Shown in pieces: positions 1 to 64,000 of a DNA stretch of 64,000 nucleotides. This DNA is from a virus: positions 1 through 64,000 of the IMG/VR virus record IMGVR_UViG_3300028298_000005; one strand, 5' to 3'. The stretch's first letter is position 1, and every line of letters starts with the position of its first letter. A program made the translations under genes and the position numbers. The notes below the pieces were generated by a model. It saw only the letters and a list, made by a program, of their open reading frames with translations. It searched no databases and was not told where the DNA came from.

Positions 1-513
1 GATGAAATAGTAAAAAAGATTGAGAACAGAGAAGCACCTACAAAAGAAGAAGAGGGAAAAGAGTTTAAGTGGCTGCTTGAAAAACGTGATAAAGTCTATC
101 AGTGGAACGTGTGCAACGAACTTTTTGAAAAAGGCACACTTACCGCGTTGGGGAATAGTGAATATAAAATAGGGAGAAAACTGTTTTATGCTGATAAAGA
201 ATATTACTATCCTTTTAAAGACAGCCTTGACGGAAACGGGAAGGAGCAACACAATTTTACAGGTGTTGAATATTACATAAAGAGTGTTGTGAACAATTGG
301 ACATACGGCGCAGAATGGCTTACAACTATGCAATTAACGCGAGGACAGGCGAAGGATGTTATTTACGGACATATTAGAGCTTTAGAAAAAGCAAACGTTA
401 TTTACAAGAAGAATAATTTAAATACAAAGGCGGTTACACCGATAGAGACGAATGCAGAAAGAGACGCTGCGGATAAAGAGTTGGAAGAATTTTATAAAAT
501 GCACATGGAATAG
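1..513 (+). CDS. Phage protein, C-terminal part (cut by left edge)
   Basis: The frame is open from base 1, so this is the last 170 residues of a gene that begins outside the window; the GTG at 109 is only an internal codon. The visible part is hydrophilic, and residues corresponding to bases 280-400 hold a tryptophan/tyrosine-rich patch followed by a helical stretch. The next gene starts 2 bases after the stop, so it belongs to the tail operon. I do not recognise the family. A structural or tail-assembly role is inferred from position only. Confidence 0.75.
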   Translation, partial: DEIVKKIENREAPTKEEEGKEFKWLLEKRDKVYQWNVCNELFEKGTLTALGNSEYKIGRKLFYADKEYYYPFKDSLDGNGKEQHNFTGVEYYIKSVVNNWTYGAEWLTTMQLTRGQAKDVIYGHIRALEKANVIYKKNNLNTKAVTPIETNAERDAADKELEEFYKMHME

Positions 514-515
514 GA

Positions 516-1367
516 ATGGCAAAACGAAACGGTATTGTTGCAAAAGAGCCGGTGTTATTTGTCGGCAAATTAGTATTTGACCGGAAGCAGATGAATACTT
601 TCTTCCGTGATATGAACGGAGTGCTGCATGATTTATTGAAGATCAGTTTCTCCTCGAGAGAATTTAACAGCGAAGACGGTCAATTGACTTTACCAAAACC
701 GGAGATAATAAAGGAAGATGGAAGCATTGAAGAAACGGGCGATGTATTACTTTATTCATATATAAACGGAAATGAAAACGACATAGTAATTATTTCATCG
801 ATCTACAATATCAAATTAAGCCATGTAGATAAACAGCTACGAATGGGAACGGACGACATTGATGCAATAAGGAAAAGAATTGGAGTAAGGAATAACAAAA
901 AACGCTATTTAGTTATAAACGATGATGGTGCCGGTAATTATTATTTTTATCTAAAGGGGAAAGACAAAAACGGAAATGTTGGAGTAAAAATAACCGGTGA
1001 TGGCGCCAAAAACGGAAATTTTAAGTTTGAATTGAATGGAAAATGTTTACTTAAACAGGTTGACGAAAAAGGGGGATTGATCAGCAAAATATTTTTAGAT
1101 AATACTAAGGAGAATGAGAAAACAGTTATCGAAGATAAGTTTATAAACAAAATTGAGTTGAATAAGGATGGGGTAATACTTGAAACAGCTACCCTAAGAC
1201 TAGGGAAAGATGAAACAGTGGCAAAAATTATGAAAGATTTAATAACCGAGATAAGGGCTATGAGCCAGGGCACCGCAACAGGTGGACCAACTATTAGTCC
1301 GCCGTTTAACGATACAAAGTTTGCGGCTATAGTAAGTAGAATTAGTAAATTTATGGAGAAGCAATGA
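516..1367 (+). CDS. Tail/baseplate operon protein, possibly spike-like
   Basis: 283 residues, tightly packed between its neighbours (2-base gap before, 4-base overlap after). The middle (about residues 120-200) is rich in alternating Gly/Asn/Lys and beta-type sequence (GDGAKNGNFKFELNGKCLL), as in OB-fold or beta-helical spike proteins such as the gpV/gp45 family. The C-terminus has a Gly/Pro/Thr linker (GTATGGPTISPPFNDTKF) like those ending baseplate assembly proteins. Its place just upstream of gp25-like and J-like genes fits a spike or baseplate-assembly protein. This is context-based; no diagnostic motif is visible. Confidence 0.6.
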   Translation: MAKRNGIVAKEPVLFVGKLVFDRKQMNTFFRDMNGVLHDLLKISFSSREFNSEDGQLTLPKPEIIKEDGSIEETGDVLLYSYINGNENDIVIISSIYNIKLSHVDKQLRMGTDDIDAIRKRIGVRNNKKRYLVINDDGAGNYYFYLKGKDKNGNVGVKITGDGAKNGNFKFELNGKCLLKQVDEKGGLISKIFLDNTKENEKTVIEDKFINKIELNKDGVILETATLRLGKDETVAKIMKDLITEIRAMSQGTATGGPTISPPFNDTKFAAIVSRISKFMEKQ

Positions 1368-1606
1368 GTTTAGCAACAGGTACTTTAGAAACTGCAATTA
1401 AAGCTGCTTTTAAAAAGCAACAAAAAGAACAAGATCCAGATAAAGCCGCCGCTGGAATAGCGGGGGATTTATCACTCGCATTTGAAGCTTTTGTAAAAAG
1501 CGGGAAAGTAAAGTTCGCAACGGGCAAAGTCACAGGGACCTCTCCCCCAGGGACTTCTGGAGGCCCAATAACAGCGGGTTCAGCCATAGACGGAGAAATT
1601 GAGTAA
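1364..1606 (+). CDS. Small baseplate-operon protein
   Basis: 80 residues, overlapping the preceding gene by 4 bases (ATGA), which implies translational coupling. The first 45 residues are predicted helical and charged; the tail is a low-complexity Gly/Thr/Ser/Pro stretch ending in an acidic DGEIE. Such short proteins with a Gly-rich tail lie beside baseplate spike genes in many phages. The function is not recognisable. About 88 bases without any evident feature follow before the next gene. Confidence 0.6.
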   Translation: MSLATGTLETAIKAAFKKQQKEQDPDKAAAGIAGDLSLAFEAFVKSGKVKFATGKVTGTSPPGTSGGPITAGSAIDGEIE

Positions 1607-1694
1607 AAATTTAAAATTCAAGCCTAAGATTTTAGAGAAAAAGATTATTTAACGGATGTATTAAACAAAGTATTTGCCCTAAGTATTATTGCCG

Positions 1695-2450
1695 ATGAAA
1701 CTCTACTATAACATACCACAAATGCCTTATATCGTTTTTGAACTTTTAAAGATCAAAATAGATGATTATGTAGACGAGAACTACACCGCCGAGAGCATTA
1801 ATACTCTTTATCTTCAAACTTTCCCCGAGCAATATGATTTTAGGTTAAGAGGCAGAGATGCCATGACGCAAACGGACAGCGAAGTGTTTATTAATAAATA
1901 TGACTATACACCGGAGCGAATAAGTTTTAACGGAACATTCGGAGTTGCGAACCGCGGAATGGTGAGCGGATATAACCGATTAAAACAATTTGAGAAAGAA
2001 ATTATCAGACGAAGTAAAACCGCAAGTTTACCAAATGGAGACGGGGAACGATTTATTTATGTTGTGAACTTTTACGGCTTTGAGTTCGGCAAGTTCGGCA
2101 ACATAAATGTTTCTACGTGGAATACCCGCGGTAATGCAAGAGAGAATTCAGATCTTATAAAATATTCTTTTGAGTTTGATATCATAGGAAAGCTTGTAAA
2201 AACCAATTCAAAAGACCCTTTGTTAATATCTTTGAATGGGGTTTTTGGAGAAGACGGGCTTATTGCCGATGCCTTGGATTACGTTAATAACAACGCGTTA
2301 ATACAAAACGTTTACCAGGGAATGGAATCGATTAAACAAATAGCAAGTTTGCCAATGCAGGGGTTAAGTTTTGTTTCGGATACCATCATAAACGCAGTTA
2401 AGGATGTGGGTAAATTTGTTACTACGGCGCCAACCGGGGGGATATTCTAG
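1695..2450 (+). CDS. Baseplate/tail protein of unknown fold
   Basis: 251 residues from ATG 1695; an in-frame TTG at 1689 would add two residues, and neither start has a strong ribosome site. The protein is mixed alpha/beta with a central aromatic beta-rich part (FIYVVNFYGFEFGKFGN) and a hydrophobic C-terminal third. Its stop overlaps the GTG start of the LysM-gp25 gene by one base. Position between spike-like and gp25-like genes suggests a hub or wedge component. I do not recognise a family with certainty. Confidence 0.65.
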   Translation: MKLYYNIPQMPYIVFELLKIKIDDYVDENYTAESINTLYLQTFPEQYDFRLRGRDAMTQTDSEVFINKYDYTPERISFNGTFGVANRGMVSGYNRLKQFEKEIIRRSKTASLPNGDGERFIYVVNFYGFEFGKFGNINVSTWNTRGNARENSDLIKYSFEFDIIGKLVKTNSKDPLLISLNGVFGEDGLIADALDYVNNNALIQNVYQGMESIKQIASLPMQGLSFVSDTIINAVKDVGKFVTTAPTGGIF

Positions 2451-3247
2451 TGACGACTTACAATAAATATAAAAGCGATCTTGAAACATCTTTGCGGATA
2501 GTAACATATTTGATGGGAAGCGTTGAAGCAAACGCAACAGATGAATTTGACACTATAAATTATAGTGAGATACTATTCAACTTAAATTTGTTACAGCAAC
2601 GTATAAAGTTGTTATTGGGCGCAAGCAAGTTTTTGAAAGTGAGCGAAGAGCAATTCTCTCAAATGTTTGAGGGAAAAGTTAATAGATTGGTTGAAGTTAC
2701 TCACACGGTCACCGGGTATGATACTTTGATGAGTATTGCTAAAAAATACAACACTACCGAAGAAAAGATATTACAGAAGAATAATATTTTAAGCGGACAA
2801 ATGGAAGCCGGGGTGCAGTTGACGGTTGAAATTGAATCGAGCAAAGGTTTAAATAAGATTTACAATGAAATAGCAACTTACGGCAGCCAGCTCGGGATGA
2901 ATGTTTTGGGAACTGATTTACCAAATGAACTTGTAGAGGACGGCATTGGAGATCTGAAAATATTAACAAACGAAGAAACCGTTAGCCAGGGAGTGCAGAA
3001 CAGAATTTATACAAAGGCCGGAGATTATCCGTTGGAGCCAAGTTTTGGGATAGGGCAATTAGCGGGAAGTGAAATAATACCAGCGGATTTGGCAAATGGA
3101 ATGTTAATGCTAAAAGTAGTTGATCAGCTGGAAAATGATTTGAGGATAAGCGAAGTTGAAAGCGTAGAAATTGAGTGGGGCGGGGATGCTATGATAATAA
3201 CCGCAGCAGTAAAAACAATTAATAATAAAATATTAGAGATAAAATAA
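2450..3247 (+). CDS. Baseplate protein: LysM domain fused to gp25/W-like wedge domain
   Basis: 265 residues from GTG 2450, directly on the stop of the previous gene and behind a GGGGG stretch. Residues about 84-127 form a LysM domain (HTVTGYDTLMSIAKKYNTTE then NNILSGQMEAGVQL), a peptidoglycan-binding motif also used in baseplate hubs. Residues about 180-262 match the GPW/gp25 wedge family: start after AGDYPLEPSFGIG, helical ADLANGMLMLKVVDQLENDL, then the VESVEIEW strand. The wedge domain would join the baseplate core; the LysM part may contact the cell wall or the hub. In most myophages these are separate genes, so this is a fusion. It ends the first tail transcription block; a promoter-like motif follows. 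Confidence 0.8.
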   Translation: MTTYNKYKSDLETSLRIVTYLMGSVEANATDEFDTINYSEILFNLNLLQQRIKLLLGASKFLKVSEEQFSQMFEGKVNRLVEVTHTVTGYDTLMSIAKKYNTTEEKILQKNNILSGQMEAGVQLTVEIESSKGLNKIYNEIATYGSQLGMNVLGTDLPNELVEDGIGDLKILTNEETVSQGVQNRIYTKAGDYPLEPSFGIGQLAGSEIIPADLANGMLMLKVVDQLENDLRISEVESVEIEWGGDAMIITAAVKTINNKILEIK

Positions 3248-3256
3248 CGTTGAATA

Positions 3257-3267
3257 GTTAATATATA
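3257..3267 (+). promoter_or_regulatory. GTTAATATATA, variant of the recurrent phage motif
   Basis: GTTAATATATA lies in the 51-base gap before the DGR target gene. It is the most divergent copy of GTTAAYACATR, which recurs in gaps at 30187, 40806, 47177, 52689 and 61034 and on the other strand at 16880. Its recurrence before transcription units suggests a promoter element; this is inference. Confidence 0.4.
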
Positions 3268-3298
3268 AAAGTAGAAATATAATAACGGAGATTAAAAA

Positions 3299-4948
3299 AT
3301 GTCAAAAATAAGTGAATACCCGGAATTAGTAACCCCAACGGATGATGATCTTTTGGTTACGGTAAACGCCGGGGTTACGAAAAAAATAAAACGGGCAAAC
3401 TTTTTAGGGAAGACTTTGAATTACATAGGGATTGCCGGGACCGCCGGATTTGGTGTTGGTATTTGTCCGAATACTTTGCCCGCCGGGATGCTTCCTCTTA
3501 CCGGTTATGATGTGATTGGTAACGATCAATATGGTAACTACCAATACAGCGATGGTAGCATAATGGTTTGGGTACCGAAATTTTATTACAAAGTGTTGCA
3601 TGACGGCTCTACAAACATTAACAAAGTACTTATTGCTTCCGTTTATGACTATCAAGACGAGACAGCGGCCAATACCGCCGGATATGCCTTACACCGCGCT
3701 TTTATTGATGGCGGAGTAATTAAAGACGGCTTCTTTATTGATAAATATAAATGGAGCTTAACTGCTTTTGTTAATGGTAGCGCGGGCATAGCCTCGTCTA
3801 TCAAGAACGGTAATCCAATAACAAGTTCAAGTGAGGCGAATAGAGATGCGAGCAATTTGTATGCAGGTTCTTTCGCTGATTGCATTTCCAATTCCCAAAC
3901 CCCGGCTGAAAATTACGGTGGCGCGTGGGCAGCTGCAAAGAGTAGAGGCGCTAACTTTGCTGTTTGGTCAATGTTCATTCATTCTGCAATTGCATTACTA
4001 AGCCTTGCGCATGGGCAAGCGGCAACCAGCACAACAAATTGCGCTTGGTATTTAACTAACAAAAATTACCCGAAAGGCCATAACAACTACGGCGCTGATA
4101 TTGATGATGCAACTTGCACATTTGCCGTGTGCGATGATGGATATTGGGCGGCACGTAACGAAGCGCGTAAAAATGGAAGCGGAACTCTTTTTGCTAAAAC
4201 AACCCACAACGGGCAAAATTGCGGCGTTGCGGACTTGCAGGGAGATCAATACCAAATAGCGCAAGGGTTGACGGCAATTGTATCAACACTAAATGTTAGC
4301 GGAACAGCAGATGTTGGCGGGACAGCGATAGAAGTTACTACGGATGCAGCGCATGGATTAACTACAAATAATTGGGTTATGCTAACAAGTGTTGGTGGGA
4401 CAACAATATTGAACAGTAAAGTTTGGAAAGTAACGGTAACAGCAGCCGATAAATTTACAGTAGTATCCGGAGGTTTTGTTGCATGGACAAGTGCCGGGAC
4501 GGTTACGAAAGGGAAATTCTATGCACTTAAAGAAAGTGTAGCGATAAAAAATGTAACGGGATCAAATGCCGGAGCAACAGACCATTTTGGGGCAACTGGT
4601 GTTGCTGCATTAATGGAAGAGATCGTTCCTAATTTTGCAAATGGCGGAGGTTTTGATCAAAGATTCGGTAATAGTACAAACCAAGTTTTGCCATTTAATA
4701 CATCTCGTACAAATAACAGTTACAAGTTAGGCGCATTAGGTTTGCCAGACGTAAGCGGTATGAGCACGGGCGGGTCTAATTTATTTGGTTTGGATTATTT
4801 TTACCAATATTTAAGAGACGAACTGTGCCCGATTCTCGGCGGCTATTGGGATGATTCAACGATTGCCGGAGTGTGGATTGTCGCTTTGAGTTACTATCGA
4901 GCTTATTCGGCTGGTTATGTTTCGGGCCGTGCGTGCCTTTATGTTTAG
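3299..4948 (+). CDS. DGR target: variable tail receptor-binding protein (C-type-lectin/FGE-like fold)
   Basis: 549 residues from ATG 3299 behind a GGAG site. Residues 1-40 form a short N-terminal phage adaptor. Residues about 60-320 and 410-549 look like a formylglycine-generating-enzyme/C-type-lectin fold, as in DGR variable proteins. Residues about 320-405 look like an inserted Ig-like domain. The C-terminal 36 residues (514-549) have the DGR variable-region form, with invariant Trp517, AGVW (523-526) and a terminal SGRACLYV framing residues whose codons all end in T or C. The protein should be the host-receptor binder at the fibre tip, and the adjacent Avd-like gene supports this. No template repeat or reverse transcriptase is visible in the window. 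Confidence 0.88.
   Translation: MSKISEYPELVTPTDDDLLVTVNAGVTKKIKRANFLGKTLNYIGIAGTAGFGVGICPNTLPAGMLPLTGYDVIGNDQYGNYQYSDGSIMVWVPKFYYKVLHDGSTNINKVLIASVYDYQDETAANTAGYALHRAFIDGGVIKDGFFIDKYKWSLTAFVNGSAGIASSIKNGNPITSSSEANRDASNLYAGSFADCISNSQTPAENYGGAWAAAKSRGANFAVWSMFIHSAIALLSLAHGQAATSTTNCAWYLTNKNYPKGHNNYGADIDDATCTFAVCDDGYWAARNEARKNGSGTLFAKTTHNGQNCGVADLQGDQYQIAQGLTAIVSTLNVSGTADVGGTAIEVTTDAAHGLTTNNWVMLTSVGGTTILNSKVWKVTVTAADKFTVVSGGFVAWTSAGTVTKGKFYALKESVAIKNVTGSNAGATDHFGATGVAALMEEIVPNFANGGGFDQRFGNSTNQVLPFNTSRTNNSYKLGALGLPDVSGMSTGGSNLFGLDYFYQYLRDELCPILGGYWDDSTIAGVWIVALSYYRAYSAGYVSGRACLYV
4838..4945 (+). other. Putative DGR variable region (VR)
   Basis: This is the last 108 coding bases of the target gene. 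Fourteen candidate variable codons (residues 516, 518, 519, 522, 527, 529, 531-533, 535, 536, 538-540) are all NNT or NNC. That is what adenine mutagenesis of AAT/AAC codons in a template repeat would produce. Interspersed codons for Trp, Gly, Val, Arg and Ser lack this pattern. The 3' end is a GC-richer block (TCGGGCCGTGCGTGC, 4922-4936), where the mutagenic-homing initiation site lies in known DGRs. The template repeat itself was not found. Confidence 0.7.
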
Positions 4949-4995
4949 ATGCTTTAGCGAACGGTAGTGAGCGATAATTAAGAAGAACCAAGGAA

Positions 4996-5352
4996 ATGGC
5001 AGAATATCATTTAATAGTAAAAAAGATTAGAGACATGATTGTTTACAACAACATCATGCTGAAGCAATTTCCGAAACATGAAAAATATTTATTAGCAAAT
5101 AAAATAAGGGAGACCGGATATGACATATTTGAATCCGCCATAACAATCAACAAAAAGTTTCATAAGAAAACCACGTTTTCTGATTTGAACATAAAACACG
5201 AATTGCTAAGGCAATTTGTAAATCTTGCGGCAGAACTAAAATACATAGATCTGCAAAAGCATAGGGTATCTCAAACACACATAGACGAAGTTGGCAAGAT
5301 GATAGGAGCATGGATAAAGAAAGAACTTGGAGACGATGAACAGAAGGGTTGA
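4996..5352 (+). CDS. avd: Avd-like DGR accessory protein (four-helix bundle)
   Basis: 118 residues, 47 bases after the variable gene. It matches the Avd / 23S-rRNA-intervening-sequence protein family: a Lys-rich start, the FPKHEKYLLANKIRETGYD helix near residue 25, a second amphipathic helix (HELLRQFVNLAAELKYID) and the family's closing HIDEVGKMIGAWIKKEL. Avd forms a basic pentamer of four-helix bundles that binds the DGR reverse transcriptase and nucleic acid during mutagenic retrohoming. Its position right after a lectin-like variable gene is the classical DGR order, but the reverse transcriptase that should follow is missing and ordinary baseplate genes come next. Confidence 0.85.
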   Translation: MAEYHLIVKKIRDMIVYNNIMLKQFPKHEKYLLANKIRETGYDIFESAITINKKFHKKTTFSDLNIKHELLRQFVNLAAELKYIDLQKHRVSQTHIDEVGKMIGAWIKKELGDDEQKG

Positions 5353-5379
5353 TTAAAAACAAGAAAAAAGGAGAATATC

Positions 5380-5784
5380 ATGCGATATTTCAAAGCTAAA
5401 AAAGTAGTTACAGAATTTACAACGCTAAGTTTTGGCAGCACAAACCAAGATGATAAGGTCATCCATTACGATGAAATAGACGGATTTGAATATTTGGGAG
5501 TAGAAAGCGTTGATGTTGATGGTTTATCGGTCCAGCAACCAGCAGAAATTGAAGCGGTTGAAATAACCTTTGCAGAGGCAAAACCGATACTTGATAACTG
5601 TCGGATGATGAATGATCTGAACGCAATTATCGAAAAGAAAATAGCGGAAAAATATTCTTTACCAAAAGAGATTAAGATGTTAAAACTCACAAAAACCGAT
5701 CCTGAGCGAGTTACTTATCAACAATATGTTGATAGCTGCAAAACGGGAGTTAATTTACTTAAAGTTGCAAATGGATTGATTTAA
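5380..5784 (+). CDS. Tail-operon protein of unknown function
   Basis: 134 residues with an AAAGGAG ribosome site. The N-terminal half is beta-rich and acidic; residues about 70-134 are helical and Lys-rich. The next start is the last base of its stop codon, so it is coupled to the baseplate J gene. It occupies the place where a DGR reverse transcriptase would be expected but has no reverse-transcriptase motif and is far too short. Role unknown. Confidence 0.65.
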   Translation: MRYFKAKKVVTEFTTLSFGSTNQDDKVIHYDEIDGFEYLGVESVDVDGLSVQQPAEIEAVEITFAEAKPILDNCRMMNDLNAIIEKKIAEKYSLPKEIKMLKLTKTDPERVTYQQYVDSCKTGVNLLKVANGLI

Positions 5785-6932
5785 TGAAAACCCCAAATGA
5801 GATCTTAAAAGATTTAAGTGCTGATTTTATTGCAGGGCAAAGTAAGGTAACTTTCTTAGGACTAGAATCGGTTGCGCGGGGAATATTATCCGCTGTAAAG
5901 AATGTTTTATTTGAGTTGTGGAACGATTTGTTCCAACAAAAGCGGAAAATGTTTCTTGATACTTCCCAAGGAAGTGATCTTGTTGCTTTGGGGGCAAAGT
6001 TGGGATTAACTATAAACGGTGCATCAAAGAGTAGTAATATTCTATTATTTAACGGACCAACGGGCACCGTTATTGTCTCCGGCACCGCCGTAAAAAGCAT
6101 TATAAGCGGTGAACAAGTTGTTACTACAGAAGAAATTATTCTTGGGAAAAGTAATTTGTTGGTTGGAGATGTAATTTCAAATAGTATCGGGAATGCAGTT
6201 CTTGCCGAGAGCAGCAACACCGGCAAAAACACAAAAGTTGGTGTAAATGAATTAACTCAATTAGTTGTACCAATATCCGGAGTTACAGTAACAAATTTAG
6301 TCCCTTCAGTTGGGGGAGAAGATGCTGAAAGCGATGAAGTATTTAGAGAAAGAATAAAAAATTATATAAAAGTGCTTAATCAAGGCACGAAGGGTTTTTA
6401 TTCGGCTTTGGCAAAAACGGCGGAAAGCAGCATTAATAAAGTTTTGGTAAAATCAGATCCGGTGAATATGGGAGTAAAATTATATTTACTTAAAAACTCA
6501 TTTGCGCAATATACAAATACAGAATTGCTTGCGATTGCAGCAAGTGTTTATGATAATCAACGCGCCTGCAGTAATGTAAAATGTTTGAACGTATCTATAA
6601 AATCAATCAGCGTTGTATTTGATTATGAGGGAGATGGGACAACAAGCCAAGACACGGCATTTAGTTTAGCCGCTTCCGGGATAGCAAATTACATTGAATC
6701 GAAAGTGGATTTTGCAGCGACAATCATTTACAACGATATTCTAAACATTATTTTAGATACAACCGGAATAAAGAAATTGGATTTAAGATCATTACTTGTA
6801 AATAATTATCAAGCAGATATTTTATGCACGGAAATTGAAGTGCCAAGATTCACTTATTTTAAAATTACCGATACAACCACTGCTTTGGTTACAATAAAAG
6901 ACTTAAACCAAAAACTGATATTGGCACAATGA
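5784..6932 (+). CDS. Baseplate J-like protein (gp47/JayE family)
   Basis: 382 residues. N-terminal helices are followed by the family core: DTSQGSDLVALGAKLGL (about 54-70), the beta-rich wedge part with GTAVKSIISGEQVVT, then the signature VPSVGGEDAESDEVFRERI near residues 172-190. J-like proteins form the wedge periphery of contractile-tail baseplates. Order after a gp25-like gene and before a gpI-like gene matches P2 and Mu tail operons. It overlaps the next start by 4 bases. This is the strongest evidence that the tail is contractile. Confidence 0.88.
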   Translation: MKTPNEILKDLSADFIAGQSKVTFLGLESVARGILSAVKNVLFELWNDLFQQKRKMFLDTSQGSDLVALGAKLGLTINGASKSSNILLFNGPTGTVIVSGTAVKSIISGEQVVTTEEIILGKSNLLVGDVISNSIGNAVLAESSNTGKNTKVGVNELTQLVVPISGVTVTNLVPSVGGEDAESDEVFRERIKNYIKVLNQGTKGFYSALAKTAESSINKVLVKSDPVNMGVKLYLLKNSFAQYTNTELLAIAASVYDNQRACSNVKCLNVSIKSISVVFDYEGDGTTSQDTAFSLAASGIANYIESKVDFAATIIYNDILNIILDTTGIKKLDLRSLLVNNYQADILCTEIEVPRFTYFKITDTTTALVTIKDLNQKLILAQ

Positions 6933-7516
6933 CAATAGAACGACTAAAAGATAAAGTCATAAAGTTTACTCCAACGTTTGTGAAGATAAACGAAATATTG
7001 ACAGGGTTGTATGTGTCTATTGCAACATCGGTTAGTTATGTCTTAACAGAAATTGAAGGTTTGCCAAACGCAGATTGGACCGGGAAAGGGTTGATAAAGA
7101 ATTGTGAAGAAAGTGGAATTATTAACACAAAACGAAGCGAAGCAAGTCTTAAAACTGATTTAGCAAATAGATTTCCGATTAATCTAAAACGCGGTACTGA
7201 AGATGGAATTATAGATGATGTAAGTAAACTGTTAAATGTTAATAATGCGGTTGATCTTGATATACAGTTTTACAAATTCGACGAAAGCGGGATAATTGTT
7301 GGCAGCACTATTGTTTCAAATGCAAATTCAATTGTAGGGAGCAATAAAATAATTGTTGCCGAATACATCCCCAAAATATTAGATGAAACCGCAAGCCCTA
7401 TTTTGGATGAAGACGCAGGGATGATGGGGCAGGAGGATAAAGAAATATTTAATTTTTACAGAAATGAAATTGAAGAACTAATACCCATTGACACAGAATT
7501 AATTTTGGTAGACTAA
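6929..7516 (+). CDS. Baseplate/tail protein in gpI position
   Basis: 195 residues, overlapping the J-like gene by 4 bases. The N-terminus is helical (YVSIATSVSYVLTEIEGLP); after residue 70 come RFPINLKRGTEDGIIDDV and alternating strands. In P2-like and Mu-like phages the gene after J encodes gpI/gp48, which joins the baseplate to fibres. Position and size agree, but I see no diagnostic motif, so the assignment rests on order. Confidence 0.6.
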   Translation: MTIERLKDKVIKFTPTFVKINEILTGLYVSIATSVSYVLTEIEGLPNADWTGKGLIKNCEESGIINTKRSEASLKTDLANRFPINLKRGTEDGIIDDVSKLLNVNNAVDLDIQFYKFDESGIIVGSTIVSNANSIVGSNKIIVAEYIPKILDETASPILDEDAGMMGQEDKEIFNFYRNEIEELIPIDTELILVD

Positions 7517-9918
7517 TGAAAACAAATATAAAAAACGGTTTAAAATTAAACGGCATCGAGTTATTAAGATTCCAAGAATTGATAAATCGCAATCATTACA
7601 ATGGGCTAGATGCTCTTGTTGAAACTTACGGATTATTGGTGAGCAAAACCGATATAAGCACTTACGGAGCAGAATGGTTGACACAAAAAGTAAGTGATTG
7701 GTATCTTGAAATTAGCCCAGGGAAAGGCATAGTGAAAGGACCGGACGGGAATCCTCACAAGATAGCGTTGACATCTCCCTTTAGCATTGGAGTTTCAACG
7801 TATTCAGCCGGAGAATATAAACTTTTGGTTAGCTTTGCGTCAACTAATTATGAAGAAGGAATAGTAAACATATCAAACGAAAGTGATATTGTTTATGGCG
7901 AACAGACAAAGTTTACAGAAATATTTGGAGTGAACAGAAAAATTATTATTAGCAATGTTGCTTACAATATTCTTTCGGTACAATCAGATAATCAACTAAC
8001 GTTAGAAGAATCTTATGTTGGGGCAGAGGTTATGGATGCACAGTTCAAAGTGGGAGGGTGGATTATTCCAGACCCGGGAGTAGCGGACAGCATAATTTAT
8101 GAATATGACACACTTGCTTTTAGATTAACAACCGGCGCACCAACGGCAATAGAATATAAACTTGCCGATATTGTGATAGGAGGAACAGAGATTGAAAGCG
8201 TTACAGACGCAAGATCGGTGAATATATTCAAGTTGTTTCTAAATACTCCAACAATTTTAGGAACACCGGCAAGCACATTCCAGGTTGGGGGGAGATATGT
8301 TGAGTTGGAAGAGGATATCCCACAGCCTATTGTGAATTTAAGAATAACCGATATTACAGGGATTAAACTAACATATGTTGAAACTGCTGATAATATTAGA
8401 GATAAGATTAGCGATGAAGCCTTTTCTTATTCTGCCAATAAACTTAGGATATTTTTCAAGTGGGGATATGATGATGTAGTTGGAACCGGAGCGGTAAACA
8501 CTTTTACCATTACCAATAAAACTTTTACGCTAAATGAATTGGAAAATTATTTTATTTATATCCCTCTCTTGTCGAAAAAACTTCTTATTGAATCCAACTT
8601 AGCAACGGTAGGCGGATCAACTGTTTTAACCGTTAAGGAAGAAGGGGGAGGAGATTGGGACGGAATCGGAGTAGTGGTTACATCCGAAAACCCGGTAATA
8701 ATTTACAATGGAGCGGATGAATATAATTTTGTAGTGGTTCCGCAGCTTAATTCGGTTTATGACTACGCCGGAGCAGTCGAAAAGAATATAAAATTTACTT
8801 CGGGAAGAGCACAAAACATTACCCTAGACCTTGAAATCGGGACCAAATATCTTGTGAAAGCAAGAGCCGGTGCGAAAGGGAAATTTAATAATTTCGTTGA
8901 AATGAGCGCGGGTACTTTCACTAAATATTCCGCTAGTCAATCTTATGCGAAACCATTTTTAGTAAAGCATCCGGACATTCCAACTGCGGGAGCGGTTGGT
9001 TCTGTAGCAACAAGAAATGGTTTTAGGGTAGATATTTCGGGTTGGAGCGAAGCAGAGCAATTTGAGATTGTTTACACTACAAAGAACAGCGGTGCGAGTT
9101 TTACCGATGTTGAACAAGAGCATAGAACAATTTATAACAGTAAATATGCAGGGCATAAGTATTTAGATATTCCAACTTCCATAAGTGCAAATTATAATAT
9201 TTCGGTAAGACCTTTAATAGCCGGTCAGCAAGTTTCAGCGCCATTAACCACAAGTGTGGTTTCGGGAAGTGCCGGAAATTTGCCAGGAGATCAAGTTATT
9301 ACAAGTGTCTATATTAATCACAGAACCTTTAGCGGTTCACTGAGTTGGAACAATTCGCTTGGTATTGGTACATTATCAACCGTGGTTACCCCGGCATCCG
9401 GTACGCAATCAGTAACAAGTTTGCCGGAATTAGAAGGCTGTATATTAACAGACAGCGCCGGGCATGATTTTATTATATCAAGCGTTCTTAGCAGTTTATC
9501 TATTGAACTAAGTAATTTGGCTGGTGCAAGCTTTACACCGGCGGACGGAGCGTTTACAATTGGAGTAAGTGAAAGGGGAAGATTAGCATTCCAAAGCAAC
9601 AAGGCTACAATCGATTATGAGATTGTCCGTGTAGATATTGATTGCGACGTGAAAAGAGGCGAAAATCTAACGCTAAGAATTTATCAAATTGCAAATAAAG
9701 CGAGTTATGATTCAATCGTAATTACAACCGGGGATACACCGTTTACTATGGATTGCGATGTGCTGCTGTTAGGAGTGTTCGGAGATCGTAATTTAGCGAT
9801 AGATTTTTTTGATCCGGCAACTAGCGGAGCCTTAAACAAGGGATGTTTTTCCGGGCAAATTACGGTTTTTGCAAGACCCGTTTTTACCCGTATGGATGGA
9901 CCAACGGTTGTACAATAG
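7516..9918 (+). CDS. Large tail fibre or baseplate-attached fibre protein
   Basis: 800 residues, start on the last base of the previous stop. The N-terminal about 150 residues (YGAEWLTQKVSDWYLEISPGKG) read like a fibre-attachment domain that assembles on the baseplate. The rest is almost entirely beta-type with many Gly/Asn/Thr turns and an immunoglobulin or fibronectin-like stretch near residues 490-580. Size, composition and position before shorter fibre genes support a long tail fibre or its proximal segment. No enzymatic domain is recognisable. Confidence 0.7.
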   Translation: MKTNIKNGLKLNGIELLRFQELINRNHYNGLDALVETYGLLVSKTDISTYGAEWLTQKVSDWYLEISPGKGIVKGPDGNPHKIALTSPFSIGVSTYSAGEYKLLVSFASTNYEEGIVNISNESDIVYGEQTKFTEIFGVNRKIIISNVAYNILSVQSDNQLTLEESYVGAEVMDAQFKVGGWIIPDPGVADSIIYEYDTLAFRLTTGAPTAIEYKLADIVIGGTEIESVTDARSVNIFKLFLNTPTILGTPASTFQVGGRYVELEEDIPQPIVNLRITDITGIKLTYVETADNIRDKISDEAFSYSANKLRIFFKWGYDDVVGTGAVNTFTITNKTFTLNELENYFIYIPLLSKKLLIESNLATVGGSTVLTVKEEGGGDWDGIGVVVTSENPVIIYNGADEYNFVVVPQLNSVYDYAGAVEKNIKFTSGRAQNITLDLEIGTKYLVKARAGAKGKFNNFVEMSAGTFTKYSASQSYAKPFLVKHPDIPTAGAVGSVATRNGFRVDISGWSEAEQFEIVYTTKNSGASFTDVEQEHRTIYNSKYAGHKYLDIPTSISANYNISVRPLIAGQQVSAPLTTSVVSGSAGNLPGDQVITSVYINHRTFSGSLSWNNSLGIGTLSTVVTPASGTQSVTSLPELEGCILTDSAGHDFIISSVLSSLSIELSNLAGASFTPADGAFTIGVSERGRLAFQSNKATIDYEIVRVDIDCDVKRGENLTLRIYQIANKASYDSIVITTGDTPFTMDCDVLLLGVFGDRNLAIDFFDPATSGALNKGCFSGQITVFARPVFTRMDGPTVVQ

Positions 9919-9933
9919 AGAAAATTATAAATT

Positions 9934-11049
9934 ATGATCACACAATTTAATATAGCGGATACAGTTAAAATATTTGGTACAAAGCGTTATGGCAACGGTT
10001 CACCAAATATTGCTTGTTTGGTTATTTTGTTTAGCGAGGTTACGGGCTTAGAAGCAGCAAGAACTACAACAAACAAGTTAGGTTATTACGAGTTTGTGTT
10101 CAATATCTCCGGTTTTGTTTTCGGTAATTACCAGGTACAGTTTTACGGAAGTGACACGAAACAAAAGTGGACACCATTGGGAGATTGGGAGATAATTCAA
10201 ATCGGTGACCCGAAGGAGACAACATTAGTTTTTAACCAGCTTCCAACGGTTGTAATAAGTGAAAGCACAACGGCACAAGATAAGACAGTCGACGTAAATA
10301 AAAATGAAATGACAACTGTTAAAATTGATCTGAGCAATATTGACATAAAGAGTGGGGAAATAGCCTTGTTGATAGTTTTCTGTATGGAGCATACCGAAGG
10401 ATTGACCGAAGAGCAGAGAGTTGAAAAACTGAGATTGTTCAGGAGTTTCAAAGTTCAAGCAATTGATGGAGTTACTGAGTACACATTTAAGAATGAGATA
10501 AAACTTTATGATAAACCGTGTTATTATGATTTCAGGGTGCAGTTTATAGGCAGAAATTTACTCTATAGCCCGGATGCAGAGGGGAAACCAGCAAAGATAG
10601 ACTTGGATAACGTTGGGTTTGATGGTTTGGAAGATCTAACGGAATATTTCGGTGTTTATAATGCAAGGTTGATTAATGGGGTTGAGGGAGCAGATGCAGA
10701 AAGTATATTTGCTAAAATCGATTGGCTAGAGTTTAGAAATCAATCAAAAACGTATTTCGATGCGGCAAGAGAAGTTAGAAGCGGATTTGATGATAGCGTA
10801 AAAATGTTAACATATAATCAAACACGGCTAATAACTTCTTATGTTGTTTATCTGTTTGTGAGCGAGAGTAATACGTTGCCGGCAAATCTTTATCCCGGGA
10901 ATGGAGATTTATGGTATTTCTGCGGAGAGTTTAGTTCGAACTCGGCAGAGATAAGATGCCCCGTTGGTAAATGGTGCGGGTTTTGGGTTGGATTTAGGCT
11001 AAGAGATGTTAAAGAAAGTGGAATCAATAAGAATATACTAAGTTATTAG
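9934..11049 (+). CDS. Tail fibre-associated protein
   Basis: 371 residues. The N-terminal 90 residues form an Ig-like or carboxypeptidase-regulatory-like beta domain (RTTTNKLGYYEFVFNISGF). The C-terminal third resembles that of the next gene: a GDLWYFCGEF segment followed by an IRCPVGKWCGFWVGF strand, matching GTWYAVAET and IDCPKNKKICFCVACKL there. Both ends suggest parallel fibre subunits built from shared modules. Exact role unknown. Confidence 0.65.
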   Translation: MITQFNIADTVKIFGTKRYGNGSPNIACLVILFSEVTGLEAARTTTNKLGYYEFVFNISGFVFGNYQVQFYGSDTKQKWTPLGDWEIIQIGDPKETTLVFNQLPTVVISESTTAQDKTVDVNKNEMTTVKIDLSNIDIKSGEIALLIVFCMEHTEGLTEEQRVEKLRLFRSFKVQAIDGVTEYTFKNEIKLYDKPCYYDFRVQFIGRNLLYSPDAEGKPAKIDLDNVGFDGLEDLTEYFGVYNARLINGVEGADAESIFAKIDWLEFRNQSKTYFDAAREVRSGFDDSVKMLTYNQTRLITSYVVYLFVSESNTLPANLYPGNGDLWYFCGEFSSNSAEIRCPVGKWCGFWVGFRLRDVKESGINKNILSY

Positions 11050-11058
11050 GAGAAAGAG

Positions 11059-12003
11059 ATGTCAACAACAGACGGTTTTATAGGGATGTTTAGGGTACCT
11101 GAACCAGGAGTAACTGTACCAAAAATTACAGACATTAGTGCCGCTACAATTGTAGTAACTGAGATTGTGGAACTCATAGGATCAAGAGCATTCCCTAGGG
11201 CTAAAATTGATATAGGTAATGTGGACATTGTGGAGGGAGCAATAACCGGCGTGTGCATTGAATATCAACTCAGTACGGGCACATGGCAGCCTGATGAGGT
11301 GACTATAGTATCGACATTTCCGGTTAGTTGGTCCGGCGCAGATCAAGGCGGAACATTTAAAATCGGGGGGATACAGTATGTGGAAGAAGGGTTAAATAGT
11401 GATTTCAGAGTTTACTTCATTAACACCGACGGAGAAAAAGCTGTAGATTTAGCAACAGGAAAAGTTATTGGAGTTGCTCCTACGGCAGGAGCTGGTTGGT
11501 TGGAAATTGATGATGTTACTTTTGATGGGCATCCGGATCTTGCAGAATTTCCGATGGTATTAGACTTGCGGGCAGTTAACGCTTCTAACACCGAAGGGAT
11601 TCTTTCTTTTACAACACCGGCGAACATTCCAAATTCCGGCATAATGAAGCTTGCATGGAAAGACATGAAGAGGGAGATAGCTAAAACTGCACATCCTATG
11701 GCAAATGGGACAACTGCCAATGTACCGATTGAAGCCTGGAGAAAGTTTGACAAATATATTGTATTTATGTTCATAGCTGCTACCGGTATCCCTTCGACCA
11801 CATATCCGTGGAGTTCTGAAACTACCGGGACCTGGTATGCAGTAGCCGAAACGGCGAACAATTTTATTGATATAGATTGCCCTAAGAATAAAAAGATATG
11901 TTTTTGTGTAGCTTGTAAATTGTGGTTGTCCGGAGATACTACTGTAATTGGTGGTACATCCACAACCGCAGCATTACCCAATATTGCATATGTAACATAT
12001 TAA
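11059..12003 (+). CDS. Fibre protein with STTDGFIGMF leader (copy 1)
   Basis: 314 residues from ATG 11059 behind AGGAG. The first 11 residues (MSTTDGFIGMF) are identical to those of the fibre gene at 12520, and the DNA identity is confined to 33 bases, so a short leader is shared by otherwise different proteins. Residues about 220-300 are related to the C-terminal domain of the preceding gene (Trp-Tyr segment, then a D-C-P-K-N strand). It probably attaches to the same baseplate site as copy 2. Function beyond a fibre role unknown. Confidence 0.68.
   Translation: MSTTDGFIGMFRVPEPGVTVPKITDISAATIVVTEIVELIGSRAFPRAKIDIGNVDIVEGAITGVCIEYQLSTGTWQPDEVTIVSTFPVSWSGADQGGTFKIGGIQYVEEGLNSDFRVYFINTDGEKAVDLATGKVIGVAPTAGAGWLEIDDVTFDGHPDLAEFPMVLDLRAVNASNTEGILSFTTPANIPNSGIMKLAWKDMKREIAKTAHPMANGTTANVPIEAWRKFDKYIVFMFIAATGIPSTTYPWSSETTGTWYAVAETANNFIDIDCPKNKKICFCVACKLWLSGDTTVIGGTSTTAALPNIAYVTY
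11060..11092 (+). repeat. 33-bp direct repeat, copy 1 (fibre leader)
   Basis: This stretch covers the start codon and first ten codons of the fibre gene at 11059 and is identical to 12521-12553. Flanking bases differ on both sides. A shared leader with different bodies is typical of recombination-driven fibre exchange. Confidence 0.85.
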
Positions 12004-12023
12004 TAAGGTTAAGGAGAAATACA

Positions 12024-12518
12024 ATGGCTAATTTAAATTATGTGTTTTATACTAAGTTTTATAAAAGCGTTCCGTTATTTTTCATACAACAGAACAGTGA
12101 AGGAAAATATTATTCGGTTGCGTTAAATGATACAGAATATATTGTTTTGTTCCGTAACGAACACCAAGCAAAGTTATTCAGAAAAGAAATTGGCTTAGAA
12201 GAGAATTCAGTTATTCTCTCAAAGAAATTTGATGAGGAGAAGGCTATTTTAATAACTAATGTAAAGGGATTTATAAAGGATATAAAGTTAGAAGATGAAG
12301 AGGAAAACAAAATCCATCTAAATAATTTCTACAAGAGAAAGTTAAAGAGATTAGTGGAAAACTTGGATGCTGAGTATTCCGAGATCAAAGCTTTCCATTT
12401 GGACGAGAATGAAAAAGAGCCAAGTGACAAGTATAAAAGCTTGCTGGTAAAAACAGTAGAAATTCAAGGAAGCATTTTCAAATTGAAAAAAGAATTTAAT
12501 TTTTTGTTAGAGGTGTAG
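12024..12518 (+). CDS. Small helical protein between fibre genes, possible fibre chaperone
   Basis: 164 residues from ATG 12024, which follows AAGGAG; the frame is open further upstream but that part overlaps the preceding gene. The N-terminal 60 residues are beta-type with several aromatic residues; residues 75-164 are strongly helical and charged (EEENKIHLNNFYKRKLKRL), suggesting a coiled coil. Small helical proteins between fibre genes are often assembly chaperones, but no family match is visible. The stop lies 1 base before the TTG start of the next gene. Confidence 0.62.
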   Translation: MANLNYVFYTKFYKSVPLFFIQQNSEGKYYSVALNDTEYIVLFRNEHQAKLFRKEIGLEENSVILSKKFDEEKAILITNVKGFIKDIKLEDEEENKIHLNNFYKRKLKRLVENLDAEYSEIKAFHLDENEKEPSDKYKSLLVKTVEIQGSIFKLKKEFNFLLEV

Positions 12519-12519
12519 C

Positions 12520-13956
12520 TTGTCAACAACAGACGGTTTTATAGGGATGTTTAAAGTTGATAATACTGTTGTTGACTTGCAAAACAAAACCCAAAAATTA
12601 TCGGCCAGCGGCAATGTTGCAGCGCCAATACAAATAGCTACGGGGGGAAGATTTGAAACCGCAGTTTCTTCTGAAGTGACAGCCGCAGTTACAATACCTA
12701 CTACAGGGACTGTAACAGTATTTTTAAATGACACTTCAAACTTCCCTCCAAGTGGGACAGCCAATGCGGAGACGGCAACCGGTTTACAAGCTTTTACCTA
12801 TACAGGGAAAGATGATGAAATCTCCAAATTAACAGGATGCGTTACAACGGCATTGTTAGGAGGTGCTGTTCCATTAGCGGTTGGTGATACTATCACGATA
12901 GGTTCTGCCCTTGGACTGCTTTATTCTTTAGGTTTGAAAGTGCTGAATGGGATAATAAAGGGGACTAAAATAATTGGTTCATCCTTAATAAGTTCTATAA
13001 TTGAAACCGGAGAATCCAGCAATAAAATAGGCTTATATAGTTCTGATAATTCTCTTAGGTTTTATACTTTTTACTATAATGGTTCTCCAATAACAATCAA
13101 AACATGGGATCTTGAACATCCGGGGTATTATGAACGAGGGATAAAAATGGTGAACCCTGCAAGCGGAACTATATTAATAAAAATAACCACCGGTGGAGAT
13201 GGAGCGGTCACTTATTTTGAAACTATCGAGATAAATTCATCGGTTCAAATAAATGGTGATTTGCATGTTGCGAATGAGTTAGCTGTCGGGGCTAGAAAGT
13301 TTCTTGTAAATTCATCAGGACAAATAACTTTAGTAAATAATATTGGCCCAACGGCTAAAAAAGTATTAATAGGAGACGGGACAAGTTTTACCCCAAGGTT
13401 ATTAGCTCTTGCAGATTTACCCGCAGTAACGGCTAACAAAGTTTTAATTTCTGATGCAAGCGGATATGTTACTACATCATCGGTTAGCAATGTTGCTCTC
13501 AGTTATTTAGATACAACGAGCAGCATACAAACACAATTGAACGGGAAAGTAAAGTCTTATGATGTTTATAATGGTTACTCTGAAGCTGCAACGGCGGACA
13601 ATGCAACGGCGGCAACTATTGGGATATGGTCACAGTCAACTGGCAAGGGGTTAAAATTAAGAACATTTTATCGACATAAAGTCGGGAATTTAAATTTACG
13701 GATACTCGGGAATTTAGGAGGGGGGACAGAGGGAGTAATGGCAACGATGTATTTAAAGGTTGGGGCGCTAACTGAAGTTTCAGTCGCGTATAGTGTGCCG
13801 GCAGGGTTAGCTTATTCGCTTAAAAATGTTGTAGCCGGGGTAAGTGATTTAACAGATGGGAATGTTTATGAAATCTTAGTTTCTTTGGAGGATACATCAG
13901 TAGTTGGCAATGCTTATTTGAAAAAAGACATCGTCATTTCAGTAGAAAATTTTTAA
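12520..13956 (+). CDS. Tail fibre protein with STTDGFIGMF leader (copy 2)
   Basis: 478 residues from a TTG start at 12520, the exact homologue of the ATG of copy 1. After the shared leader the protein is beta-rich. Residues about 290-330 hold two related segments ending in ADLPAVTANKVLISD and YVTTSSVSNVA, the AxxAxxD-type repeats common in trimeric phage fibres. The C-terminal 120 residues form a compact domain that may be the receptor tip. It closes the fibre cluster; a membrane-spanning gene follows. Confidence 0.72.
   Translation: MSTTDGFIGMFKVDNTVVDLQNKTQKLSASGNVAAPIQIATGGRFETAVSSEVTAAVTIPTTGTVTVFLNDTSNFPPSGTANAETATGLQAFTYTGKDDEISKLTGCVTTALLGGAVPLAVGDTITIGSALGLLYSLGLKVLNGIIKGTKIIGSSLISSIIETGESSNKIGLYSSDNSLRFYTFYYNGSPITIKTWDLEHPGYYERGIKMVNPASGTILIKITTGGDGAVTYFETIEINSSVQINGDLHVANELAVGARKFLVNSSGQITLVNNIGPTAKKVLIGDGTSFTPRLLALADLPAVTANKVLISDASGYVTTSSVSNVALSYLDTTSSIQTQLNGKVKSYDVYNGYSEAATADNATAATIGIWSQSTGKGLKLRTFYRHKVGNLNLRILGNLGGGTEGVMATMYLKVGALTEVSVAYSVPAGLAYSLKNVVAGVSDLTDGNVYEILVSLEDTSVVGNAYLKKDIVISVENF
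12521..12553 (+). repeat. 33-bp direct repeat, copy 2 (fibre leader)
   Basis: Identical to 11060-11092. In this copy the base before the repeat is T rather than A, so the gene starts with TTG instead of ATG, which should lower its translation relative to copy 1. Confidence 0.85.
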
Positions 13957-13965
13957 AGGTGATTT

Positions 13966-14568
13966 ATGAAAAATGTAATATTAATTTGTTTGTTTGTTGT
14001 AATGGGAGTGTTGGGGTATTTGTATTTTGACAACCTTTCCTTACTTGACGATCAGGATTCTAAAATTGAGGCTCAACTTAAAGAGAATGCAAAAATTTCA
14101 GCAAAATATGATTCACTTACCAGGGCTAGAAAAGATAGCATTATAACGATAGACCATTATATTTACGCTGAAGGGAAAAAGAAAGAGGAAGCGAAGGAAG
14201 AGATACAAAACACATCCAATGTTGATAGTGTAATTGCTAATTATGAAAAGTACCGGCCCGGAGAAAGCGGGATGAAGGCAATCGACAGTAATAGTATTAC
14301 CATAAGCAAAGATGAGGCGAAATTTGCTACGGGAAAGTATATTGATTTGAATTTTCTTAACACTATTAAGGTGCCGGGCATTGAAGAAAAGATAGGGATG
14401 CTGAAAAGGGTTGCAGATGATAGAGATTCAGTAATTTTTGTTAAAGATAATTCGATATCTCTTCTAATGGATGAGGTTAAAAACTTAACCCCATCATTTT
14501 GGAGTAAGGTGATTAAGTGGATAATAATACTTGGTTCTTTCGGGGCTGGTTATTTACTTGGGACATGA
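13966..14568 (+). CDS. Membrane-anchored coiled-coil protein, possible lysis or tail-end protein
   Basis: 200 residues. Residues 4-22 form an N-terminal transmembrane helix; residues 30-110 are charged and helical (KIEAQLKENAKISAKY, KKKEEAKEEIQ); residues 178-198 form a second hydrophobic helix ending in a Gly-rich SFGAGYLLGT. One N-terminal anchor plus a long coiled coil at the end of the late operon resembles an inner-membrane spanin, but the C-terminal helix is unusual for that family. No endolysin or holin is recognisable next to it. Low confidence in function, good confidence as a gene. Confidence 0.65.
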   Translation: MKNVILICLFVVMGVLGYLYFDNLSLLDDQDSKIEAQLKENAKISAKYDSLTRARKDSIITIDHYIYAEGKKKEEAKEEIQNTSNVDSVIANYEKYRPGESGMKAIDSNSITISKDEAKFATGKYIDLNFLNTIKVPGIEEKIGMLKRVADDRDSVIFVKDNSISLLMDEVKNLTPSFWSKVIKWIIILGSFGAGYLLGT

Positions 14569-14834
14569 TTGCCCCATTTTGCCCCCGAACGGAGAAACGG
14601 GAGAGGGAATAAGAGTTACTATATATTTATACTTATGTGTTAACGTTTAGAAATTTGGAATAAAACGTAATTTTCGATATTTTTGTGAGGCTTAAAAGAT
14701 ACGAATTTTCTTGACGTGCAGAAGGTCATAGGTTCGAATCCTATAGAGCCCACAAAGGATAAGTTATTATAAAATAGACAATTAAAAGCTCTCACAATCA
14801 AATCCATCTTTCTCGTTTGCCCCATTATTGCCCC
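14569..14834. other. Phage attachment region (attP) with paired TTGCCCC repeats
   Basis: The 256 bases between the late operon and the integrase stop hold a tRNA-derived core (14711-14752). On the left are two direct TTGCCCC copies (14569-14575 and 14579-14585, 10-bp pitch), on the right two more (14817-14823 and 14828-14834, 11-bp pitch), all in one orientation. Core plus outer repeated sites beside the integrase gene is the layout of a tyrosine-recombinase attP, with the repeats as candidate arm-type sites. A minus-strand GTTAACACATA (14635-14645) also lies here. No gene is present; a possible minus-strand ORF is a tRNA artefact. Confidence 0.75.
14711..14752 (+). other. att core: 3' half of a tRNA-Val(GAC) gene
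   Basis: Read 5' to 3' it gives an anticodon loop TTGACGT (anticodon GAC), the 3' strand of the anticodon stem GCAGA, variable loop AGGTC, T stem ATAGG and CCTAT around TTCGAAT, acceptor strand AGAGCCC and discriminator A. The 5' half is missing: no partner for GCAGA or AGAGCCC lies upstream. A tRNA 3' half beside an integrase is the identity segment that restores the host tRNA after integration. Confidence 0.85.
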
Positions 14835-15877
14835 GCTTCTATTTGAAATGTAACCTTTTCTAAGTCTTTTCGCATCTCATCTGTACTAATTCTCCGGTAG
14901 TGTTTCGCAGCGGTTTCCGCTGAATGGCCTACTAATTCCGCAATGCTTTCCACCCGGGCAGATTGTTCAAAGGCGATTGTTTCAAATGTTTTTCTAGGAG
15001 TACGAAGCGTATAGCCCTTGCCAGTGAGTTTAACATCTTTCCCCGCTAAAAATCTTCTAAATGCCGTTCCCATTTCATCCGTACTGGAATAGTTTATTAT
15101 TCTTCCATGTTTTACTTCTACAATTCTTTTTGCTAGAATTGGAAGAAGCTTGGAATGAATGGGCCGGATCTTCTCAATCTTACCTTTTTGGGAATAGTAA
15201 AGAAATATCCCCTTAACAAGGTCAATCTCTTTTACTTCAATTTTATAAATATCAGTAGGGCGTAAACCGGTATAGAAGAGCATATACATCATAGTTTGAA
15301 AATTCGTGTTTTTCTTTTGGAGAGCTGCAAATATTTTAGCAATATCTTCAGTTGAAAAAACAATTATTTTGGAGATCTTCGGGGAAGTGATAACATCTTT
15401 GTTCAACCTAAAAGCATTGGGGATATAACCGTACTCGAATAGGAAGTTTAGGAACCTCTTCATGTTCTTGCAGATGTTCGCTTTTGTGTTATGCGCGTAC
15501 TTCCATTCTTTAACTTCATTGAGAAAATCTTCTACGGAGTATTTTGTAAGTATCGAACAATCGGAATCCGGAGGAAAAGCTTTAATGAGCTTGGAGAAGA
15601 AATTATTATACTCATAAATAGTTTTACTGTTTTTCTGTTTATTGTTTCTTAGGTAATGATTGAATGCAGATTGGAGGGGAACGTTTGATGAGGGCAGCTG
15701 AGGATTTGCGGTTTTCTGCATCCGTTCATAATCGAAAATAGTTTGAAACTGACTTGCCAGGTGTTTATCCTCTTTGAGAATTCCGGTAGATTTTTCTATC
15801 CGTTTCCCATCCTCGATATATCGAATATAAATATAGGGAGACCCCTTTTTATCAAACCGGAGTTTACTTTTGCTCAT
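14825..15877 (-). CDS. int: Tyrosine-recombinase integrase
   Basis: 350 residues. Residues about 1-50 resemble an arm-DNA-binding domain (YIYIRYIEDGKRIEKSTGI), 65-160 the core-binding SAM-like domain, 175-345 the catalytic domain. Catalytic residues: Arg in YTGLRPTDIY, Lys in YSQKGKIEKIRP, the second box LRTPRKTF (Arg in place of the usual His of HxxR), His in LVGHSAETA, and nucleophile Tyr in AKHYRRIS. It integrates the phage at the adjacent tRNA-Val-derived core. Its start lies inside the last codons of the serine-recombinase-like gene (14-base overlap), so the two are translationally coupled. Its last codons run into the right-hand TTGCCCC repeats. Confidence 0.92.
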   Translation of the reverse strand: MSKSKLRFDKKGSPYIYIRYIEDGKRIEKSTGILKEDKHLASQFQTIFDYERMQKTANPQLPSSNVPLQSAFNHYLRNNKQKNSKTIYEYNNFFSKLIKAFPPDSDCSILTKYSVEDFLNEVKEWKYAHNTKANICKNMKRFLNFLFEYGYIPNAFRLNKDVITSPKISKIIVFSTEDIAKIFAALQKKNTNFQTMMYMLFYTGLRPTDIYKIEVKEIDLVKGIFLYYSQKGKIEKIRPIHSKLLPILAKRIVEVKHGRIINYSSTDEMGTAFRRFLAGKDVKLTGKGYTLRTPRKTFETIAFEQSARVESIAELVGHSAETAAKHYRRISTDEMRKDLEKVTFQIEAGQ

Positions 15878-16844
15878 AATTCAAACTAACTTGTGTATTA
15901 CCGTTTGGAGTAACAGCGAAATAATAATTAATTATTAGATGATCACGAAAAACATGGACGGTCCGGATCAGATTTTTTAACACTACACGTTGCGCTTGGA
16001 CCGTCATTCCTTCAAATCTACCGAACTTGAATTTGTTAAAATCAAACTTTTCTGTTTTTATTCTGAATTGACTCTCTACTTCAGAAAGTAAAAAGTTTAG
16101 CTTTTTAATTTTATCCGGACTAAAAGAGAGAGAACTGTTAATTGTTTCAATTAATTGTGTAGTCTCTTTTTGTAAATCTTTTATAATTTTTCCACCAGCT
16201 AAGACTATTGCATTTTCTCTAGCCTTGGTGTACTGTTTTATCTTTGCAACGTTTATTCTCTGTGAAGTAACATTCTCCAGGATAAGATTATTTACAAGCT
16301 CTTGCCGGACAAGTTTACTGTTGGGGCATGATGTTGTACCATGAATTTCCTTATTCGCGCAGTTATAATAAAAATCAGTTGTCTTTGTTTTTAACCGTTT
16401 AACGTAGGAGGCCTTTTCCGTGCTATTGCAGTGACCGCAATAAGCAATGTTGAGATCAGAGATTAGGAATACATTTTTACGGGGGCGAGGAACAGATTTT
16501 ACCGCACCGATCAATTCAATAAATTTTTCTGATTGTTCCGGAGTAATAATGAGCCCCCAATTGCCGGAGTGTCCGTTTTCATAGAGTCCGGCATAGAATT
16601 TTAATCTTGCAGCTTTTAGCATATAGCCAATAGATGTAAGAGACCATTGTTTCTTTTTACGAGTAACATACTTAGCCGGTTGCTCATTTAAAAGTCTAAT
16701 TATTTCCTTTGGTTTTTTCCCTCCCTCAAGTGACTTAAAAATAAAGAGAAGGGTATTTTTTTCACTGTTGTTGATAGTAATAACTTTATTTGCCTTATCC
16801 CATGTATACCCGAAAGGGGCGGGACCGAAACGTAGTTTCTTCAT
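15864..16844 (-). CDS. Serine-recombinase-derived DNA-binding protein lacking the catalytic domain
   Basis: 326 residues. It starts directly with the Recombinase domain of large serine recombinases (FGPAPFGYTWDKANKVITIN; residues about 1-100). Then comes the zinc ribbon (YCGHC near residue 155 and later C-x10-C, FYYNCANKEIHGTTSC), and a helical coiled-coil region (200-270). The N-terminal resolvase domain with the catalytic serine is absent: an AAAGGAG site sits 5 bases before the ATG and no remnant lies upstream. It cannot cut DNA but could still bind an att-like site. Coupling to int suggests an accessory factor, directionality control or a recruited regulator. Function is inference. Confidence 0.85.
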   Translation of the reverse strand: MKKLRFGPAPFGYTWDKANKVITINNSEKNTLLFIFKSLEGGKKPKEIIRLLNEQPAKYVTRKKKQWSLTSIGYMLKAARLKFYAGLYENGHSGNWGLIITPEQSEKFIELIGAVKSVPRPRKNVFLISDLNIAYCGHCNSTEKASYVKRLKTKTTDFYYNCANKEIHGTTSCPNSKLVRQELVNNLILENVTSQRINVAKIKQYTKARENAIVLAGGKIIKDLQKETTQLIETINSSLSFSPDKIKKLNFLLSEVESQFRIKTEKFDFNKFKFGRFEGMTVQAQRVVLKNLIRTVHVFRDHLIINYYFAVTPNGNTQVSLNYEQK

Positions 16845-16879
16845 TTGAACTCCTTTGAATGTTAGTTCTTATAATATTT

Positions 16880-16890
16880 TATGTGTTAAA
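16880..16890 (-). promoter_or_regulatory. TTTAACACATA, minus-strand copy of the recurrent motif
   Basis: On the minus strand this reads TTTAACACATA, one base from the GTTAAYACATR motif found before other transcription units, and lies 36 bases upstream of the serine-recombinase-like gene. It is a candidate promoter for the integration pair. Inference from recurrence. Confidence 0.4.
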
Positions 16891-16901
16891 GACTCAGAGA
16901 A

Positions 16902-17150
16902 TTATTCTCTTTTATTTATTTTCAATACCATTAACACTAAACCAATTATTATTACATAAAGCCCGGCATTTGAAACTTTTGCCATAAGCCAAACACCAAG
17001 CGCAATTAATCCAAGTCCATAAATACGTGTAAGCCCTATCGTTACCGCAGATCTCCCAACGCTTGACAACCTTGGAGCGCCGCAATGAGGACAGGCTTTA
17101 GCATCGGTGCTAAGTTCTTTGTCACATTCTAAACATTTTACAAGTGCCAT
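16902..17150 (-). CDS. Zinc-ribbon membrane protein
   Basis: 82 residues. Residues 6-25 are a zinc ribbon with CLEC and CPHCG knuckles; residues about 38-77 are two transmembrane helices (YGLGLIALGVWLMAKV and GLYVIIIGLVLMVL). The start overlaps the stop of the secreted-protein gene. Such ribbon-plus-membrane proteins are common in bacteria, without a defined activity. Expression with the repressor would make it a lysogeny-expressed envelope protein; that is inference. Confidence 0.75.
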   Translation of the reverse strand: MALVKCLECDKELSTDAKACPHCGAPRLSSVGRSAVTIGLTRIYGLGLIALGVWLMAKVSNAGLYVIIIGLVLMVLKINKRE

Positions 17151-17713
17151 TACTTTTCTCCCTTTGAACGTTGTTCTTTAAATATTTTGGTTTTCTTTTT
17201 CCCTTCATCGATTTTGTCCATTATTGCGTCATCTTGAATTACAAGAATCATGTCTTTATTGCTATAAATTTTCAAATCGAAACGAATTTTAATATTATCA
17301 AAGACCCAAAGTAAATGGCTTAAACTAGGGTCATGTTTCGATTCACCCATTCTTCTTGCGAGGAGATTTGCGAACGCCCATGAAGCATTTTTCATCCCCG
17401 CGGCTTTCCCATCGTAATAAGTAAACGACATAGAATACAATTTGTTTTCATAAAATTCAAAAGAAGCATCTTCCCATCTATTAAAAAATACAAATCCCGA
17501 TCTTAAGTTAGGGACAGAATAGCTTTTTGCGCCGATAGTAGCATTAAGGCTTTTATATTCACGCGCTGAAGGATACATTGCTAAAAAACTTTTAAGCGTA
17601 CACCCAAGTTTTACTTTCTCAATTTCGAATGATTGAGCATTTTTTTCGTAATCAGTTAATTGTGCAAACCCAACAATAAGAAATACTACTATAAAAATAA
17701 TTACTGTTTTCAT
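17150..17713 (-). CDS. Secreted protein with N-terminal signal, lysogeny operon
   Basis: 187 residues. Residues 1-18 (MKTVIIFIVVFLIVGFAQ) are a signal peptide or anchor; the mature part has an AREYKSL/FYENKLYSMSFTYYDG pattern as in small periplasmic beta-sheet proteins. The C-terminus is highly charged. It is nested between the repressor and the zinc-ribbon gene with 4-base or smaller overlaps. Genes in this position are often expressed in the lysogen and may alter the cell envelope or exclude other phages. No family recognised. Confidence 0.72.
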   Translation of the reverse strand: MKTVIIFIVVFLIVGFAQLTDYEKNAQSFEIEKVKLGCTLKSFLAMYPSAREYKSLNATIGAKSYSVPNLRSGFVFFNRWEDASFEFYENKLYSMSFTYYDGKAAGMKNASWAFANLLARRMGESKHDPSLSHLLWVFDNIKIRFDLKIYSNKDMILVIQDDAIMDKIDEGKKKTKIFKEQRSKGEK

Positions 17714-18159
17714 GTTTGCCTTTTCTTTTTGATTAATTCTTCTTCTAGTTGTTTTATCCGTCTTTCTTTTTCGGTGAGTTGGAGTTTGAGCATTTCGATT
17801 AAGTCCTCGTATGGTTTTATAACCCTTTCTAATGTTGAACTGGTGATGCCGTTATAGTTATTATATTCTTTTGGCTCACCAATAAAGTTCCCATTCATCC
17901 CGTTCCCCTCAGTTTTTTTCTGGAAACTTTCATCGTGGACAGTATAACTTTGGGAGGTGGGCTCAAATATAGGCTGCAGATCATCAATAATAGCTAAACT
18001 TCTGGCTAAAAAATTAATCCCCTCAACAATTTTAACTCGATGTTCTGGCTTGTCACTATCAAGCCAGATATCTAAAGTCGCCCGGGACACCTTCATAGCT
18101 TTTGAGAGCTCAACTTTATTAATTTTTTTTTCTTTTATAAACTCTTGTAAATTAAGCAC
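17710..18159 (-). CDS. Candidate lysogeny repressor (HTH plus coiled coil)
   Basis: 149 residues from a GTG start (18159) with an AGGA 10 bases before it. Residues 1-55 form an XRE-like helix-turn-helix (INKVELSKAMKVSRATLDIWL). A Gly/Asn-rich linker (GNGMNGNFIGEPKEYNNYNG) follows, then residues 105-149 are a coiled coil. There is no LexA/CI-type self-cleaving peptidase domain. It is transcribed divergently from the early operon across a 114-base region with a TGTATA-N14-TATACA palindrome, as expected for the lysis-lysogeny switch. Direct repression of the early promoter is inferred from layout. Confidence 0.75.
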   Translation of the reverse strand: MLNLQEFIKEKKINKVELSKAMKVSRATLDIWLDSDKPEHRVKIVEGINFLARSLAIIDDLQPIFEPTSQSYTVHDESFQKKTEGNGMNGNFIGEPKEYNNYNGITSSTLERVIKPYEDLIEMLKLQLTEKERRIKQLEEELIKKKRQT

Positions 18160-18273
18160 TTATGTATAATCCTATAAAATAATATACAATTTAGTAAAAA
18201 TTAACTTGACAATAACGCATAATAGTATTAAGTTTACAACGCACTTAAATGAAAATAAAACAAGGCAAACAAA
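18160..18273. promoter_or_regulatory. Divergent early/repressor control region with operator-like palindrome
   Basis: This 114-base AT-rich region separates the repressor from the rightward early genes. It contains the inverted repeat TGTATA (18163-18168) and TATACA (18183-18188), 14 bases apart and overlapping the repressor leader. A TTGACA (18205-18210) is followed by AT-rich TAATAGTATTAAG; spacing does not give a clean consensus -10. It is a candidate operator and early promoter. Confidence 0.5.
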
Positions 18274-18555
18274 ATGAACAGCACAGACAAAAAACAAAAA
18301 CAAGAAATTTGCACAGAGATCAAAAAAACAGTCGAGCAATTAAATGCGCAAATAACTACTGCGGCAAGTTTAGGGCTGCAAGTGCTTATGAATAAGCATT
18401 CTTATTTAGCAACAAGCCCCAATATGCCGCAATCGGTTAAAATAGTTGAAGAAACAATTTATTGTGAAATAAAACCACAGTCCACGATTTTACCACAGGC
18501 GCTTATTGCTGAAGAAGAGAGACCAACAGATCAATCTTCTTCTCTAAAGATTTAA
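18274..18555 (+). CDS. First early gene, unknown
   Basis: 93 residues, first gene to the right of the divergent control region. The N-terminal 45 residues are helical and charged; the rest is extended and Pro/Glu-rich. No HTH is evident, so it is not an obvious Cro. The last 53 bases overlap the 3' end of an opposing zinc-ribbon gene. Function unknown. Confidence 0.6.
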   Translation: MNSTDKKQKQEICTEIKKTVEQLNAQITTAASLGLQVLMNKHSYLATSPNMPQSVKIVEETIYCEIKPQSTILPQALIAEEERPTDQSSSLKI

Positions 18556-18709
18556 ATAAATCAGTGGTAGCAAAATATTCAATGGTGTTAACAACTGCTC
18601 CACATGATGAACATTGAACAAAGTATTTTGGACTAGCGTTGTTACGAATATTGGCTTCTACAAGTTCAAAACTTGTATCATCACACTTTGGACATTTAGA
18701 AGTAGCCAT
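18503..18709 (-). CDS. Small zinc-ribbon protein, convergent
   Basis: 68 residues on the opposite strand within the early region. CPKC (residues 6-9) and CSSCG (about 33-37) form a four-cysteine zinc ribbon; a short C-terminal helix follows. An AAGGGA site precedes the ATG. It overlaps the end of the preceding early gene tail to tail. The spaced cysteine pairs support a real gene despite the overlap. Role unknown, possibly nucleic-acid or protein binding. Confidence 0.6.
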   Translation of the reverse strand: MATSKCPKCDDTSFELVEANIRNNASPKYFVQCSSCGAVVNTIEYFATTDLFKSLEKKIDLLVSLLQQ

Positions 18710-18757
18710 AAAAAAAAGTCCCTTTAAAAATAGAACATTAATTAAACAGAGTTAAAA

Positions 18758-19051
18758 ATGAATTTAGAACAGACACAAAATAAAAAAGACTACCGCAAAC
18801 CGCAAACTATATTTTCCTTGCAGGAGCGGGAAGAGATAAAAGCCAGAGCCTACAATTTATTGCAAGACGTTAAGGACGGGGTACAGATTTATCTTGCCGA
18901 TATGCTTTTCGTTTCAAAGAACAACATCAACATGGCTTTTGCCGGGCGGAACATGAAACTTATGGCAAGAATTAAACAGTTTGTTGAGGCTTACGAAAGT
19001 TCACCGGATAACGCCGCCGCTTATGCAAAACAATTTCAAAGAGCTATATGA
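18758..19051 (+). CDS. Small early protein
   Basis: 97 residues. The sequence is helical throughout (REEIKARAYNLLQDVKDG, then FVSKNNINMAFAGRNMKLMARI), with a pattern that could be a helix-turn-helix near residues 45-70. It overlaps the next start by 4 bases. A DNA-binding role is possible but unproven. Confidence 0.6.
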   Translation: MNLEQTQNKKDYRKPQTIFSLQEREEIKARAYNLLQDVKDGVQIYLADMLFVSKNNINMAFAGRNMKLMARIKQFVEAYESSPDNAAAYAKQFQRAI

Positions 19052-19473
19052 AACATAACCTAACACATGAAAAATTCCAAGTATTAACGTTCGAGCAACG
19101 TTCGAGCATCTTCTTCCAGGGTAAAAAATTAAAAATTTACCATGAAGGGGGAATGGATTGGTTTGATCTTGACAATATAACGGTCATATTACCCAATACC
19201 CATGCATGTAGTAGCGAACAAGCGAGTATGCCCGCAGGTAGAGCAAACGCTAACAATAAAGGCTACAGTCTTTTGGACATTTGCTTCTGGGGTAGCACCA
19301 TTCTCAGATTTCGGTATAAAGACCGGAACGGTAAGAAAGCTGTCCCCAAGGGTGTACTTACCCCCAAGACATTGATTGCATTGATTTCTGATTTGATTCT
19401 TCATAAACCAAGCGAGAACGAGTTGTCTATCTTGTGCAGAAAGTTTCATATAGAACTCCTTAAAGAATATTGA
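19048..19473 (+). CDS. Small early protein, unknown
   Basis: 141 residues, coupled to the preceding gene by a 4-base overlap. A central aromatic strand (LLDICFWGSTILRFRYKDRNG) is followed by a helical C-terminus. No motif recognised. It lies in a run of short early genes, usually host-takeover or accessory factors. Confidence 0.6.
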   Translation: MKHNLTHEKFQVLTFEQRSSIFFQGKKLKIYHEGGMDWFDLDNITVILPNTHACSSEQASMPAGRANANNKGYSLLDICFWGSTILRFRYKDRNGKKAVPKGVLTPKTLIALISDLILHKPSENELSILCRKFHIELLKEY

Positions 19474-19511
19474 TGGTAAATATAAATAATAAATTCAAAG
19501 GAAGATAAACA

Positions 19512-19793
19512 ATGAACATGGAAATATTTAGGGAATTTTGGCCGTCATTTGCTACCGGGGTTGTCGTCGGGATGCTGTTTATTCTTGCTGCTTGTGCCTA
19601 TTATTTAATTAAAGCTGATAAGGACATAGAGAGATTAGAGAAATCAAGGGATACCGAGCGAAAAGAATGTGCAAGGCTTACCAAAGAAACCCAAGCACTC
19701 CGTGAAGCAAACCAACAAATAGCTAAGGAAAATTTCGAAGAAGGACTTTTGAAGGGGAAGTATGAATATTTTTTGAATGAGGTTAAAGCATGA
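19512..19793 (+). CDS. Single-span membrane protein with coiled coil
   Basis: 93 residues. Residues about 12-33 (FATGVVVGMLFILAACAYYL) are a transmembrane helix; the rest is a heptad-type coiled coil (DIERLEKSRDTERKECARL). Start ATG 19512 follows an AAAGGA site. The stop overlaps the next ATG. It could be an inner-membrane scaffold or exclusion protein; unknown. Confidence 0.65.
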   Translation: MNMEIFREFWPSFATGVVVGMLFILAACAYYLIKADKDIERLEKSRDTERKECARLTKETQALREANQQIAKENFEEGLLKGKYEYFLNEVKA

Positions 19794-20047
19794 GAAGTGA
19801 ATTAGAAATTAGGAATTACGAATTAGGATTAGCCTCCCAGCCGGTTGAAAGTGAGCAGGTTTGCGAATCGTTTGAAGCCGCCATGCATTATGATTGCCGG
19901 ATTTGTGCTAAAGAATGCCAATTTAGAAAAGGACCAAGTACAACTTCGGAAAGAATTGCGGTTGCTTGCTGTATGCTGTTTTGTGCAATCATTGCTATCA
20001 CCGGGATAATTCAAGGAGTAAATTATTTAATGGAGAAGGTTTTATGA
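19790..20047 (+). CDS. Cysteine-containing membrane protein with a repeat-derived N-terminus
   Basis: 85 residues. Residues about 4-14 (ELEIRNYELGL) are encoded by four degenerate AATTAGG heptamers at 19800-19827, so the array runs through the reading frame. Residues 35-45 hold a Cys cluster (CRICAKEC), and residues 57-82 a transmembrane helix. Both ends overlap neighbours by 4 bases. The N-terminal sequence is likely neutral repeat-encoded padding. Function unknown. Confidence 0.6.
   Translation: MRSELEIRNYELGLASQPVESEQVCESFEAAMHYDCRICAKECQFRKGPSTTSERIAVACCMLFCAIIAITGIIQGVNYLMEKVL
19800..19827 (+). repeat. AATTAGG heptamer array (degenerate, in coding sequence)
   Basis: Units are AATTAGA, AATTAGG, AATTACG, AATTAGG. 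Unlike the other arrays, this one lies inside a gene just after its start codon rather than between genes. Confidence 0.85.
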
Positions 20048-20232
20048 GCAAAAAAGATTTTAGAATTTTCTCTACTGTTCAATGCACCGAACCGGGATGC
20101 ACGGCAAAGATTAAACAGAATGTGATAGATCGGAAACCGGACGCGGATAAGTGTTTTAGGCATTGGCCATTCGCAAGAAGAAACCGGTGCAAGAGTAAAA
20201 CAACAAATGACAATCTCCAAACAACAAATTAG
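20044..20232 (+). CDS. Small cysteine-rich protein
   Basis: 62 residues from ATG 20044, overlapping the previous stop (ATGA); the frame is open upstream but that part overlaps the preceding gene. Cys at about 16 and 21 (CTEPGC) and two later (DKCF, NRC) suggest a small zinc-binding fold. The C-terminus is basic and Asn/Thr-rich. Function unknown. Confidence 0.55.
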   Translation: MSKKDFRIFSTVQCTEPGCTAKIKQNVIDRKPDADKCFRHWPFARRNRCKSKTTNDNLQTTN

Positions 20233-20248
20233 AATAAAGGATACGGGA

Positions 20249-20863
20249 ATGAAATATTATTTAACAAATCTATTTTATACGATTTTCAATAAGTGGGGAA
20301 AGATACTTTTTAAAAATTTTCTTGACGTTGTTGCTATTAAAAAATTTGATACTTATTACATAAAAACCACAGCATCAATTGTGGAATACTCAACAAGAAA
20401 AGGGTTGAAGGCATACCGGAGTTTTGTCCAAATAAAATATACGGAATTTGGAGAATATCCTTACAGAAGCGAAACTATCCAGAATTTTAATGGGCTTGGA
20501 ATATCGGTTGTTTTTTATTGGAATATAACTAGAGCACAGTATGGACAAATAAAAACTTTTCTATGTTCATTTGCCCCGGAAAAGGGGGGACAGAATGAAT
20601 TAGAGAACTTACTGATACTACTATTCAGCAATGAATATGAAAAAGCGTTTGAGAGATTGAACGACATTACAAAAAGAAGTTTGGAAAAGAAATCAGAACT
20701 TGAGGCAAGTTATAATAAAGAAATAAATCTTGAAAAGAAAGATCTTCTAAGCTATCAGATTAAACGTATTAAGATGAAATTTACTCTTCTTGATAAGATT
20801 CAAACTGAATTATTTTCTCCTCGGTTTGAACAATTTATCTCTCAAGAGAAAAAAAGAAATTAA
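20249..20863 (+). CDS. Early protein, unknown, with C-terminal coiled coil
   Basis: 204 residues from ATG 20249, which has AAAGGA at the right distance; the upstream in-frame ATG at 20207 lacks a ribosome site. The N-terminal 30 residues are hydrophobic and aromatic, possibly membrane-associated; the middle is beta-type; residues 130-204 are a charged coiled coil (EKKSELEASYNKEINLEKKDL). No family recognised. Confidence 0.6.
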   Translation: MKYYLTNLFYTIFNKWGKILFKNFLDVVAIKKFDTYYIKTTASIVEYSTRKGLKAYRSFVQIKYTEFGEYPYRSETIQNFNGLGISVVFYWNITRAQYGQIKTFLCSFAPEKGGQNELENLLILLFSNEYEKAFERLNDITKRSLEKKSELEASYNKEINLEKKDLLSYQIKRIKMKFTLLDKIQTELFSPRFEQFISQEKKRN

Positions 20864-20875
20864 AAGGAGTCCATC

Positions 20876-21217
20876 ATGGGAACAATCCGGCACATCGTAG
20901 CAAGTAATGTTCTAGTTCTTGAAAGAGTAAGAAAGGATCACGGTAATGTTCCGGCGCTTGCGGAGAATATTAAAAGTGAAGGGTTACACAACCCTATACA
21001 TGTAATTGAAAGCAGAAACGGGCAATACGTGCTCTTAGCGGGGGAAAGACGGCTGAAGGCTGTCTTACTACTCGGTGAGCCGTTAATCGCTGTTAGAGTG
21101 ATTGAGAAAGCAATTAGACCGGAGAATTTTTACGCATTCCACCGTGATTACCAAACAGTGGGAATAAACAGAAACCAACCAAGATGCGGACACGTACTTA
21201 TAAAGATTAACAATTAA
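20876..21217 (+). CDS. Short ParB-like N-terminal domain protein
   Basis: 113 residues with the ParB/sulfiredoxin core: RKDHGNVPALAENIKSEGL (residues 19-37), an NPIHVI strand, and the nucleotide-binding LLAGERRLKAVLLLGE (50-65). It ends before the HTH domain found in full ParB proteins. A longer ParB-like protein of the same kind lies at 21607. Possible roles are partition, regulation or nuclease-type activity. The C-terminal 30 residues look unrelated to ParB. Confidence 0.75.
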   Translation: MGTIRHIVASNVLVLERVRKDHGNVPALAENIKSEGLHNPIHVIESRNGQYVLLAGERRLKAVLLLGEPLIAVRVIEKAIRPENFYAFHRDYQTVGINRNQPRCGHVLIKINN

Positions 21218-21234
21218 AAACTAAAGGAAGAATT

Positions 21235-21597
21235 ATGAAGACGAAAATCAAAAGAACAATCACAGGGAATGGTAAGCGTTTGTTAATACCAGAAACATTC
21301 AAAATTGAAGACCTCCTCCAAGTCCCGGTAATTAATATTCATGCGTCGAAGGATAAACTTGAAGCAATAAATGAAGCAAAAGACTTATTAGCGCTTAGTA
21401 TTGATAGACTTGAGATCATAGTAAATGAGATTGAAGACGGGACTTCTGCTTCTCGTGAAATTGCGAAGAGGTTAGTTCCTTTAAAGTCATTTTCTATATC
21501 AAGTTTGTTAGGCAAATTACCATCAGACTTATTGGGAGAACGAGAAAGAATAGAAATACTCGGCAGCAGAATAAAACAACTTCTTTTCGATTTATAA
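21235..21597 (+). CDS. Small early protein between ParB-like genes
   Basis: 120 residues, helical and charged, with a repeated Leu/Ile pattern (AKDLLALSIDRLEIIVNEIED). AAAGGA precedes the start. It lies in one transcription unit with two ParB-like genes and might be a partner, but no motif is visible. Confidence 0.6.
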   Translation: MKTKIKRTITGNGKRLLIPETFKIEDLLQVPVINIHASKDKLEAINEAKDLLALSIDRLEIIVNEIEDGTSASREIAKRLVPLKSFSISSLLGKLPSDLLGERERIEILGSRIKQLLFDL

Positions 21598-21606
21598 GGG
21601 GAAAAT

Positions 21607-22632
21607 ATGCTAGTAAATATTGGTGACATCATTATCCGAGAGGATAGAATAAGAAAAGATTTTGGAGACATTTCGGAATTAGCTGAGGATATTCTGGTAA
21701 ATGGTTTGATCAATCCGCCGGTAGTTACGCCGGATTTGGTTTTACTTGCCGGTGAAAGAAGGATGAAGGCGATGAAGCAGCTTGGATATAACCAGGTTGA
21801 AGTTAGGACGTTAACCGTAAGAGATTACGAACACCGGTTAATGATTGAAATTAGTGAAAATGAAAACCGGAAGAATTTTTCGTTTACTGAAAGAATGGAC
21901 TTGGCAAGGAGGCTTGAAATAGTTGAACGGGAAAAGGCACTTGAAAGAATTTTAGCCGGTAAAAAGACGGCTGACGACCCTACGCCAACATTGGCGGAGG
22001 GTACAGAAAAGGGAGAAACTAATTTGAAAGTTGCCGTAGCCGTTGGATTAGGTGGAAAAGAAACATATCGTAAAGCTAAAAAGATAATGGAAGAAGCCGA
22101 TCCGGAAACGATAAAGGCGCTGGACGAGAATCAGTTAAGTATAAATGGCGCATATATACAACTCAAAGCAAAATTGGCGGAGAAGGAAGAATTGCTCTCG
22201 AGCAAAGATACAATGATCCAGAACTTGATGAGTAAAAAAGGGGGAAAAGAAGCAGCGAAATCACTTGAAGAAAAGAATGATGAAATTCTAAAGTTGAGAC
22301 GCGACTTAAAAAAGGCGGAAACGGAATTAGAAGATTTGCAGGAGGTAAAAGCGCAGAAAGATGAACTGAAAACTCTTCAAAATAGCATTGAAAAACTGAA
22401 AGAACGTGAAAGTAAAGCCATCCAAGAGTATAAGGAGATGGGGAAAATTTTCAGCTGGATAGACCGGGCAAAAAAATATATCGGTGACGAGATGTTACAG
22501 ATACCAACGCTAATGTATTTGCCGGAAAGCCCAAGCCAAATAGTTAAGGAAGAAGTTAAGCATATCCTCCGGGTAGTAAGTGATTGGAGTTATGCGATGA
22601 GACAAAAATTTCAAATAGCGGAAGATGAGTAG
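21607..22632 (+). CDS. ParB-like protein with long coiled coil
   Basis: 341 residues. Residues 1-95 are the ParB core with RKDFGDISELAEDIL, LLAGERRMKAMKQLGY and the ENENRKNFSFTERMDLARR stretch that leads to the HTH region (about 85-165). Residues 180-270 form a coiled coil (KAETELEDLQEVKAQKDELK), and a small helical domain ends the protein. ParB proteins bind CTP and DNA and serve in partition or transcription control. No ParA is seen in the window, so a regulatory role is at least as likely as partition. Confidence 0.82.
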   Translation: MLVNIGDIIIREDRIRKDFGDISELAEDILVNGLINPPVVTPDLVLLAGERRMKAMKQLGYNQVEVRTLTVRDYEHRLMIEISENENRKNFSFTERMDLARRLEIVEREKALERILAGKKTADDPTPTLAEGTEKGETNLKVAVAVGLGGKETYRKAKKIMEEADPETIKALDENQLSINGAYIQLKAKLAEKEELLSSKDTMIQNLMSKKGGKEAAKSLEEKNDEILKLRRDLKKAETELEDLQEVKAQKDELKTLQNSIEKLKERESKAIQEYKEMGKIFSWIDRAKKYIGDEMLQIPTLMYLPESPSQIVKEEVKHILRVVSDWSYAMRQKFQIAEDE

Positions 22633-22634
22633 TT

Positions 22635-23216
22635 ATGAATAGCGGAAATACTTCACTAATGCCAGTGTTAGATGTTACTAAAATTCCTACGAATGTGCTA
22701 AAAGATTTAGCTTTTAGTTTGCAGGGCGAACTGATGAAGCGGACGGTAGCCGATGTTGAGGAATTTAAGGCAAAGACCGCTGAAACTATCAATACACAGC
22801 ACAATGAAATTGAAAAACTTAAAAATAATTTGGACGCGCAGAGTGAAAAGGTGTTTTTTATTCATGCACGGAGCGCGGACGAAAAGTATTTGACAATGCG
22901 AATGTTAGGCAACAGAAATATTCCTCCTATTGCTAACAAGATGACGCGGTTATTACAGTACGCGGGAATATTGCAGATAGGGAAATCGATTCCATACAGC
23001 AACGCATTAGCAGGAAAAGGACCAATTGCGATAACGTACAAAATCTCAAACGCGCAGGGCTATGAAGGTTTAGGTTACAAATTCCACGAGGCGAGAACGT
23101 GGGAGATCATTCACAAAAAATTAAAGAAAGATGAGTTGTTCAATAGTTTTATGAATTGTTCAACAAAGGAAGAGTTAGATAAATTCATCGGTAAACTACC
23201 GATATTATACAAGTAA
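22635..23216 (+). CDS. Early protein, antirepressor-like C-terminal part (weak)
   Basis: 193 residues starting 2 bases after the ParB-like stop. Residues 40-70 are a coiled coil; residues about 95-180 contain MRMLGNRNIPPIANKMTRLL, QIGKSIPY and YKFHEARTWEIIHKKL, a pattern reminiscent of antirepressor/KilA-C-type domains in which a basic winged helix ends in aromatic residues. Identification is weak. If correct it would counter the repressor at 17710-18159. Confidence 0.5.
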   Translation: MNSGNTSLMPVLDVTKIPTNVLKDLAFSLQGELMKRTVADVEEFKAKTAETINTQHNEIEKLKNNLDAQSEKVFFIHARSADEKYLTMRMLGNRNIPPIANKMTRLLQYAGILQIGKSIPYSNALAGKGPIAITYKISNAQGYEGLGYKFHEARTWEIIHKKLKKDELFNSFMNCSTKEELDKFIGKLPILYK

Positions 23217-23258
23217 TAAGGTATAATAACTATGTTCAATAATCAAAGGAATAAAGCA

Positions 23259-23714
23259 ATGAGCGGACTAATTTCGATCTTCGACACGATCCCGCACGGA
23301 ATTTCCTTTGCTACTATAGCGAGGGAAGATAGACCCCACGGACGGGTTCCGGCAACAAGTTTCACCAGAATATTTGTTGAGAATAAAATGGGGCGCTATA
23401 CCGAAAAATCTAAAAACGTTCTCAATAGGTTTTGTCAAAATCTTAAAGAAGAAATTGACATGCACATCCAAGTAAGGAGAGCAGAAAAAGGAGATCCATT
23501 TTTACCGGCGCAAGAAGTAAGGGAAGAATTGGCAACAAAGCTATGCGTAAGCGAACAAGCGCTAAGGGCATGGTCTAATCCTTGCGACAAAAGCGGAAAC
23601 AAAATGGGGATAGGCGATCTGATAGCTTATTCCGAAAAGATAAAATCGACTTTTTTAATTGAGGCTTTATTAAACGATCTGAAAGAAGGATGTATGCATG
23701 TTGGAAGTTGTTAA
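23259..23714 (+). CDS. Early protein with HTH-like C-terminal half
   Basis: 151 residues from ATG 23259, chosen because AAAGGA lies 8 bases upstream; an in-frame ATG at 23232 would add nine residues. Residues about 95-125 (VREELATKLCVSEQALRAWS) look like a helix-turn-helix, and RPHGRVPATSF is a basic patch. The 3' end overlaps the excisionase-like gene by 17 bases. Possible transcription regulator; family not recognised. Confidence 0.55.
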   Translation: MSGLISIFDTIPHGISFATIAREDRPHGRVPATSFTRIFVENKMGRYTEKSKNVLNRFCQNLKEEIDMHIQVRRAEKGDPFLPAQEVREELATKLCVSEQALRAWSNPCDKSGNKMGIGDLIAYSEKIKSTFLIEALLNDLKEGCMHVGSC

Positions 23715-24030
23715 GGAAGATAAGCGCAGGAAAAAGCCAACGGTATTGGAAGGCGGAAATCGCGTTGCGGTATCTGAGGCGGAAGCGGCGCAAATAATGG
23801 GCTTAAAAGAAAGTGATACGTTCCGGAAAAAGTTTGTGCCCAACTTTATTAAACCGAGTTATTACCCGGGCAGCAAACGACCGATGTATAATGTTTATGA
23901 GGTGCTTTCACTTTTTAACAAGACGATTGGAGTAAAAGCACAATACCCGGTAGTTGATAATGATTTTATGGAGAGAGTGCGAAAAATGGCATTGGGGACT
24001 TATAAAAGAGAACAGCAAGTAGCAAGTTAA
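23698..24030 (+). CDS. Excisionase-like winged-helix protein
   Basis: 110 residues. Residues 26-75 match a MerR/Xis-type winged helix: VSEAEAAQIMGLKESDTFRK (recognition helix), then wing PGSKRPMYNVYEVLSLF. AAGGA precedes the ATG. Xis proteins bend DNA at att sites and direct excision; others of this fold regulate replication. It is about 8 kb from int, so an excision role is possible but not implied by linkage. Confidence 0.6.
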   Translation: MLEVVKEDKRRKKPTVLEGGNRVAVSEAEAAQIMGLKESDTFRKKFVPNFIKPSYYPGSKRPMYNVYEVLSLFNKTIGVKAQYPVVDNDFMERVRKMALGTYKREQQVAS

Positions 24031-24057
24031 AAGTATAAATCAAAGGAGTTCAAGAAA

Positions 24058-24411
24058 ATGGAAAAAGTTCATATAAACGATGGCAGCAATAAGCCGATAT
24101 GCGGCGATGAGGGTTTTACAAAATTAACGGGCGTAAAAGAATGTACGTCTTGTTTAGAGTGCCAAAAATTACGTGCGGAGGCATTGAGAAAGCTAAAAAC
24201 TATCCGCAGACTTGAGGCAGATAGAAAGATAGTGCACGACTATCTGCATGGCAGCAACAGCAAAAATTTAAGCGAAGAAGATTTAGAATCTTATAAAATC
24301 CGATTGGAGGAGATTGAGATTGAATCGAAAAAAAATCATCCACAATCAAATAACGAGGCGTATCTAATGAGTGAATTGAGTATGCCGATAGAGGAGGTAG
24401 CAAATGCCTAA
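24058..24411 (+). CDS. Small cysteine-containing early protein
   Basis: 117 residues. The N-terminal 45 residues have cysteines at about 15, 29, 32 and 35 (CTSCLEC), possibly zinc-binding; the rest is helical coiled coil (RKLKTIRRLEADRKIVHDYL). It overlaps the next start by 8 bases. Position before a candidate annealing protein suggests a DNA-metabolism role, unproven. Confidence 0.6.
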   Translation: MEKVHINDGSNKPICGDEGFTKLTGVKECTSCLECQKLRAEALRKLKTIRRLEADRKIVHDYLHGSNSKNLSEEDLESYKIRLEEIEIESKKNHPQSNNEAYLMSELSMPIEEVANA

Positions 24412-25504
24412 CGAGAACAAAAGTTTGCCGGTAATAAACGACAATAGTCATTTATCTGTTTTTCTACGCGAAGTTGAGAAAGTAATGATACCGTTAGTAC
24501 CGGAAATGTTAAACTTCGTAAAGCCGGAACTTAAACTTGGTTTTGAGAAGATAAGCGTTATTAAAGAGAGAGATGCTTATTGGGTTGAAGGAGGCTATGC
24601 GCTGAAACTAACAAAGCTAAATGAAATTGCCGTAGCATCAGGGATACAGATAACATGCGGAAGGAACCCGGAAAAAACTTACGATGGAGACGGAAGAATA
24701 GTTAATGTAAAACATTATGTTCTTTGGACGTACAGAAATATTGACGGGTCAACAAAAAAGGGGGAGATAAGCGGCGAGTATAATTATACTGAAGATATAC
24801 AAAAGTTCACCGCCAAGAAAGATAAATATGATAGCAGCGGGAAGTTAAAATTTAAAACCGGAGAAGTGGATTGGAACAGTGTAAACCAACGCCGGGCTAA
24901 AGCGGGCCAGCTTGCAGAAAGCAATGCAATTTACAGGGCAATAAATAAAGCTTTGCCAAAATTACGTGGAACGTACAGTGCAGCAGAATTGGATAAACCA
25001 TTTCTTGTGCCTTGCGTAATTGAAGACCCAAGCGAAATGCTAGCTAAATATCCAAAATTAGAAGAAGAATATATCAGGCAAAAGTTGGGGCTTGCCGGGA
25101 TGTTGTACGCGGCCCCAGATCAAATAGAAGGCGTTAAGGAAGAGTTTAGAGGAAGCTCCCCGACGGTAGAAGATAGAAAGCCAGCAGTTGGAAAAAAGCC
25201 GGAACCGGCGAAGATAGAAGATGCAAAAGTGATTGAAGAAAAGCCTAATGGAACGGGGGATAAACCGGAAGACCCGGATGAAAAGAATTTCCCTCCGGGG
25301 ATGATTGATAAGGGTGAAAGGGCGAAATTTTACGCATCTCAGTTTGTTGATTCGCCGCAGGAAGAAAGAACAAAAATTCTTAATAATTTACTAGAGAAGA
25401 AGAACTACCAGCGACAAGGGAAATCACCCATCGATACTTACAAGGTAGATAAGCAAATTGAGTTTATTGAAATGCTTTGGAAACTGCCAGACTTCAATAA
25501 TTAG
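24404..25504 (+). CDS. DNA-metabolism protein, candidate single-strand annealing protein
   Basis: 366 residues. Residues about 50-190 show the layout of phage annealing proteins: YALKLTKLNEIAVASGIQI, a beta-sheet part, then NQRRAKAGQLAESNAIYRAI, comparable with the AETxAxxRAI helix of Rad52/Erf/RecT-like folds. Residues 240-300 are a Pro/Lys/Glu-rich linker and a short helical domain ends the protein. It opens the recombination module (SbcD, SbcC, helicase, SSB). The identification is a structural guess. The stop codon TAG is supplied by the first AATTAGG unit of the following array. Confidence 0.5.
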   Translation: MPNENKSLPVINDNSHLSVFLREVEKVMIPLVPEMLNFVKPELKLGFEKISVIKERDAYWVEGGYALKLTKLNEIAVASGIQITCGRNPEKTYDGDGRIVNVKHYVLWTYRNIDGSTKKGEISGEYNYTEDIQKFTAKKDKYDSSGKLKFKTGEVDWNSVNQRRAKAGQLAESNAIYRAINKALPKLRGTYSAAELDKPFLVPCVIEDPSEMLAKYPKLEEEYIRQKLGLAGMLYAAPDQIEGVKEEFRGSSPTVEDRKPAVGKKPEPAKIEDAKVIEEKPNGTGDKPEDPDEKNFPPGMIDKGERAKFYASQFVDSPQEERTKILNNLLEKKNYQRQGKSPIDTYKVDKQIEFIEMLWKLPDFNN

Positions 25505-25519
25505 GAATTAGGAATTAGG
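25499..25519 (+). repeat. AATTAGG heptamer array, three units
   Basis: Three perfect AATTAGG copies at a gene junction. The first supplies the TAG stop of the upstream gene and the last supplies AGGA close before the ATG at 25523. Confidence 0.9.
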
Positions 25520-25522
25520 AAA

Positions 25523-25735
25523 ATGTTTAAGGACCAATTGATAACAATATCGACTTTTCACCGCAATCTTTTTGCTAAAGGAGATATTGTGGAATGTAGT
25601 CTCTATGGTTTGTTGAAAACAGTCAAAGTCATTGATGACCACACCATTAGAATTAAAAAATTAAATTGGTTTGAATTTGCCATGTATTACATAAAGCAGC
25701 CGTTTGTTAATCTTTGGAGGCGGATAGCAAGATGA
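25523..25735 (+). CDS. Small protein
   Basis: 70 residues whose ribosome site is the end of the heptamer array. It is basic with a hydrophobic aromatic C-terminus (WFEFAMYYIKQPFVNLWRR) that could associate with membrane or DNA. The stop overlaps the next ATG. Function unknown. Confidence 0.55.
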   Translation: MFKDQLITISTFHRNLFAKGDIVECSLYGLLKTVKVIDDHTIRIKKLNWFEFAMYYIKQPFVNLWRRIAR

Positions 25736-25881
25736 AATGTGCGGTATGTAATAGAACATTAAAGAATCCTAAAAGCGTAGAAAAGGGAATTGGTCCGGTA
25801 TGCGAAGGCAAAGTGAACGGCAAAAAGGTTAGAGCGAAAAAAGCAAAAAAAGATAAACAGCAATTGGAAATGTTTAAATAA
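25732..25881 (+). CDS. DUF6011-like zinc-ribbon protein
   Basis: 49 residues: CAVCNRTLKNPKSVEKGIG then PVCEGK, the conserved pattern of DUF6011-type small phage zinc ribbons (CxxC, 'nPkSvekGiGPvC'), followed by a Lys-rich tail ending in QLEMF. ATG 25732 overlaps the preceding stop (ATGA). The pattern makes a real gene very likely. Function unknown, possibly DNA binding. Confidence 0.78.
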   Translation: MKCAVCNRTLKNPKSVEKGIGPVCEGKVNGKKVRAKKAKKDKQQLEMFK

Positions 25882-25895
25882 AGAAAAGGTGTAAA

Positions 25896-26363
25896 ATGGA
25901 AAAGACAAGCAATGATATGAGTCTGGATGCGTTTTGGAAATATCGTGAAGATACATTCAATAACGCTCTAAAATCTTTGGGAATTAATGCCTCAATAAGT
26001 CTAAAAACTACCGAGGAGCAAACAATTTTTATTGAGGCATTAAAAGCAATTGAAGAGAAGGATTTCGAAGATGTTAAGAAATTAGAAATATCAGATGGGG
26101 ACGTTCTTCTTTTGAAAGGCGAATCATCTCTTATGGGGGAAAAATTAAAAAATACTATTCTTAACGCTACGGGCAAAAAGGTTTTTATTGTTTGTCTACG
26201 GACAGAATCTGATTTAATAAAATTAGTCCCAGGAGTTCTTGCACATATTGATCAAGGTATTGGTGGGGATAAAAAAGCCGAAACGATTATATCTAAAAAT
26301 GAAAATGGAGAGACCGTATTAGGGGAAACAAAAATAACAGAGAATAAAGGGACAAAGGGATAA
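25896..26363 (+). CDS. Unknown recombination-operon protein, paralogue of 35885 gene
   Basis: 155 residues, start behind AAAAGGTG. Residues about 65-115 (LEISDGDVLLLKG, MGEKLKNTI, KKVFIVCLRTESDLIKLVP) align in pattern with the 84-residue protein at 35885 (IEVNDGDIIMLRC, RQFQKAF, SMVFLVNSFADLKKATP). They are therefore paralogous domains, here with extra N-terminal helices and a charged tail. It stops 1 base before the SbcD-like gene. Function unknown. Confidence 0.6.
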   Translation: MEKTSNDMSLDAFWKYREDTFNNALKSLGINASISLKTTEEQTIFIEALKAIEEKDFEDVKKLEISDGDVLLLKGESSLMGEKLKNTILNATGKKVFIVCLRTESDLIKLVPGVLAHIDQGIGGDKKAETIISKNENGETVLGETKITENKGTKG

Positions 26364-26364
26364 A

Positions 26365-27630
26365 ATGAAAAACCAAATTATAACTTTGTTTACTAGTGAT
26401 TGGCATTTGGATAAAGACCCGAAAAGAAAGAGGAAAGCTTGTGAATCGCTTGATCAAATGGTGGATTATGTAAAAAATAATCAGGTCGATTATATAGTTC
26501 ATGGCGGAGATTTTTGGGAAACAAGACAAAACTTTGGTGAAAACAGCGGAGTTGAGTATGGCTTCGAATACTTGCAAGAATTAGCCAAACACGTAAAAGC
26601 AGTTATTATAAATAAAGGCAATAATAACCACGATTACCCTCAAAGCATTAGTCTTCTTGCAAGATTAGGGGAAAATATCTTTGCTTACGAATACCCGATT
26701 GCACTTGCCCTTTACCCGGATAATGGTAAAATAATAGGGGTTGATGTTTTAAGAGATGAGGATGAAATTATCGGGGGACCGGAATTTATTGTAAACCTTA
26801 TGCCTTATCCCACAAAAGCGATGATAGTAAGGAATATGAGCATTGATGACAATAACAAAGAGTTTGGAGAAGTATTTGACGGGTTAATGGATATGTTCGG
26901 GATAACCAACGAAAAGTTTAAATGCCCGAAAGCTTTTTCCTTCCACGGAAACGTAAGAGGCAGCCGGTTAAGTACAGGGCAGCCGTTACCAGGGCAGGAT
27001 ATTATTATTTCTCCTTTATCTCTACGAAAAGCCAAAGCGGATGTTTACGCATTCGGGCATATACATAACTGGCAAGAGTTTGCGCCGGATATGTTTTACA
27101 CAGGCCCATTGTACAACTGCAATTTCGGCGAAACGGAGCAGAAATATTTTATTATCAGTAAATTTGATCAGACGGATGGAGGGGTAAAAGTATCTTCAGA
27201 GAAAATAAAGTTTAAGACAGTCCGGCCGATGGTGAACGTTACAGCGGAATTCATTAACGGTGAGTTTGTGATTGACGAACAAGAAATGCCCGAAAATCCA
27301 GAAGTCAAATTTAAATATAAGATAAATGAAGATGAACAAAGCCTCGTTACAGAAGCCAAGAAAGATGAAATAAGAGCACGATATGGGGCGGATGTAATTA
27401 TTGCTTCACCCGATGTAATACCGGTGCAGCGGGAAAGCCGCAGCGAGAAGATAATGGAGGCAGAGAATTTGGCTGAGGAGTTTACAGAGTTTTGCATTGT
27501 AACGGGCAGAGATGAGGTGTTTAAGCCCAGCAATGACGGCAAAGAAAAAATACTCAAAACCGGATACCGGAAAAAGCTTGAATTGATTGAGCAGAATATC
27601 CCCCCGGACGGAAAAGAAGAAGAGCTTTAA
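26365..27630 (+). CDS. sbcD: SbcD/Mre11/gp47-like nuclease
   Basis: 421 residues. It is a calcineurin-like metallophosphoesterase with the expected metal motifs: SDWHLD (residues 10-15), HGGDFWE (about 46-52), NKGNNNHDYP (about 82-91), SFHGN, and AFGHIHNW near residue 230. The C-terminal third is the capping domain. With the SbcC-like ATPase at 30989 it should form the Mre11-Rad50 type complex that opens hairpins and processes ends during recombination-dependent replication (T4 gp46/gp47). The two subunits are separated by about 3.4 kb of other genes. Confidence 0.88.
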   Translation: MKNQIITLFTSDWHLDKDPKRKRKACESLDQMVDYVKNNQVDYIVHGGDFWETRQNFGENSGVEYGFEYLQELAKHVKAVIINKGNNNHDYPQSISLLARLGENIFAYEYPIALALYPDNGKIIGVDVLRDEDEIIGGPEFIVNLMPYPTKAMIVRNMSIDDNNKEFGEVFDGLMDMFGITNEKFKCPKAFSFHGNVRGSRLSTGQPLPGQDIIISPLSLRKAKADVYAFGHIHNWQEFAPDMFYTGPLYNCNFGETEQKYFIISKFDQTDGGVKVSSEKIKFKTVRPMVNVTAEFINGEFVIDEQEMPENPEVKFKYKINEDEQSLVTEAKKDEIRARYGADVIIASPDVIPVQRESRSEKIMEAENLAEEFTEFCIVTGRDEVFKPSNDGKEKILKTGYRKKLELIEQNIPPDGKEEEL

Positions 27631-27672
27631 GGAAGTGGAAAGAATTGAATAAAACAATAGAAGAATATTTGC

Positions 27673-27820
27673 CAAAATTACTTTATAACGGCTATCGGCT
27701 TAAACCGATTGCGACATAAAAATGAAATTTATAATTAACAGAAATATTAACAAGACTACCAAACTTCAAATCCGAATTGCTTTGCAATTCTATGATTTGA
27801 AGCCGTAGTTATAATTTTGG
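27673..27820. repeat. Long imperfect inverted repeat, attC-like, with inner hairpin
   Basis: The outer arms pair as CCAAAATTA with TAATTTTGG, TATAAC with GTTATA, and CGGCTT with AAGCCG. At 27764-27802 an inner hairpin has a 9-bp outer stem (CTTCAAATC with GATTTGAAG) and a 7-bp inner stem (GAATTGC with GCAATTC) around TTT. Arms ending AAC and GTT with structured, non-coding centre of about 130 bases resemble an integron attC site, but the outer cores do not fully match RYYYAAC/GTTRRRY. No U-run follows, so it is not a plain terminator. Confidence 0.7.
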
Positions 27821-27832
27821 CGGTGGGAGCTG

Positions 27833-28138
27833 ATGGAAATGAAAGAAGATAGAAGTGATTTTAACAACTACCCGCATAGAGTATTTGCGAATGTAGTATT
27901 AATAAAAGGGAAAATTGCGAATTGGAAAACCGGTGATTACAGGTGGACTATAAAAAACTTTTTTATGAGCCATCAGCCGACCAACGTATACACAAATGAG
28001 AAGCAAGTAATTATTAAGAGCCGATCATTTATTGTAAGAAATAGAGAGGAACACAATAAGGCGTTTAGCGAGCGAGCAGTAAAATTTTACAGACAATTTA
28101 AGTTTGTAAAAGGATATAATTTGATGCGACCATACTAA
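27833..28138 (+). CDS. Small protein next to the attC-like repeat
   Basis: 101 residues from ATG 27833; ATG 27839 is better spaced from the GGGAG at 27825 and may be the real start. The protein is basic (FIVRNREEHNKAFSERAVKFY) with no recognised family. It lies directly after the attC-like palindrome, like a gene cassette, and a weaker inverted repeat follows at about 28142-28276. Confidence 0.55.
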   Translation: MEMKEDRSDFNNYPHRVFANVVLIKGKIANWKTGDYRWTIKNFFMSHQPTNVYTNEKQVIIKSRSFIVRNREEHNKAFSERAVKFYRQFKFVKGYNLMRPY

Positions 28139-28158
28139 CCGCCAATAATTATAACAGC

Positions 28159-28308
28159 ATGGAAATTAAGCGGCAGATAATGATTTCATATCAGAAACAC
28201 ATCCATCGAAATTATTCGTTGGCTCTGGAGAAGTTAGAGAAAATGCTTGTTATCTGTCCGCTTGAGTTTTTAGTTATTTGGAAATTTTACGGAGAATGTA
28301 ATGATTAA
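28159..28308 (+). CDS. Short hypothetical protein coupled to the recombinase fragment
   Basis: 49 residues with an even helical composition ([19 protein letters not shown]). Its last codons overlap the ATG of the recombinase fragment by 8 bases. The region also holds inverted repeats (AAGCGG-CAGATAA at 28169-28181 against TTATCTG-CCGCTT at 28250-28263), so it may alternatively be part of a structured site rather than a gene. Confidence 0.4.
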
Positions 28309-28555
28309 ATGTGCGATGAAAAAAGCCGGGATATTAAAGTTCGGAAGTTGTCACACATTAAGACATAGTTTTGCCACGCATATGTTACAACACGGGAATG
28401 ATATTAGAACGGTGCAAGAGCTGTTAAGGCATAAATCAGTTCGTACAACAATGATTTATACTCATGTTCTAGACACAGAAAAGAGAAGTGTTGAAAGTCC
28501 GCTTTCCTATTTATCAACACCAAAACCATTAACAAAAATATATAAGTTAGCTTAG
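28301..28555 (+). CDS. Orphan C-terminal catalytic fragment of an integron-type tyrosine recombinase
   Basis: 84 residues with a GGAG 6 bases before ATG 28301. The sequence is the end of an IntI/Xer-type recombinase: [12 protein letters not shown] (HxxR box), [20 protein letters not shown] (His and nucleophile Tyr) and an ESPLSYL tail like the 'RSPLD' end of integron integrases. The N-terminal core-binding domain, Arg I and catalytic Lys are absent and I see no coding remnant upstream. It cannot be an independent recombinase. It may be a decayed gene, an inhibitor or a partner that completes another recombinase. Confidence 0.72.
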
Positions 28556-28568
28556 CAAAGAAAAATAT

Positions 28569-30191
28569 ATGCCAAGATCATTAACCCTTTGGGGACATCC
28601 GTTGCGAGCTTGGCAGCAGAATGTACATGAAATAGCAATCCAAAAAGTTAAAGCGAAAGCGCAAGATGCCTTGTTTGTCGCTACACCGGCATCGGGGAAA
28701 ACCCGCGCAGCTTTGCGGATAGCACACAAACTTTATTTCATGCAGTACATAAAACGCATTGTAATTGTTGTTCCAACCGAGAATTTAAAGGGACAATGGG
28801 CGGAAGATGCACATCTTTACGGTATTGATCTTGATCCAATGGTAGCGAACCGGATAGGGAAGGAAGGAAGCGATTATCACGGAGTTGTGCTTACTTACGC
28901 GCAACTTGGGATGGATGCGGATATCCATAAACATTTTACGGAAACTACAAGCACGTTGGTAATATTGGACGAAATCCATCATGCGGGGGAAAGTAAAACT
29001 TGGGGAGACGCACTTTTAACAGCTTTTGAGAATGCTTTTTTTAGAGTTTCATTAAGCGGTACGCCATTTAGAAAAGATAATAACCCGATACCATTTGTTA
29101 AATATGTGAATGATGTTAGTGTAGCTGATTATGTTTATTCATACCAGCAAGCAGTAGAAGATAATGTTTGCCGGGCAATTTACTTCCCGGCATACGATGG
29201 AATAATGGAGTGGCAAACAGACGGAACTACCTACCGCCATAGTTTTGAGGAACAGATTAACCAGGCCAGAGAGAGCGAAAGATTAAGAACCGCGCTTGAT
29301 CCATCCGGCGAGTTTATGAAGCAGTTTTTTCTTGATGCGGATAAAAAGTTAAATGAGATAAGAAGAGGCAATCATCCGGACGCGGGGGGATTAGTTTTGG
29401 CCATTGATCAAGAGCATGCGGCAAGGATTAAGAAGATGATCTTTGAGCTAATAGGGGAATCACCGGTTATTGCGGTTAGTGATGATAAGAACGCGAGTAA
29501 ACACATCAAAGAGTACAAGCGAAGAAAAGATAAATGGTTGATCAGCGTAAAAATGGTATCTGAAGGAGTTGATATCCCACGTTTACGTGTAGGAGTTTAT
29601 GCAACTAATGTAGAGAGCGAATTATTCTTTAGGCAGGTTACGGGAAGGTTTATAAGAGTATTGGCACACCTTAAAAGTCAAGATGCTTACTTGTACATTC
29701 CCAAACGACATGAGTTAGTAAGATTTGCCAGAGAGATTGAACAGGAAAGAGACCATGCGTTAAACACAGCAAAAGAGAAGTGGGATAAAGATTTATTTGG
29801 GAAGGAAATTGAACCAAAGGAAAAAGAGAAAAAGGACTTCAAAGTAATTTCGGCGGAAGTTACCGGAACTTTGGAAATTAAAACAAATTTTACCGATAAG
29901 ATCTCTACAATGTTTGGTTTGCCAAGGGGAAAAGCCCAACAAATAGCGCAGAACGTTGTACAGCAGCCAACCGCTGAAGAGATACCGATATTTGAGAAGA
30001 TAAAGACGCTTAGAAAAGAGATAAATGACTTAGCTATGGTTTACGCCAAGAATAGAGGAAACGGCACGGTAGATTGGCAATTAGGGCATAAGGATTGGAT
30101 TAAGCTTGGTGGGAGAAGCATTGAACTTGAAACTATGCCGGAACTAATGAGACGGCGGAGATGGTTGCAAAATAATTTGCAGAAAAGTTAA
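28569..30191 (+). CDS. SF2 DNA/RNA helicase (UvsW-like)
   Basis: 540 residues. Motifs in order: Q-like region at the start, Walker A TPASGKTRAAL (residues about 38-48), Ia VVPTENLKGQW, DEIHH (about 138), SGTPFR (motif III), IV about 280-300, V VSEGVDIPRLRVGVYAT (about 330-346) and VI QVTGRFIR. It is an SF2 translocase of the kind that remodels branched DNA in phage recombination-dependent replication. The 50 residues after motif VI are charged linker and the C-terminus has a helical unit. It separates sbcD-like and sbcC-like genes. Confidence 0.87.
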   Translation: MPRSLTLWGHPLRAWQQNVHEIAIQKVKAKAQDALFVATPASGKTRAALRIAHKLYFMQYIKRIVIVVPTENLKGQWAEDAHLYGIDLDPMVANRIGKEGSDYHGVVLTYAQLGMDADIHKHFTETTSTLVILDEIHHAGESKTWGDALLTAFENAFFRVSLSGTPFRKDNNPIPFVKYVNDVSVADYVYSYQQAVEDNVCRAIYFPAYDGIMEWQTDGTTYRHSFEEQINQARESERLRTALDPSGEFMKQFFLDADKKLNEIRRGNHPDAGGLVLAIDQEHAARIKKMIFELIGESPVIAVSDDKNASKHIKEYKRRKDKWLISVKMVSEGVDIPRLRVGVYATNVESELFFRQVTGRFIRVLAHLKSQDAYLYIPKRHELVRFAREIEQERDHALNTAKEKWDKDLFGKEIEPKEKEKKDFKVISAEVTGTLEIKTNFTDKISTMFGLPRGKAQQIAQNVVQQPTAEEIPIFEKIKTLRKEINDLAMVYAKNRGNGTVDWQLGHKDWIKLGGRSIELETMPELMRRRRWLQNNLQKS

Positions 30192-30197
30192 TACATG
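30187..30197 (+). promoter_or_regulatory. GTTAATACATG, recurrent motif copy
   Basis: GTTAATACATG spans the helicase stop codon and lies 148 bases before the HNH gene and 37 bases before the structured leader. It matches the GTTAAYACATR motif found before other transcription units. Confidence 0.45.
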
Positions 30198-30233
30198 TAT
30201 TGTTTTATAAAATAACATTTAATAAATTTGGAA

Positions 30234-30351
30234 TGAGATGAAACTAAAATTTTTAATATTACGAAAAGCCATTTGCCTTCGGGAAACCCCAAAGTTTCAT
30301 CTCACCGTTTGCAGATGGCTTTCGTGTTTTAAAAGGAATTTGAGATGAAAC
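30234..30351 (+). promoter_or_regulatory. Structured leader with three copies of an 11-base element over the HNH start
   Basis: TGAGATGAAAC occurs at 30234-30244 and 30341-30351, the latter including the HNH start codon. Its exact reverse complement GTTTCATCTCA is at 30294-30304. The middle copy can pair with the upstream copy (start free) or with the downstream copy (start hidden). A further stem pairs ACGAAAAGCCAT (30261-30272) with ATGGCTTTCGT (30315-30325), one base bulged, followed by GTTTT. This is the architecture of an RNA switch or attenuator. Prediction by eye, not folded. Confidence 0.6.
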
Positions 30352-30992
30352 CTTTAGAAATCGGGAAACGATACGGACGATTAACAGTTATAGCTGAGGG
30401 TGAGCGGCGTGTTTGCCCTTCGGGGAAAAGCAGAAGGGTTGCTAAATGTCAATGTGACTGTGGGGAAATTATTGGTGTATCAATTTGGTCACTTAACAGT
30501 AAAACAAAACCTACGCTTAGTTGTGGTTGTCTTACAATTGAAATGATGAAAATTACAAAAACGAAGCATGGGCTTATAAATCATCCTTTATACAGAAAAT
30601 TAATGGGGATGAAAAAACGTTGCTATAATCCTAAATATGGGCAATACCATCGTTACGGCGGACGCGGTATAAAAGTTTGTGAAGAGTGGTTGAATGATTT
30701 TATGTCATTTTATAATTGGGCAATGGCAAATGGATGGGAAGATGGACTTGAAATAGACCGAAAAGATAATGATGGGAATTATGAACCAAGCAATTGCAGG
30801 TTTGTGACAAGCCAAGAAAACACACACAATAGGAGAACATCAAAACTTAACTGGGAAGATGTGCACAATATAAGAAACGCTAAACTTTTGAATCCAGAGA
30901 CAAAAAATACTGAATTAGCTAAAACTTTTGAAGTTAGTAGGCGCACTATTAACAATATTTTAAACAATGAAAGATGGAGAGAAGCAGTATGA
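30345..30992 (+). CDS. HNH-type homing endonuclease-like protein, copy A
   Basis: 215 residues. Residues about 35-62 hold a four-Cys zinc-binding part (CQCDCG, SCGC). Residues 85-160 hold the phage HNH/AP2-like block: KKRCYNPKYGQYHRYGGRG, VCEEWLNDFMSFYNWAM, LEIDRKDNDGNYEPSNCRFV. Residues about 168-212 are a DNA-binding HTH (LAKTFEVSRRTINNILN). It is a close paralogue of the gene at 36955. Such endonucleases spread themselves by cutting unoccupied sites. It lies between helicase and sbcC-like genes, and its stop overlaps the sbcC-like start (ATGA). Confidence 0.8.
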   Translation: MKPLEIGKRYGRLTVIAEGERRVCPSGKSRRVAKCQCDCGEIIGVSIWSLNSKTKPTLSCGCLTIEMMKITKTKHGLINHPLYRKLMGMKKRCYNPKYGQYHRYGGRGIKVCEEWLNDFMSFYNWAMANGWEDGLEIDRKDNDGNYEPSNCRFVTSQENTHNRRTSKLNWEDVHNIRNAKLLNPETKNTELAKTFEVSRRTINNILNNERWREAV

Positions 30993-33736
30993 AATTATTA
31001 GGTCTCAATCTAAGAGGGAGTATCGGCGTTAGGAAGGGTATGGGTCTTGAAGAAATAGAGATTGATTTTACCCAATTTGGGCCGGGGCTAATTGCCATAA
31101 CCGGAATAACGGGGAGAGGCAAATCTACTATCATGGACAATTCACAACCATTCCGGGAGCTTCCATCAAAGCCCGGAACATTAGAAGAACACTTCGAACT
31201 AAAAGATTCATACCGCGTGTTAAGGTTTACTCCGGGCGGAGAGAACATCTTCGAAACAAAATTATTAATTGACGGATTAACTAAAAAGAGCGAGGCCTAT
31301 CTTTATAAGAATGGTATTGCTTTGAATGACGGGTTGAAGTTGAGCTATGATAGAGAAGTAATAAAATTGTTTGGTTCGTCGAAGTTGTTTTTCAATTCGG
31401 TATTCGCAGCGCAAAAAACAAAAGGAATTTTTTCTTTAAAAGAAGGGGAAAGCCGTGAATTATTCTATGAAATACTTGATATTAACAACTACACTCCCAA
31501 AGAAGATAACGCAAAGAAATATCTCCAAAACGAAAAGAATAAATTAGAGGTTTTGGAAAATGAAATTAAGGTATTCACTGCTGAAATGACCGGTTGTAAG
31601 ACTTCCAAGGAAGATATTGAAAGCAAGATTTATGCAAGGGAGGAATTAGCATCTTCAAAAATGAAGTGTGAGGAAAAGATTAATGAGTATAGGGGAGGGA
31701 TTGAAAACCTAAACGGAGTTATTGCCGGGCTAAGTATAAAAATTGAACAGCAGCAAGAAATAAATGATCGGATAACAGAACTTACCGAGGAGATAGAATT
31801 CCACAAAGAGAAGAAAGAACTTGAACTGGTTGAAATTGATGGGCAGCGAGATGCCGGACTAAATACTTTTGAATCTTCAAATGAATTTGATAAGCACATA
31901 AAAGAGTTGGAGACGAAAGAAGATTTTCTGACCGGTGAAGCCGACAGAGAGAAGGAAGAAATAAACAGTTCAATTGTTGTTTTAAATAATGAGATCAATG
32001 CAAACGATTTGAAGAAAGTCCAAATTGAGGCAAAGATTACCAGAAGTAAAACAATACTTGAGAATAAGGGAACGATAGCTATTAATCTGGATGGAAAAAA
32101 GAAATGGACGGAAGAAGCAGCGAAACTACTTGCAGAGGAGAAAGAGCATTTATTAGAAATAGGCAAATTGCAAGAAGGGAAAGAAGTAGAGGAAAAACTT
32201 TTACAGGCTTTGCGCGAGAGTTATTCGAATACCGATAAAATAAAATCTCAGAAAGATCACCAACTTTCCACAATAAAAGAACTTATCACATCTTTAGAAC
32301 AATTGAAAAAAATCGGGTTAGATCGGCTAAGGGAAGAAATATCAACAATTGATAAAGTACCATGCAACGAAGTTATAGGACGCGATTGTATGTTCCTAAC
32401 AAGAGCGATGGAAAGCAAGGATACGTTAAAAGACGTTGAGGACGACTATGATAATAAAATTGGGAGTAAAGATAAGGAACGTATAGCAATATTATTGCAA
32501 CTCGAAGGGACCAAAAAGTTTTTGACTGAAGCAGATGAGGAGATTAAAGCGAAAGAGGAATTCATACAAAATAATTTTACCAGTAAAATTGAAGCTATCA
32601 ATACACTTGTAATTGCTTTAAAAGAAAAGGTAAAAGAAGCGGCGGGAAAATTAGCCGAACTTGCAAAAACTAATTGGGATGCGCTTGATAAAGAACTTGC
32701 GGAGGCAGAAAAGAACGACGAGTTATGGCAAAGCGAAATTAAAAATTTAGATAAAGCAAATGGAGACAAACGCAAACAAAAAAATGATTTACAAGAAAGA
32801 CTTGTTAATATACAGGATAGATTAAACAATAACTTGCAAGATGTGGAAAATCAAATACTTAAGCATGGAGAGTTATTAGAAAAAGAACGGAAGGCAATCA
32901 TTAATTTTTATACGGAGAAGAAAAACTCTACTTTCACCAAATATGAGATGCAAAACGAAGGGTTAAAAAAGGAATTAGCCGCAAACTTAGTGAAGATAGA
33001 TACAACTCTTGAAATTCAAAAAAACGAAAAAGAGGTAATGTTGAAGAATTCAAGAACCGAGCTCGAGGCTGAAGAAAATTGGTTGAAAGAGACTGAAACG
33101 AAATTAACAGACATGCAAATAGAGATAGCAGACTTAAACAATAAATTGATAAAAAAACAATATTTAACAGATACAATTGAGTTGAAAAACGGAGAACGGT
33201 TATTTGTTGAAGAAGAAATTAAGCAGTGGGGGATTATAAGAGAGGCTATGTCAAAAACCGGAATTCCGGTTCTTAAATTGGAAATTTCCGGATCTGAAGT
33301 ATCGAGGCTTACAAATGAATCTTTGAGAAATTATGACAATAAATTTAGGATAGTTTTTGAAACAACAAAATACACTAAGGATAAGAAGAAGCAAATAGAA
33401 ATCTTCAAAACAAATGTTATTGATGAAGACGGTATTTGTGATGTTCTAAATAAAAGCGGGGGGCAGAAAACAGAAATTGAAACTGCAATGCAGCTAGCGA
33501 TAGCTCATTTTAAAAGAAGCCAGGGGCAGGTGAAAGTAGATACCGGTTATTTGGACGAAGGAGATGGGTCTCTGGATGTAGAAAGTGCAGGAAATTATTT
33601 TAAGGTGATTGAGGAAGCTCACAAACGAAGCGGCGTTTATAACACAATAGTAATTACACACCGGCCCGAATTGATAGAACAGATTCCCCAGCGGATTGAA
33701 TTGCATGACGGATATTTTGAAATAATTAGGAATTAG
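30989..33736 (+). CDS. sbcC: SbcC/Rad50/gp46-like ATPase
   Basis: 915 residues from ATG 30989, which has GGAG upstream and overlaps the previous TGA; an ATG at 30974 is in frame but poorly placed. Motifs: Walker A ITGITGRGKSTIMD (about residues 40-53), two long coiled coils (about 180-450 and 490-750) separated by a hook region with VPCNEVIGRDCMF, signature SGGQK, Walker B TGYLDEGDGSLD and His-loop THRPEL near the C-terminus. It should pair with the SbcD-like nuclease at 26365. The last codons IIRN and the stop are encoded by AATTAGG units. Confidence 0.88.
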   Translation: MKLLGLNLRGSIGVRKGMGLEEIEIDFTQFGPGLIAITGITGRGKSTIMDNSQPFRELPSKPGTLEEHFELKDSYRVLRFTPGGENIFETKLLIDGLTKKSEAYLYKNGIALNDGLKLSYDREVIKLFGSSKLFFNSVFAAQKTKGIFSLKEGESRELFYEILDINNYTPKEDNAKKYLQNEKNKLEVLENEIKVFTAEMTGCKTSKEDIESKIYAREELASSKMKCEEKINEYRGGIENLNGVIAGLSIKIEQQQEINDRITELTEEIEFHKEKKELELVEIDGQRDAGLNTFESSNEFDKHIKELETKEDFLTGEADREKEEINSSIVVLNNEINANDLKKVQIEAKITRSKTILENKGTIAINLDGKKKWTEEAAKLLAEEKEHLLEIGKLQEGKEVEEKLLQALRESYSNTDKIKSQKDHQLSTIKELITSLEQLKKIGLDRLREEISTIDKVPCNEVIGRDCMFLTRAMESKDTLKDVEDDYDNKIGSKDKERIAILLQLEGTKKFLTEADEEIKAKEEFIQNNFTSKIEAINTLVIALKEKVKEAAGKLAELAKTNWDALDKELAEAEKNDELWQSEIKNLDKANGDKRKQKNDLQERLVNIQDRLNNNLQDVENQILKHGELLEKERKAIINFYTEKKNSTFTKYEMQNEGLKKELAANLVKIDTTLEIQKNEKEVMLKNSRTELEAEENWLKETETKLTDMQIEIADLNNKLIKKQYLTDTIELKNGERLFVEEEIKQWGIIREAMSKTGIPVLKLEISGSEVSRLTNESLRNYDNKFRIVFETTKYTKDKKKQIEIFKTNVIDEDGICDVLNKSGGQKTEIETAMQLAIAHFKRSQGQVKVDTGYLDEGDGSLDVESAGNYFKVIEEAHKRSGVYNTIVITHRPELIEQIPQRIELHDGYFEIIRN

Positions 33737-33751
33737 GAATTGAGAATTAGG
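33724..33751 (+). repeat. AATTAGG heptamer array, four units, one variant
   Basis: Units AATTAGG, AATTAGG, AATTGAG, AATTAGG. They encode the end of the SbcC-like protein, supply its TAG stop, and include the TTG start of the next ORF (33740). Confidence 0.85.
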
Positions 33752-33922
33752 GATAAAATCGGAATAAAAAAGAACGCGAATTACAAAGAGCAGCTTAATA
33801 ATACTAAGATATTTGCAAATGCAATGTTTAATGGTGAAGTAAAACTTTTATACGAAGTCAACAACGGAAAAACGGTAGCAGTATATGTGCCAAAAAATTA
33901 TTCAGAAGGGGATAAGAAATGA
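33740..33922 (+). CDS. Small protein starting inside the heptamer array
   Basis: 60 residues from a TTG that is itself part of a variant repeat unit (AATTGAG). The first residues (RIRDKIG) are repeat-derived. The rest is Lys/Asn-rich with FNGEVKLLYEVNNGKTVAVYV, a beta hairpin. The stop overlaps the next start by 4 bases. The start is uncertain; function unknown. Confidence 0.45.
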   Translation: MRIRDKIGIKKNANYKEQLNNTKIFANAMFNGEVKLLYEVNNGKTVAVYVPKNYSEGDKK

Positions 33923-34107
33923 ATAAGCCATTTTGTGGACACGGTAACCTAAGGTTTGTTTTGCTAGGGACATGTACTTTTTATGGACAACGGAAAAGTA
34001 AAATATGGGGATGCTTGGATTGTAATGCGCATGTCGTGTTACCAAGAAAATCTTATATCTTAATAAAAGGGATAGTCTACCCAGAATTCATGAAAGGAAA
34101 TAAATGA
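33919..34107 (+). CDS. Small cysteine-containing protein
   Basis: 62 residues: Cys6, Cys19, Cys32 and Cys35 (GCLDCNAHVVL) suggest a zinc ribbon with one unusually spaced knuckle. It overlaps both neighbours by 4 bases (ATGA), so it is part of a coupled run. Unknown function. Confidence 0.6.
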   Translation: MNKPFCGHGNLRFVLLGTCTFYGQRKSKIWGCLDCNAHVVLPRKSYILIKGIVYPEFMKGNK

Positions 34108-34721
34108 AAGAGCATCCGATATTATTTAGCGGCGAAATGGTAAAAGCGATTTTAGAGGGGAGAAAAACTCAAACCAGAAGAATAATTAAACCACAGCCGG
34201 ACGAAAATGGGGTAATCTATATGGAAAATCCTCCGGTATTAGATTGGGAGCAAATTTATAATGAAGAGTGGAAACCTTATCAATACGATACTTTGGAAGG
34301 GGAAAGCAGAGCCGTTTATTGCCCCTATGGCAACGTTGGAGATCAACTTTGGGTTAGGGAGACCTTTAGCTTTAGAAACGAGTGTTTTCGTGGAATTTGT
34401 TATAGAGCTGATAGCTTAGATGTACCGGTTGAAACAAAGGCAAAATGGAAACCATCTATTTTTATGCCTCGCAAAGCTTCAAGAATACAGCTTGAGATAG
34501 TTAATATACGAGTTGAAAGATTAAATAACATTAGCGGCGTAGATTGTATCGCCGAGGGCATTGATAAAGAATTATGCAAAGATTATAACCATGACAATAT
34601 TTTTCTTGACGAGGAAGCGGCAAAAGAATATTATCAAGAGCTTTGGGAAAAGATTAACGGAAAAGAATCTTGGGAGAAAAATTCTTGGACGTGGGTGATT
34701 GAATTTAAGCGAATTAATTAG
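34104..34721 (+). CDS. ASCH-domain-like phage protein
   Basis: 205 residues. The N-terminal ILFSGEMVKAILEGRKTQTRRII is the typical start of phage ASCH-like proteins (a PUA-related beta barrel that can bind nucleic acid). Later segments GDQLWVRETF, FMPRKASRIQLEIVNIRVER and YYQELWEKINGKESW fit the same family. Such proteins may modify or recognise RNA or nucleotides; the substrate is unknown. It is a common accessory gene near replication modules. Confidence 0.72.
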   Translation: MKEHPILFSGEMVKAILEGRKTQTRRIIKPQPDENGVIYMENPPVLDWEQIYNEEWKPYQYDTLEGESRAVYCPYGNVGDQLWVRETFSFRNECFRGICYRADSLDVPVETKAKWKPSIFMPRKASRIQLEIVNIRVERLNNISGVDCIAEGIDKELCKDYNHDNIFLDEEAAKEYYQELWEKINGKESWEKNSWTWVIEFKRIN

Positions 34722-34733
34722 CCGGGAGCGAAG

Positions 34734-34907
34734 ATGGATTTACGAAAGAAATTTATTGAAGACAATTTGAAGAAAGCCGAAATAAAGAAAGGCTTAACTG
34801 AATGGGAAAAAGAACTAATCGCTTCGGTAAAGGAGGATTTGAAAGAAAACCGTTTCGTCTCGCAATGGAAGTATAACCATTTGGAAATATTAGCAGAAAG
34901 TAAGTAA
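34734..34907 (+). CDS. Small helical protein
   Basis: 57 residues, 12 bases after the ASCH-like gene and behind a GGGAG. It is an almost continuous charged helix (RKKFIEDNLKKAEIKKG, EWEKELIASVKEDLKENR). Codon use resembles its neighbours, and the gap is filled exactly, so it is probably real. No function assigned. Confidence 0.6.
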   Translation: MDLRKKFIEDNLKKAEIKKGLTEWEKELIASVKEDLKENRFVSQWKYNHLEILAESK

Positions 34908-34920
34908 CAAAGGAGCAAAT

Positions 34921-35901
34921 ATGGCGGCAGATACAAAAATAGAATATTTAACAAAATCTTGGAACCCGATACAAACCATAATAAAAGGTGAAAGCGGACA
35001 AGGTTATCACTGTACACACGTAGACGAAGGATGCCGTAATTGTTGGGCTGAGGGGATGAATGACCGATTTGGGAACAAACTTCCTTTCGATACGAAAGTA
35101 TTTGAATACGAGATAAAGAATAGTGAGTTAGCCAAACCCTTTTCATGGCACAAACCGCAGACGATAGGAGTTCAATTTATGGGAGATTTATTTCATAAAG
35201 ACATTCCATTTGAACTTATTTTCAAGGTATTTGTGGTAATGCAACGAGTGATAACCCAGCATGCATTTTTGGTTTTGACAAAAAGACCGGAGCGGATGTA
35301 TGAATTCTTTTCTTTGCCAATGGATAGAATTGATCCTTTGTGGATGGATTTATCATTAAACAAAACTAAAGTTGGAGATCTGTTCTCCCACTGTAAAAAC
35401 ATTTGGTATGGTACATCTGTAAATGATCAACAAAGCGCAAACACACGAATATCGGAATTACTGAAGATTAAAAAAAGATTTCCAACGGTGAAATTATGGG
35501 TAAGCATTGAGCCGATGCTCGGAGTGATCGACATTAAAAAATATTTGCACGAAGTGAAAGACGGTTGCGGTGATGCTCTAGGGGTTGATTGGGTAGTGCT
35601 GGGAGGTGAAAGCGGACCAAACGCGCGACCATTACACCCGGATTGGGTACGCAATTTAAGAGATCAATGCAAAGAGGCAAACGTGCCATTCTTTTTCAAA
35701 CAGTGGGGAGAATGGGTGCCGGAACCGGATATACACAAAGGCAGAACTCTTTGGTTCGATGGTTCGATGGATACGGGAATAGCAAGCAAAAACGGAATTG
35801 GTAGAAATGTAAGAAGAGTTGGGAAGAAAAAAGCGGGGCGATTGTTAGACGGAGTTGAACATAATGAATTCCCGGAAGGAGTAAATGATGGCAAGCATTA
35901 G
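34921..35901 (+). CDS. Phage Gp37/Gp68-family protein (DUF5131), radical-SAM-like
   Basis: 326 residues. The family start KSWNPIQTI is followed by a Cys cluster HCTHVDEGCRNCWAEGM at residues about 31-47, comparable to an iron-sulphur ligand pattern. Then come QFMGDLFH, LTKRPERM, WYGTSVNDQ, WVSIEPMLG, VVLGGESGPNARPLHPDW and PFFFKQWGEW, the conserved blocks of Gp37/Gp68 proteins. The family is widespread in phages; activity has not been established to my knowledge. It overlaps the next gene by 17 bases. Confidence 0.85.
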   Translation: MAADTKIEYLTKSWNPIQTIIKGESGQGYHCTHVDEGCRNCWAEGMNDRFGNKLPFDTKVFEYEIKNSELAKPFSWHKPQTIGVQFMGDLFHKDIPFELIFKVFVVMQRVITQHAFLVLTKRPERMYEFFSLPMDRIDPLWMDLSLNKTKVGDLFSHCKNIWYGTSVNDQQSANTRISELLKIKKRFPTVKLWVSIEPMLGVIDIKKYLHEVKDGCGDALGVDWVVLGGESGPNARPLHPDWVRNLRDQCKEANVPFFFKQWGEWVPEPDIHKGRTLWFDGSMDTGIASKNGIGRNVRRVGKKKAGRLLDGVEHNEFPEGVNDGKH

Positions 35902-36139
35902 GAACACTAAAAAAGCAATTAAAAAAATAGAAGTTAATGACGGCGATATAATAATGCTTAGATGCAAAAACCCGTACATAATGAGACAATTTCAAAAAGC
36001 ATTTTCAAAAAAAAGATTAAGTGAAAGAAGTATGGTTTTCCTAGTAAATAGTTTCGCGGATCTAAAGAAAGCTACGCCGGAGTTACTTAAAAGACTTGGA
36101 TTGCGGAGAATTGAGGAGAATGCAGACGATGAAAATTAA
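35885..36139 (+). CDS. Small protein, paralogue of the 25896 protein
   Basis: 84 residues with GGAG before ATG 35885 (a second ATG follows immediately). The pattern IEVNDGDIIMLRC, QFQKAFSKK and MVFLVNSFADLKKATPELL matches the central part of the 155-residue protein at 25896. It overlaps the next gene by 11 bases. Function unknown. Confidence 0.6.
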   Translation: MMASIRNTKKAIKKIEVNDGDIIMLRCKNPYIMRQFQKAFSKKRLSERSMVFLVNSFADLKKATPELLKRLGLRRIEENADDEN

Positions 36140-36401
36140 CGTATCAGATGCAGTTATAGGACATTTTTGGGAGGAACCGCCGGAAGATAGTTGGGAGTTT
36201 TGGGCTTTTGTTTGGCCGGTTAAGGCAAAAGTAGGAGACACAATATACTTCTACCACGATAAAAAGCTAATTGCGCAAGCAGTGATAGCAAAGATTGAGA
36301 AGCCCGGAGAAAGTGAATGCGAAGCAACCGGCAATTACCGGAACCGATGGAAGGTTTATTGGCGTCAAGAGAGTTTCGTCTGTTTAATATCTAAAAATTA
36401 A
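36129..36401 (+). CDS. Small ASCH/EVE-like protein
   Basis: 90 residues from ATG 36129, with AGGAG 10 bases upstream; the frame opens at 36096 but that part overlaps the previous gene without a ribosome site. WEFWAFVWPVKAKVGDTIYFYHDKKLIAQAVIAKI has the strand order of ASCH/EVE barrels, which bind modified nucleotides or RNA. Weak assignment. Confidence 0.55.
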   Translation: MKINVSDAVIGHFWEEPPEDSWEFWAFVWPVKAKVGDTIYFYHDKKLIAQAVIAKIEKPGESECEATGNYRNRWKVYWRQESFVCLISKN

Positions 36402-36451
36402 AGACAAAAAAATAATTTGGATAATATAAAAAAACATATTAATTTTCCGCC

Positions 36452-36615
36452 GTCTAAAATTACGAACGGTAAACCCGCTCCGTCAACGCGGTACTTTTAT
36501 TTTAAAGTACAGAGCGATTTAATTTCAAGCCAAGACTCCGCTTTTCGTGAGAGAGCGGGTATCTTTCGTAGATATAGACAAGTCTTGGCGTTTTTTATTT
36601 GTCTAAAATTACGAA
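36452..36615 (+). ncRNA. Structured-RNA candidate flanked by a 15-base direct repeat
   Basis: GTCTAAAATTACGAA occurs at 36452-36466 and 36601-36615. Between them: hairpin A (CGCTC 36476-36480 with GAGCG 36512-36516, inner GTACTTT with AAAGTAC), then a 9-bp stem GCCAAGACT (36529-36537) with AGTCTTGGC (36581-36589). That stem encloses two hairpins, CCGCT/AGCGG (36538-36542, 36554-36558) and TATCT/AGATA (36560-36564, 36570-36574). TTTTTT follows directly (36591-36596). This three-way junction ending in a U-run looks like an RNA with its own terminator or a leader of the gene at 36624. No ORF covers it. Folded by eye only. Confidence 0.6.
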
Positions 36616-36623
36616 GGTTCACC

Positions 36624-36968
36624 ATGAACTCAACCCAACAAAACCCACTATTTGCGATCCGCAAAAAACCCGATCAGTCCTTCGCTTGTGTCCTTTCAGA
36701 AAAACTTGATGTGCTTGCAGTTGTTGTTAAGTGCATCGCCGACACCAACAATTACAACTTGGAGAAGCTTAATCATAGTCGTCTTCCCCGCGCTCTTGAG
36801 TATGCGTTCGAGGATTTTAATGAAGTGTTTGAGCTTTATCACTACGAGAACTTTGAGCTAAATATTCCTACGGAGAAGAAGCTGCTGGAGTTATCGGAGA
36901 AGCTAAACGAAACGCCATACAATATTATTGAGAAGATGCTGAAAGGGGTGCAAGATGAATCCAATTAA
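36624..36968 (+). CDS. Small protein after the structured element
   Basis: 114 residues from ATG 36624; GTTC and GAAC flank the start codon and can form a small hairpin. The frame is open upstream but that region is the structured element. The sequence is helical in the second half (EKKLLELSEKLNETPYNII). It overlaps the HNH gene by 14 bases. No function recognised. Confidence 0.6.
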   Translation: MNSTQQNPLFAIRKKPDQSFACVLSEKLDVLAVVVKCIADTNNYNLEKLNHSRLPRALEYAFEDFNEVFELYHYENFELNIPTEKKLLELSEKLNETPYNIIEKMLKGVQDESN

Positions 36969-37611
36969 TATAAAGATTGGGGATCGGTTTGGAAGGTTGG
37001 TGGTTACAGGAGAAGCTGACCGACACATAACCAGTACAGGCCAAATTAAAAGAATAATTAGATGCCAATGTGATTGTGGTAGGGATACGAAAGTATTTCT
37101 TTCGGCTTTAAGGAATAGTAAAATACCTACTAATAGTTGTGGGTGTTTACAAGCTGAGCGTGCAAAAAATGCTAATACACAACACGGATTAAGCCAACAT
37201 TCTTTATATGGGAAGTTAGAGGGGATGAAAAAACGATGTTATAATCCAAAAGTAAGTGGATACCACCGTTATGGTGGACGCGGAATAAAGATATGCGAAG
37301 AATGGCTGAATAATTTTATGTCATTTTATAATTGGGCGATGGCTAATGGATGGAAAGAGGGTTTACAAATAGATCGAATAAATAATGACGGCAACTATGA
37401 ACCAAATAATTGTAGATTTGTGACTTCAGCAGTGAACAATCGTAATCAAAGTACGACAAAACTAACGTGGGATGATGTTAATGAAATACGTAACACTAAG
37501 CTTCTAAACCCAAAAATTAAAATAAATGAATTAGCCGCAAGTTTCGGGATAAAAAAAACTACGGTTTCAAAAATATTAAACAACAAAATTTGGCAAATAA
37601 GATTAAAATAA
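36955..37611 (+). CDS. HNH-type homing endonuclease-like protein, copy B
   Basis: 218 residues, paralogous to copy A along its length: GDRFGRLVV start, CQCDCG and SCGC zinc residues, KKRCYNPKVSGYHRYGGRG, ICEEWLNNFMSFYNWAM, LQIDRINNDGNYEPNNCRFV, and a C-terminal HTH (LAASFGIKKTTVSKILNNK). The catalytic block is the most conserved part; N- and C-terminal parts have drifted. Two diverged copies in one genome suggest independent or duplicated homing elements. Confidence 0.8.
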   Translation: MNPINIKIGDRFGRLVVTGEADRHITSTGQIKRIIRCQCDCGRDTKVFLSALRNSKIPTNSCGCLQAERAKNANTQHGLSQHSLYGKLEGMKKRCYNPKVSGYHRYGGRGIKICEEWLNNFMSFYNWAMANGWKEGLQIDRINNDGNYEPNNCRFVTSAVNNRNQSTTKLTWDDVNEIRNTKLLNPKIKINELAASFGIKKTTVSKILNNKIWQIRLK

Positions 37612-37629
37612 ATTCAAAGGAGAAATAGT

Positions 37630-38100
37630 ATGCCGTTAATTGAGGTTACGGAAAAACAATTTGAGTTCTTAAAGAACTTACAAAATGAGATAAACACACA
37701 GGACAATAGGGCAACCGCAAAACCTTATTTCTTCCAGGTAAAAAAGACCGACAGGGTTTATGGAGAGAGTTTGTGCCAATCGGGTGGATTTGGATATGTC
37801 GAAAAGGATGAGAGCCAATTTTATGACGAGATACCCGATAAGGAAGAAGCCGGATATGAGGATATGGGTGATGACGAATATCAAGATCGATTTGAAAGAA
37901 CGGAATTTCAAGAAATAGTTAGTTACGATAATTGTTTTTTTACGGAGAAAGCTTGTTTGCGGCACATTGAAGCGAACAAACACCATTATGCAAATGAAAA
38001 ACCTATCAGGCTAACATATTTGAACGCAGCTTGGAGAAATCCGGAGATGGAAATGATGTTTGAGTTTATTTTGTCAGTAAAATTTAACGAAGAGGCTTAA
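37630..38100 (+). CDS. Acidic phage protein, unknown
   Basis: 156 residues behind AAAGGAG. Highly acidic middle (DEIPDKEEAGYEDMGDDEYQDRFER), mixed alpha/beta flanks, one CFFTEKACLRHI segment with a His/Cys pair. DNA-mimic or regulatory proteins can look like this, but there is no further support. Separated from the next gene by 1 base. Confidence 0.6.
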   Translation: MPLIEVTEKQFEFLKNLQNEINTQDNRATAKPYFFQVKKTDRVYGESLCQSGGFGYVEKDESQFYDEIPDKEEAGYEDMGDDEYQDRFERTEFQEIVSYDNCFFTEKACLRHIEANKHHYANEKPIRLTYLNAAWRNPEMEMMFEFILSVKFNEEA

Positions 38101-38101
38101 A

Positions 38102-38476
38102 ATGGAAATAGAAATAAATCCAGAAGAAACAGAAAAGGGGCCGGTTGGATTTATAGGCCTTAAAGCACATGTTAATGTATTTCGAGTTGAACCAATTAAA
38201 ACAAAGAGGAAAAATATGATTGCATGGATTATAGAACTTTTGGAGGAAAGAAGGAAAAAGAGAGATCTTCTCTTCCATTCAGCGAATGTAATTGTTGAAA
38301 AGAAAATGACATTTACACAGGCAATTGATCAATTGATCTCGAGTAAGATTAAATACGGGATAGAGATACAGAACGGCGAACGGAAACTTGAACTATACAC
38401 CGGTTTAGGGCGCGGTTCGTTTCTTTGGAATGAAGGGGGCGCGGTGTTGGTCCATTACCAGGTAAAATTAAATTAA
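38102..38476 (+). CDS. Small replication-region protein
   Basis: 124 residues starting 1 base after the previous stop, with no clear ribosome site of its own, so probably coupled. Alternating strands and helices, Lys-rich (ELLEERRKKRDLLFH). Unknown. It precedes the Lin1244-like replication gene. Confidence 0.55.
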   Translation: MEIEINPEETEKGPVGFIGLKAHVNVFRVEPIKTKRKNMIAWIIELLEERRKKRDLLFHSANVIVEKKMTFTQAIDQLISSKIKYGIEIQNGERKLELYTGLGRGSFLWNEGGAVLVHYQVKLN

Positions 38477-38490
38477 CGAAAGCAAACATT

Positions 38491-39510
38491 ATGGCACGCC
38501 CAACAAAAGTAGGGATAAGTTATTTCCCGTATAACGTTGACTTTTATGAAGATGAGAAAACTGAATTTATTCCGGCTAAGTACGGATTGATCGGTGAGGC
38601 AATTACAGCAAGATTGTTAGAGCGTATTTATCGGAATGGGTATTTAACAAAATGGGATGAAGACGTTAAGATTTTGTTTGTAAGCAAATTGAGAGCGCCG
38701 GATTGTGATAATTTGAGTGAAATTGTTGACGGGGTTGTAACTGAATTATTGAAAAGAGATTTTTTTAGTAAAAAATTGTTTGACAAATACAAGGTTTTAA
38801 CCGGCAGAGGGATACAAAAGAGGTATCTTAAAATTTGCGCCGATGCAAAGCGAAAACATAGTGTGATCGGTCAAGAATATAATTTGATAGATGAAGATGA
38901 AACCCCGAAAGTTGAAACTTTAGAGTTATTTACGGAGGAAACCCCTATTGCCGCCGGAGTAATACCAGAGAAAACCCCTATTAACACGGAGAAAGCACCG
39001 GAGTTTAGTACACAAAGTAAAGTAAATAAAACTATACAAAACAAAAGTAAAGAAGAGGAAACAAAAACAGAAGAAACTCCTTACTTTTTTACGTTTTCAA
39101 ATTTTAACGATCCTTACTTTTTACAAACCGCGCTGATTGACATGGTAAAGTATTATTGTGAATTGGGAATAACAAAATCGGTAAGAACGAGGCTTTTTAA
39201 TATTTTTTTTCAGAGTGTACTCCCGAAAGACCGATGTTATAAAATCGCACTCAACGTTTTTATTGAGTACAAAGGTTTTACGGCAGAACAGAAAAACTTC
39301 CGGTATTTATTTTCAAGAATTGAGGGAAAAATAAAGGATGCAATAATTATTTACCGTGAGGAATTAGCCCAAAACGATAAGGATAAAGAAAAAATTGAGG
39401 CGGAAACGGTGTTGCACGATAACGGCAAAGGACCACCAGGAGAAGAAAACTTTCAATCGATTCTTAAGGAAATTATTAATTCAAAAAGCATAGCGGAGAA
39501 AAAAGTATGA
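38491..39510 (+). CDS. Replication initiation-like protein (Lin1244/Lin1753, DUF4373)
   Basis: 339 residues. The N-terminal ~110 residues match the Lin1244/Lin1753 domain: MARPTKVGISYFPYNVDFY, YGLIGEAITARLLERIYRNG, then LTKWDEDVKILF. This winged-helix domain occurs in phage and plasmid replication initiators. A Thr/Glu-rich linker (135-195) joins it to a helical C-terminal part. It probably recognises the phage origin or loads the host helicase. No iteron array is visible near it. Confidence 0.78.
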   Translation: MARPTKVGISYFPYNVDFYEDEKTEFIPAKYGLIGEAITARLLERIYRNGYLTKWDEDVKILFVSKLRAPDCDNLSEIVDGVVTELLKRDFFSKKLFDKYKVLTGRGIQKRYLKICADAKRKHSVIGQEYNLIDEDETPKVETLELFTEETPIAAGVIPEKTPINTEKAPEFSTQSKVNKTIQNKSKEEETKTEETPYFFTFSNFNDPYFLQTALIDMVKYYCELGITKSVRTRLFNIFFQSVLPKDRCYKIALNVFIEYKGFTAEQKNFRYLFSRIEGKIKDAIIIYREELAQNDKDKEKIEAETVLHDNGKGPPGEENFQSILKEIINSKSIAEKKV

Positions 39511-40310
39511 GCTTAGAAAAAGTTTTTGACAGGAAAAAAGTGAAAGAGGAAGCAGGGAGAATATCTCTAAAACTTGGGGAAATGCAAGGGATGTTTCACG
39601 ATTACGGAATACGTGTGTTTAACACAGAAACGAATGAACTTGAAATTGCAACCTTGCATACAGCAACAACCGCTGATTTGTTGAGTGTGATTAAATATTA
39701 TGAGGATAAAATAGGTGAAGAAACTAAAGATTTACAAGAACTGGTTAAGCAAAGGAAAGAAGAATTATTTGCTATATCGGAAAAACTTAAAGCTCAGACG
39801 AAACCATTTGAATATATAATGATTCAATGGAGATACATTGAGCAATCCTTGATTGATTTCTTTGGATTTGGTCAACATAAAGTAGAATCAAATTCATCCA
39901 CTCAATTAATTGAGGAGAACAGACCTACGGCGTTCGCATTATTGGTGGATAGATGGGAAAATGAAGAAATATCTGCCGTTGAATTGGCGCACGAAGCCCT
40001 CCAACTCGGTAAACGGCAAAACAAGATCGCCGGGATTATTTGGGAGAAGCGTTACAGCATAACTGAAGCTGATGATAAGTTCGGACGCTGGATGAGGATT
40101 GGGAGGATAAACGATATGACAGTAGCCATAATAACCAAAGTAGAATCTGTTGGGAAAATTAAGTTTGTAGTAAAGCTCCCCAACATTAAGGGGGATGAGA
40201 CCTTGCAAAACAATCTTCTTGTGGATAGCGAAGATGAAGCGATGATTGAAGCCGGAGAGTACATCCGCGGGTATGCTGATAATTTTAGAAAAATGGAAGT
40301 AAACAATTGA
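39507..40310 (+). CDS. Replication-operon protein, unknown
   Basis: 267 residues, overlapping the replication gene by 4 bases. N-terminal and middle coiled-coil segments (EETKDLQELVKQRKEELFAI), a hydrophobic aromatic block (FEYIMIQWRYIEQSLIDFFG), and a mixed alpha/beta C-terminal half. The tight coupling suggests a helicase loader or partner of the replication protein, but no AAA or DnaT-like motif is visible. Confidence 0.6.
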   Translation: MSLEKVFDRKKVKEEAGRISLKLGEMQGMFHDYGIRVFNTETNELEIATLHTATTADLLSVIKYYEDKIGEETKDLQELVKQRKEELFAISEKLKAQTKPFEYIMIQWRYIEQSLIDFFGFGQHKVESNSSTQLIEENRPTAFALLVDRWENEEISAVELAHEALQLGKRQNKIAGIIWEKRYSITEADDKFGRWMRIGRINDMTVAIITKVESVGKIKFVVKLPNIKGDETLQNNLLVDSEDEAMIEAGEYIRGYADNFRKMEVNN

Positions 40311-40317
40311 GGCAGAA

Positions 40318-40776
40318 ATGGCAAAAACAATTAAAAATAAATTCGGTACTTTTATTGAGGAGCATAAATGTTCGGGGAATTGCTGTAGATTCTTTTTTAT
40401 AGGAGGAGAGACGAAAGAAGGGATAACTGAAAGGATTAAAAGCGGGAAATATTCTAAGAGAGATAGACAAATCCCGGATATGTTAATTCCGTTAACATTC
40501 GAAGAAGCGAACAAAAGAGACTTATTATTTGGTAGCGGAGAATTCCAAATGAAAACGGAAGAGGAGTATAAAAACAATGCTTTCACTTGCAAGAATCTTG
40601 ATGATGAGAATGGTAAGTGTCTCATATATAAAGACCGACCGGATATGTGTAGAACGTATCCATATTGCAGAGGAGGGGAAGGGTGTGAATATAAGAATTG
40701 CACTTTGAAATTTATAAATAGTACAGCCCCCATAACAACAGTAGGGGGGGATAAACAACTAGTGATTAAAAAATAG
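40318..40776 (+). CDS. YkgJ-family cysteine-cluster protein
   Basis: 152 residues with the YkgJ pattern: CSGNCCRF (residues 17-24), CKNLDDENGKCLIYKDRPDMC (from about residue 83), then YPYCRGGEGCEYKNC. YkgJ-like proteins bind zinc or an iron-sulphur cluster through eight cysteines. Reaction unknown; it is the last gene of the replication block before a motif-bearing gap. Confidence 0.78.
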   Translation: MAKTIKNKFGTFIEEHKCSGNCCRFFFIGGETKEGITERIKSGKYSKRDRQIPDMLIPLTFEEANKRDLLFGSGEFQMKTEEEYKNNAFTCKNLDDENGKCLIYKDRPDMCRTYPYCRGGEGCEYKNCTLKFINSTAPITTVGGDKQLVIKK

Positions 40777-40805
40777 TTTTTGTAAAATTAAATAAAATGG
40801 AATAA

Positions 40806-40816
40806 GTTAACACATG
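40806..40816 (+). promoter_or_regulatory. GTTAACACATG, recurrent motif copy
   Basis: Lies in the 72-base gap 33 bases before the gene upstream of SSB. Same GTTAAYACATR motif as at 30187, 47177, 52689 and 61034. Confidence 0.45.
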
Positions 40817-40848
40817 AGATTTTTATTTAAATAACATCGGAGCCAAGC

Positions 40849-41181
40849 ATGGAGAAGAGGACAAGAGTTAAGCCGCGATTTGATCTTGAGGAAGTGAAAA
40901 AAATATTTGAAGAATTATCAACGAACAAAAGTAAAAGCGAAGGGGAAACAGTAACAAAGATAGTTACGAGGTGGAGACGCGGGGAGTTGAAACGGATAGA
41001 AGTTAACGGTGAGGACGCAGGAGTCACAAGGCGTCACCAATACGAGACAAAACTTATCCGAGCATTATTAATGAGCGGGAGATACCGTCCAAATTTTACC
41101 GGTAAACTTGAGTTCGAAGTAAAACTAATAGAGGGAGAGGTAAAGAAACTCCATTACTCAATAAGCAATTTTATTTTTTAG
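40849..41181 (+). CDS. Small protein upstream of SSB
   Basis: 110 residues, basic (pI-raising RTRVKPRFDLEEVKK start, TRWRRGELKRIEV, YETKLIRALLMSGRYRPN). First gene after a candidate promoter motif and 16 bases before the SSB gene. A DNA-binding or replication role is plausible but not shown. Confidence 0.55.
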   Translation: MEKRTRVKPRFDLEEVKKIFEELSTNKSKSEGETVTKIVTRWRRGELKRIEVNGEDAGVTRRHQYETKLIRALLMSGRYRPNFTGKLEFEVKLIEGEVKKLHYSISNFIF

Positions 41182-41197
41182 CAAAGGAGAAGAGATC

Positions 41198-41617
41198 ATG
41201 TCATTTACAGCAAATAAGGTAATACTTTTAGGGACGATGGGGAGAGACGCAGAGACGAGAGCCGTGGCCCAAAGTACCGTTTCATCATTTAGTGTAGCAA
41301 CGGAAAGAAGTTGGAAGGACAAAGCGGGGAATTGGATTAAGGAAACGGACTGGCATAATATTGTTGTTTGGAACCCTTCGGAATATTTAAAGGAACGGTT
41401 AAAGAAAGGGGCAAAGGTTTTTATTGAGGGAGAAATGAGGACGGATTGTTTCGAAAAAGATAATGTAAAACAGTACCGGACGAAAGTTGTAGCAAGCAAA
41501 ATTATCCCACTTGGCGCGAACGAAGCGCGCGGCGAGAGCAGCGAGCAAAGTAACCAGGGAGATCAGCAAGGAGAAGCGCCGCCGAATGGTGAGGCTGAAG
41601 AAGATCTGCCATTTTAA
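41198..41617 (+). CDS. ssb: Single-stranded DNA-binding protein
   Basis: 139 residues. The bacterial SSB OB-fold is evident: NKVILLGTMGRDAETR at the start, FSVATERSWKDK, ETDWHNIVVW, and KGAKVFIEGEMRT. A flexible Gln/Gly/Glu linker ends in the acidic tip EEDLPF that recruits repair and replication proteins. It protects single-stranded intermediates during phage replication. AAAGGAG precedes ATG 41198. A palindromic repeat follows the stop by 22 bases. Confidence 0.95.
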   Translation: MSFTANKVILLGTMGRDAETRAVAQSTVSSFSVATERSWKDKAGNWIKETDWHNIVVWNPSEYLKERLKKGAKVFIEGEMRTDCFEKDNVKQYRTKVVASKIIPLGANEARGESSEQSNQGDQQGEAPPNGEAEEDLPF

Positions 41618-41638
41618 GAGAAAAATAGCAAAACACAA

Positions 41639-41653
41639 TCCGCCAGAGGCGGA
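41639..41653. repeat. TCCGCCAGAGGCGGA palindrome, copy 1
   Basis: A 15-base palindrome (6-bp arms, 3-base centre) in the gap after SSB. An identical copy is at 51431-51445. Both lie in intergenic gaps just after stop codons. Possible transcript-end stabiliser or mobile palindrome; no U-run follows. Confidence 0.8.
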
Positions 41654-41683
41654 GTAAACACAATAAACACAAAGGAACGTACT

Positions 41684-42529
41684 ATGAAAAAGTTATTCAT
41701 TTCAATTTTGGCATTTATTTTCTCACCGATAATAAGCGCAATAAAGGAGATTGGGGACAAAATAATCAAAATGAATAGGGAATCATTATTTGAGTTGTCT
41801 GCATCCGTTGAAGGAGAGATAAATAAATTTGGGGAGAAGGTGGAACAGCGACAATTAGATGGGAATTATTTCTTAGGAGGGAAAGCAAAAACGGATGATA
41901 GTGATGAAGAATTGGGGATTATTCAGATCCTCTCAAATATAGTTCAACAGCTTAACCACATCGGGAAGAAAGCGGCAATGCCGTTAATATTTACAGCTAA
42001 AGGGGTTGTTGTTAATGTTTTACAATGCAAGAAGATCATGTTTGAATGCTATTGGGATAACATTAACACTTTGAGATTTCATCTAATGGTTGACGGGATA
42101 AATTCAGACACGTTTGAATATAACTTAGAAAAGATTTCGCTTGACCCGGCATTTGATAAGTCACCGGATAAACCGGTATTTGATTTCGCGCGGATATTCT
42201 TAAAGAAACATACTACGCTTACAAATGGGAGAAAGAATATTAGTATCATAGATCACATTGCAACAAATGCAAGCAAGTTACTTATTAGCTTCGTACCGCA
42301 AAGAGACATCACCTACCATACTGAGCTTGATATGATTTGTTTTAGATCAATCATTTCAGCAGTGACACCATTTTACGAAAAGGATAAAGCCCAAACTGCA
42401 GCAGAACAACCAAAAGAAGAGCAGAACAGCGAAGGGAAAACAGAACAGACTAACATTTTCCCCTTAAATGATGCGGGTAGAACAGATGTTGCAGAACAGT
42501 CCGAAAAATCAGAACAAAAAGAACAATAA
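41684..42529 (+). CDS. Phage protein with hydrophobic N-terminus, unknown
   Basis: 281 residues. Residues 3-22 (KLFISILAFIFSPIISAI) look like a signal anchor or amphipathic membrane helix. The rest is mixed alpha/beta; the last 50 residues are a Glu/Gln-rich disordered tail. Gene order before the terminase suggests an early-late boundary. No homologue recognised. Confidence 0.6.
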   Translation: MKKLFISILAFIFSPIISAIKEIGDKIIKMNRESLFELSASVEGEINKFGEKVEQRQLDGNYFLGGKAKTDDSDEELGIIQILSNIVQQLNHIGKKAAMPLIFTAKGVVVNVLQCKKIMFECYWDNINTLRFHLMVDGINSDTFEYNLEKISLDPAFDKSPDKPVFDFARIFLKKHTTLTNGRKNISIIDHIATNASKLLISFVPQRDITYHTELDMICFRSIISAVTPFYEKDKAQTAAEQPKEEQNSEGKTEQTNIFPLNDAGRTDVAEQSEKSEQKEQ

Positions 42530-42545
42530 ATAAGAACGAACTATA

Positions 42546-43322
42546 ATGCGGACAAAAGAATTCGACCAAGAGATAGTTGAGCTTATAAAGAAAAACGTTC
42601 CGTTTCGGGAAATAATGGTGAAATACGGCTTCAAGAGCACTTCAAAAATTGCACGGATAAAAGCCGAGTACATTGATGAGCCGAAAGGGAAAAAGACGCG
42701 CAAAGCCCGACCGATGAAGCAAGCGCACAAAAACAAACTTAGCGTTACCGCCAATGCTATTGCCATAACTAAGAAGAGCGAGATAATTGTAAACAACGTA
42801 ATTGATATCCTTGCGGGGATGAAGTACAGTGTTTACAATCTTGAAAGCATACAAGGTGAGCAGAAAGAGAAAAGTGAGAAAGTTGTAGGAGAGTTAGAAG
42901 AGCTAAATAAAAAGGTAGATCAATTCTTGGATGCAAGCACGGAGGTGAGTACCGAAGCCGGAATGATTGAATTGCAGAAAGAAAAGGATGCGCTTTATAA
43001 ACGGATAGGGCTTGCAATAGCTGAGGCGGGGAACTTTTACGCAAGGGATAATTTGAGGATAAAAGCGATAGCAGAGTTAAGGAATCAGTTTAAGGCATTT
43101 GTTGAGTTGGAGATTGTAGCAAAGGGGTTGACGCAAGTGAAGGAAGTCTTAGACACACTATTTACAGCAATGAAAATATTATCAGATAAAACTTATGTTG
43201 AATATCGAACAAGAGCAATCGAAATTAACCCAGTGGTTAGAGGATTATTCGCCAAGAACGAAGAGACCCTGGAAGAAACGATTGACAGCGCAGAAATACT
43301 CAATAGCGATCCAGACGAGTAA
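42546..43322 (+). CDS. terS: Terminase small subunit-like
   Basis: 258 residues. N-terminal HTH (EFDQEIVELIKKNVPFREI, MVKYGFKSTSKIARIKAEY) followed by a basic linker and a long helical oligomerisation region (about 90-230). DNA-binding HTH plus central helices, immediately before a large terminase, is the usual layout of a small terminase that recognises the packaging site. It overlaps the large-subunit frame by up to 128 bases. Confidence 0.72.
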   Translation: MRTKEFDQEIVELIKKNVPFREIMVKYGFKSTSKIARIKAEYIDEPKGKKTRKARPMKQAHKNKLSVTANAIAITKKSEIIVNNVIDILAGMKYSVYNLESIQGEQKEKSEKVVGELEELNKKVDQFLDASTEVSTEAGMIELQKEKDALYKRIGLAIAEAGNFYARDNLRIKAIAELRNQFKAFVELEIVAKGLTQVKEVLDTLFTAMKILSDKTYVEYRTRAIEINPVVRGLFAKNEETLEETIDSAEILNSDPDE

Positions 43323-45219
43323 GAACGCAATATACCGGCGCGATGTTGGTGAGGTTGCGGACGTACTTTCTTTTCTAAGAGAATTTCTTGGAAGAGAACC
43401 GGGCAAACTTCAGCGAGAGGCTTATCTTGCTGTTTGGGGCGATGATCCGGCAATTTGGGATAAGAAGTTTCATGAAATAGTGTTGCTTGTTGGAATGAAG
43501 GGAGGGAAAAACTATTGGGCTGAGGGTGATATTGCTTACGCAACTTATAGGATAAGCTGTTTAGAAAATCCGCATGAATATTTTGGTAAAGTAACGGGTT
43601 CACTTGTCCCTTATCCTCCGGAAAAAACGTTTGATCTCGTAAACGTTAGCATGGTAAACGAGTTGCAAGCAAAGCGAGCGTTCTTTGAAAGTGTGAAAAA
43701 CGTATTGAAGCTAACAAAAGACCCGAAGACGGGAGATAATTGGTTTGAGAGATACGCCGGGCTGGACCTTCGGGAACAGTTTGGAGATCTGAAGAAGAAA
43801 GAAATTATTTTCCCGGTAAAGAAGAGCGGCGGCGGAAGCATAAGGCTTTTATCCTTTAACAGCAGCAAGCAAGCGCCGGAAGGGATTCACATGCTCAGGG
43901 GGTATGCGGACGAACTTTCCCGGGCTGAAACAAAGGTAACTTACGCGCAGGCGGAAGGATTGCTGGAACTTCTTTTAGGCAATACAAAGGCGAGTTTCCC
44001 GGGCAACATAGGGAAAACAATGGAATGGGCTTATCCGAATGAAACAGATTTTGATCTAACAAACTACAGGTTTGAGTTATCGCAAGAACTTGACGAACAA
44101 GGGAAGTTAAAGAATCCCGACATGTACGGAATGAAAGCCACAACCTGGGATTTTAACCCGGCAAGAACGGAAGCGATGTTTGAAAAGGAATTTAGGACAA
44201 ATCCATTACGTGCCAATTGCCGGTTCGGTTGTGTAAAGCCGATAAGCAAGGACAACTTTTACCAGCCTTACAGCTTTAAGTTGAAAGAAGCGGTTGATCC
44301 GGCGATAAAGAACAAGATACACTACAAGCAAACCAAAGTGTATCGAAAATTAGAGAACGGACAAACAAAAACAGTTTCAAGTATTGAGGTAATAAATATC
44401 GTAGGAGACAAGAGGGAGAGATGTTTAGCATACGACGCGGGTAAAACAAAGGATAGGTTTATTGTGGGCGTTGGTTACGGCGAAACGATTGATGTAAAAA
44501 GGATGGAGTTGTTTCTAGATGCAGAGACAGAAGTTATTCTTACCAACAAAAAACCGATTGTAGATGTGCTTGTTGTTATTGAACCATCTCCCGGTTGTCC
44601 GGTTGATTATTTGAAGATAGGCGATATCCTTTCGATATTTTTAAAAGCATTCCCAAACATAAAAACGGCGAACAGTGATCACTTCCAGAATGAAAAGCTT
44701 AGGCAGGAACTTGAGGCGAAAGGGAAGGACGCGAACACTTATAATTTTAGCAACAAACAGCAAGTGAAGCTTTACGAAATGGTAAGGTGGAACGTTTGGA
44801 ACAACAACCTTGCAATTTGCGATGACACGGAAGAAACACACAAGCTGCAAATATTGATGAAGAAAATCTCTCCTTCCGGTTTGTGGGTGAGCGAGGGGGA
44901 GAAGTTATTAAACCTTGGAAATAAAATTGATCATCCGGTTTCTTCCAGCAAAGATGTGCAGGACGTTGTAGCAATATTAAACCACGATATTATGGCGCTT
45001 GAAACGCAAGGAGTAGCAGGCATGGCAGATGGAATTGACGGATTAAGCGAAGCAAAGCTAAGGGAACTTGCAGAGCAGTTTATGAATATTAAGAGCGACT
45101 TGTTAAGGGAAGAGGTTAGCCCGGACAAGATGCTGAAGATGATAGCGGAAAAGATGAATCTTGATTTGCGGCGAACGGTAAAGTTAGCCGAGTATGTAAG
45201 GGAAATTTATGATTATTAA
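43195..45219 (+). CDS. terL: Terminase large subunit
   Basis: 674 residues if it starts at ATG 43195, overlapping the small subunit by 128 bases; TTG 43282 with GGAAG upstream is an alternative, giving 645 residues. ATPase part: a Walker A-like LLVGMKGGKNYW (deviant, Gly-Lys-Asn), and Walker B-like LRGYADELSRAE. Nuclease part: YDAGKTKDRFIVGVG with the first acidic residue, DVLVVIEPSP, and a later Asp in SSSKDVQDVVAI. It packages DNA into proheads powered by ATP and cuts the concatemer. The C-terminus is helical and charged. Confidence 0.85.
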   Translation: MLNIEQEQSKLTQWLEDYSPRTKRPWKKRLTAQKYSIAIQTSKNAIYRRDVGEVADVLSFLREFLGREPGKLQREAYLAVWGDDPAIWDKKFHEIVLLVGMKGGKNYWAEGDIAYATYRISCLENPHEYFGKVTGSLVPYPPEKTFDLVNVSMVNELQAKRAFFESVKNVLKLTKDPKTGDNWFERYAGLDLREQFGDLKKKEIIFPVKKSGGGSIRLLSFNSSKQAPEGIHMLRGYADELSRAETKVTYAQAEGLLELLLGNTKASFPGNIGKTMEWAYPNETDFDLTNYRFELSQELDEQGKLKNPDMYGMKATTWDFNPARTEAMFEKEFRTNPLRANCRFGCVKPISKDNFYQPYSFKLKEAVDPAIKNKIHYKQTKVYRKLENGQTKTVSSIEVINIVGDKRERCLAYDAGKTKDRFIVGVGYGETIDVKRMELFLDAETEVILTNKKPIVDVLVVIEPSPGCPVDYLKIGDILSIFLKAFPNIKTANSDHFQNEKLRQELEAKGKDANTYNFSNKQQVKLYEMVRWNVWNNNLAICDDTEETHKLQILMKKISPSGLWVSEGEKLLNLGNKIDHPVSSSKDVQDVVAILNHDIMALETQGVAGMADGIDGLSEAKLRELAEQFMNIKSDLLREEVSPDKMLKMIAEKMNLDLRRTVKLAEYVREIYDY

Positions 45220-45547
45220 CGGGCAAGTTAAGATGAGAGAAAAGCGGATTTGTGAATATCCGCCGTGTAATAACGAGGTAACATCTCCAAACAAAGCGGT
45301 AACACATTGTTGTTGTGAATGCGGGTGCGCGGACAGGTTGTTGAAGGTGAAGAACTGTAAACAATGCGGAGGGGAAATTGATAGGAAGGGATTTATCTGC
45401 AAAAAGTGTTTTAGAGAAAATGACGAAGCGCAGCATAAAAAGGATAATGCTAAAAGAGAGGGGAGAAAGAAATCTAATTTTGAGAAGAAGTATGAAATCC
45501 CCTTACGGCATGACATAGTTGCGTTAGCGTATGGGTGGGTACAATAA
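45209..45547 (+). CDS. Cysteine-rich zinc-binding protein
   Basis: 112 residues with several Cys pairs: ICEYPPCN, CCCECGC, NCKQCGGEID, FICKKC, so at least two zinc ribbons. A basic Lys/Arg linker (HKKDNAKREGRKK) ends it. ATG 45209 overlaps the terminase stop; ATG 45233 is an alternative start. May be an HNH-like or DNA-binding accessory of the packaging module, but no HNH histidines are obvious. Confidence 0.65.
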   Translation: MIINGQVKMREKRICEYPPCNNEVTSPNKAVTHCCCECGCADRLLKVKNCKQCGGEIDRKGFICKKCFRENDEAQHKKDNAKREGRKKSNFEKKYEIPLRHDIVALAYGWVQ

Positions 45548-45572
45548 TAAATAACAAAAGGAGTTCTAGATT

Positions 45573-47156
45573 ATGGAGTTTGTAGTAATTGATTTATTTA
45601 GCGGAGCGGGAGGAGTGACAACGGGGATTGAACAAGCAGTAGTTGATGGGATGAAAATAGCGACGGTTATTTGTGCAATTAACCATGACCGGCTTGCAAT
45701 TGAGAGCCATTGGAGAAACCATCCGCACGTAAAACATTTTGTTGAAGACATTAGAACGTTTGATGTGAAGAGATTACCGGAAGTCCCGTCAGATCAATTC
45801 ACAAAGAAATTTCTTTGGGCAAGTTTGGAATGTACAAATCATAGCAACGCGAAAGGAGGATTGAGCAGAGACGCAGACAGCAGGACACTTGCAGAACATC
45901 TTCCTCCGTACATTGTAGAATTTGATCCGGAATATATCGGGATTGAAAATGTAAGAGAGTTTAAGGATTGGGGACCACTGGTACAGAAGAAAAATGGCAA
46001 AGGCGAACTGATGTTTGATAAGAAGGGAAAACCTTACATGATACCGGATAAGGAGAAGAAGGGAATTGATTTTGAGAAGTGGTTAAGATCAATTTGTGAA
46101 CTTGGTTATCACTATGAAATGAAAATGTTAAATGCTGCTGATTTTGGAGCGAACACTTCCAGAAAAAGATTGTTCATATTATTTGCAAAGGAAGGAATGC
46201 CGATTGTTTGGCCGGAACCAACACATGATAAGAACGGGAAGAATGGTTTGCCAAAATGGAGACCGGTAAAAGAGTGTTTGGATTTTTCGGATAAGGGAGA
46301 AAATATTTTTGGGAGGAAAAAAGATTTGTGTGAGAACACGTATAGAAGAATATACGCAGGACTATTAAAGTTTATTGCCAACGGGGATGAATCATTTATA
46401 ACAAAGTATTTTGGGAATAACGAACACACCGGAATTAATAACGGAAAGAGTGTAAACGAACCGAGCTTAACGGTAACAAAGCAAAACGCAGGCAACGGCA
46501 TCGATGAGCCTTGCTCAACAATTTTAGTTCGTTCCGGGTTAGGGCTTGTTTCGGTAGATCATTTTATTGATATGCAGCATGGCAGTGGTAAACAGAACGA
46601 ATCTGTTAATAAACCATGCGGCGCAATATTGCCGGTTGTTAAAAAGAATCTTGTAACGGTTGAAAGGTTTATTGATCAGCAGTTTGGAGCGAGTGAACCG
46701 ATTTCGGTTGATGATGCTTGCAACACTTTAACGGCGAATCCGAAGTTTAATTTGGTATCGGCTTTTTTAATGAACCGGCAGTATAACAATGTAGGGGGAG
46801 ATATTGAGAAACCTTGTTTTACTTTAATTGCCAACATGAATAAAAGACCTGGTTATTTAATACAAGTTGAAACGGGAGAGCTTGCGATTAAAGTTGAGGA
46901 GGCAGACACAGAGGACATGAAGAAAATAAAAATGTTTATGGCAGCATACGGGATAATTGCTATTTACATGAGAATGTTGAGAATTCCCGAGCTGAAAAGA
47001 ATTACCGGTTTTGATGAAGATTATATTCTTGAAGGAACGCAGGCAGATCAAAAGAAGTACATAGGGAACGCGGTGCCTTCGGTATTGCCTAAATCAATTT
47101 TTGAGGCATTGTATAGAGCAAATACTACTTATGAAGATATTAGGATAGCCGTTTGA
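45573..47156 (+). CDS. C5-cytosine DNA methyltransferase with repeated insert
   Basis: 527 residues. Motif I DLFSGAGGVTTGIEQ (7-21), IV ASLECTNHS (catalytic Cys in Glu-Cys-Thr instead of Pro-Cys-Gln), VI IGIENV, VIII GANTSRKRLFIL, X YIGNAVPS near the C-terminus. Between VIII and X lies an enlarged region (about 290-430) with four related units, each pairing an 'EPxxT/KPC' segment with a FIDxQ-like strand. The enzyme methylates cytosine from S-adenosylmethionine, most likely protecting phage DNA; no matching restriction enzyme is present. Confidence 0.9.
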   Translation: MEFVVIDLFSGAGGVTTGIEQAVVDGMKIATVICAINHDRLAIESHWRNHPHVKHFVEDIRTFDVKRLPEVPSDQFTKKFLWASLECTNHSNAKGGLSRDADSRTLAEHLPPYIVEFDPEYIGIENVREFKDWGPLVQKKNGKGELMFDKKGKPYMIPDKEKKGIDFEKWLRSICELGYHYEMKMLNAADFGANTSRKRLFILFAKEGMPIVWPEPTHDKNGKNGLPKWRPVKECLDFSDKGENIFGRKKDLCENTYRRIYAGLLKFIANGDESFITKYFGNNEHTGINNGKSVNEPSLTVTKQNAGNGIDEPCSTILVRSGLGLVSVDHFIDMQHGSGKQNESVNKPCGAILPVVKKNLVTVERFIDQQFGASEPISVDDACNTLTANPKFNLVSAFLMNRQYNNVGGDIEKPCFTLIANMNKRPGYLIQVETGELAIKVEEADTEDMKKIKMFMAAYGIIAIYMRMLRIPELKRITGFDEDYILEGTQADQKKYIGNAVPSVLPKSIFEALYRANTTYEDIRIAV

Positions 47157-47176
47157 TAATTAAATTATTTATAAAT

Positions 47177-47187
47177 GTTAATACATA
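47177..47187 (+). promoter_or_regulatory. GTTAATACATA, recurrent motif copy
   Basis: Lies 11 bases before the start of a 47-residue zinc-ribbon ORF and in the gap after the C5 methyltransferase. A copy at 52689 has a very similar distance to its gene (13 bases). Confidence 0.5.
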
Positions 47188-47198
47188 AAATAAAATAT

Positions 47199-47342
47199 AT
47201 GTTAAGTTTGAAACTGAAATATAAAATTAAATACTACTACACAAAGTTTTGCCATTTGTTTGGCTTCTGCCCGAAGTGTTTTACAAATGTTAATTATACG
47301 CAAAGCGGAAAAGCTATTTGTCCGCGAGGATGCAAGTATTGA
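47199..47342 (+). CDS. Small zinc-ribbon protein preceding the methyltransferase
   Basis: 47 residues: a basic aromatic start, then FGFCPKCFTNV and AICPRGCKY, two Cys pairs separated by about 17 residues with the usual hydrophobic spacing. It starts 11 bases after the GTTAATACATA motif and overlaps the start region of the following methyltransferase. The motif makes a real gene likely. Confidence 0.6.
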   Translation: MLSLKLKYKIKYYYTKFCHLFGFCPKCFTNVNYTQSGKAICPRGCKY

Positions 47343-49171
47343 GAAACATAATATTACAAGGAAATGTACTTGAAAGGTTGAAAGATATGGAAACCGGAAG
47401 TGTACACTGCATGATAACTTCGCCACCTTATTACGGAGTTAGAAATTACGGAACAGAGCCGCAGATATGGAAACCGGAAGGATACACTGCATGCGGCGAA
47501 CATGAATTTTATGAAGGGAAAAAGAAACATAATTTAGGCGGATGCAGCAGCAAAAGCACATTGAGAGACATACCCGGACAAAAGGCAAAAGAGAATTGGG
47601 CAAAGGGAGCAAGTTGCGAGCATGAATTTGATACATGTACAATAATAAAAGATAAAGCTCAAAAAGATTTTTCAAAAAGTGGATTGAAGAATGACGGCAG
47701 ACCGGAAGAAAAGAGAATAGCCACAAATGAAAAGTCTAAATATAATCTTCAACTAGCAACAAAAGTTTTAAGCGGTTTTTGTATTAAGTGCGGCGCATGG
47801 AAAGGGGAACTTGGACTTGAACCAACGCCGGAGCTTTACATAGAACATGTTGTACAAATCTTCCGTGAGATAAAAAGAGTATTGCGAAAGGACGGAACGG
47901 CTTGGCTTAACCTTGGAGATAGTTATTGGGGAAGTTGGGGAAATTACGGCGGGCAAAACCGGGGGAACGGAAAGCAGAGAGAAATTATTAACGGCAGTCA
48001 AGCGCCAAACCCCGCGTACGATGGATTAGAAGATTTTATACCACCGACAGCCACTAAACATAATTATTTAAAACCAAAAGATTTAATAGGCATACCGTGG
48101 AGAGTTGCAATAGCTTTGCAGCGAGACGGCTGGTGGTTAAGGAGCGATATAATTTGGAGCAAAAAGAACCCGATGCCCGAGAGTGTAACGGATAGACCAA
48201 CCAAAGCGCATGAGTACATATTTTTACTAACGAAAAGTCAAAAGTATTATTATGATGCAGAAGCCATAAGAGAAGAAGCGGTACGATCAGGCGATACACA
48301 GATATTTGGCGGACAAAAAGCATTGAATAACATTATTGGAGAGAATGACCCACGGTTTAGAAACGGGCATGAACAATGGGGAAGAACACACACACAATTA
48401 TCGGGAAGGAATAAGCGTTCGGTTTGGGAAGTGACCACAACGCCATTTGCAGAGGCGCACTTTGCGACATTTCCCCAAAAGCTGATTGGGCCTTGCATAC
48501 TTGCCGGAACGAGTGAGCACGGTGTTTGTGCGGAGTGCGGGAAGCCGTATGAAAGGATTTTGGAGAAAGTTTCTAAAAGAGATTTCTTGAAAGATGCAGA
48601 CAAACAATATCGAAGCAGAGCAACCGAACATCAAATAATGCCGAAAGATCAACCGAACCGAGGTTCGGTTGATACGCCAAGAGCCGCAAGCGCAACAAAA
48701 TATGACACGGAAAATTCGACTGCCGGAAGGTTGCCAACCTTCCGGCAAGGGGAACGGATGTATAACACAAAATACGCTGATGAATCTCACGGGCAGCAGC
48801 TTAATGCATTTATGAGGGAACAAACCATAGTAGCGGAAAGAGATGAGAGTAGAGTGGAAGCGGAAGCGTTATATCCGGGTGATATTCAGGCACAAAAAGC
48901 GTACATAAATTACGTTCACGAGCACGGACAGTTAAGAAAAACCAAAACAATTGGATGGAAGAAAACTTGCAAGTGTGAAACGGAGAAAGTTAAACCGGCG
49001 ATAGTGCTTGATCCTTTCTTTGGTGCCGGAACAACGGGCTTAGTTGCATTGAGGAGCGGAAGAAATTTTATAGGGATAGAGTTAAACGAAGAATACATAA
49101 AGATCGCAGAGAAAAGATTAGCACCGTTTATGCAAAACTTGTTCAATCAGCAAGAAGAGGAGGCAGCGTAA
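47330..49171 (+). CDS. DNA methyltransferase, SPPY type (N4-cytosine or N6-adenine)
   Basis: 613 residues from ATG 47330; TTG 47339 or TTG 47318 are other possible starts. Catalytic SPPY (ITSPPYYGVRNYG) is near residue 31, and the S-adenosylmethionine motif I comes last (VLDPFFGAGTTGLVAL), with NLGDSYWG and RPTKAHEYIFLLTKS between, i.e. a beta-type circularly permuted order. A Cys-containing insert (about 55-150: CGEHEF, CEHEF, FCIKCGAWKGE) and a second (HGVCAECGKPYE) look like zinc-binding target-recognition parts. It is unusually long for the family. No partner endonuclease is seen. Confidence 0.88.
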   Translation: MQVLRNIILQGNVLERLKDMETGSVHCMITSPPYYGVRNYGTEPQIWKPEGYTACGEHEFYEGKKKHNLGGCSSKSTLRDIPGQKAKENWAKGASCEHEFDTCTIIKDKAQKDFSKSGLKNDGRPEEKRIATNEKSKYNLQLATKVLSGFCIKCGAWKGELGLEPTPELYIEHVVQIFREIKRVLRKDGTAWLNLGDSYWGSWGNYGGQNRGNGKQREIINGSQAPNPAYDGLEDFIPPTATKHNYLKPKDLIGIPWRVAIALQRDGWWLRSDIIWSKKNPMPESVTDRPTKAHEYIFLLTKSQKYYYDAEAIREEAVRSGDTQIFGGQKALNNIIGENDPRFRNGHEQWGRTHTQLSGRNKRSVWEVTTTPFAEAHFATFPQKLIGPCILAGTSEHGVCAECGKPYERILEKVSKRDFLKDADKQYRSRATEHQIMPKDQPNRGSVDTPRAASATKYDTENSTAGRLPTFRQGERMYNTKYADESHGQQLNAFMREQTIVAERDESRVEAEALYPGDIQAQKAYINYVHEHGQLRKTKTIGWKKTCKCETEKVKPAIVLDPFFGAGTTGLVALRSGRNFIGIELNEEYIKIAEKRLAPFMQNLFNQQEEEAA

Positions 49172-49623
49172 TGGGCAGATTTACGGGATGGACGGGAGCA
49201 GCAGTTGTAAAATTGGAAATTAGTAGAAATAGTGGAGGTAAACCGGGATTTGCTATTTCAAAAAAAGGGAAAAGAGATGATTTGGGAATTTATGTTCGTT
49301 CTACATGGGAAGCTAATTATGCGAGATATTTGAATTGGTTGGTTAAGCTGAAAGAGATAATAAGTTGGAAATATGAAAAGAAAACATTCGAGTTCCCCGT
49401 AAAAAAGGGAACTCGGTTTTATACTCCAGATTTCGAAGTGCTTACTAAAAACAACCAAATAGAATATCATGAAGTTAAAGGTTACATGACACAAAAGGGA
49501 CAAACAGCATTAAACAGGATGAGTAAATATTATCCGCAAATCAAAATAATAATGGTGCAAAAGAAGGAATATGAAGCGATAGCCAAAATAAAAAATCTTA
49601 TTGATGGTTGGGAGAGAGGCTGA
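49171..49623 (+). CDS. PD-(D/E)XK endonuclease-like protein (DUF1064-like)
   Basis: 150 residues, start on the last base of the methyltransferase stop. RSTWEANYARYLNWL, WKYEKKTFEFPV, RFYTPDFEVL and YHEVKGYM give the PD-(E)xK active site (TPDF ... EVK) of phage DUF1064-type and Vsr/TnsA-like nucleases. It may be a resolvase, mismatch or DNA-repair nuclease. A restriction partner of the adjacent methyltransferase cannot be excluded. Confidence 0.8.
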   Translation: MGRFTGWTGAAVVKLEISRNSGGKPGFAISKKGKRDDLGIYVRSTWEANYARYLNWLVKLKEIISWKYEKKTFEFPVKKGTRFYTPDFEVLTKNNQIEYHEVKGYMTQKGQTALNRMSKYYPQIKIIMVQKKEYEAIAKIKNLIDGWERG

Positions 49624-49968
49624 TTGAAAAGCGATAGTGATAGCGATGTCTTGTTTTATCGGATAAAGAATGTTGCTTTGCAAAATCCGCAGCGGGATGA
49701 AGAGTTTAAGGATTTAGTGAGAGAGCAAATACCGGGAAGTGAATTCCATCATGTGTTTACAAGTACGGTAGGGCTAAAGAGCACGGATTTATTGGGTGTA
49801 GCGGTAAGGACGGAAGATCATAACGAAAACCAAACGAACCGTGATTGGCTGATTGAGAAGATACCGGGAGCAATAAGGAATTTAATTTTATATGTGATCA
49901 AACTGAAGAAGGAAATTATTCAATTAAGAAAGGAGCTGAGTGATGAGCGTAAAAAATCCATTGGGTGA
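49624..49968 (+). CDS. Small protein, unknown
   Basis: 114 residues from TTG 49624, the first codon after the previous stop, so coupled. Middle part extended (STVGLKSTDLLGVAVRTEDH); C-terminal 40 residues form a charged helix (IKLKKEIIQLRKELSDERKK). Function unknown. Confidence 0.55.
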   Translation: MKSDSDSDVLFYRIKNVALQNPQRDEEFKDLVREQIPGSEFHHVFTSTVGLKSTDLLGVAVRTEDHNENQTNRDWLIEKIPGAIRNLILYVIKLKKEIIQLRKELSDERKKSIG

Positions 49969-50191
49969 AATAATAAGTGATGAGCAATTTGAACAATTAA
50001 TGAACGAGGGGTTGTTAAACCCTATGCGCGTAAGGGATAGAACGATAAAGGCAAGGTATGACGAAATGAGGATAGGTAAACCGTTGTCCTCCGATAAGTG
50101 CATTGAGAAAATCCGGGATGAGGAATATCCTTATCTAACTTTTGAAACAATTAGAAAGATAGTGATGTGCAGATGGAAAAAGAGAAATTAA
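49943..50191 (+). CDS. Small protein, unknown
   Basis: 82 residues from ATG 49943, chosen because AGGAG lies 7 bases before it; a GTG at 49940 is also in frame. It overlaps the previous gene by 26 bases. Charged helical composition with a terminal basic aromatic stretch. HTH-like packing is possible at ISDEQFEQLMNEGLLNPMRV. Unknown. Confidence 0.55.
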   Translation: MSVKNPLGEIISDEQFEQLMNEGLLNPMRVRDRTIKARYDEMRIGKPLSSDKCIEKIRDEEYPYLTFETIRKIVMCRWKKRN

Positions 50192-50658
50192 AAAATATAG
50201 ATCCGGAAATGATTTTAGAGGAAGCCATAGAGATAGCTGAAGGGCTAGCTTGCGGTTATAGCAATGAAAGCGGGGACGCTATGAGCACTTACCTTAGTGT
50301 GCTGGTTACTTATCTAGCACGTTTGCCGAAGATGGAAGCAGATGCAGAATACTTAATGAATTACGCGAAAGGGGATAAGGCAGACAAGGAGGCAAGCAAA
50401 GCGAAGAAAGATCAGATAAGCGCAACGCTGTTTAAGGAAGTGATGGGAGGAGAGGTTTCAACATTTACGCGGATATACAGTTTCGTGCATAGGTTAAACT
50501 CAAACATAATTGAGATACAAAAATCTGTAATAACGCAGTTGAGTTATCTAAAGTCAACGATGCCAAAAAACATAAACGAAGGTGAACTGGTGAAGAAGAT
50601 TGAGAGCTTAACGCGGGAAGTTTCGGCACTAAAGAAGTGGAAAGAAGAAGTGCTTTAA
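50167..50658 (+). CDS. Helical phage protein
   Basis: 163 residues from GTG 50167 (ATG 50173 possible), overlapping the previous gene by 25 bases. Almost all helical: AIEIAEGLACGYSNESGD, YLSVLVTYLARLPKMEADA, and a C-terminal coiled coil. Spacing and position before the portal resemble head-assembly accessory proteins, but this is only a guess. Confidence 0.58.
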   Translation: MQMEKEKLKNIDPEMILEEAIEIAEGLACGYSNESGDAMSTYLSVLVTYLARLPKMEADAEYLMNYAKGDKADKEASKAKKDQISATLFKEVMGGEVSTFTRIYSFVHRLNSNIIEIQKSVITQLSYLKSTMPKNINEGELVKKIESLTREVSALKKWKEEVL

Positions 50659-50659
50659 T

Positions 50660-50708
50660 AATTAGGAATTAGGAATTAGGAATTAGGAATTAGGAATTAG
50701 GAATTAGG
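50660..50708 (+). repeat. AATTAGG heptamer array, seven perfect units
   Basis: The largest array in the window. It begins 1 base after a TAA stop and its last unit plus AG gives AGGAG 10 bases before ATG 50721. Seven perfect copies suggest recent expansion. Confidence 0.95.
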
Positions 50709-50720
50709 AGAAAAAATAAA

Positions 50721-50939
50721 ATGTGTGTAACAGTTTATAAAGGGAAGGAAGTAATTGGGACGGTAGGGGAGTTGAAAAAGGGATTCCCGGGTGTACCGTT
50801 AATTATTTATAAAGAATATAGTGAGGTTAAGGACGAACAATGTTTGTGCCCGATTGACTTGGACCAAATGTTTAAGGGCGCGGGGATAAGGTTTGAATAT
50901 GATTATGATTATTTCATCTTAAATGAAAGTGAACAATGA
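50721..50939 (+). CDS. Small protein after the heptamer array
   Basis: 72 residues, basic and Gly/Val-rich start then an acidic YDYDYFIL end. Ribosome site supplied by the array. Overlaps the next ATG (ATGA). Function unknown. Confidence 0.58.
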   Translation: MCVTVYKGKEVIGTVGELKKGFPGVPLIIYKEYSEVKDEQCLCPIDLDQMFKGAGIRFEYDYDYFILNESEQ

Positions 50940-51124
50940 AAAAGAAAGATCAAGAACCGGTTTATTTGATGTTTGATGCAAAGAATAAGCTGTATGTAGC
51001 TTCGTTGGGGCATACGACCCAGGCGAAGTATGGAAGAAGGTTTACGGAAGCGGGAGTAAAGAAGTTTATGAAAAAGCATCCAGGAGATGAGAAAAAGCCG
51101 ATAGCTGAAGACGTGGAGCAATAA
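50936..51124 (+). CDS. Small protein, unknown
   Basis: 62 residues, basic, with MFDAKNKLYVASLGHTTQ and a Lys-rich helix toward the C-terminus. Coupled to the preceding gene. No family recognised. Confidence 0.55.
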   Translation: MKKKDQEPVYLMFDAKNKLYVASLGHTTQAKYGRRFTEAGVKKFMKKHPGDEKKPIAEDVEQ

Positions 51125-51126
51125 CC

Positions 51127-51429
51127 ATGAAAATAAACGGTGAAGATGTAAATGTTTTGGAGGAAGGGAAAGAACAATTAACGGATGAAACGGTAGCGAA
51201 GTTTTTTGTGATAAAGAAATTATTCCAGGAGAAGAGATTACCGCCGCACGACAGCAATTATGTGAAATATTTTCTCGAAATGTATAAGATCGGGTTTGAT
51301 GTTGAGGAAATGGTTGAGTTCCGAAGTTTTTGTGAGGAGGATTTTGCTGATTGGAAGCGAACACAAATAGCTGAGGATTTTGCGCGGGGGGCTTCGTTTG
51401 TAAATTTAAAAGAATTAGGGCTTGAGTAA
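51127..51429 (+). CDS. Small protein, unknown
   Basis: 100 residues, acidic helical (DEEVAKFFVIKKLFQEKRL-type pattern; FLEMYKIGFDVEEMVEFRS). A TCCGCCAGAGGCGGA palindrome starts 1 base after its stop. Unknown function. Confidence 0.55.
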   Translation: MKINGEDVNVLEEGKEQLTDETVAKFFVIKKLFQEKRLPPHDSNYVKYFLEMYKIGFDVEEMVEFRSFCEEDFADWKRTQIAEDFARGASFVNLKELGLE

Positions 51430-51430
51430 T

Positions 51431-51445
51431 TCCGCCAGAGGCGGA
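51431..51445. repeat. TCCGCCAGAGGCGGA palindrome, copy 2
   Basis: Identical to 41639-41653, again in an intergenic gap immediately after a stop codon and without a following U-run. Confidence 0.8.
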
Positions 51446-51461
51446 CACGTAGGGAGTAGGA

Positions 51462-51530
51462 ATGAAAACAGAAAGCATAATTGAGCAGACTAAGAAATTC
51501 CGAATAATATTTAACGGAATAAAAAGATGA
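51462..51530 (+). CDS. Possible 22-residue coupled peptide
   Basis: Reads MKTESIIEQTKKFRIIFNG then IKR, with GGAG 7 bases upstream, and its TGA overlaps the next ATG (ATGA). It could be a leader peptide for translational coupling. Very short, so uncertain. Confidence 0.35.
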   Translation: MKTESIIEQTKKFRIIFNGIKR

Positions 51531-51832
51531 GAGAGTTTATTATTTGTGCGGCGATACATTTTAAGGACGGAGTGAAACGTGAACACCAGCCGAAGAATAT
51601 TGAGAGCGGGATTGTAGTGACCGGGAGAAGGCATCATAATTGTTATTTCACCGTGTTTATGTTAAGTGGGGAAAGGTGGAACGCGGTTGAGCATGTTCAG
51701 GGGTTTTTAACTTCCTTGGATAGGTTTGTAACTAGGGCTGAAGGATACGAGATAGCAAAACGGGAAGGACAATTGTTTAGCGGGATGTTGCATGATGATA
51801 AACCGATACTTATTAGTGAGGAGTTGTATTAA
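51527..51832 (+). CDS. Small protein, unknown
   Basis: 101 residues. The sequence FIICAAIHFKDGVKREHQP and GIVVTGRRHHNCYF, with several His/Cys residues, has an ordered alpha/beta look and ends GMLHDDKPILISEELY. Such proteins are common hypothetical phage genes. Function unknown. Confidence 0.6.
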   Translation: MREFIICAAIHFKDGVKREHQPKNIESGIVVTGRRHHNCYFTVFMLSGERWNAVEHVQGFLTSLDRFVTRAEGYEIAKREGQLFSGMLHDDKPILISEELY

Positions 51833-51833
51833 A

Positions 51834-52352
51834 ATGAAGGATAAAATAACAACGCTTGAAATAGAGGCGAGATTAGCCGGGCATTTTAATTACCGGCAGA
51901 ATTTAATTGTACCAAATATTTCTTGGGGGATGAATATACATGAGTGTGATTTGTTGATAGTTACTAAAAGCGGATATGCGACTGAGGTTGAAATTAAAAT
52001 AAGTAAGGGAGATCTGAAAAAAGATGCAGAGAAGAAGCATAACCACGAAGATAGATATAACAGGATAAGGCGATTGTATTTTGCAATCCCGGAAAGTTTG
52101 ACGGATTGTATAGAGTTTATCCCGGAACGAGCGGAGATAATAGTTCTAAGTAGGGGCAAGAATTATGGAGAGGATTATCTTTATTGTAGGGTGTTAAGGG
52201 AGGCCAGGGTTAATAATACTTGCAAAAAGTTTACTGATGAGGAACGATTTAATGTTGCAAGATTGGGAACAATGAGAATCTGGGGATTGAAAAGAAAGAT
52301 AATTACAGCGAGGAAGAAAGAAAAAGTTAAAATAGGAGATAGAACAACATGA
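51834..52352 (+). CDS. MmcB-like PD-(D/E)XK nuclease-fold protein
   Basis: 172 residues from ATG 51834 with GGAG 10 bases upstream; the frame opens earlier but overlaps the previous gene. MNIHECDLLIVTKSGYATEV and EIKISKGDLKKD give a D-x(n)-E-x-K active-site pattern; RYNRIRRLYFAIPESL and RAEIIVLS fit the MmcB/restriction-like fold. Likely DNA-repair or structure-specific nuclease. Overlaps the next gene by 4 bases. Confidence 0.72.
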   Translation: MKDKITTLEIEARLAGHFNYRQNLIVPNISWGMNIHECDLLIVTKSGYATEVEIKISKGDLKKDAEKKHNHEDRYNRIRRLYFAIPESLTDCIEFIPERAEIIVLSRGKNYGEDYLYCRVLREARVNNTCKKFTDEERFNVARLGTMRIWGLKRKIITARKKEKVKIGDRTT

Positions 52353-52636
52353 ACAAAAAGATAAAAAGAGTTGAGGAACTAGGGGTTAATGGTTGTACGG
52401 AAGCGATGCACAATAGGGCTATGGAGCTTAAGGCCGAATTAATTAAACGGCTTACTGAGTTGGAGAAAATTAAGAAAAAATCATTGTTGGGAAGGATACT
52501 CTGTCTATTTGGGCTACATTCTTATAGTGAGGAGTATGCCGGATTATTGAACAGGAAATGTAAACGTTGTAGTAAAATAACCCAAGGGAAGCAGGATACT
52601 TATGATTTGAAAGGAATTAAGATTAAGAAGGGTTGA
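52349..52636 (+). CDS. Small zinc-binding protein
   Basis: 95 residues. Helical N-terminus; the C-terminal half has LCLFGLHSY and LNRKCKRCSKIT, a CLFGxH...CxRC pattern of small zinc-binding phage proteins. Coupled to the nuclease gene. Function unknown. After it a 76-base gap holds the promoter-like motif. Confidence 0.6.
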   Translation: MNKKIKRVEELGVNGCTEAMHNRAMELKAELIKRLTELEKIKKKSLLGRILCLFGLHSYSEEYAGLLNRKCKRCSKITQGKQDTYDLKGIKIKKG

Positions 52637-52688
52637 ATAAGTTGAATATTCAACCCTAAAAATTAGAAATAAATAAGTAAATCGGATT

Positions 52689-52699
52689 GTTAATACATA
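52689..52699 (+). promoter_or_regulatory. GTTAATACATA, recurrent motif copy before portal
   Basis: Only 13 bases before the portal ATG and 52 bases after the previous stop. The portal lacks an AGGAG at optimal distance except AGGAAC just after the motif, so a very short leader is implied if this is a promoter. Confidence 0.5.
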
Positions 52700-52712
52700 G
52701 GAACTCTAAACC

Positions 52713-54530
52713 ATGAACATTTTTTTAGATAAAACCGGACAACCCCAAGCGCAAAATACGGAAAAGCATATTTTAAGCACAGAAGAAATGCTTGACGATA
52801 TTTTGCAAGACGACCAGCTGCAGAAACAACTGAATGAGCAGAGTAAGGCGGGCGGGATTGTTTTACCTCTTGCTGAAGAAATGATTTCGACGTTACAAGA
52901 AATTGAAGGGCTTAATTTTGACTATGCAGGGCAACAAAAAATTATTAACTGGGAAAACCAGGACGTTCCATACCGTGTGTTAAGAAAGGCAGGAAATACG
53001 GAGGCGGGGAGACTTGTTAAGAACCATCGCCGGTTAGGTTTAACGCAGTATGGGCGGACACCAAAATCAGACGGGATACAACGAGGGGCAAAATTAGTTT
53101 TTAGTGATCCGGATTATTCCCCCACAAAAGAGGAAAAATTAAAGCTAAGGATTTGGGAGGATAAGATTTTTAAGAATTTCTTTTTCCCGGCAAACGACCG
53201 TTGGGCGAATTTTGCCAAGTTTATAGGAAATGCTTATGAAGATTGGTTTGACCTGGACGATATAACGGCTGAGATACGGAGGGACGGGCTTGGAGACCCA
53301 CTAGCGGTACATTTACAAGATCCGATAATTTATAAGCCGGTATTAAAGAAAAGCAGAGTTTACCCAAATTGGAGAGGGGAGGAGGATTATCTAAACCCTT
53401 ACATTGAAGATTGGGAAGCGATGGTAACGGGTAAGAGAGCTTTTATTGATGAAGACGAAGTGCCGCTTGAACCGGATTATGTTTTGCATTATAACAATAT
53501 GCGGCTAGGAGCAACTACTGATTATCATGTAAGGAAATTCCACTTTTTTACCCGTAGTGATTTTAGATTTGCACAGCGCGGGTACGGGATAGTTGAACAA
53601 TCCATTTCAATTCTAACATACATAATTAATGCGTTAAAAATGAATGCCAGCAATTTTATGAATAATAAATTGCCGAAGGGGTTTGTATTATTCACCGGAG
53701 GCGGAATTGGGGCAATGCAGCTTGAAAAATTGAAGAAGATAATGAGCGCATACATGGGAGGACTTGCTCCAAACCGTTTCCCGATTCTTGGACTGAATAG
53801 CGAAAAGGGAGATGGTAAATGGGTGGGAATAGGTGGGAACAGCCGCGAGATGGAATACCACCTTTGGATTACTCTTCTATTTTCGATCTTTTGCCGGTTG
53901 AGTGGAACAGATCCGCGGGAAGTGAGTTTAGGGGCTCATTCAGACGCGATAAGACCGCAAAGTATAGGGGAAAAGAGCGCGGACGGTGTTGTAAATGAGA
54001 ATAAGGATATGGGGGAAAGAACATTTCTTATCCATCTAAAAGATTCACTGAATGCTACCGATAAATACGGTTTGAATTTATTCCAACAAATTACAAAGAT
54101 GAGAGTTGAGCTGGATTTTGCCGGATTTGAGATTGAGGATAAGAAACTTAAGCAGGAGATTACAAAAGGATACTTACAGACAAGTAAATCAATAAACGAT
54201 GTTTTAGCGGAAGAGGATAAGGAGAAATATACTTTAATGATTGATGAGGATACAAACCTCTTTGATATCCCGGCAGCTAATTGTGAAGTAGTTAAAAGTG
54301 TAATACAATTTAAGCTAAATGCCTTTGCACAAAAGCAGGCCGCCGAACAGCAGCAAGCCGCCGAACAGCAGCAAGCCGCAATGGGTGGAGGGATGCCAGG
54401 ACAGCCGGGAGCGGGACCAGGTGAGGAAGGTGATCAGAACGGGGAGGGATTAACTGAAGACGATAAAGCATTAATTGAAAAATATAAAGGAGCAAGTAAT
54501 GTTGAGATTGATAAGGAATTAAAGCAATGA
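52713..54530 (+). CDS. Portal protein
   Basis: 605 residues. N-terminal acidic/helical part, wing-like region with WFDLDDITAEIRRDGLG, LHYNNMRLGAT, then SDFRFAQRGYGIVEQSISIL, LSGTDPREVSLG and NENKDMGERTFL, the stem and crown pattern of phage portals. The C-terminus is Gln/Ala-rich with two identical 18-base units (54339-54374) and a Gly/Pro tail. It forms the dodecameric DNA channel of the head. Position between the terminase and MuF-like genes agrees. Confidence 0.83.
   Translation: MNIFLDKTGQPQAQNTEKHILSTEEMLDDILQDDQLQKQLNEQSKAGGIVLPLAEEMISTLQEIEGLNFDYAGQQKIINWENQDVPYRVLRKAGNTEAGRLVKNHRRLGLTQYGRTPKSDGIQRGAKLVFSDPDYSPTKEEKLKLRIWEDKIFKNFFFPANDRWANFAKFIGNAYEDWFDLDDITAEIRRDGLGDPLAVHLQDPIIYKPVLKKSRVYPNWRGEEDYLNPYIEDWEAMVTGKRAFIDEDEVPLEPDYVLHYNNMRLGATTDYHVRKFHFFTRSDFRFAQRGYGIVEQSISILTYIINALKMNASNFMNNKLPKGFVLFTGGGIGAMQLEKLKKIMSAYMGGLAPNRFPILGLNSEKGDGKWVGIGGNSREMEYHLWITLLFSIFCRLSGTDPREVSLGAHSDAIRPQSIGEKSADGVVNENKDMGERTFLIHLKDSLNATDKYGLNLFQQITKMRVELDFAGFEIEDKKLKQEITKGYLQTSKSINDVLAEEDKEKYTLMIDEDTNLFDIPAANCEVVKSVIQFKLNAFAQKQAAEQQQAAEQQQAAMGGGMPGQPGAGPGEEGDQNGEGLTEDDKALIEKYKGASNVEIDKELKQ
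54339..54374 (+). repeat. Two 18-base units in the portal tail
   Basis: Two perfect copies of GCCGCCGAACAGCAGCAA encode AAEQQQ twice. A slippage-prone tandem repeat in a low-complexity, probably unstructured region. Confidence 0.85.
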
Positions 54531-54814
54531 TAAAAATTAAAATGTGGGGGCAGACAGTATTAGAAATAGAGGGGATTGAAACGAAAGGGACAGTAAACAA
54601 TTTCCACTACCGGGATTGTGTTTTCGGGCAGCCGATAATTGTAACGATGAAAAGCGAGGGGACAACAGCACAACGGGAGATAAAAAGAGAGACGATATCC
54701 GAAGAAAAGTATCTTGGTATGGTAAAGGACGTTGCGAACAAGACTGGATTTGACCCAAGTGAAGTTGAGTGGATTTTAAGAGAGGCTGAGGGTTATTTAG
54801 GAGGAGCATCATAA
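54527..54814 (+). CDS. Small head-operon protein
   Basis: 95 residues overlapping the portal stop by 4 bases. Beta-type first half (MWGQTVLEIEGIETKGTVNN), helical second half. Placed between portal and MuF-like genes, where small head accessory proteins occur. Overlaps the next ATG by one base. Unknown. Confidence 0.6.
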   Translation: MIKIKMWGQTVLEIEGIETKGTVNNFHYRDCVFGQPIIVTMKSEGTTAQREIKRETISEEKYLGMVKDVANKTGFDPSEVEWILREAEGYLGGAS

Positions 54815-55866
54815 TGCTGATTTCGCCGTTAGACGGGAAAATATTGCATCTAAAAGAACTCGGGATGATTGAGGATATACTTTTTAACGAAGTAGTTTCA
54901 CCGGATGAATTTTATAGAGAGCTAACATCATTTCTAAAGAAGAATTACGATCTTGATAATAGGGCAATGTTTACTACCCAGGAACTTGAGCAAGTTGATT
55001 CCTTTATTAAAAATTATTTCACTACAAAAATAAACGAAGCTAAGATATGGCTTTTACGCGCTTATGTGATGGGACGGTATTTAGCGCATACTGATTTAAC
55101 CGGAAACATCTTCAGGCTTGGAAATTTAAGCAGCTTACCAAAGTATGTAACAGACGCGGCAAAGCAATACGGCTTAAGCATTGAGGAGGCAATGGCATTA
55201 CAGCAGGCAGTAGAGGAAAGCGCCGTGCTGATGACAAACACAACGCAGAGCACAATCCAGACGATACGAGAAGCACTTGTAGAAAATGTTAAGACACAAG
55301 GGGACGGGAAAAAGTTAATTGGAAAGTTGCGGGAACTTTGCAAGGATGATGTTGGAGAAATTAATCGGGATTGGAAAAGGGTTAGCATTACGGAAGCCAA
55401 TTACATTTTTAACAACGGTTATATATCAATGCAGGAAGAGGGCGCTTATGTTGTTGGGCTGAGTATGCCGGATGCCTGCGGGTTTTGTGCGACTGAAATT
55501 AATGGGCAAGTTTTTAAAGTAAGAAAAGATATTCCGCCAGATTACACAACTATGAAGGGGGCAGAGTATGAGAAGTGGGCAAAGGTTTGGGAGACTGAAA
55601 TTTGGGTAGGGAAAAACAATTACGGCAGAAGTACGAGCATTCGGAAACGGATTGACAAGAACCGCGGGAACAAGGAAGATAATTTACGAGAGAAAGAACA
55701 TCACGAACATTCGATGCCAACTTGTCCCGCACACCCAGAATGTCATTGTAGATGGGTTAGTATAAAACCTAAATTTATGTGGATAGATGAGCATGGGCAA
55801 ATGAGAGCGCGGGTTGAGGATGAGGATGCTTGGCAGGAATGGTATGAGGAAACAATTACGAATTAG
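54814..55866 (+). CDS. MuF/SPP1-gp7-like head morphogenesis protein
   Basis: 350 residues. Helical N-terminal part; residues about 180-350 hold the MuF-type core: ITEANYIFNNGYI, DACGFCATEINGQVF (Cys pair), and MPTCPAHPECHCRWVSI, the characteristic terminal Cys/His cluster of the family. It lies directly after the portal, as in Mu and SPP1, and is ejected or involved in early DNA entry in those phages. Last codons (ITN) and stop come from the heptamer array. Confidence 0.83.
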   Translation: MLISPLDGKILHLKELGMIEDILFNEVVSPDEFYRELTSFLKKNYDLDNRAMFTTQELEQVDSFIKNYFTTKINEAKIWLLRAYVMGRYLAHTDLTGNIFRLGNLSSLPKYVTDAAKQYGLSIEEAMALQQAVEESAVLMTNTTQSTIQTIREALVENVKTQGDGKKLIGKLRELCKDDVGEINRDWKRVSITEANYIFNNGYISMQEEGAYVVGLSMPDACGFCATEINGQVFKVRKDIPPDYTTMKGAEYEKWAKVWETEIWVGKNNYGRSTSIRKRIDKNRGNKEDNLREKEHHEHSMPTCPAHPECHCRWVSIKPKFMWIDEHGQMRARVEDEDAWQEWYEETITN

Positions 55867-55888
55867 GAATTAGGAATTAGGAATTAGG
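55854..55888 (+). repeat. AATTAGG heptamer array, five units (first AATTACG)
   Basis: One AATTACG and four AATTAGG units. They encode the last residues and TAG stop of the MuF-like gene, and the end plus AG forms AGGAG 10 bases before ATG 55900. Confidence 0.92.
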
Positions 55889-55899
55889 AGAAAATAATA

Positions 55900-56073
55900 A
55901 TGAAAGATTTGATTGAAAAAGTAAAAGTATTTTTAAGCGGATTGCTCCCAAATAAGGCGGAGAAGAAAAGGCCCGTTATAATTAAAAAGATTGAACCAGG
56001 CGCGGCAAAGAAAAAGAAAGTAGTTAAGAAAACGGTAGTGCATATAAAGTTAAAAGGAAAGGGACGAAAATGA
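55900..56073 (+). CDS. Small, very basic protein
   Basis: 57 residues: a helical start (KDLIEKVKVFLSGLLP) then a Lys-rich tail (AAKKKKVVKKTVVHIKLK). It follows the heptamer array's AGGAG and overlaps the next start (ATGA). Its charge suggests binding to DNA or the membrane surface. Real by spacing; unknown function. Confidence 0.6.
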   Translation: MKDLIEKVKVFLSGLLPNKAEKKRPVIIKKIEPGAAKKKKVVKKTVVHIKLKGKGRK

Positions 56074-56459
56074 TAACTGCAATAATGTTTGGTTTGTTGT
56101 TTGTGGTGTTTGCGGCTTTAGCAGAAAGCTTTGAATATGCAGAGCGTTATGTTGTCACGGATATTTTACGCGATAAATATTTAAGTAAACTTTGGCATTG
56201 GTTCCAACTGTTTGAAAGAATATTCGCGATCACATTTGGTTTTAGTTTGGCATATTCAATGGACCTAGGAGACGCTATTAAGGTAATATTCTTAATAGCG
56301 TCCATTTTTTGGATAGCCTATGACGGAGCGATAAATATTGCACGGAATAAAAATATTTTTTTTATCAGCGGAGAGAGCACAAGCGCGTTTGACCCTTTTG
56401 CTTATCCTTGGTTGAAGATCGGGTTATTAATTACTTCAATTATTTTATTGCTAATATAG
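56070..56459 (+). CDS. Membrane protein with three or four helices
   Basis: 129 residues. Hydrophobic helices at about 2-20, 50-70, 70-92 and 112-128 (GLLFVVFAALAE, VIFLIASIFWIAYDG, LLITSIILLLI). Between them are charged loops. Could be a holin-like or host-membrane protein, but there is no pattern specific to any holin family and no endolysin beside it. Confidence 0.68.
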   Translation: MITAIMFGLLFVVFAALAESFEYAERYVVTDILRDKYLSKLWHWFQLFERIFAITFGFSLAYSMDLGDAIKVIFLIASIFWIAYDGAINIARNKNIFFISGESTSAFDPFAYPWLKIGLLITSIILLLI

Positions 56460-56470
56460 GAAAAAGAAAA

Positions 56471-56941
56471 ATGGACGAAAAAGATTCACTTGTAAAAGAG
56501 TTTAACAACGAACTATTCAAAGCAGATTATAATGAGTTCAAAGAAGAAATTAGAGAAAAGATTGGTCACATAGGGGATAAGTTTGACCGCATTATAAATA
56601 AACTTGATAACCTTGACATGGTTTACATTGTGAATGGGGGAAGTGACGGGAAAGAAGTTGGATGGAAGAGGAAAGATTTGTTCCAGGTACTTTATGATAA
56701 TGGTGTGAAGAAAACGAAGATGATGGAAGAAATGTTTAAGAGGGAAATTGGAGAGCTTAAAAGATTGATTACGCAACATATTGACAGTGGGTTTAAAAGC
56801 GGTGTTAACAAATTAAGCTGGTGGGGAACAAAGCTATTACCGATTATCATTGTAACGGGAATAGTGTTATCGCTAATATTTGTATTGTTGGGACAGCATG
56901 AGCTTGCAGAGAAAATACAAACTTTAACAAAAAATAATTAG
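56471..56941 (+). CDS. Helical protein with C-terminal membrane anchor
   Basis: 156 residues from ATG 56471 (AGGA upstream); the frame is open further upstream but overlaps the previous gene. Long charged helices (EEIREKIGHIGDKFDRIIN, EMFKREIGELKRLI) and one transmembrane helix at about 121-142 (LLPIIIVTGIVLSLIFVLL). Tail-anchored organisation. Together with the preceding gene it might form a lysis or entry pair. Unknown. Confidence 0.62.
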   Translation: MDEKDSLVKEFNNELFKADYNEFKEEIREKIGHIGDKFDRIINKLDNLDMVYIVNGGSDGKEVGWKRKDLFQVLYDNGVKKTKMMEEMFKREIGELKRLITQHIDSGFKSGVNKLSWWGTKLLPIIIVTGIVLSLIFVLLGQHELAEKIQTLTKNN

Positions 56942-56951
56942 AGTTGATGAA

Positions 56952-59900
56952 ATGATTTCTTACAAATTACCGGATTATGAAGGCGGATTTATTACCAAAT
57001 CAGTTGAATGTAATTGCATTGTTACGCGGGATGCTAACGGGTACTTACTAGGGAGTAAACCGGTTAATTGTGTAAAGAAGGGAGTTAATACCAACTTTGG
57101 GAAAGTTGTGGATTATTCAACTAATTATGTTGTTCTAAAAAATGGCTCGAATGTTAAACGGGTGAGACGGGAAGATCTGAACAATATTTTGTTAAAAAGT
57201 TTGGACCAACCGGAAGTTATATCTGAAGAGATAAAAGTATCGGGGAGTTTTGAAACTTTAGCGGGGAAGGTTTTGGTTAAAAGTGAAAGTGAAATTGTTC
57301 GTGACTTACTTACCGATCCGGATAAAGTTTTAGCCAGGGGGAATAGCATAATTTTTTCTAAAACCAAAAATGGGGTAGAATATGAAGCTGAAGCAGTAAA
57401 GAAAGGATTGCTTGCAAAATCATTGTTATTAAAGGGGATTACATCAAAAGAATTAGTTGTAACGAAAAGAATATTATTCAAAGGGGTAGCGTTGTCTTTA
57501 AAGACTCCGAAAGTATTTAATTTGAATAGTTCACCGGCGGGGAGCAGTGGAAGTGCATGGAACGCAAAAGGAGGGATGAAACCAAATCATAAATACATTG
57601 AACGAAAACCGGCGAAGAGCGGAGACGGTTATATTTATTTGTATGAACTTCCTTCCGGTAAAAAGGAATGGAGAGATGAGGCGGGAAAAGCGGTTGAGGG
57701 AGGTCAAGCGAGCGCGGATTATCAGTTAGAAGAGTTTAAGGTTGGTGATATTGTAAGACAAGGAGAACGGCTTGGAAGAATAAAGGAATCTTCTACAAAC
57801 ATGCTTGCGGTAAATTTTGGGGGAGAGATGAAAGTGATCAACAAAAAAGAGCATGTTGAAAAGGTTAAGCAACACCAATTGATGAGAGAAGGGGATACGA
57901 TGTTGTATGAGGGAAACGATGCAAAAATACTCCGTGTAACCGGGAAAGCAGCATTGATAAACACGGCTGATAATAAGCTGAAGGTGATAAATCTTGAGAA
58001 ACAACTCGAGAAATACGAGCCCCAAAAAGATGAGAAACGATTAAATAAATACAGTGATGTATACCAGGGAGAAGCAGAGCGAAGAGCCGGACAAGGAGGA
58101 GCGGATAATTACAATATCAGTTATGAAGAACAGCCGGGGTATAAGGATTTTATAAACAACGCAAAGCAAACCGGATTTGGGAGGAAAAGCGATCTTGAAA
58201 TGGTTAAGCGAATAGAGACCGGGAACCGTTTACGAACAGTCCGGTGGGACTATAACCCGGAGACACAAGATATTAGTTTTATGGTTGACGGAGTTGAGGA
58301 TTATCCGTTAAGTTTTATGGGGAAGAAATACAAAATTAGGGATATTACCGATGAAGGGTATAGTTTGGAGGATGCAGAAACAAAAGAAAAAGGTTTATTC
58401 TTATCGCACAAAGATTATGCAGCTCATTCGAAAGATAATGAAATGCGAACTGATTTGAAGCATGAAAAGGTTGGAGGAGTAAACGGATATGAGGTTGTAA
58501 AAGAACCAGCCAGAACTTTTAGTTTTAAGCCGAAATATACTGAAGAGGAAAGGGCAAGATTTGATAAACGCGGCGGAAGCCGGCCCAGCCGTTGGACACG
58601 GGGGAAAGAACGGAGTTTGCAAAGCACAGAGGAAAAGAAACGATTAGTTGAGGCACTAGCCGAACAACGTAAAAAGAATCTTGAAGTTTTGGGGACAAAA
58701 GATTTTGCAGATTTTGAAAAGCTGCACAAGGAGAAAGGATTTTCAATTGGAGAGAATAGATTTCATGCTGTAAAAGAAATTGAGGCAGGAGGAAGAACTT
58801 TTAGAATAAAAAGTCAATTTAAACCGGATAAAATGAGTTGGGAAACATCGATCGATGGACCGGTTAAAAAATTACAGTTGGGAGAAAAGCATTTACCGAT
58901 AACGGATATATCGAAGGATAAAGTTTTTTACCATGAAGGAGGGGATGAAAAAAGTATATCCTTTGATGAGCTGAAGACCATTAACGGGAAAAGTTTGTTT
59001 GAACCGACAAAAGAGAGCAAAGGAATTGTAAGTAATTTAGATCCGATGAAGATTTATTTTGGTGATAAGGATGTAACAAGCGGTATTTATGAAATAGTTG
59101 AGGCAAAGGATTTAGTAGCTTCTCATAAACCGGATGGAACCCCAAATAAAGATTATCAGATATCAGACGCGCAGAACAGAGACCGCAGCACTCCGCAAAG
59201 TATTGCACAAATAAACAAGATTGCAACTAATCCAAATTTTGATTTCCTAAGCGACAGCAAGACCGCACAGGACGGTGCACCTATTGTTGACGAAGATTAT
59301 AACGTTATTGCCGGGAATGGGCGGGGAATAGGCGTACAGCAGCATTACGACAATAAAGGGGAGAAATACCGGAGCGATCTTTTAAAGAATGCCGGGAAAT
59401 ATGGTTTTAGCGCTGAGGATGTTGAGAAGATGGAACAGCCGGTTTTGGTGAGGCGAACGAATGTTGACGCGAAGGAGGCGCAACGACTGGGAGCAATAAG
59501 TAATACTTCAAATATGCTCGCAACGGAGGAACGGGAAGCAGCGAAAGGAAAAGCAACGAGAATTGACGACGCAACGTTTAACAATTTATCAGGAATGTTT
59601 ACTTCGGCTGAGGGAGTACACGAAACACTTAACCAATATCTTGATGAAATTGGACCGGATATTGTGAATGAATTGCTTAAGAAGAAAATAATCCCGGAGA
59701 ATGAAGCGCACTTGTACATTGATCCAAAGAGCGGAAAGATGGATGCAGGGCATAAGGAAAAGGTTAAGCAGATATTAACGCAATCGGTTTTGGGAGAGAG
59801 CAGCCAGCATTTTGAGAAGATACCGGAAGCGGCAAGGGCGGGAACGGTTAAAAGTCTTGGAGATATTTTTGCGCTGAAGGGGAAAGCCGGTGATATTGTT

Positions 59901-61013
59901 CCTAATCTACAGGAAGCCGTAAAGATATTGGCAAAGTATGAGGCAGTTAAGGATAATTTTAAGTCCCCGGATGATTTTGTTAAGCAAGCGGCAAATGACG
60001 CGTTTGAACCGTTGAAAGGGAGCAAAGAGGGATTAGCATTGTTCGAATTACTTTCCGGCAGCAAACCAAATGAGATGAAGGATAAAATACATGATTACAA
60101 GTTAAGCATGGGAGGGGATATGTTTAGCGAAGGCAAACCGGCGAATGAAGCGTTTGATGAAGTGTTTAAGCCGAGGTATGTAAGCGGGGTTAATAAGAGT
60201 TTGTTTAGCAGAATAAAGATGTTCGGGAAACGATTGAGAAAATCTTTAAGTGGAAATGAACGGGATGAGTTTAACAAAAAACACCCGAGAGATAAAAAAG
60301 GTAAATTTGAAGTAAAGAAAGGGGGGGAGTTAAAAAAACTATTTGATGAATTTAGGAGTAAGTATGTAAAAGCATATGAGACACCACTTGGTATTGTTAA
60401 GTTGCGCGAAAAAGACTTTCATAAAATAGTTGGGATACACCAATTCGGAAGAGATGCTTTTGAAAGAATGCTTGCTGAGGGTTCTATAAATTGGGATGTA
60501 ATTGAGAGTGGGGATATCCGTGATTTGGAAGTATTCAATTTTATAGAAGATATTCTTATTAAGCCGGATGAAATAAGAATTGCAAAAGAGGGGAAGCTTG
60601 ATTCGGATTTTATTTTCATTTTAGATAGAGGAGGTATTCAATATTATGTAGCGTTTACAAAAAATGATTTAGTAAGGACACTTCATAATTTTGATAAAAA
60701 TTATATTGAACGCAATAGCGGTAAAACTATTTATACAAAAGAAAAAGGGCTTATTAAATCAATAAGCCCTATAAAAAATCGTCACTCCTTTCGCCTCAGC
60801 ACGGCGAGTGACTTTCCAAGGGCAAATATAGTGAGTGCAGGTATTATTGTCAAGGGGAATCATAAATTAAGCGAAGAATTATTTAATGAATCGTCAACGG
60901 GGAATGACGGGAGTTTTGATTCGGAGAACGCGGATATAACGCAGGGGACAAAGATAACGAGGAAAATAATTATGAAGAGAAAGAAGAAGAGGGACGAAAC
61001 TTTTTTATTGTAG
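56952..61013 (+). CDS. 1353-residue polyvalent protein with DdrB/ParB-like domain
   Basis: The largest gene. Residues 1-190 and 190-700 contain repeated small beta domains (GGMKPNHKYIERKPAKSGD; KVGDIVRQGERLGRIKE). Residues about 710-850 hold a ParB-type core as in phage DdrB-like polyvalent proteins: YEIVEAKDLVASH, YQISDAQNRDRSTPQSIA, IVDEDYNVIAGNGRGIG, PVLVRRTN. Residues 860-1080 are helical. Residues about 1110-1353 start with FNKKHPRDKKGKF and include YVAFTKNDLVRTL, KGLIKSISP and FRLSTASDFP, suggestive of a barnase/EndoU-like (PBECR) toxin domain. It is probably packaged and injected to counter host defence. Domain assignments are by eye. Confidence 0.75.
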   Translation: MISYKLPDYEGGFITKSVECNCIVTRDANGYLLGSKPVNCVKKGVNTNFGKVVDYSTNYVVLKNGSNVKRVRREDLNNILLKSLDQPEVISEEIKVSGSFETLAGKVLVKSESEIVRDLLTDPDKVLARGNSIIFSKTKNGVEYEAEAVKKGLLAKSLLLKGITSKELVVTKRILFKGVALSLKTPKVFNLNSSPAGSSGSAWNAKGGMKPNHKYIERKPAKSGDGYIYLYELPSGKKEWRDEAGKAVEGGQASADYQLEEFKVGDIVRQGERLGRIKESSTNMLAVNFGGEMKVINKKEHVEKVKQHQLMREGDTMLYEGNDAKILRVTGKAALINTADNKLKVINLEKQLEKYEPQKDEKRLNKYSDVYQGEAERRAGQGGADNYNISYEEQPGYKDFINNAKQTGFGRKSDLEMVKRIETGNRLRTVRWDYNPETQDISFMVDGVEDYPLSFMGKKYKIRDITDEGYSLEDAETKEKGLFLSHKDYAAHSKDNEMRTDLKHEKVGGVNGYEVVKEPARTFSFKPKYTEEERARFDKRGGSRPSRWTRGKERSLQSTEEKKRLVEALAEQRKKNLEVLGTKDFADFEKLHKEKGFSIGENRFHAVKEIEAGGRTFRIKSQFKPDKMSWETSIDGPVKKLQLGEKHLPITDISKDKVFYHEGGDEKSISFDELKTINGKSLFEPTKESKGIVSNLDPMKIYFGDKDVTSGIYEIVEAKDLVASHKPDGTPNKDYQISDAQNRDRSTPQSIAQINKIATNPNFDFLSDSKTAQDGAPIVDEDYNVIAGNGRGIGVQQHYDNKGEKYRSDLLKNAGKYGFSAEDVEKMEQPVLVRRTNVDAKEAQRLGAISNTSNMLATEEREAAKGKATRIDDATFNNLSGMFTSAEGVHETLNQYLDEIGPDIVNELLKKKIIPENEAHLYIDPKSGKMDAGHKEKVKQILTQSVLGESSQHFEKIPEAARAGTVKSLGDIFALKGKAGDIVPNLQEAVKILAKYEAVKDNFKSPDDFVKQAANDAFEPLKGSKEGLALFELLSGSKPNEMKDKIHDYKLSMGGDMFSEGKPANEAFDEVFKPRYVSGVNKSLFSRIKMFGKRLRKSLSGNERDEFNKKHPRDKKGKFEVKKGGELKKLFDEFRSKYVKAYETPLGIVKLREKDFHKIVGIHQFGRDAFERMLAEGSINWDVIESGDIRDLEVFNFIEDILIKPDEIRIAKEGKLDSDFIFILDRGGIQYYVAFTKNDLVRTLHNFDKNYIERNSGKTIYTKEKGLIKSISPIKNRHSFRLSTASDFPRANIVSAGIIVKGNHKLSEELFNESSTGNDGSFDSENADITQGTKITRKIIMKRKKKRDETFLL
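60747..60812 (-). terminator. Two adjacent strong hairpins, minus-strand terminator-like, inside the polyvalent gene
   Basis: GGGCTTATT (60747-60755) pairs perfectly with AATAAGCCC (60761-60769) around AAATC. On the minus strand the hairpin is followed by TTTTTCTTTT, a classic intrinsic-terminator form. Just beside it GTCACTC (60781-60787) pairs with GAGTGAC (60806-60812). No minus-strand gene ends here, so the role is unclear. Confidence 0.45.
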
Positions 61014-61033
61014 GTGAATAAAAGATTTTATAA

Positions 61034-61044
61034 GTTAATACATA
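61034..61044 (+). promoter_or_regulatory. GTTAATACATA, recurrent motif copy
   Basis: Lies in the 89-base gap before the structural gene at 61103. Same sequence as at 47177 and 52689. The gene behind it is followed by a strong terminator, so this could be a single-gene unit. Confidence 0.5.
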
Positions 61045-61102
61045 AGAATAAATGTAAATTAACAGAACAAATAACAATAACTTAACACAAGGAGTTAGAA
61101 CA

Positions 61103-61567
61103 ATGGTACAATTCCCATTACTCACAAACGCTGAGGTTCAGGCAAAAGACTTTATGAACCAGGGAGATATTACGAAAGCATTAGACCTTTTGCAGAATCT
61201 TCCGTATGTAAACGTTTCATCCGCATTGGCAGCAGGCGCAACGGGTGTAACGGTAAACGAACACATCTTTGTAGCGCCATGCAAAATGGAAGTTTTGCAG
61301 GCAAAGTTCATTACAACCGCAGTTAACACGGGTTCGGGCAACGAGCCGGTAGTAAAATTGATGGCCGGGACTGATGAAGTTGGAGCCAGCGGCGCAGTTG
61401 TGGTAGCAGGCGCGGCGATCGGTGATGTTGCAAGCTTAACACTCGACAGCGCCAAGGTTGTAGTAGCGTCCGGAGGAAAACTTATTCTTAGAATAGTTAA
61501 CCCCGGAGGAACAATAACCACACCGTTAACCGGAAAACTTCAGTTCATTTGGAAACCAACTGTTTAG
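61103..61567 (+). CDS. Head decoration or structural protein, probably highly expressed
   Basis: 154 residues, small hydrophobic and Gly/Ala/Val/Thr-rich after residue 45 (GATGVTVNEHIFVAP, GASGAVVVAGAAIGDVA), a pattern of beta-sheet capsid decoration or fibre-like proteins. Strong AAGGAG, its own promoter-like motif and a strong terminator suggest an abundant product. Not the major capsid protein by length (much shorter than usual). Confidence 0.7.
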   Translation: MVQFPLLTNAEVQAKDFMNQGDITKALDLLQNLPYVNVSSALAAGATGVTVNEHIFVAPCKMEVLQAKFITTAVNTGSGNEPVVKLMAGTDEVGASGAVVVAGAAIGDVASLTLDSAKVVVASGGKLILRIVNPGGTITTPLTGKLQFIWKPTV

Positions 61568-61582
61568 TTGGTGGTTATTAGT

Positions 61583-61650
61583 AGTCAGTTATCAGTTATC
61601 AGTTGATAGAAGAAATTTTATCAATAATTGATGACTGACTTCTTTTTTTT
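61583..61650 (+). terminator. Strong intrinsic terminator
   Basis: AGTCAGTTATCA (61583-61594) pairs with TGATGACTGACT (61629-61640) over 12 bp with one G-T pair; an inner TTGATA/TATCAA stem lies inside. TTCTTTTTTTT follows (to 61650). The left arm holds CAGTTAT repeats. It ends the structural-gene transcript 16 bases after the stop. Confidence 0.85.
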
Positions 61651-61678
61651 AATTACGAATTAGGAATTAGGAATTAGG
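61651..61678 (+). repeat. AATTAGG heptamer array, four units (first AATTACG)
   Basis: AATTACG plus three AATTAGG units directly after the terminator. The last plus AG gives AGGAG 9 bases before ATG 61690. Confidence 0.92.
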
Positions 61679-61689
61679 AGATTGAGGTT

Positions 61690-61998
61690 ATGTTAATATT
61701 TTACACAGAGAGAGAAGGAGGGAACTGGATACCGTTGAGGGTAAAAACTACACGGGGCAAATTATTGAAGCGGTTGAAAAAATTTGCATTTAAGAAATTA
61801 GCAGAGATTATAATTGAAGGGGAAAAGTTTCTTATGGCTAGTGTGTTGTTCCCAAACGATTTGGTTTACTGCCCTATTCTTAACCAAACAGATAGAATTA
61901 AATCAAAAGGGAAAACTTGGTTTTTTAAAAGTGGTAAACTCACCAAAGTAACTACGAATTATCATAAATGGTTGAAAGGACAATTAGGGATTAAATGA
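61690..61998 (+). CDS. Small basic protein before the DPPY methyltransferase
   Basis: 102 residues, strongly basic with hydrophobic beta segments (LFNPNDLVYCPIL-like; KTWFFKSGKLTKVTTNYH). Translated from an array-derived ribosome site. It overlaps the methyltransferase by 4 bases. Unknown; perhaps a partner or recognition subunit. Confidence 0.6.
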   Translation: MLIFYTEREGGNWIPLRVKTTRGKLLKRLKKFAFKKLAEIIIEGEKFLMASVLFPNDLVYCPILNQTDRIKSKGKTWFFKSGKLTKVTTNYHKWLKGQLGIK

Positions 61999-63716
61999 GC
62001 GGCAGGATAGGACAGTGCGATAGTTTGGAGTTTATGAAAAAGCAAGAAGATTTTTCTGCTGATATTATCTATTGTGATCCGCCGTATGCGTTGGGGAGTG
62101 AAGTTATTATACGCAAAGACGGGAAACCGGATTATAAAAAAGCCGTAGATTTTATGAATAAATGGGATATGCCAAACGGCGATTATTGGGAGGCTTGGTT
62201 TAAGGAAGCATTTAGAGTATTAAAGTACGGCGGGCGTGTAATAATGTTTGGAATGGACCGCCAATTAATGCTGAATAAATATTATGCTTGTTACGCCGGA
62301 TTTGAGGAACAGCAAAGTTTGTATTGGTATTTTATTTCGAACTTTCCGAAAGCTACTGATTTAAGCAAAATGATTGACCGAAACGCAGGAGCGGGAAGGG
62401 AAGTTGTTGGAATAACTTCTATCCCAAATGGGAAAGAAAGTGCATACCAAGGTGAACGATATAAAGAAAAAAGGGAAACTGCTTTTGGGGTTATTCAAGA
62501 CCAACCGGATAAAACCGCGCCATTCACAGAGCTTGCAAAAAAATATGAGGGATACAAATATTCTATTTCACCATTAAAGCAAACGAACGAAACGATAATG
62601 GTTTTTCAAAAGCCATATAAAACCGGAAGTTGTTTGCACGACACTTTTGCGTATGAAAATGGAGATAGGGAATGTTTATGCGGGGCTTTGAATATTGAGG
62701 GAAATAGAGTTGGATTCGCTTCAAATGAAGATGAAGCGGAGAGTAAAAATAAAAATCAACATGAAGATTTTGGCACAAAGCCAATGACGGGTAATAATGT
62801 TTACGGCGATTTTTCTATGATCGGACAAAAGAATTATAATCCTCCCGGTCGTTATCCTTCGCAAACTTTTATTGAGTGCATTTGTGATGAAGTAGTTATT
62901 AAAAAGAATGAGGCGCAGCCATATTCTTACAGCGGAAAAGAATACCAGAACAAAGAAACATCGATGTTTAACGGAGACAAACCACAAGCGCCAAGTAATT
63001 ATAATGATAAAGGAAGCGGCCAGATACACACGAATCCGAATTGTCCGTGTGCAAGATTAGATTTACAAAGCGGAGAATTGCAAAAAGGGAAAGGGGACTA
63101 TGTACGCAAAAACGGAGCGGAACAATTTTTAAGCGCAATGGGGCAAGATAAAACAGACCCGCCAAATAAAATATCAGATACCGGCGGATGCAGCAAGATT
63201 TTACACAAGTGTGAGTTTGATGAAGAAGAGCATGATATTTATTTTTATTTCCCGAAGGTGAGTAAGGCTGAACGAAACGGCGGACTGGAGGAGCTATCAC
63301 TAAAAGGAAGGGAACCAAAGGGCAATAATCAAGGAGTGAGATATTGTAAAGATTGTGGTTTAACAGATAATGGGACCAATAATCATAACAATTGCTCTGG
63401 TATATTTGAATATAAACTTTGTCAGTCTGTTAAGAATAACCATCCCACATTAAAACCAATTGCGTTAAACAAAAGAATTTTATCTCTGTTCAAGACACCG
63501 AACGGGCAGAAAATACTTTATCCTTTTGCCGGAACCTTTTCAGAAGTAATAGGGGGATATTTAGCGGGGTTTACAAATTTTGAAGGTTGCGAGTTAAAAG
63601 AAGAATGGATAACCATAGGCGAAGCAAGGTTTAGTTACTGGACAAATAGAGAGAAGAAAGAAGCTGCTGAAAATGAAGATCAGTTTAATTTATTCACCCA
63701 GACCGAGGCAGCATAA
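61995..63716 (+). CDS. DNA methyltransferase, DPPY type (N6-adenine or N4-cytosine)
   Basis: 573 residues. Catalytic motif IIYCDPPYALGS near residue 24-35, RVLKYGGRVIMFGMDRQ, and a late S-adenosylmethionine region (PTLKPIALNKRILSLF, ILYPFAGTFSEVIGGYLAGF). The motif order is beta-type, as in the SPPY enzyme at 47330, but the sequence is not close. A long insert (about 215-440) with Cys pairs (CLCGAL, CPCARL, CKDCG) is probably the target-recognition part. Third methyltransferase of the genome; no endonuclease partner visible. Confidence 0.88.
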   Translation: MSGRIGQCDSLEFMKKQEDFSADIIYCDPPYALGSEVIIRKDGKPDYKKAVDFMNKWDMPNGDYWEAWFKEAFRVLKYGGRVIMFGMDRQLMLNKYYACYAGFEEQQSLYWYFISNFPKATDLSKMIDRNAGAGREVVGITSIPNGKESAYQGERYKEKRETAFGVIQDQPDKTAPFTELAKKYEGYKYSISPLKQTNETIMVFQKPYKTGSCLHDTFAYENGDRECLCGALNIEGNRVGFASNEDEAESKNKNQHEDFGTKPMTGNNVYGDFSMIGQKNYNPPGRYPSQTFIECICDEVVIKKNEAQPYSYSGKEYQNKETSMFNGDKPQAPSNYNDKGSGQIHTNPNCPCARLDLQSGELQKGKGDYVRKNGAEQFLSAMGQDKTDPPNKISDTGGCSKILHKCEFDEEEHDIYFYFPKVSKAERNGGLEELSLKGREPKGNNQGVRYCKDCGLTDNGTNNHNNCSGIFEYKLCQSVKNNHPTLKPIALNKRILSLFKTPNGQKILYPFAGTFSEVIGGYLAGFTNFEGCELKEEWITIGEARFSYWTNREKKEAAENEDQFNLFTQTEAA

Positions 63717-64000
63717 TGAAATTATTTGGCAGAACAATAGTAAAAAGTAAAGTAATTGTTGAAAATCTTGATGATAAGTTGAAGGCTGAAAAGACTTTCA
63801 AACTTCAGGATAGAATTTATTTTAAAGGTCTTGATATTGCAGTTGAGAATAAAAAGGGAAGCATACGGCGCGGTGTAAATGATGATGGTACAAAATGGGA
63901 AACGTTTATGCACATTCCTTACGGCTATATTAGGCGAACGGAGAGTGTTTCGGACGGTGAGAAGATCGATTGTTACATTGGAGAAAATAAGGATAGTGAA
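63716..64000 (+). CDS. Inorganic-pyrophosphatase-like domain protein, start only (cut by right edge)
   Basis: 95 residues visible, open to the window end; ATG 63716 overlaps the last base of the preceding stop. IAVENKKGSIRRGVNDDG, FMHIPYGYIRRTE and DGEKIDCYIG give the phage InPase-like pattern (GSxRxGxxxDGTxW, YGYIRxT, DGexID). In phages such a domain heads polyvalent or capsid-maturation proteins. The rest lies outside the window. Confidence 0.72.
   Translation, partial: MKLFGRTIVKSKVIVENLDDKLKAEKTFKLQDRIYFKGLDIAVENKKGSIRRGVNDDGTKWETFMHIPYGYIRRTESVSDGEKIDCYIGENKDSE

Follow-up and report, generated by a model that had tools for sequence, protein, structure and literature searches.

A phage tail-protein retroelement cassette that has very probably lost its template repeat and reverse transcriptase by deletion

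The diversity-generating retroelement (DGR) of Bordetella phage BPP-1 has the order mtd-avd-TR-brt, in which a target gene with a variable repeat (VR) at its 3' end is followed by avd, the template repeat (TR) and the reverse transcriptase (RT) gene. Decay of DGRs in phages is already known; incomplete cassettes occur in 66 of 91 genus I crAss-like genomes (PMC7290462), and the RT is fragmented or deleted in other Epsilonunovirus genomes (PMC11054128). Outside phages, isolates of Treponema denticola carry leftover DGR targets with neither RT nor TR in the genome, which has been read as loss of the core, and their VRs differ from known TRs mainly at adenines (PMC4891356). A DGR on contig 26 of nanoarchaeal OTU1 is missing its RT ORF (PMC4372165), and in Pseudogulbenkiania a duplicated DGR whose RT is heavily mutated is located near distal targets (PMC3521204).

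Here we describe a phage cassette that retains the surviving part of the BPP-1 order, a target with a 3'-terminal VR and then avd, and that resembles BPP-1 also in its C-type-lectin-type target and in the adenine-specific differences between its VR and the TR of a relative. In contrast to BPP-1, TR and RT have, on our reading, been deleted in this lineage, and the family to which it belongs has a small conserved gene after the RT. As in the crAss-like phages, target and VR are kept after loss of the RT, there often also of the TR, and loss of retrohoming is inferred in both cases; however, the genus I crAss-like cassettes (crAssphage LMMB type) have no avd, whereas avd is intact here and the junction and an RT relict can be resolved. 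The T. denticola remnants differ in lying on a bacterial chromosome with multiple remote targets, and the part of that account drawn on here describes no avd-RT junction (PMC4891356). The nanoarchaeal DGR is likewise without an RT, but archaeal. What the present locus adds is a junction resolved to the base, at which a relict of the RT persists, together with an Avd that is intact, a sister cassette that is both syntenic and complete, and a further loss in another lineage.

The window, the whole stretch of 64,000 nucleotides analysed here, comprises positions 1-64,000 of IMGVR_UViG_3300028298_000005 (G000), a linear and incomplete record of 69,211 bp. It was compared with IMGVR_UViG_3300028178_000001 (G001, 92,107 bp), a near-identical relative, and with IMGVR_UViG_3300014208_001433 (G002, 93,133 bp), which shares about 80% nucleotide identity with the window lineage and whose DGR locus is referred to as L003. 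G001 matches G000 from position 563 on, with just 11 differences over 1170-69,211 and none at 3250-5450, so the two records represent nearly one strain and show the deletion little more than once. The identity of their VRs was considered as a sign of inactivity and dropped, as the genomes are near-identical everywhere. G001 and G002 are circular permutations of one another, and a further relative is of similar length (G024, 92,605 bp), which makes about 92-93 kb the likely normal size of these genomes. At its left end (1-1169) G000 has about 74-88% identity to G001, so that either a recombination boundary or a difference between strains lies near 1170. The stretches 30582-30808 and 37198-37424 are a duplicated sequence, about 80% alike, and in G001 each matches the site of the other. 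Domains of an inorganic pyrophosphatase, an Eco57I-type methylase and an SNF2 helicase are joined in one very large ORF that runs off the end of the record (L001:13716-19211, corresponding to 63716-69211 of G000, of which the window holds only 63716-64000); within this ORF they are interrupted by an intein-like stretch that carries Hint and LAGLIDADG domains.

Table 1. Features of the cassette in the window and of the intact cassette in G002 (locus L003, coordinates of that locus).
Feature	Position	Strand	Basis or sequence
DGR target gene, 549-aa tail/receptor-binding protein with C-type-lectin-type C-terminus	3299..4948	+	ORF; PHROG; profile match; orthologues
VR, 111 bp matched to the G002 TR	4825..4935	+	adenine-biased differences
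Probable initiation-of-mutagenic-homing (IMH) site, G+C-rich VR 3' end where VR/TR identity stops	4919..4935	+	GTTTCGGGCCGTGCGTG
avd, accessory variability determinant, 118 aa, intact	4996..5352	+	Pfam bAvd; PHROG Avd
Deletion junction, 2-bp GG microhomology	5346..5349	+	alignment to L003 (10353 joined to about 11620) and L004
RT 3'-end relict, last 16 codons	5349..5399	+	LIKNKKKGEYHAIFQS followed by stop; aligns with RT C-termini of L003 and L004
Conserved last cassette gene, 134 aa, possibly for a tail-fibre partner or chaperone	5380..5784	+	synteny
G002 target gene	8310-9953
G002 Avd	10001-10363
G002 TR	~10366-10480
G002 RT	10639-11673
G002 next gene	from 11654

The tail protein was found as the 549-residue ORF that an earlier note on this DNA had given, with the same count of fourteen NNT/NNC codons at its C-terminus. 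It matches a PHROG tail protein (E=3.2e-9), and its orthologues in relatives also bear a VR. Compared with the G002 TR, the window VR differs at 18 of 33 TR-adenine sites and at 4 of 78 other sites (Fisher p=1.6e-8), the four latter differences all being synonymous and at third positions, while between the VR of G002 itself and its TR all 16 differences are at adenines. Judged from sequence, the window repeat is a genuine DGR variable repeat. The earlier note had thus placed a real VR here, but its bounds of 4838-4945 are replaced by the TR-matched core listed in Table 1. In G002, VR and TR have GTTTCGGGGCGCGCGTG in common and diverge after it, and by analogy with BPP-1 the corresponding end of the window VR is a probable IMH site; no convincing hairpin was noticed 3' of the VR when looked for in passing.

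A search of the PDB with the tail protein as a single sequence gave no match, whereas an alignment profile of 11 homologous targets found TaqVP (PDB 5VF4, E=4.8e-5), a C-type-lectin DGR protein of Thermus aquaticus (PMC6328139). By this profile match the target groups with the C-type-lectin DGR proteins, and a CLec fold may surround the VR; an AlphaFold2 model built from an 11-row alignment had a mean pLDDT of 49, and of about 20-30 in the VR region, and was too poor to bear this out or to serve in a fold search. The middle of the protein (window 4259-4498), where an E1_FCCH-like match lies (residues 344-406), diverges from G002 (38-57%) much more than the parts around it, which may reflect a domain swap.

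The 118-residue protein encoded after the tail gene, previously described as Avd-like, was identified as Avd in two independent libraries (Pfam bAvd, E=4.5e-23, 82 bits against a cut-off of 40; PHROG 'Avd protein of DGR', E=4.3e-32). It shares 96% amino acid identity with the Avd of G002 at a dS of 0.149, while the genes flanking avd have dS values of 0.77-2.0 in the same comparison, and the block of high identity with G002 starts shortly after the VR and stops at the deletion junction. Silent sites of avd are not generally constrained, as dS exceeds 2 between L003 and L004. The low dS suggests recent recombination with a G002-like phage. Its intactness could mean either a recent loss of the other parts or continued use.

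At the same place G002 carries a full cassette in the order target-VR, Avd, TR, RT and next gene. Related cassettes are contiguous. Of 17 Avd loci examined, 15 have a VR/TR pair; the exceptions are the locus of the window lineage (L002) and a second one, L020, discussed below. The genes after avd had been taken for ordinary baseplate genes, but the one directly following it belongs to the DGR cassette, of which it is the conserved last member; its homologue lies directly 3' of the RT in 11 relatives (L003, L004, L005, L006, L007, L062, L063, L064, L143, L144 and L220), and the window therefore keeps every cassette piece but TR and RT. The encoded 134-residue protein has no Pfam match. Its gene recurs in these eleven related cassettes of otherwise largely unrelated phages, making it a candidate for an undescribed DGR-linked partner of the target protein.

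Relative to G002, about 1.27 kb is missing from the window, comprising all of the TR and nearly all of the RT. The junction reads ...GAACAGAAGGG / TTGATTAAAAACAAGAAAAAAGGAGAATATCATGCG..., with the end of avd on the left and the 3' end of the RT gene on the right, and the avd stop codon (TGA, 5350-5352) sits within the RT-derived DNA. The sixteen residual RT codons align with the C-termini LIKNNKKEVYHAIFQG of L003 and LIKNNKSEVYREIFQC of L004, each followed by its stop, and run into the beginning of the next gene, an overlap also made by the intact RT of relatives. Thirteen bp are identical to L004 (GGTTGATTAAAAA). In the part that does not overlap the next gene, just about ten codons, 8 mismatches to L003 were counted, six of which fall at third positions, as expected of a formerly coding sequence.

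Taken as parts of an active DGR, the window has the accessory protein Avd and, with the TR of G002 as reference, a target VR differing from its cognate TR mainly at adenines, while neither a TR nor a DGR reverse transcriptase was found in G000 or in the near-complete G001. As expected of an incomplete remnant, target and VR are kept, RT and TR are gone, relatives are intact, and a relict of the lost core, the RT C-terminus, is present at the junction. The cassette is very probably a DGR that lost its engine, TR and RT, by deletion, leaving the receptor-binding tip frozen. The earlier note had listed a frozen remnant among its possible readings, and this one gains support from the intact syntenic cassette in relatives and from the relict.

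According to this explanation the ancestor would have had the order target(VR), Avd, TR, RT and small gene, and illegitimate recombination would have brought the 3' end of avd directly against that of the RT gene, removing TR and RT except for 16 RT codons. As avd resembles its G002 counterpart far more than the neighbouring sequence does, the junction probably arose from an unequal crossover, at the right side of an exchange between two co-infecting relatives. Without a TR there would be no template and without an RT no cDNA, so with both gone the fourteen hypervariable tip codons would be fixed in the version present at the time of the deletion. The phage would go on making one receptor-binding tip, with avd intact but partnerless in this genome; we infer that the cassette is inactive and that the fixed tip is functional.

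That the window holds no RT or TR, as claimed before, was borne out and extends over the full 69,211-bp record. RVT_1 had no match in G000, while the same family search detected the RT of G002 (E=3.8e-29), and a scan of both strands of the 69 kb for sequences resembling the VR except at adenines gave best scores at the level of a shuffled genome. Both parts might instead be supplied in trans, the phage retaining VR and Avd and borrowing TR and RT from the host, a prophage or a relative like G002 that infects the same cell. Such an arrangement would suit an undamaged Avd that is very similar to the one in G002 and a G002 TR that agrees with the window VR at all but four of 78 non-adenine sites, and distal targets are known in other DGRs (PMC3521204); however, the low dS of Avd is accounted for by recent exchange. 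When the VR/TR pattern was searched in degenerate form, only G001 and G002 were recovered from 2.9 million viral contigs and nothing from 84,980 bacterial and archaeal GTDB genomes, an exact scan that misses TRs differing at non-adenines. With no TR matching the VR in those genomes or in viral contigs besides G002, the earlier suggestion of an RT supplied in trans is unsupported, and we consider this explanation unlikely. It is equally doubtful that this engine-less phage keeps VR and Avd because RT-bearing relatives in the same host diversify its tail. If it were true, TR and RT would be a public good, and phages that lose the engine may persist as cheaters. Three relatives of Avd were found in the GTDB genomes. 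The nearest of them lies on a contig, from a Bacteroidetes MAG, that also carries its own RT, a hint that the host belongs to the Bacteroidetes.

The earlier note had also allowed for an RT in the rest of the genome, and G000, a linear contig of 69 kb, is indeed incomplete, which leaves room for TR and RT outside the record. G001, with 11 differences over 68 kb, reaches 92,107 bp without either. It contains no RVT_1 match, the RT protein of G002 matched neither G000 nor G001, and no TR was found on either strand by a scan that does recover the TR of G002. Both ends of G001 are within the same tape-measure ORF (residues 21-283 at one end and 966-1039 at the other), and by comparison with G002 the missing part is about 2 kb and confined to the middle of that ORF. 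Because G001 lacks both components and only about 2 kb inside one gene is unseen, their location elsewhere in the genome is very unlikely; a split layout would also depart from the contiguous cassettes of relatives.

VR and TR are near-repeats and can confuse assemblers, but a collapse between them would take out avd, which lies between the repeats, and not TR plus RT, and the junction between avd and the RT tail is common to two separate records, making it extremely improbable that the assembler dropped TR and RT. Least credible of all is that the RT-less state is ancestral and that G002 gained TR and RT later, for although two genomes alone give parsimony no direction, the remnant of the RT C-terminus in the window and the RT-bearing cassettes of the closest outgroups (L004-L007, L143, L144, L220 and L062-L064) identify the loss as the derived state.

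In a survey of 106 Avd loci, which amount to about 95 distinct contigs after removal of repeats, only three lineages were without a full RT among those with enough downstream sequence, namely those of the window, L020 and L216. In L020 (9959-10399) an in-frame fusion links the first 72 residues of an Avd ORF to the final 75 of the RT; the target VR lies upstream of the fusion (from 9844) and the small cassette gene downstream. L020 is a second DGR loss in which TR and RT have gone via a different junction. In L216 (1-950) avd is directly followed by other genes and a terminase-like ORF (lysis and packaging genes), and no RT or TR was found on its 4.3-kb contig, which is itself cut just upstream of avd.

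The locus provides a resolved loss event, with both flanks, a relict, an intact syntenic relative and, in L020, a second loss with another junction. DGR surveys that begin from the RT will overlook frozen targets of this kind. Phages with and without the engine can be compared, and thereby it may be asked when a fixed receptor-binding tip pays better than a diversifying one.
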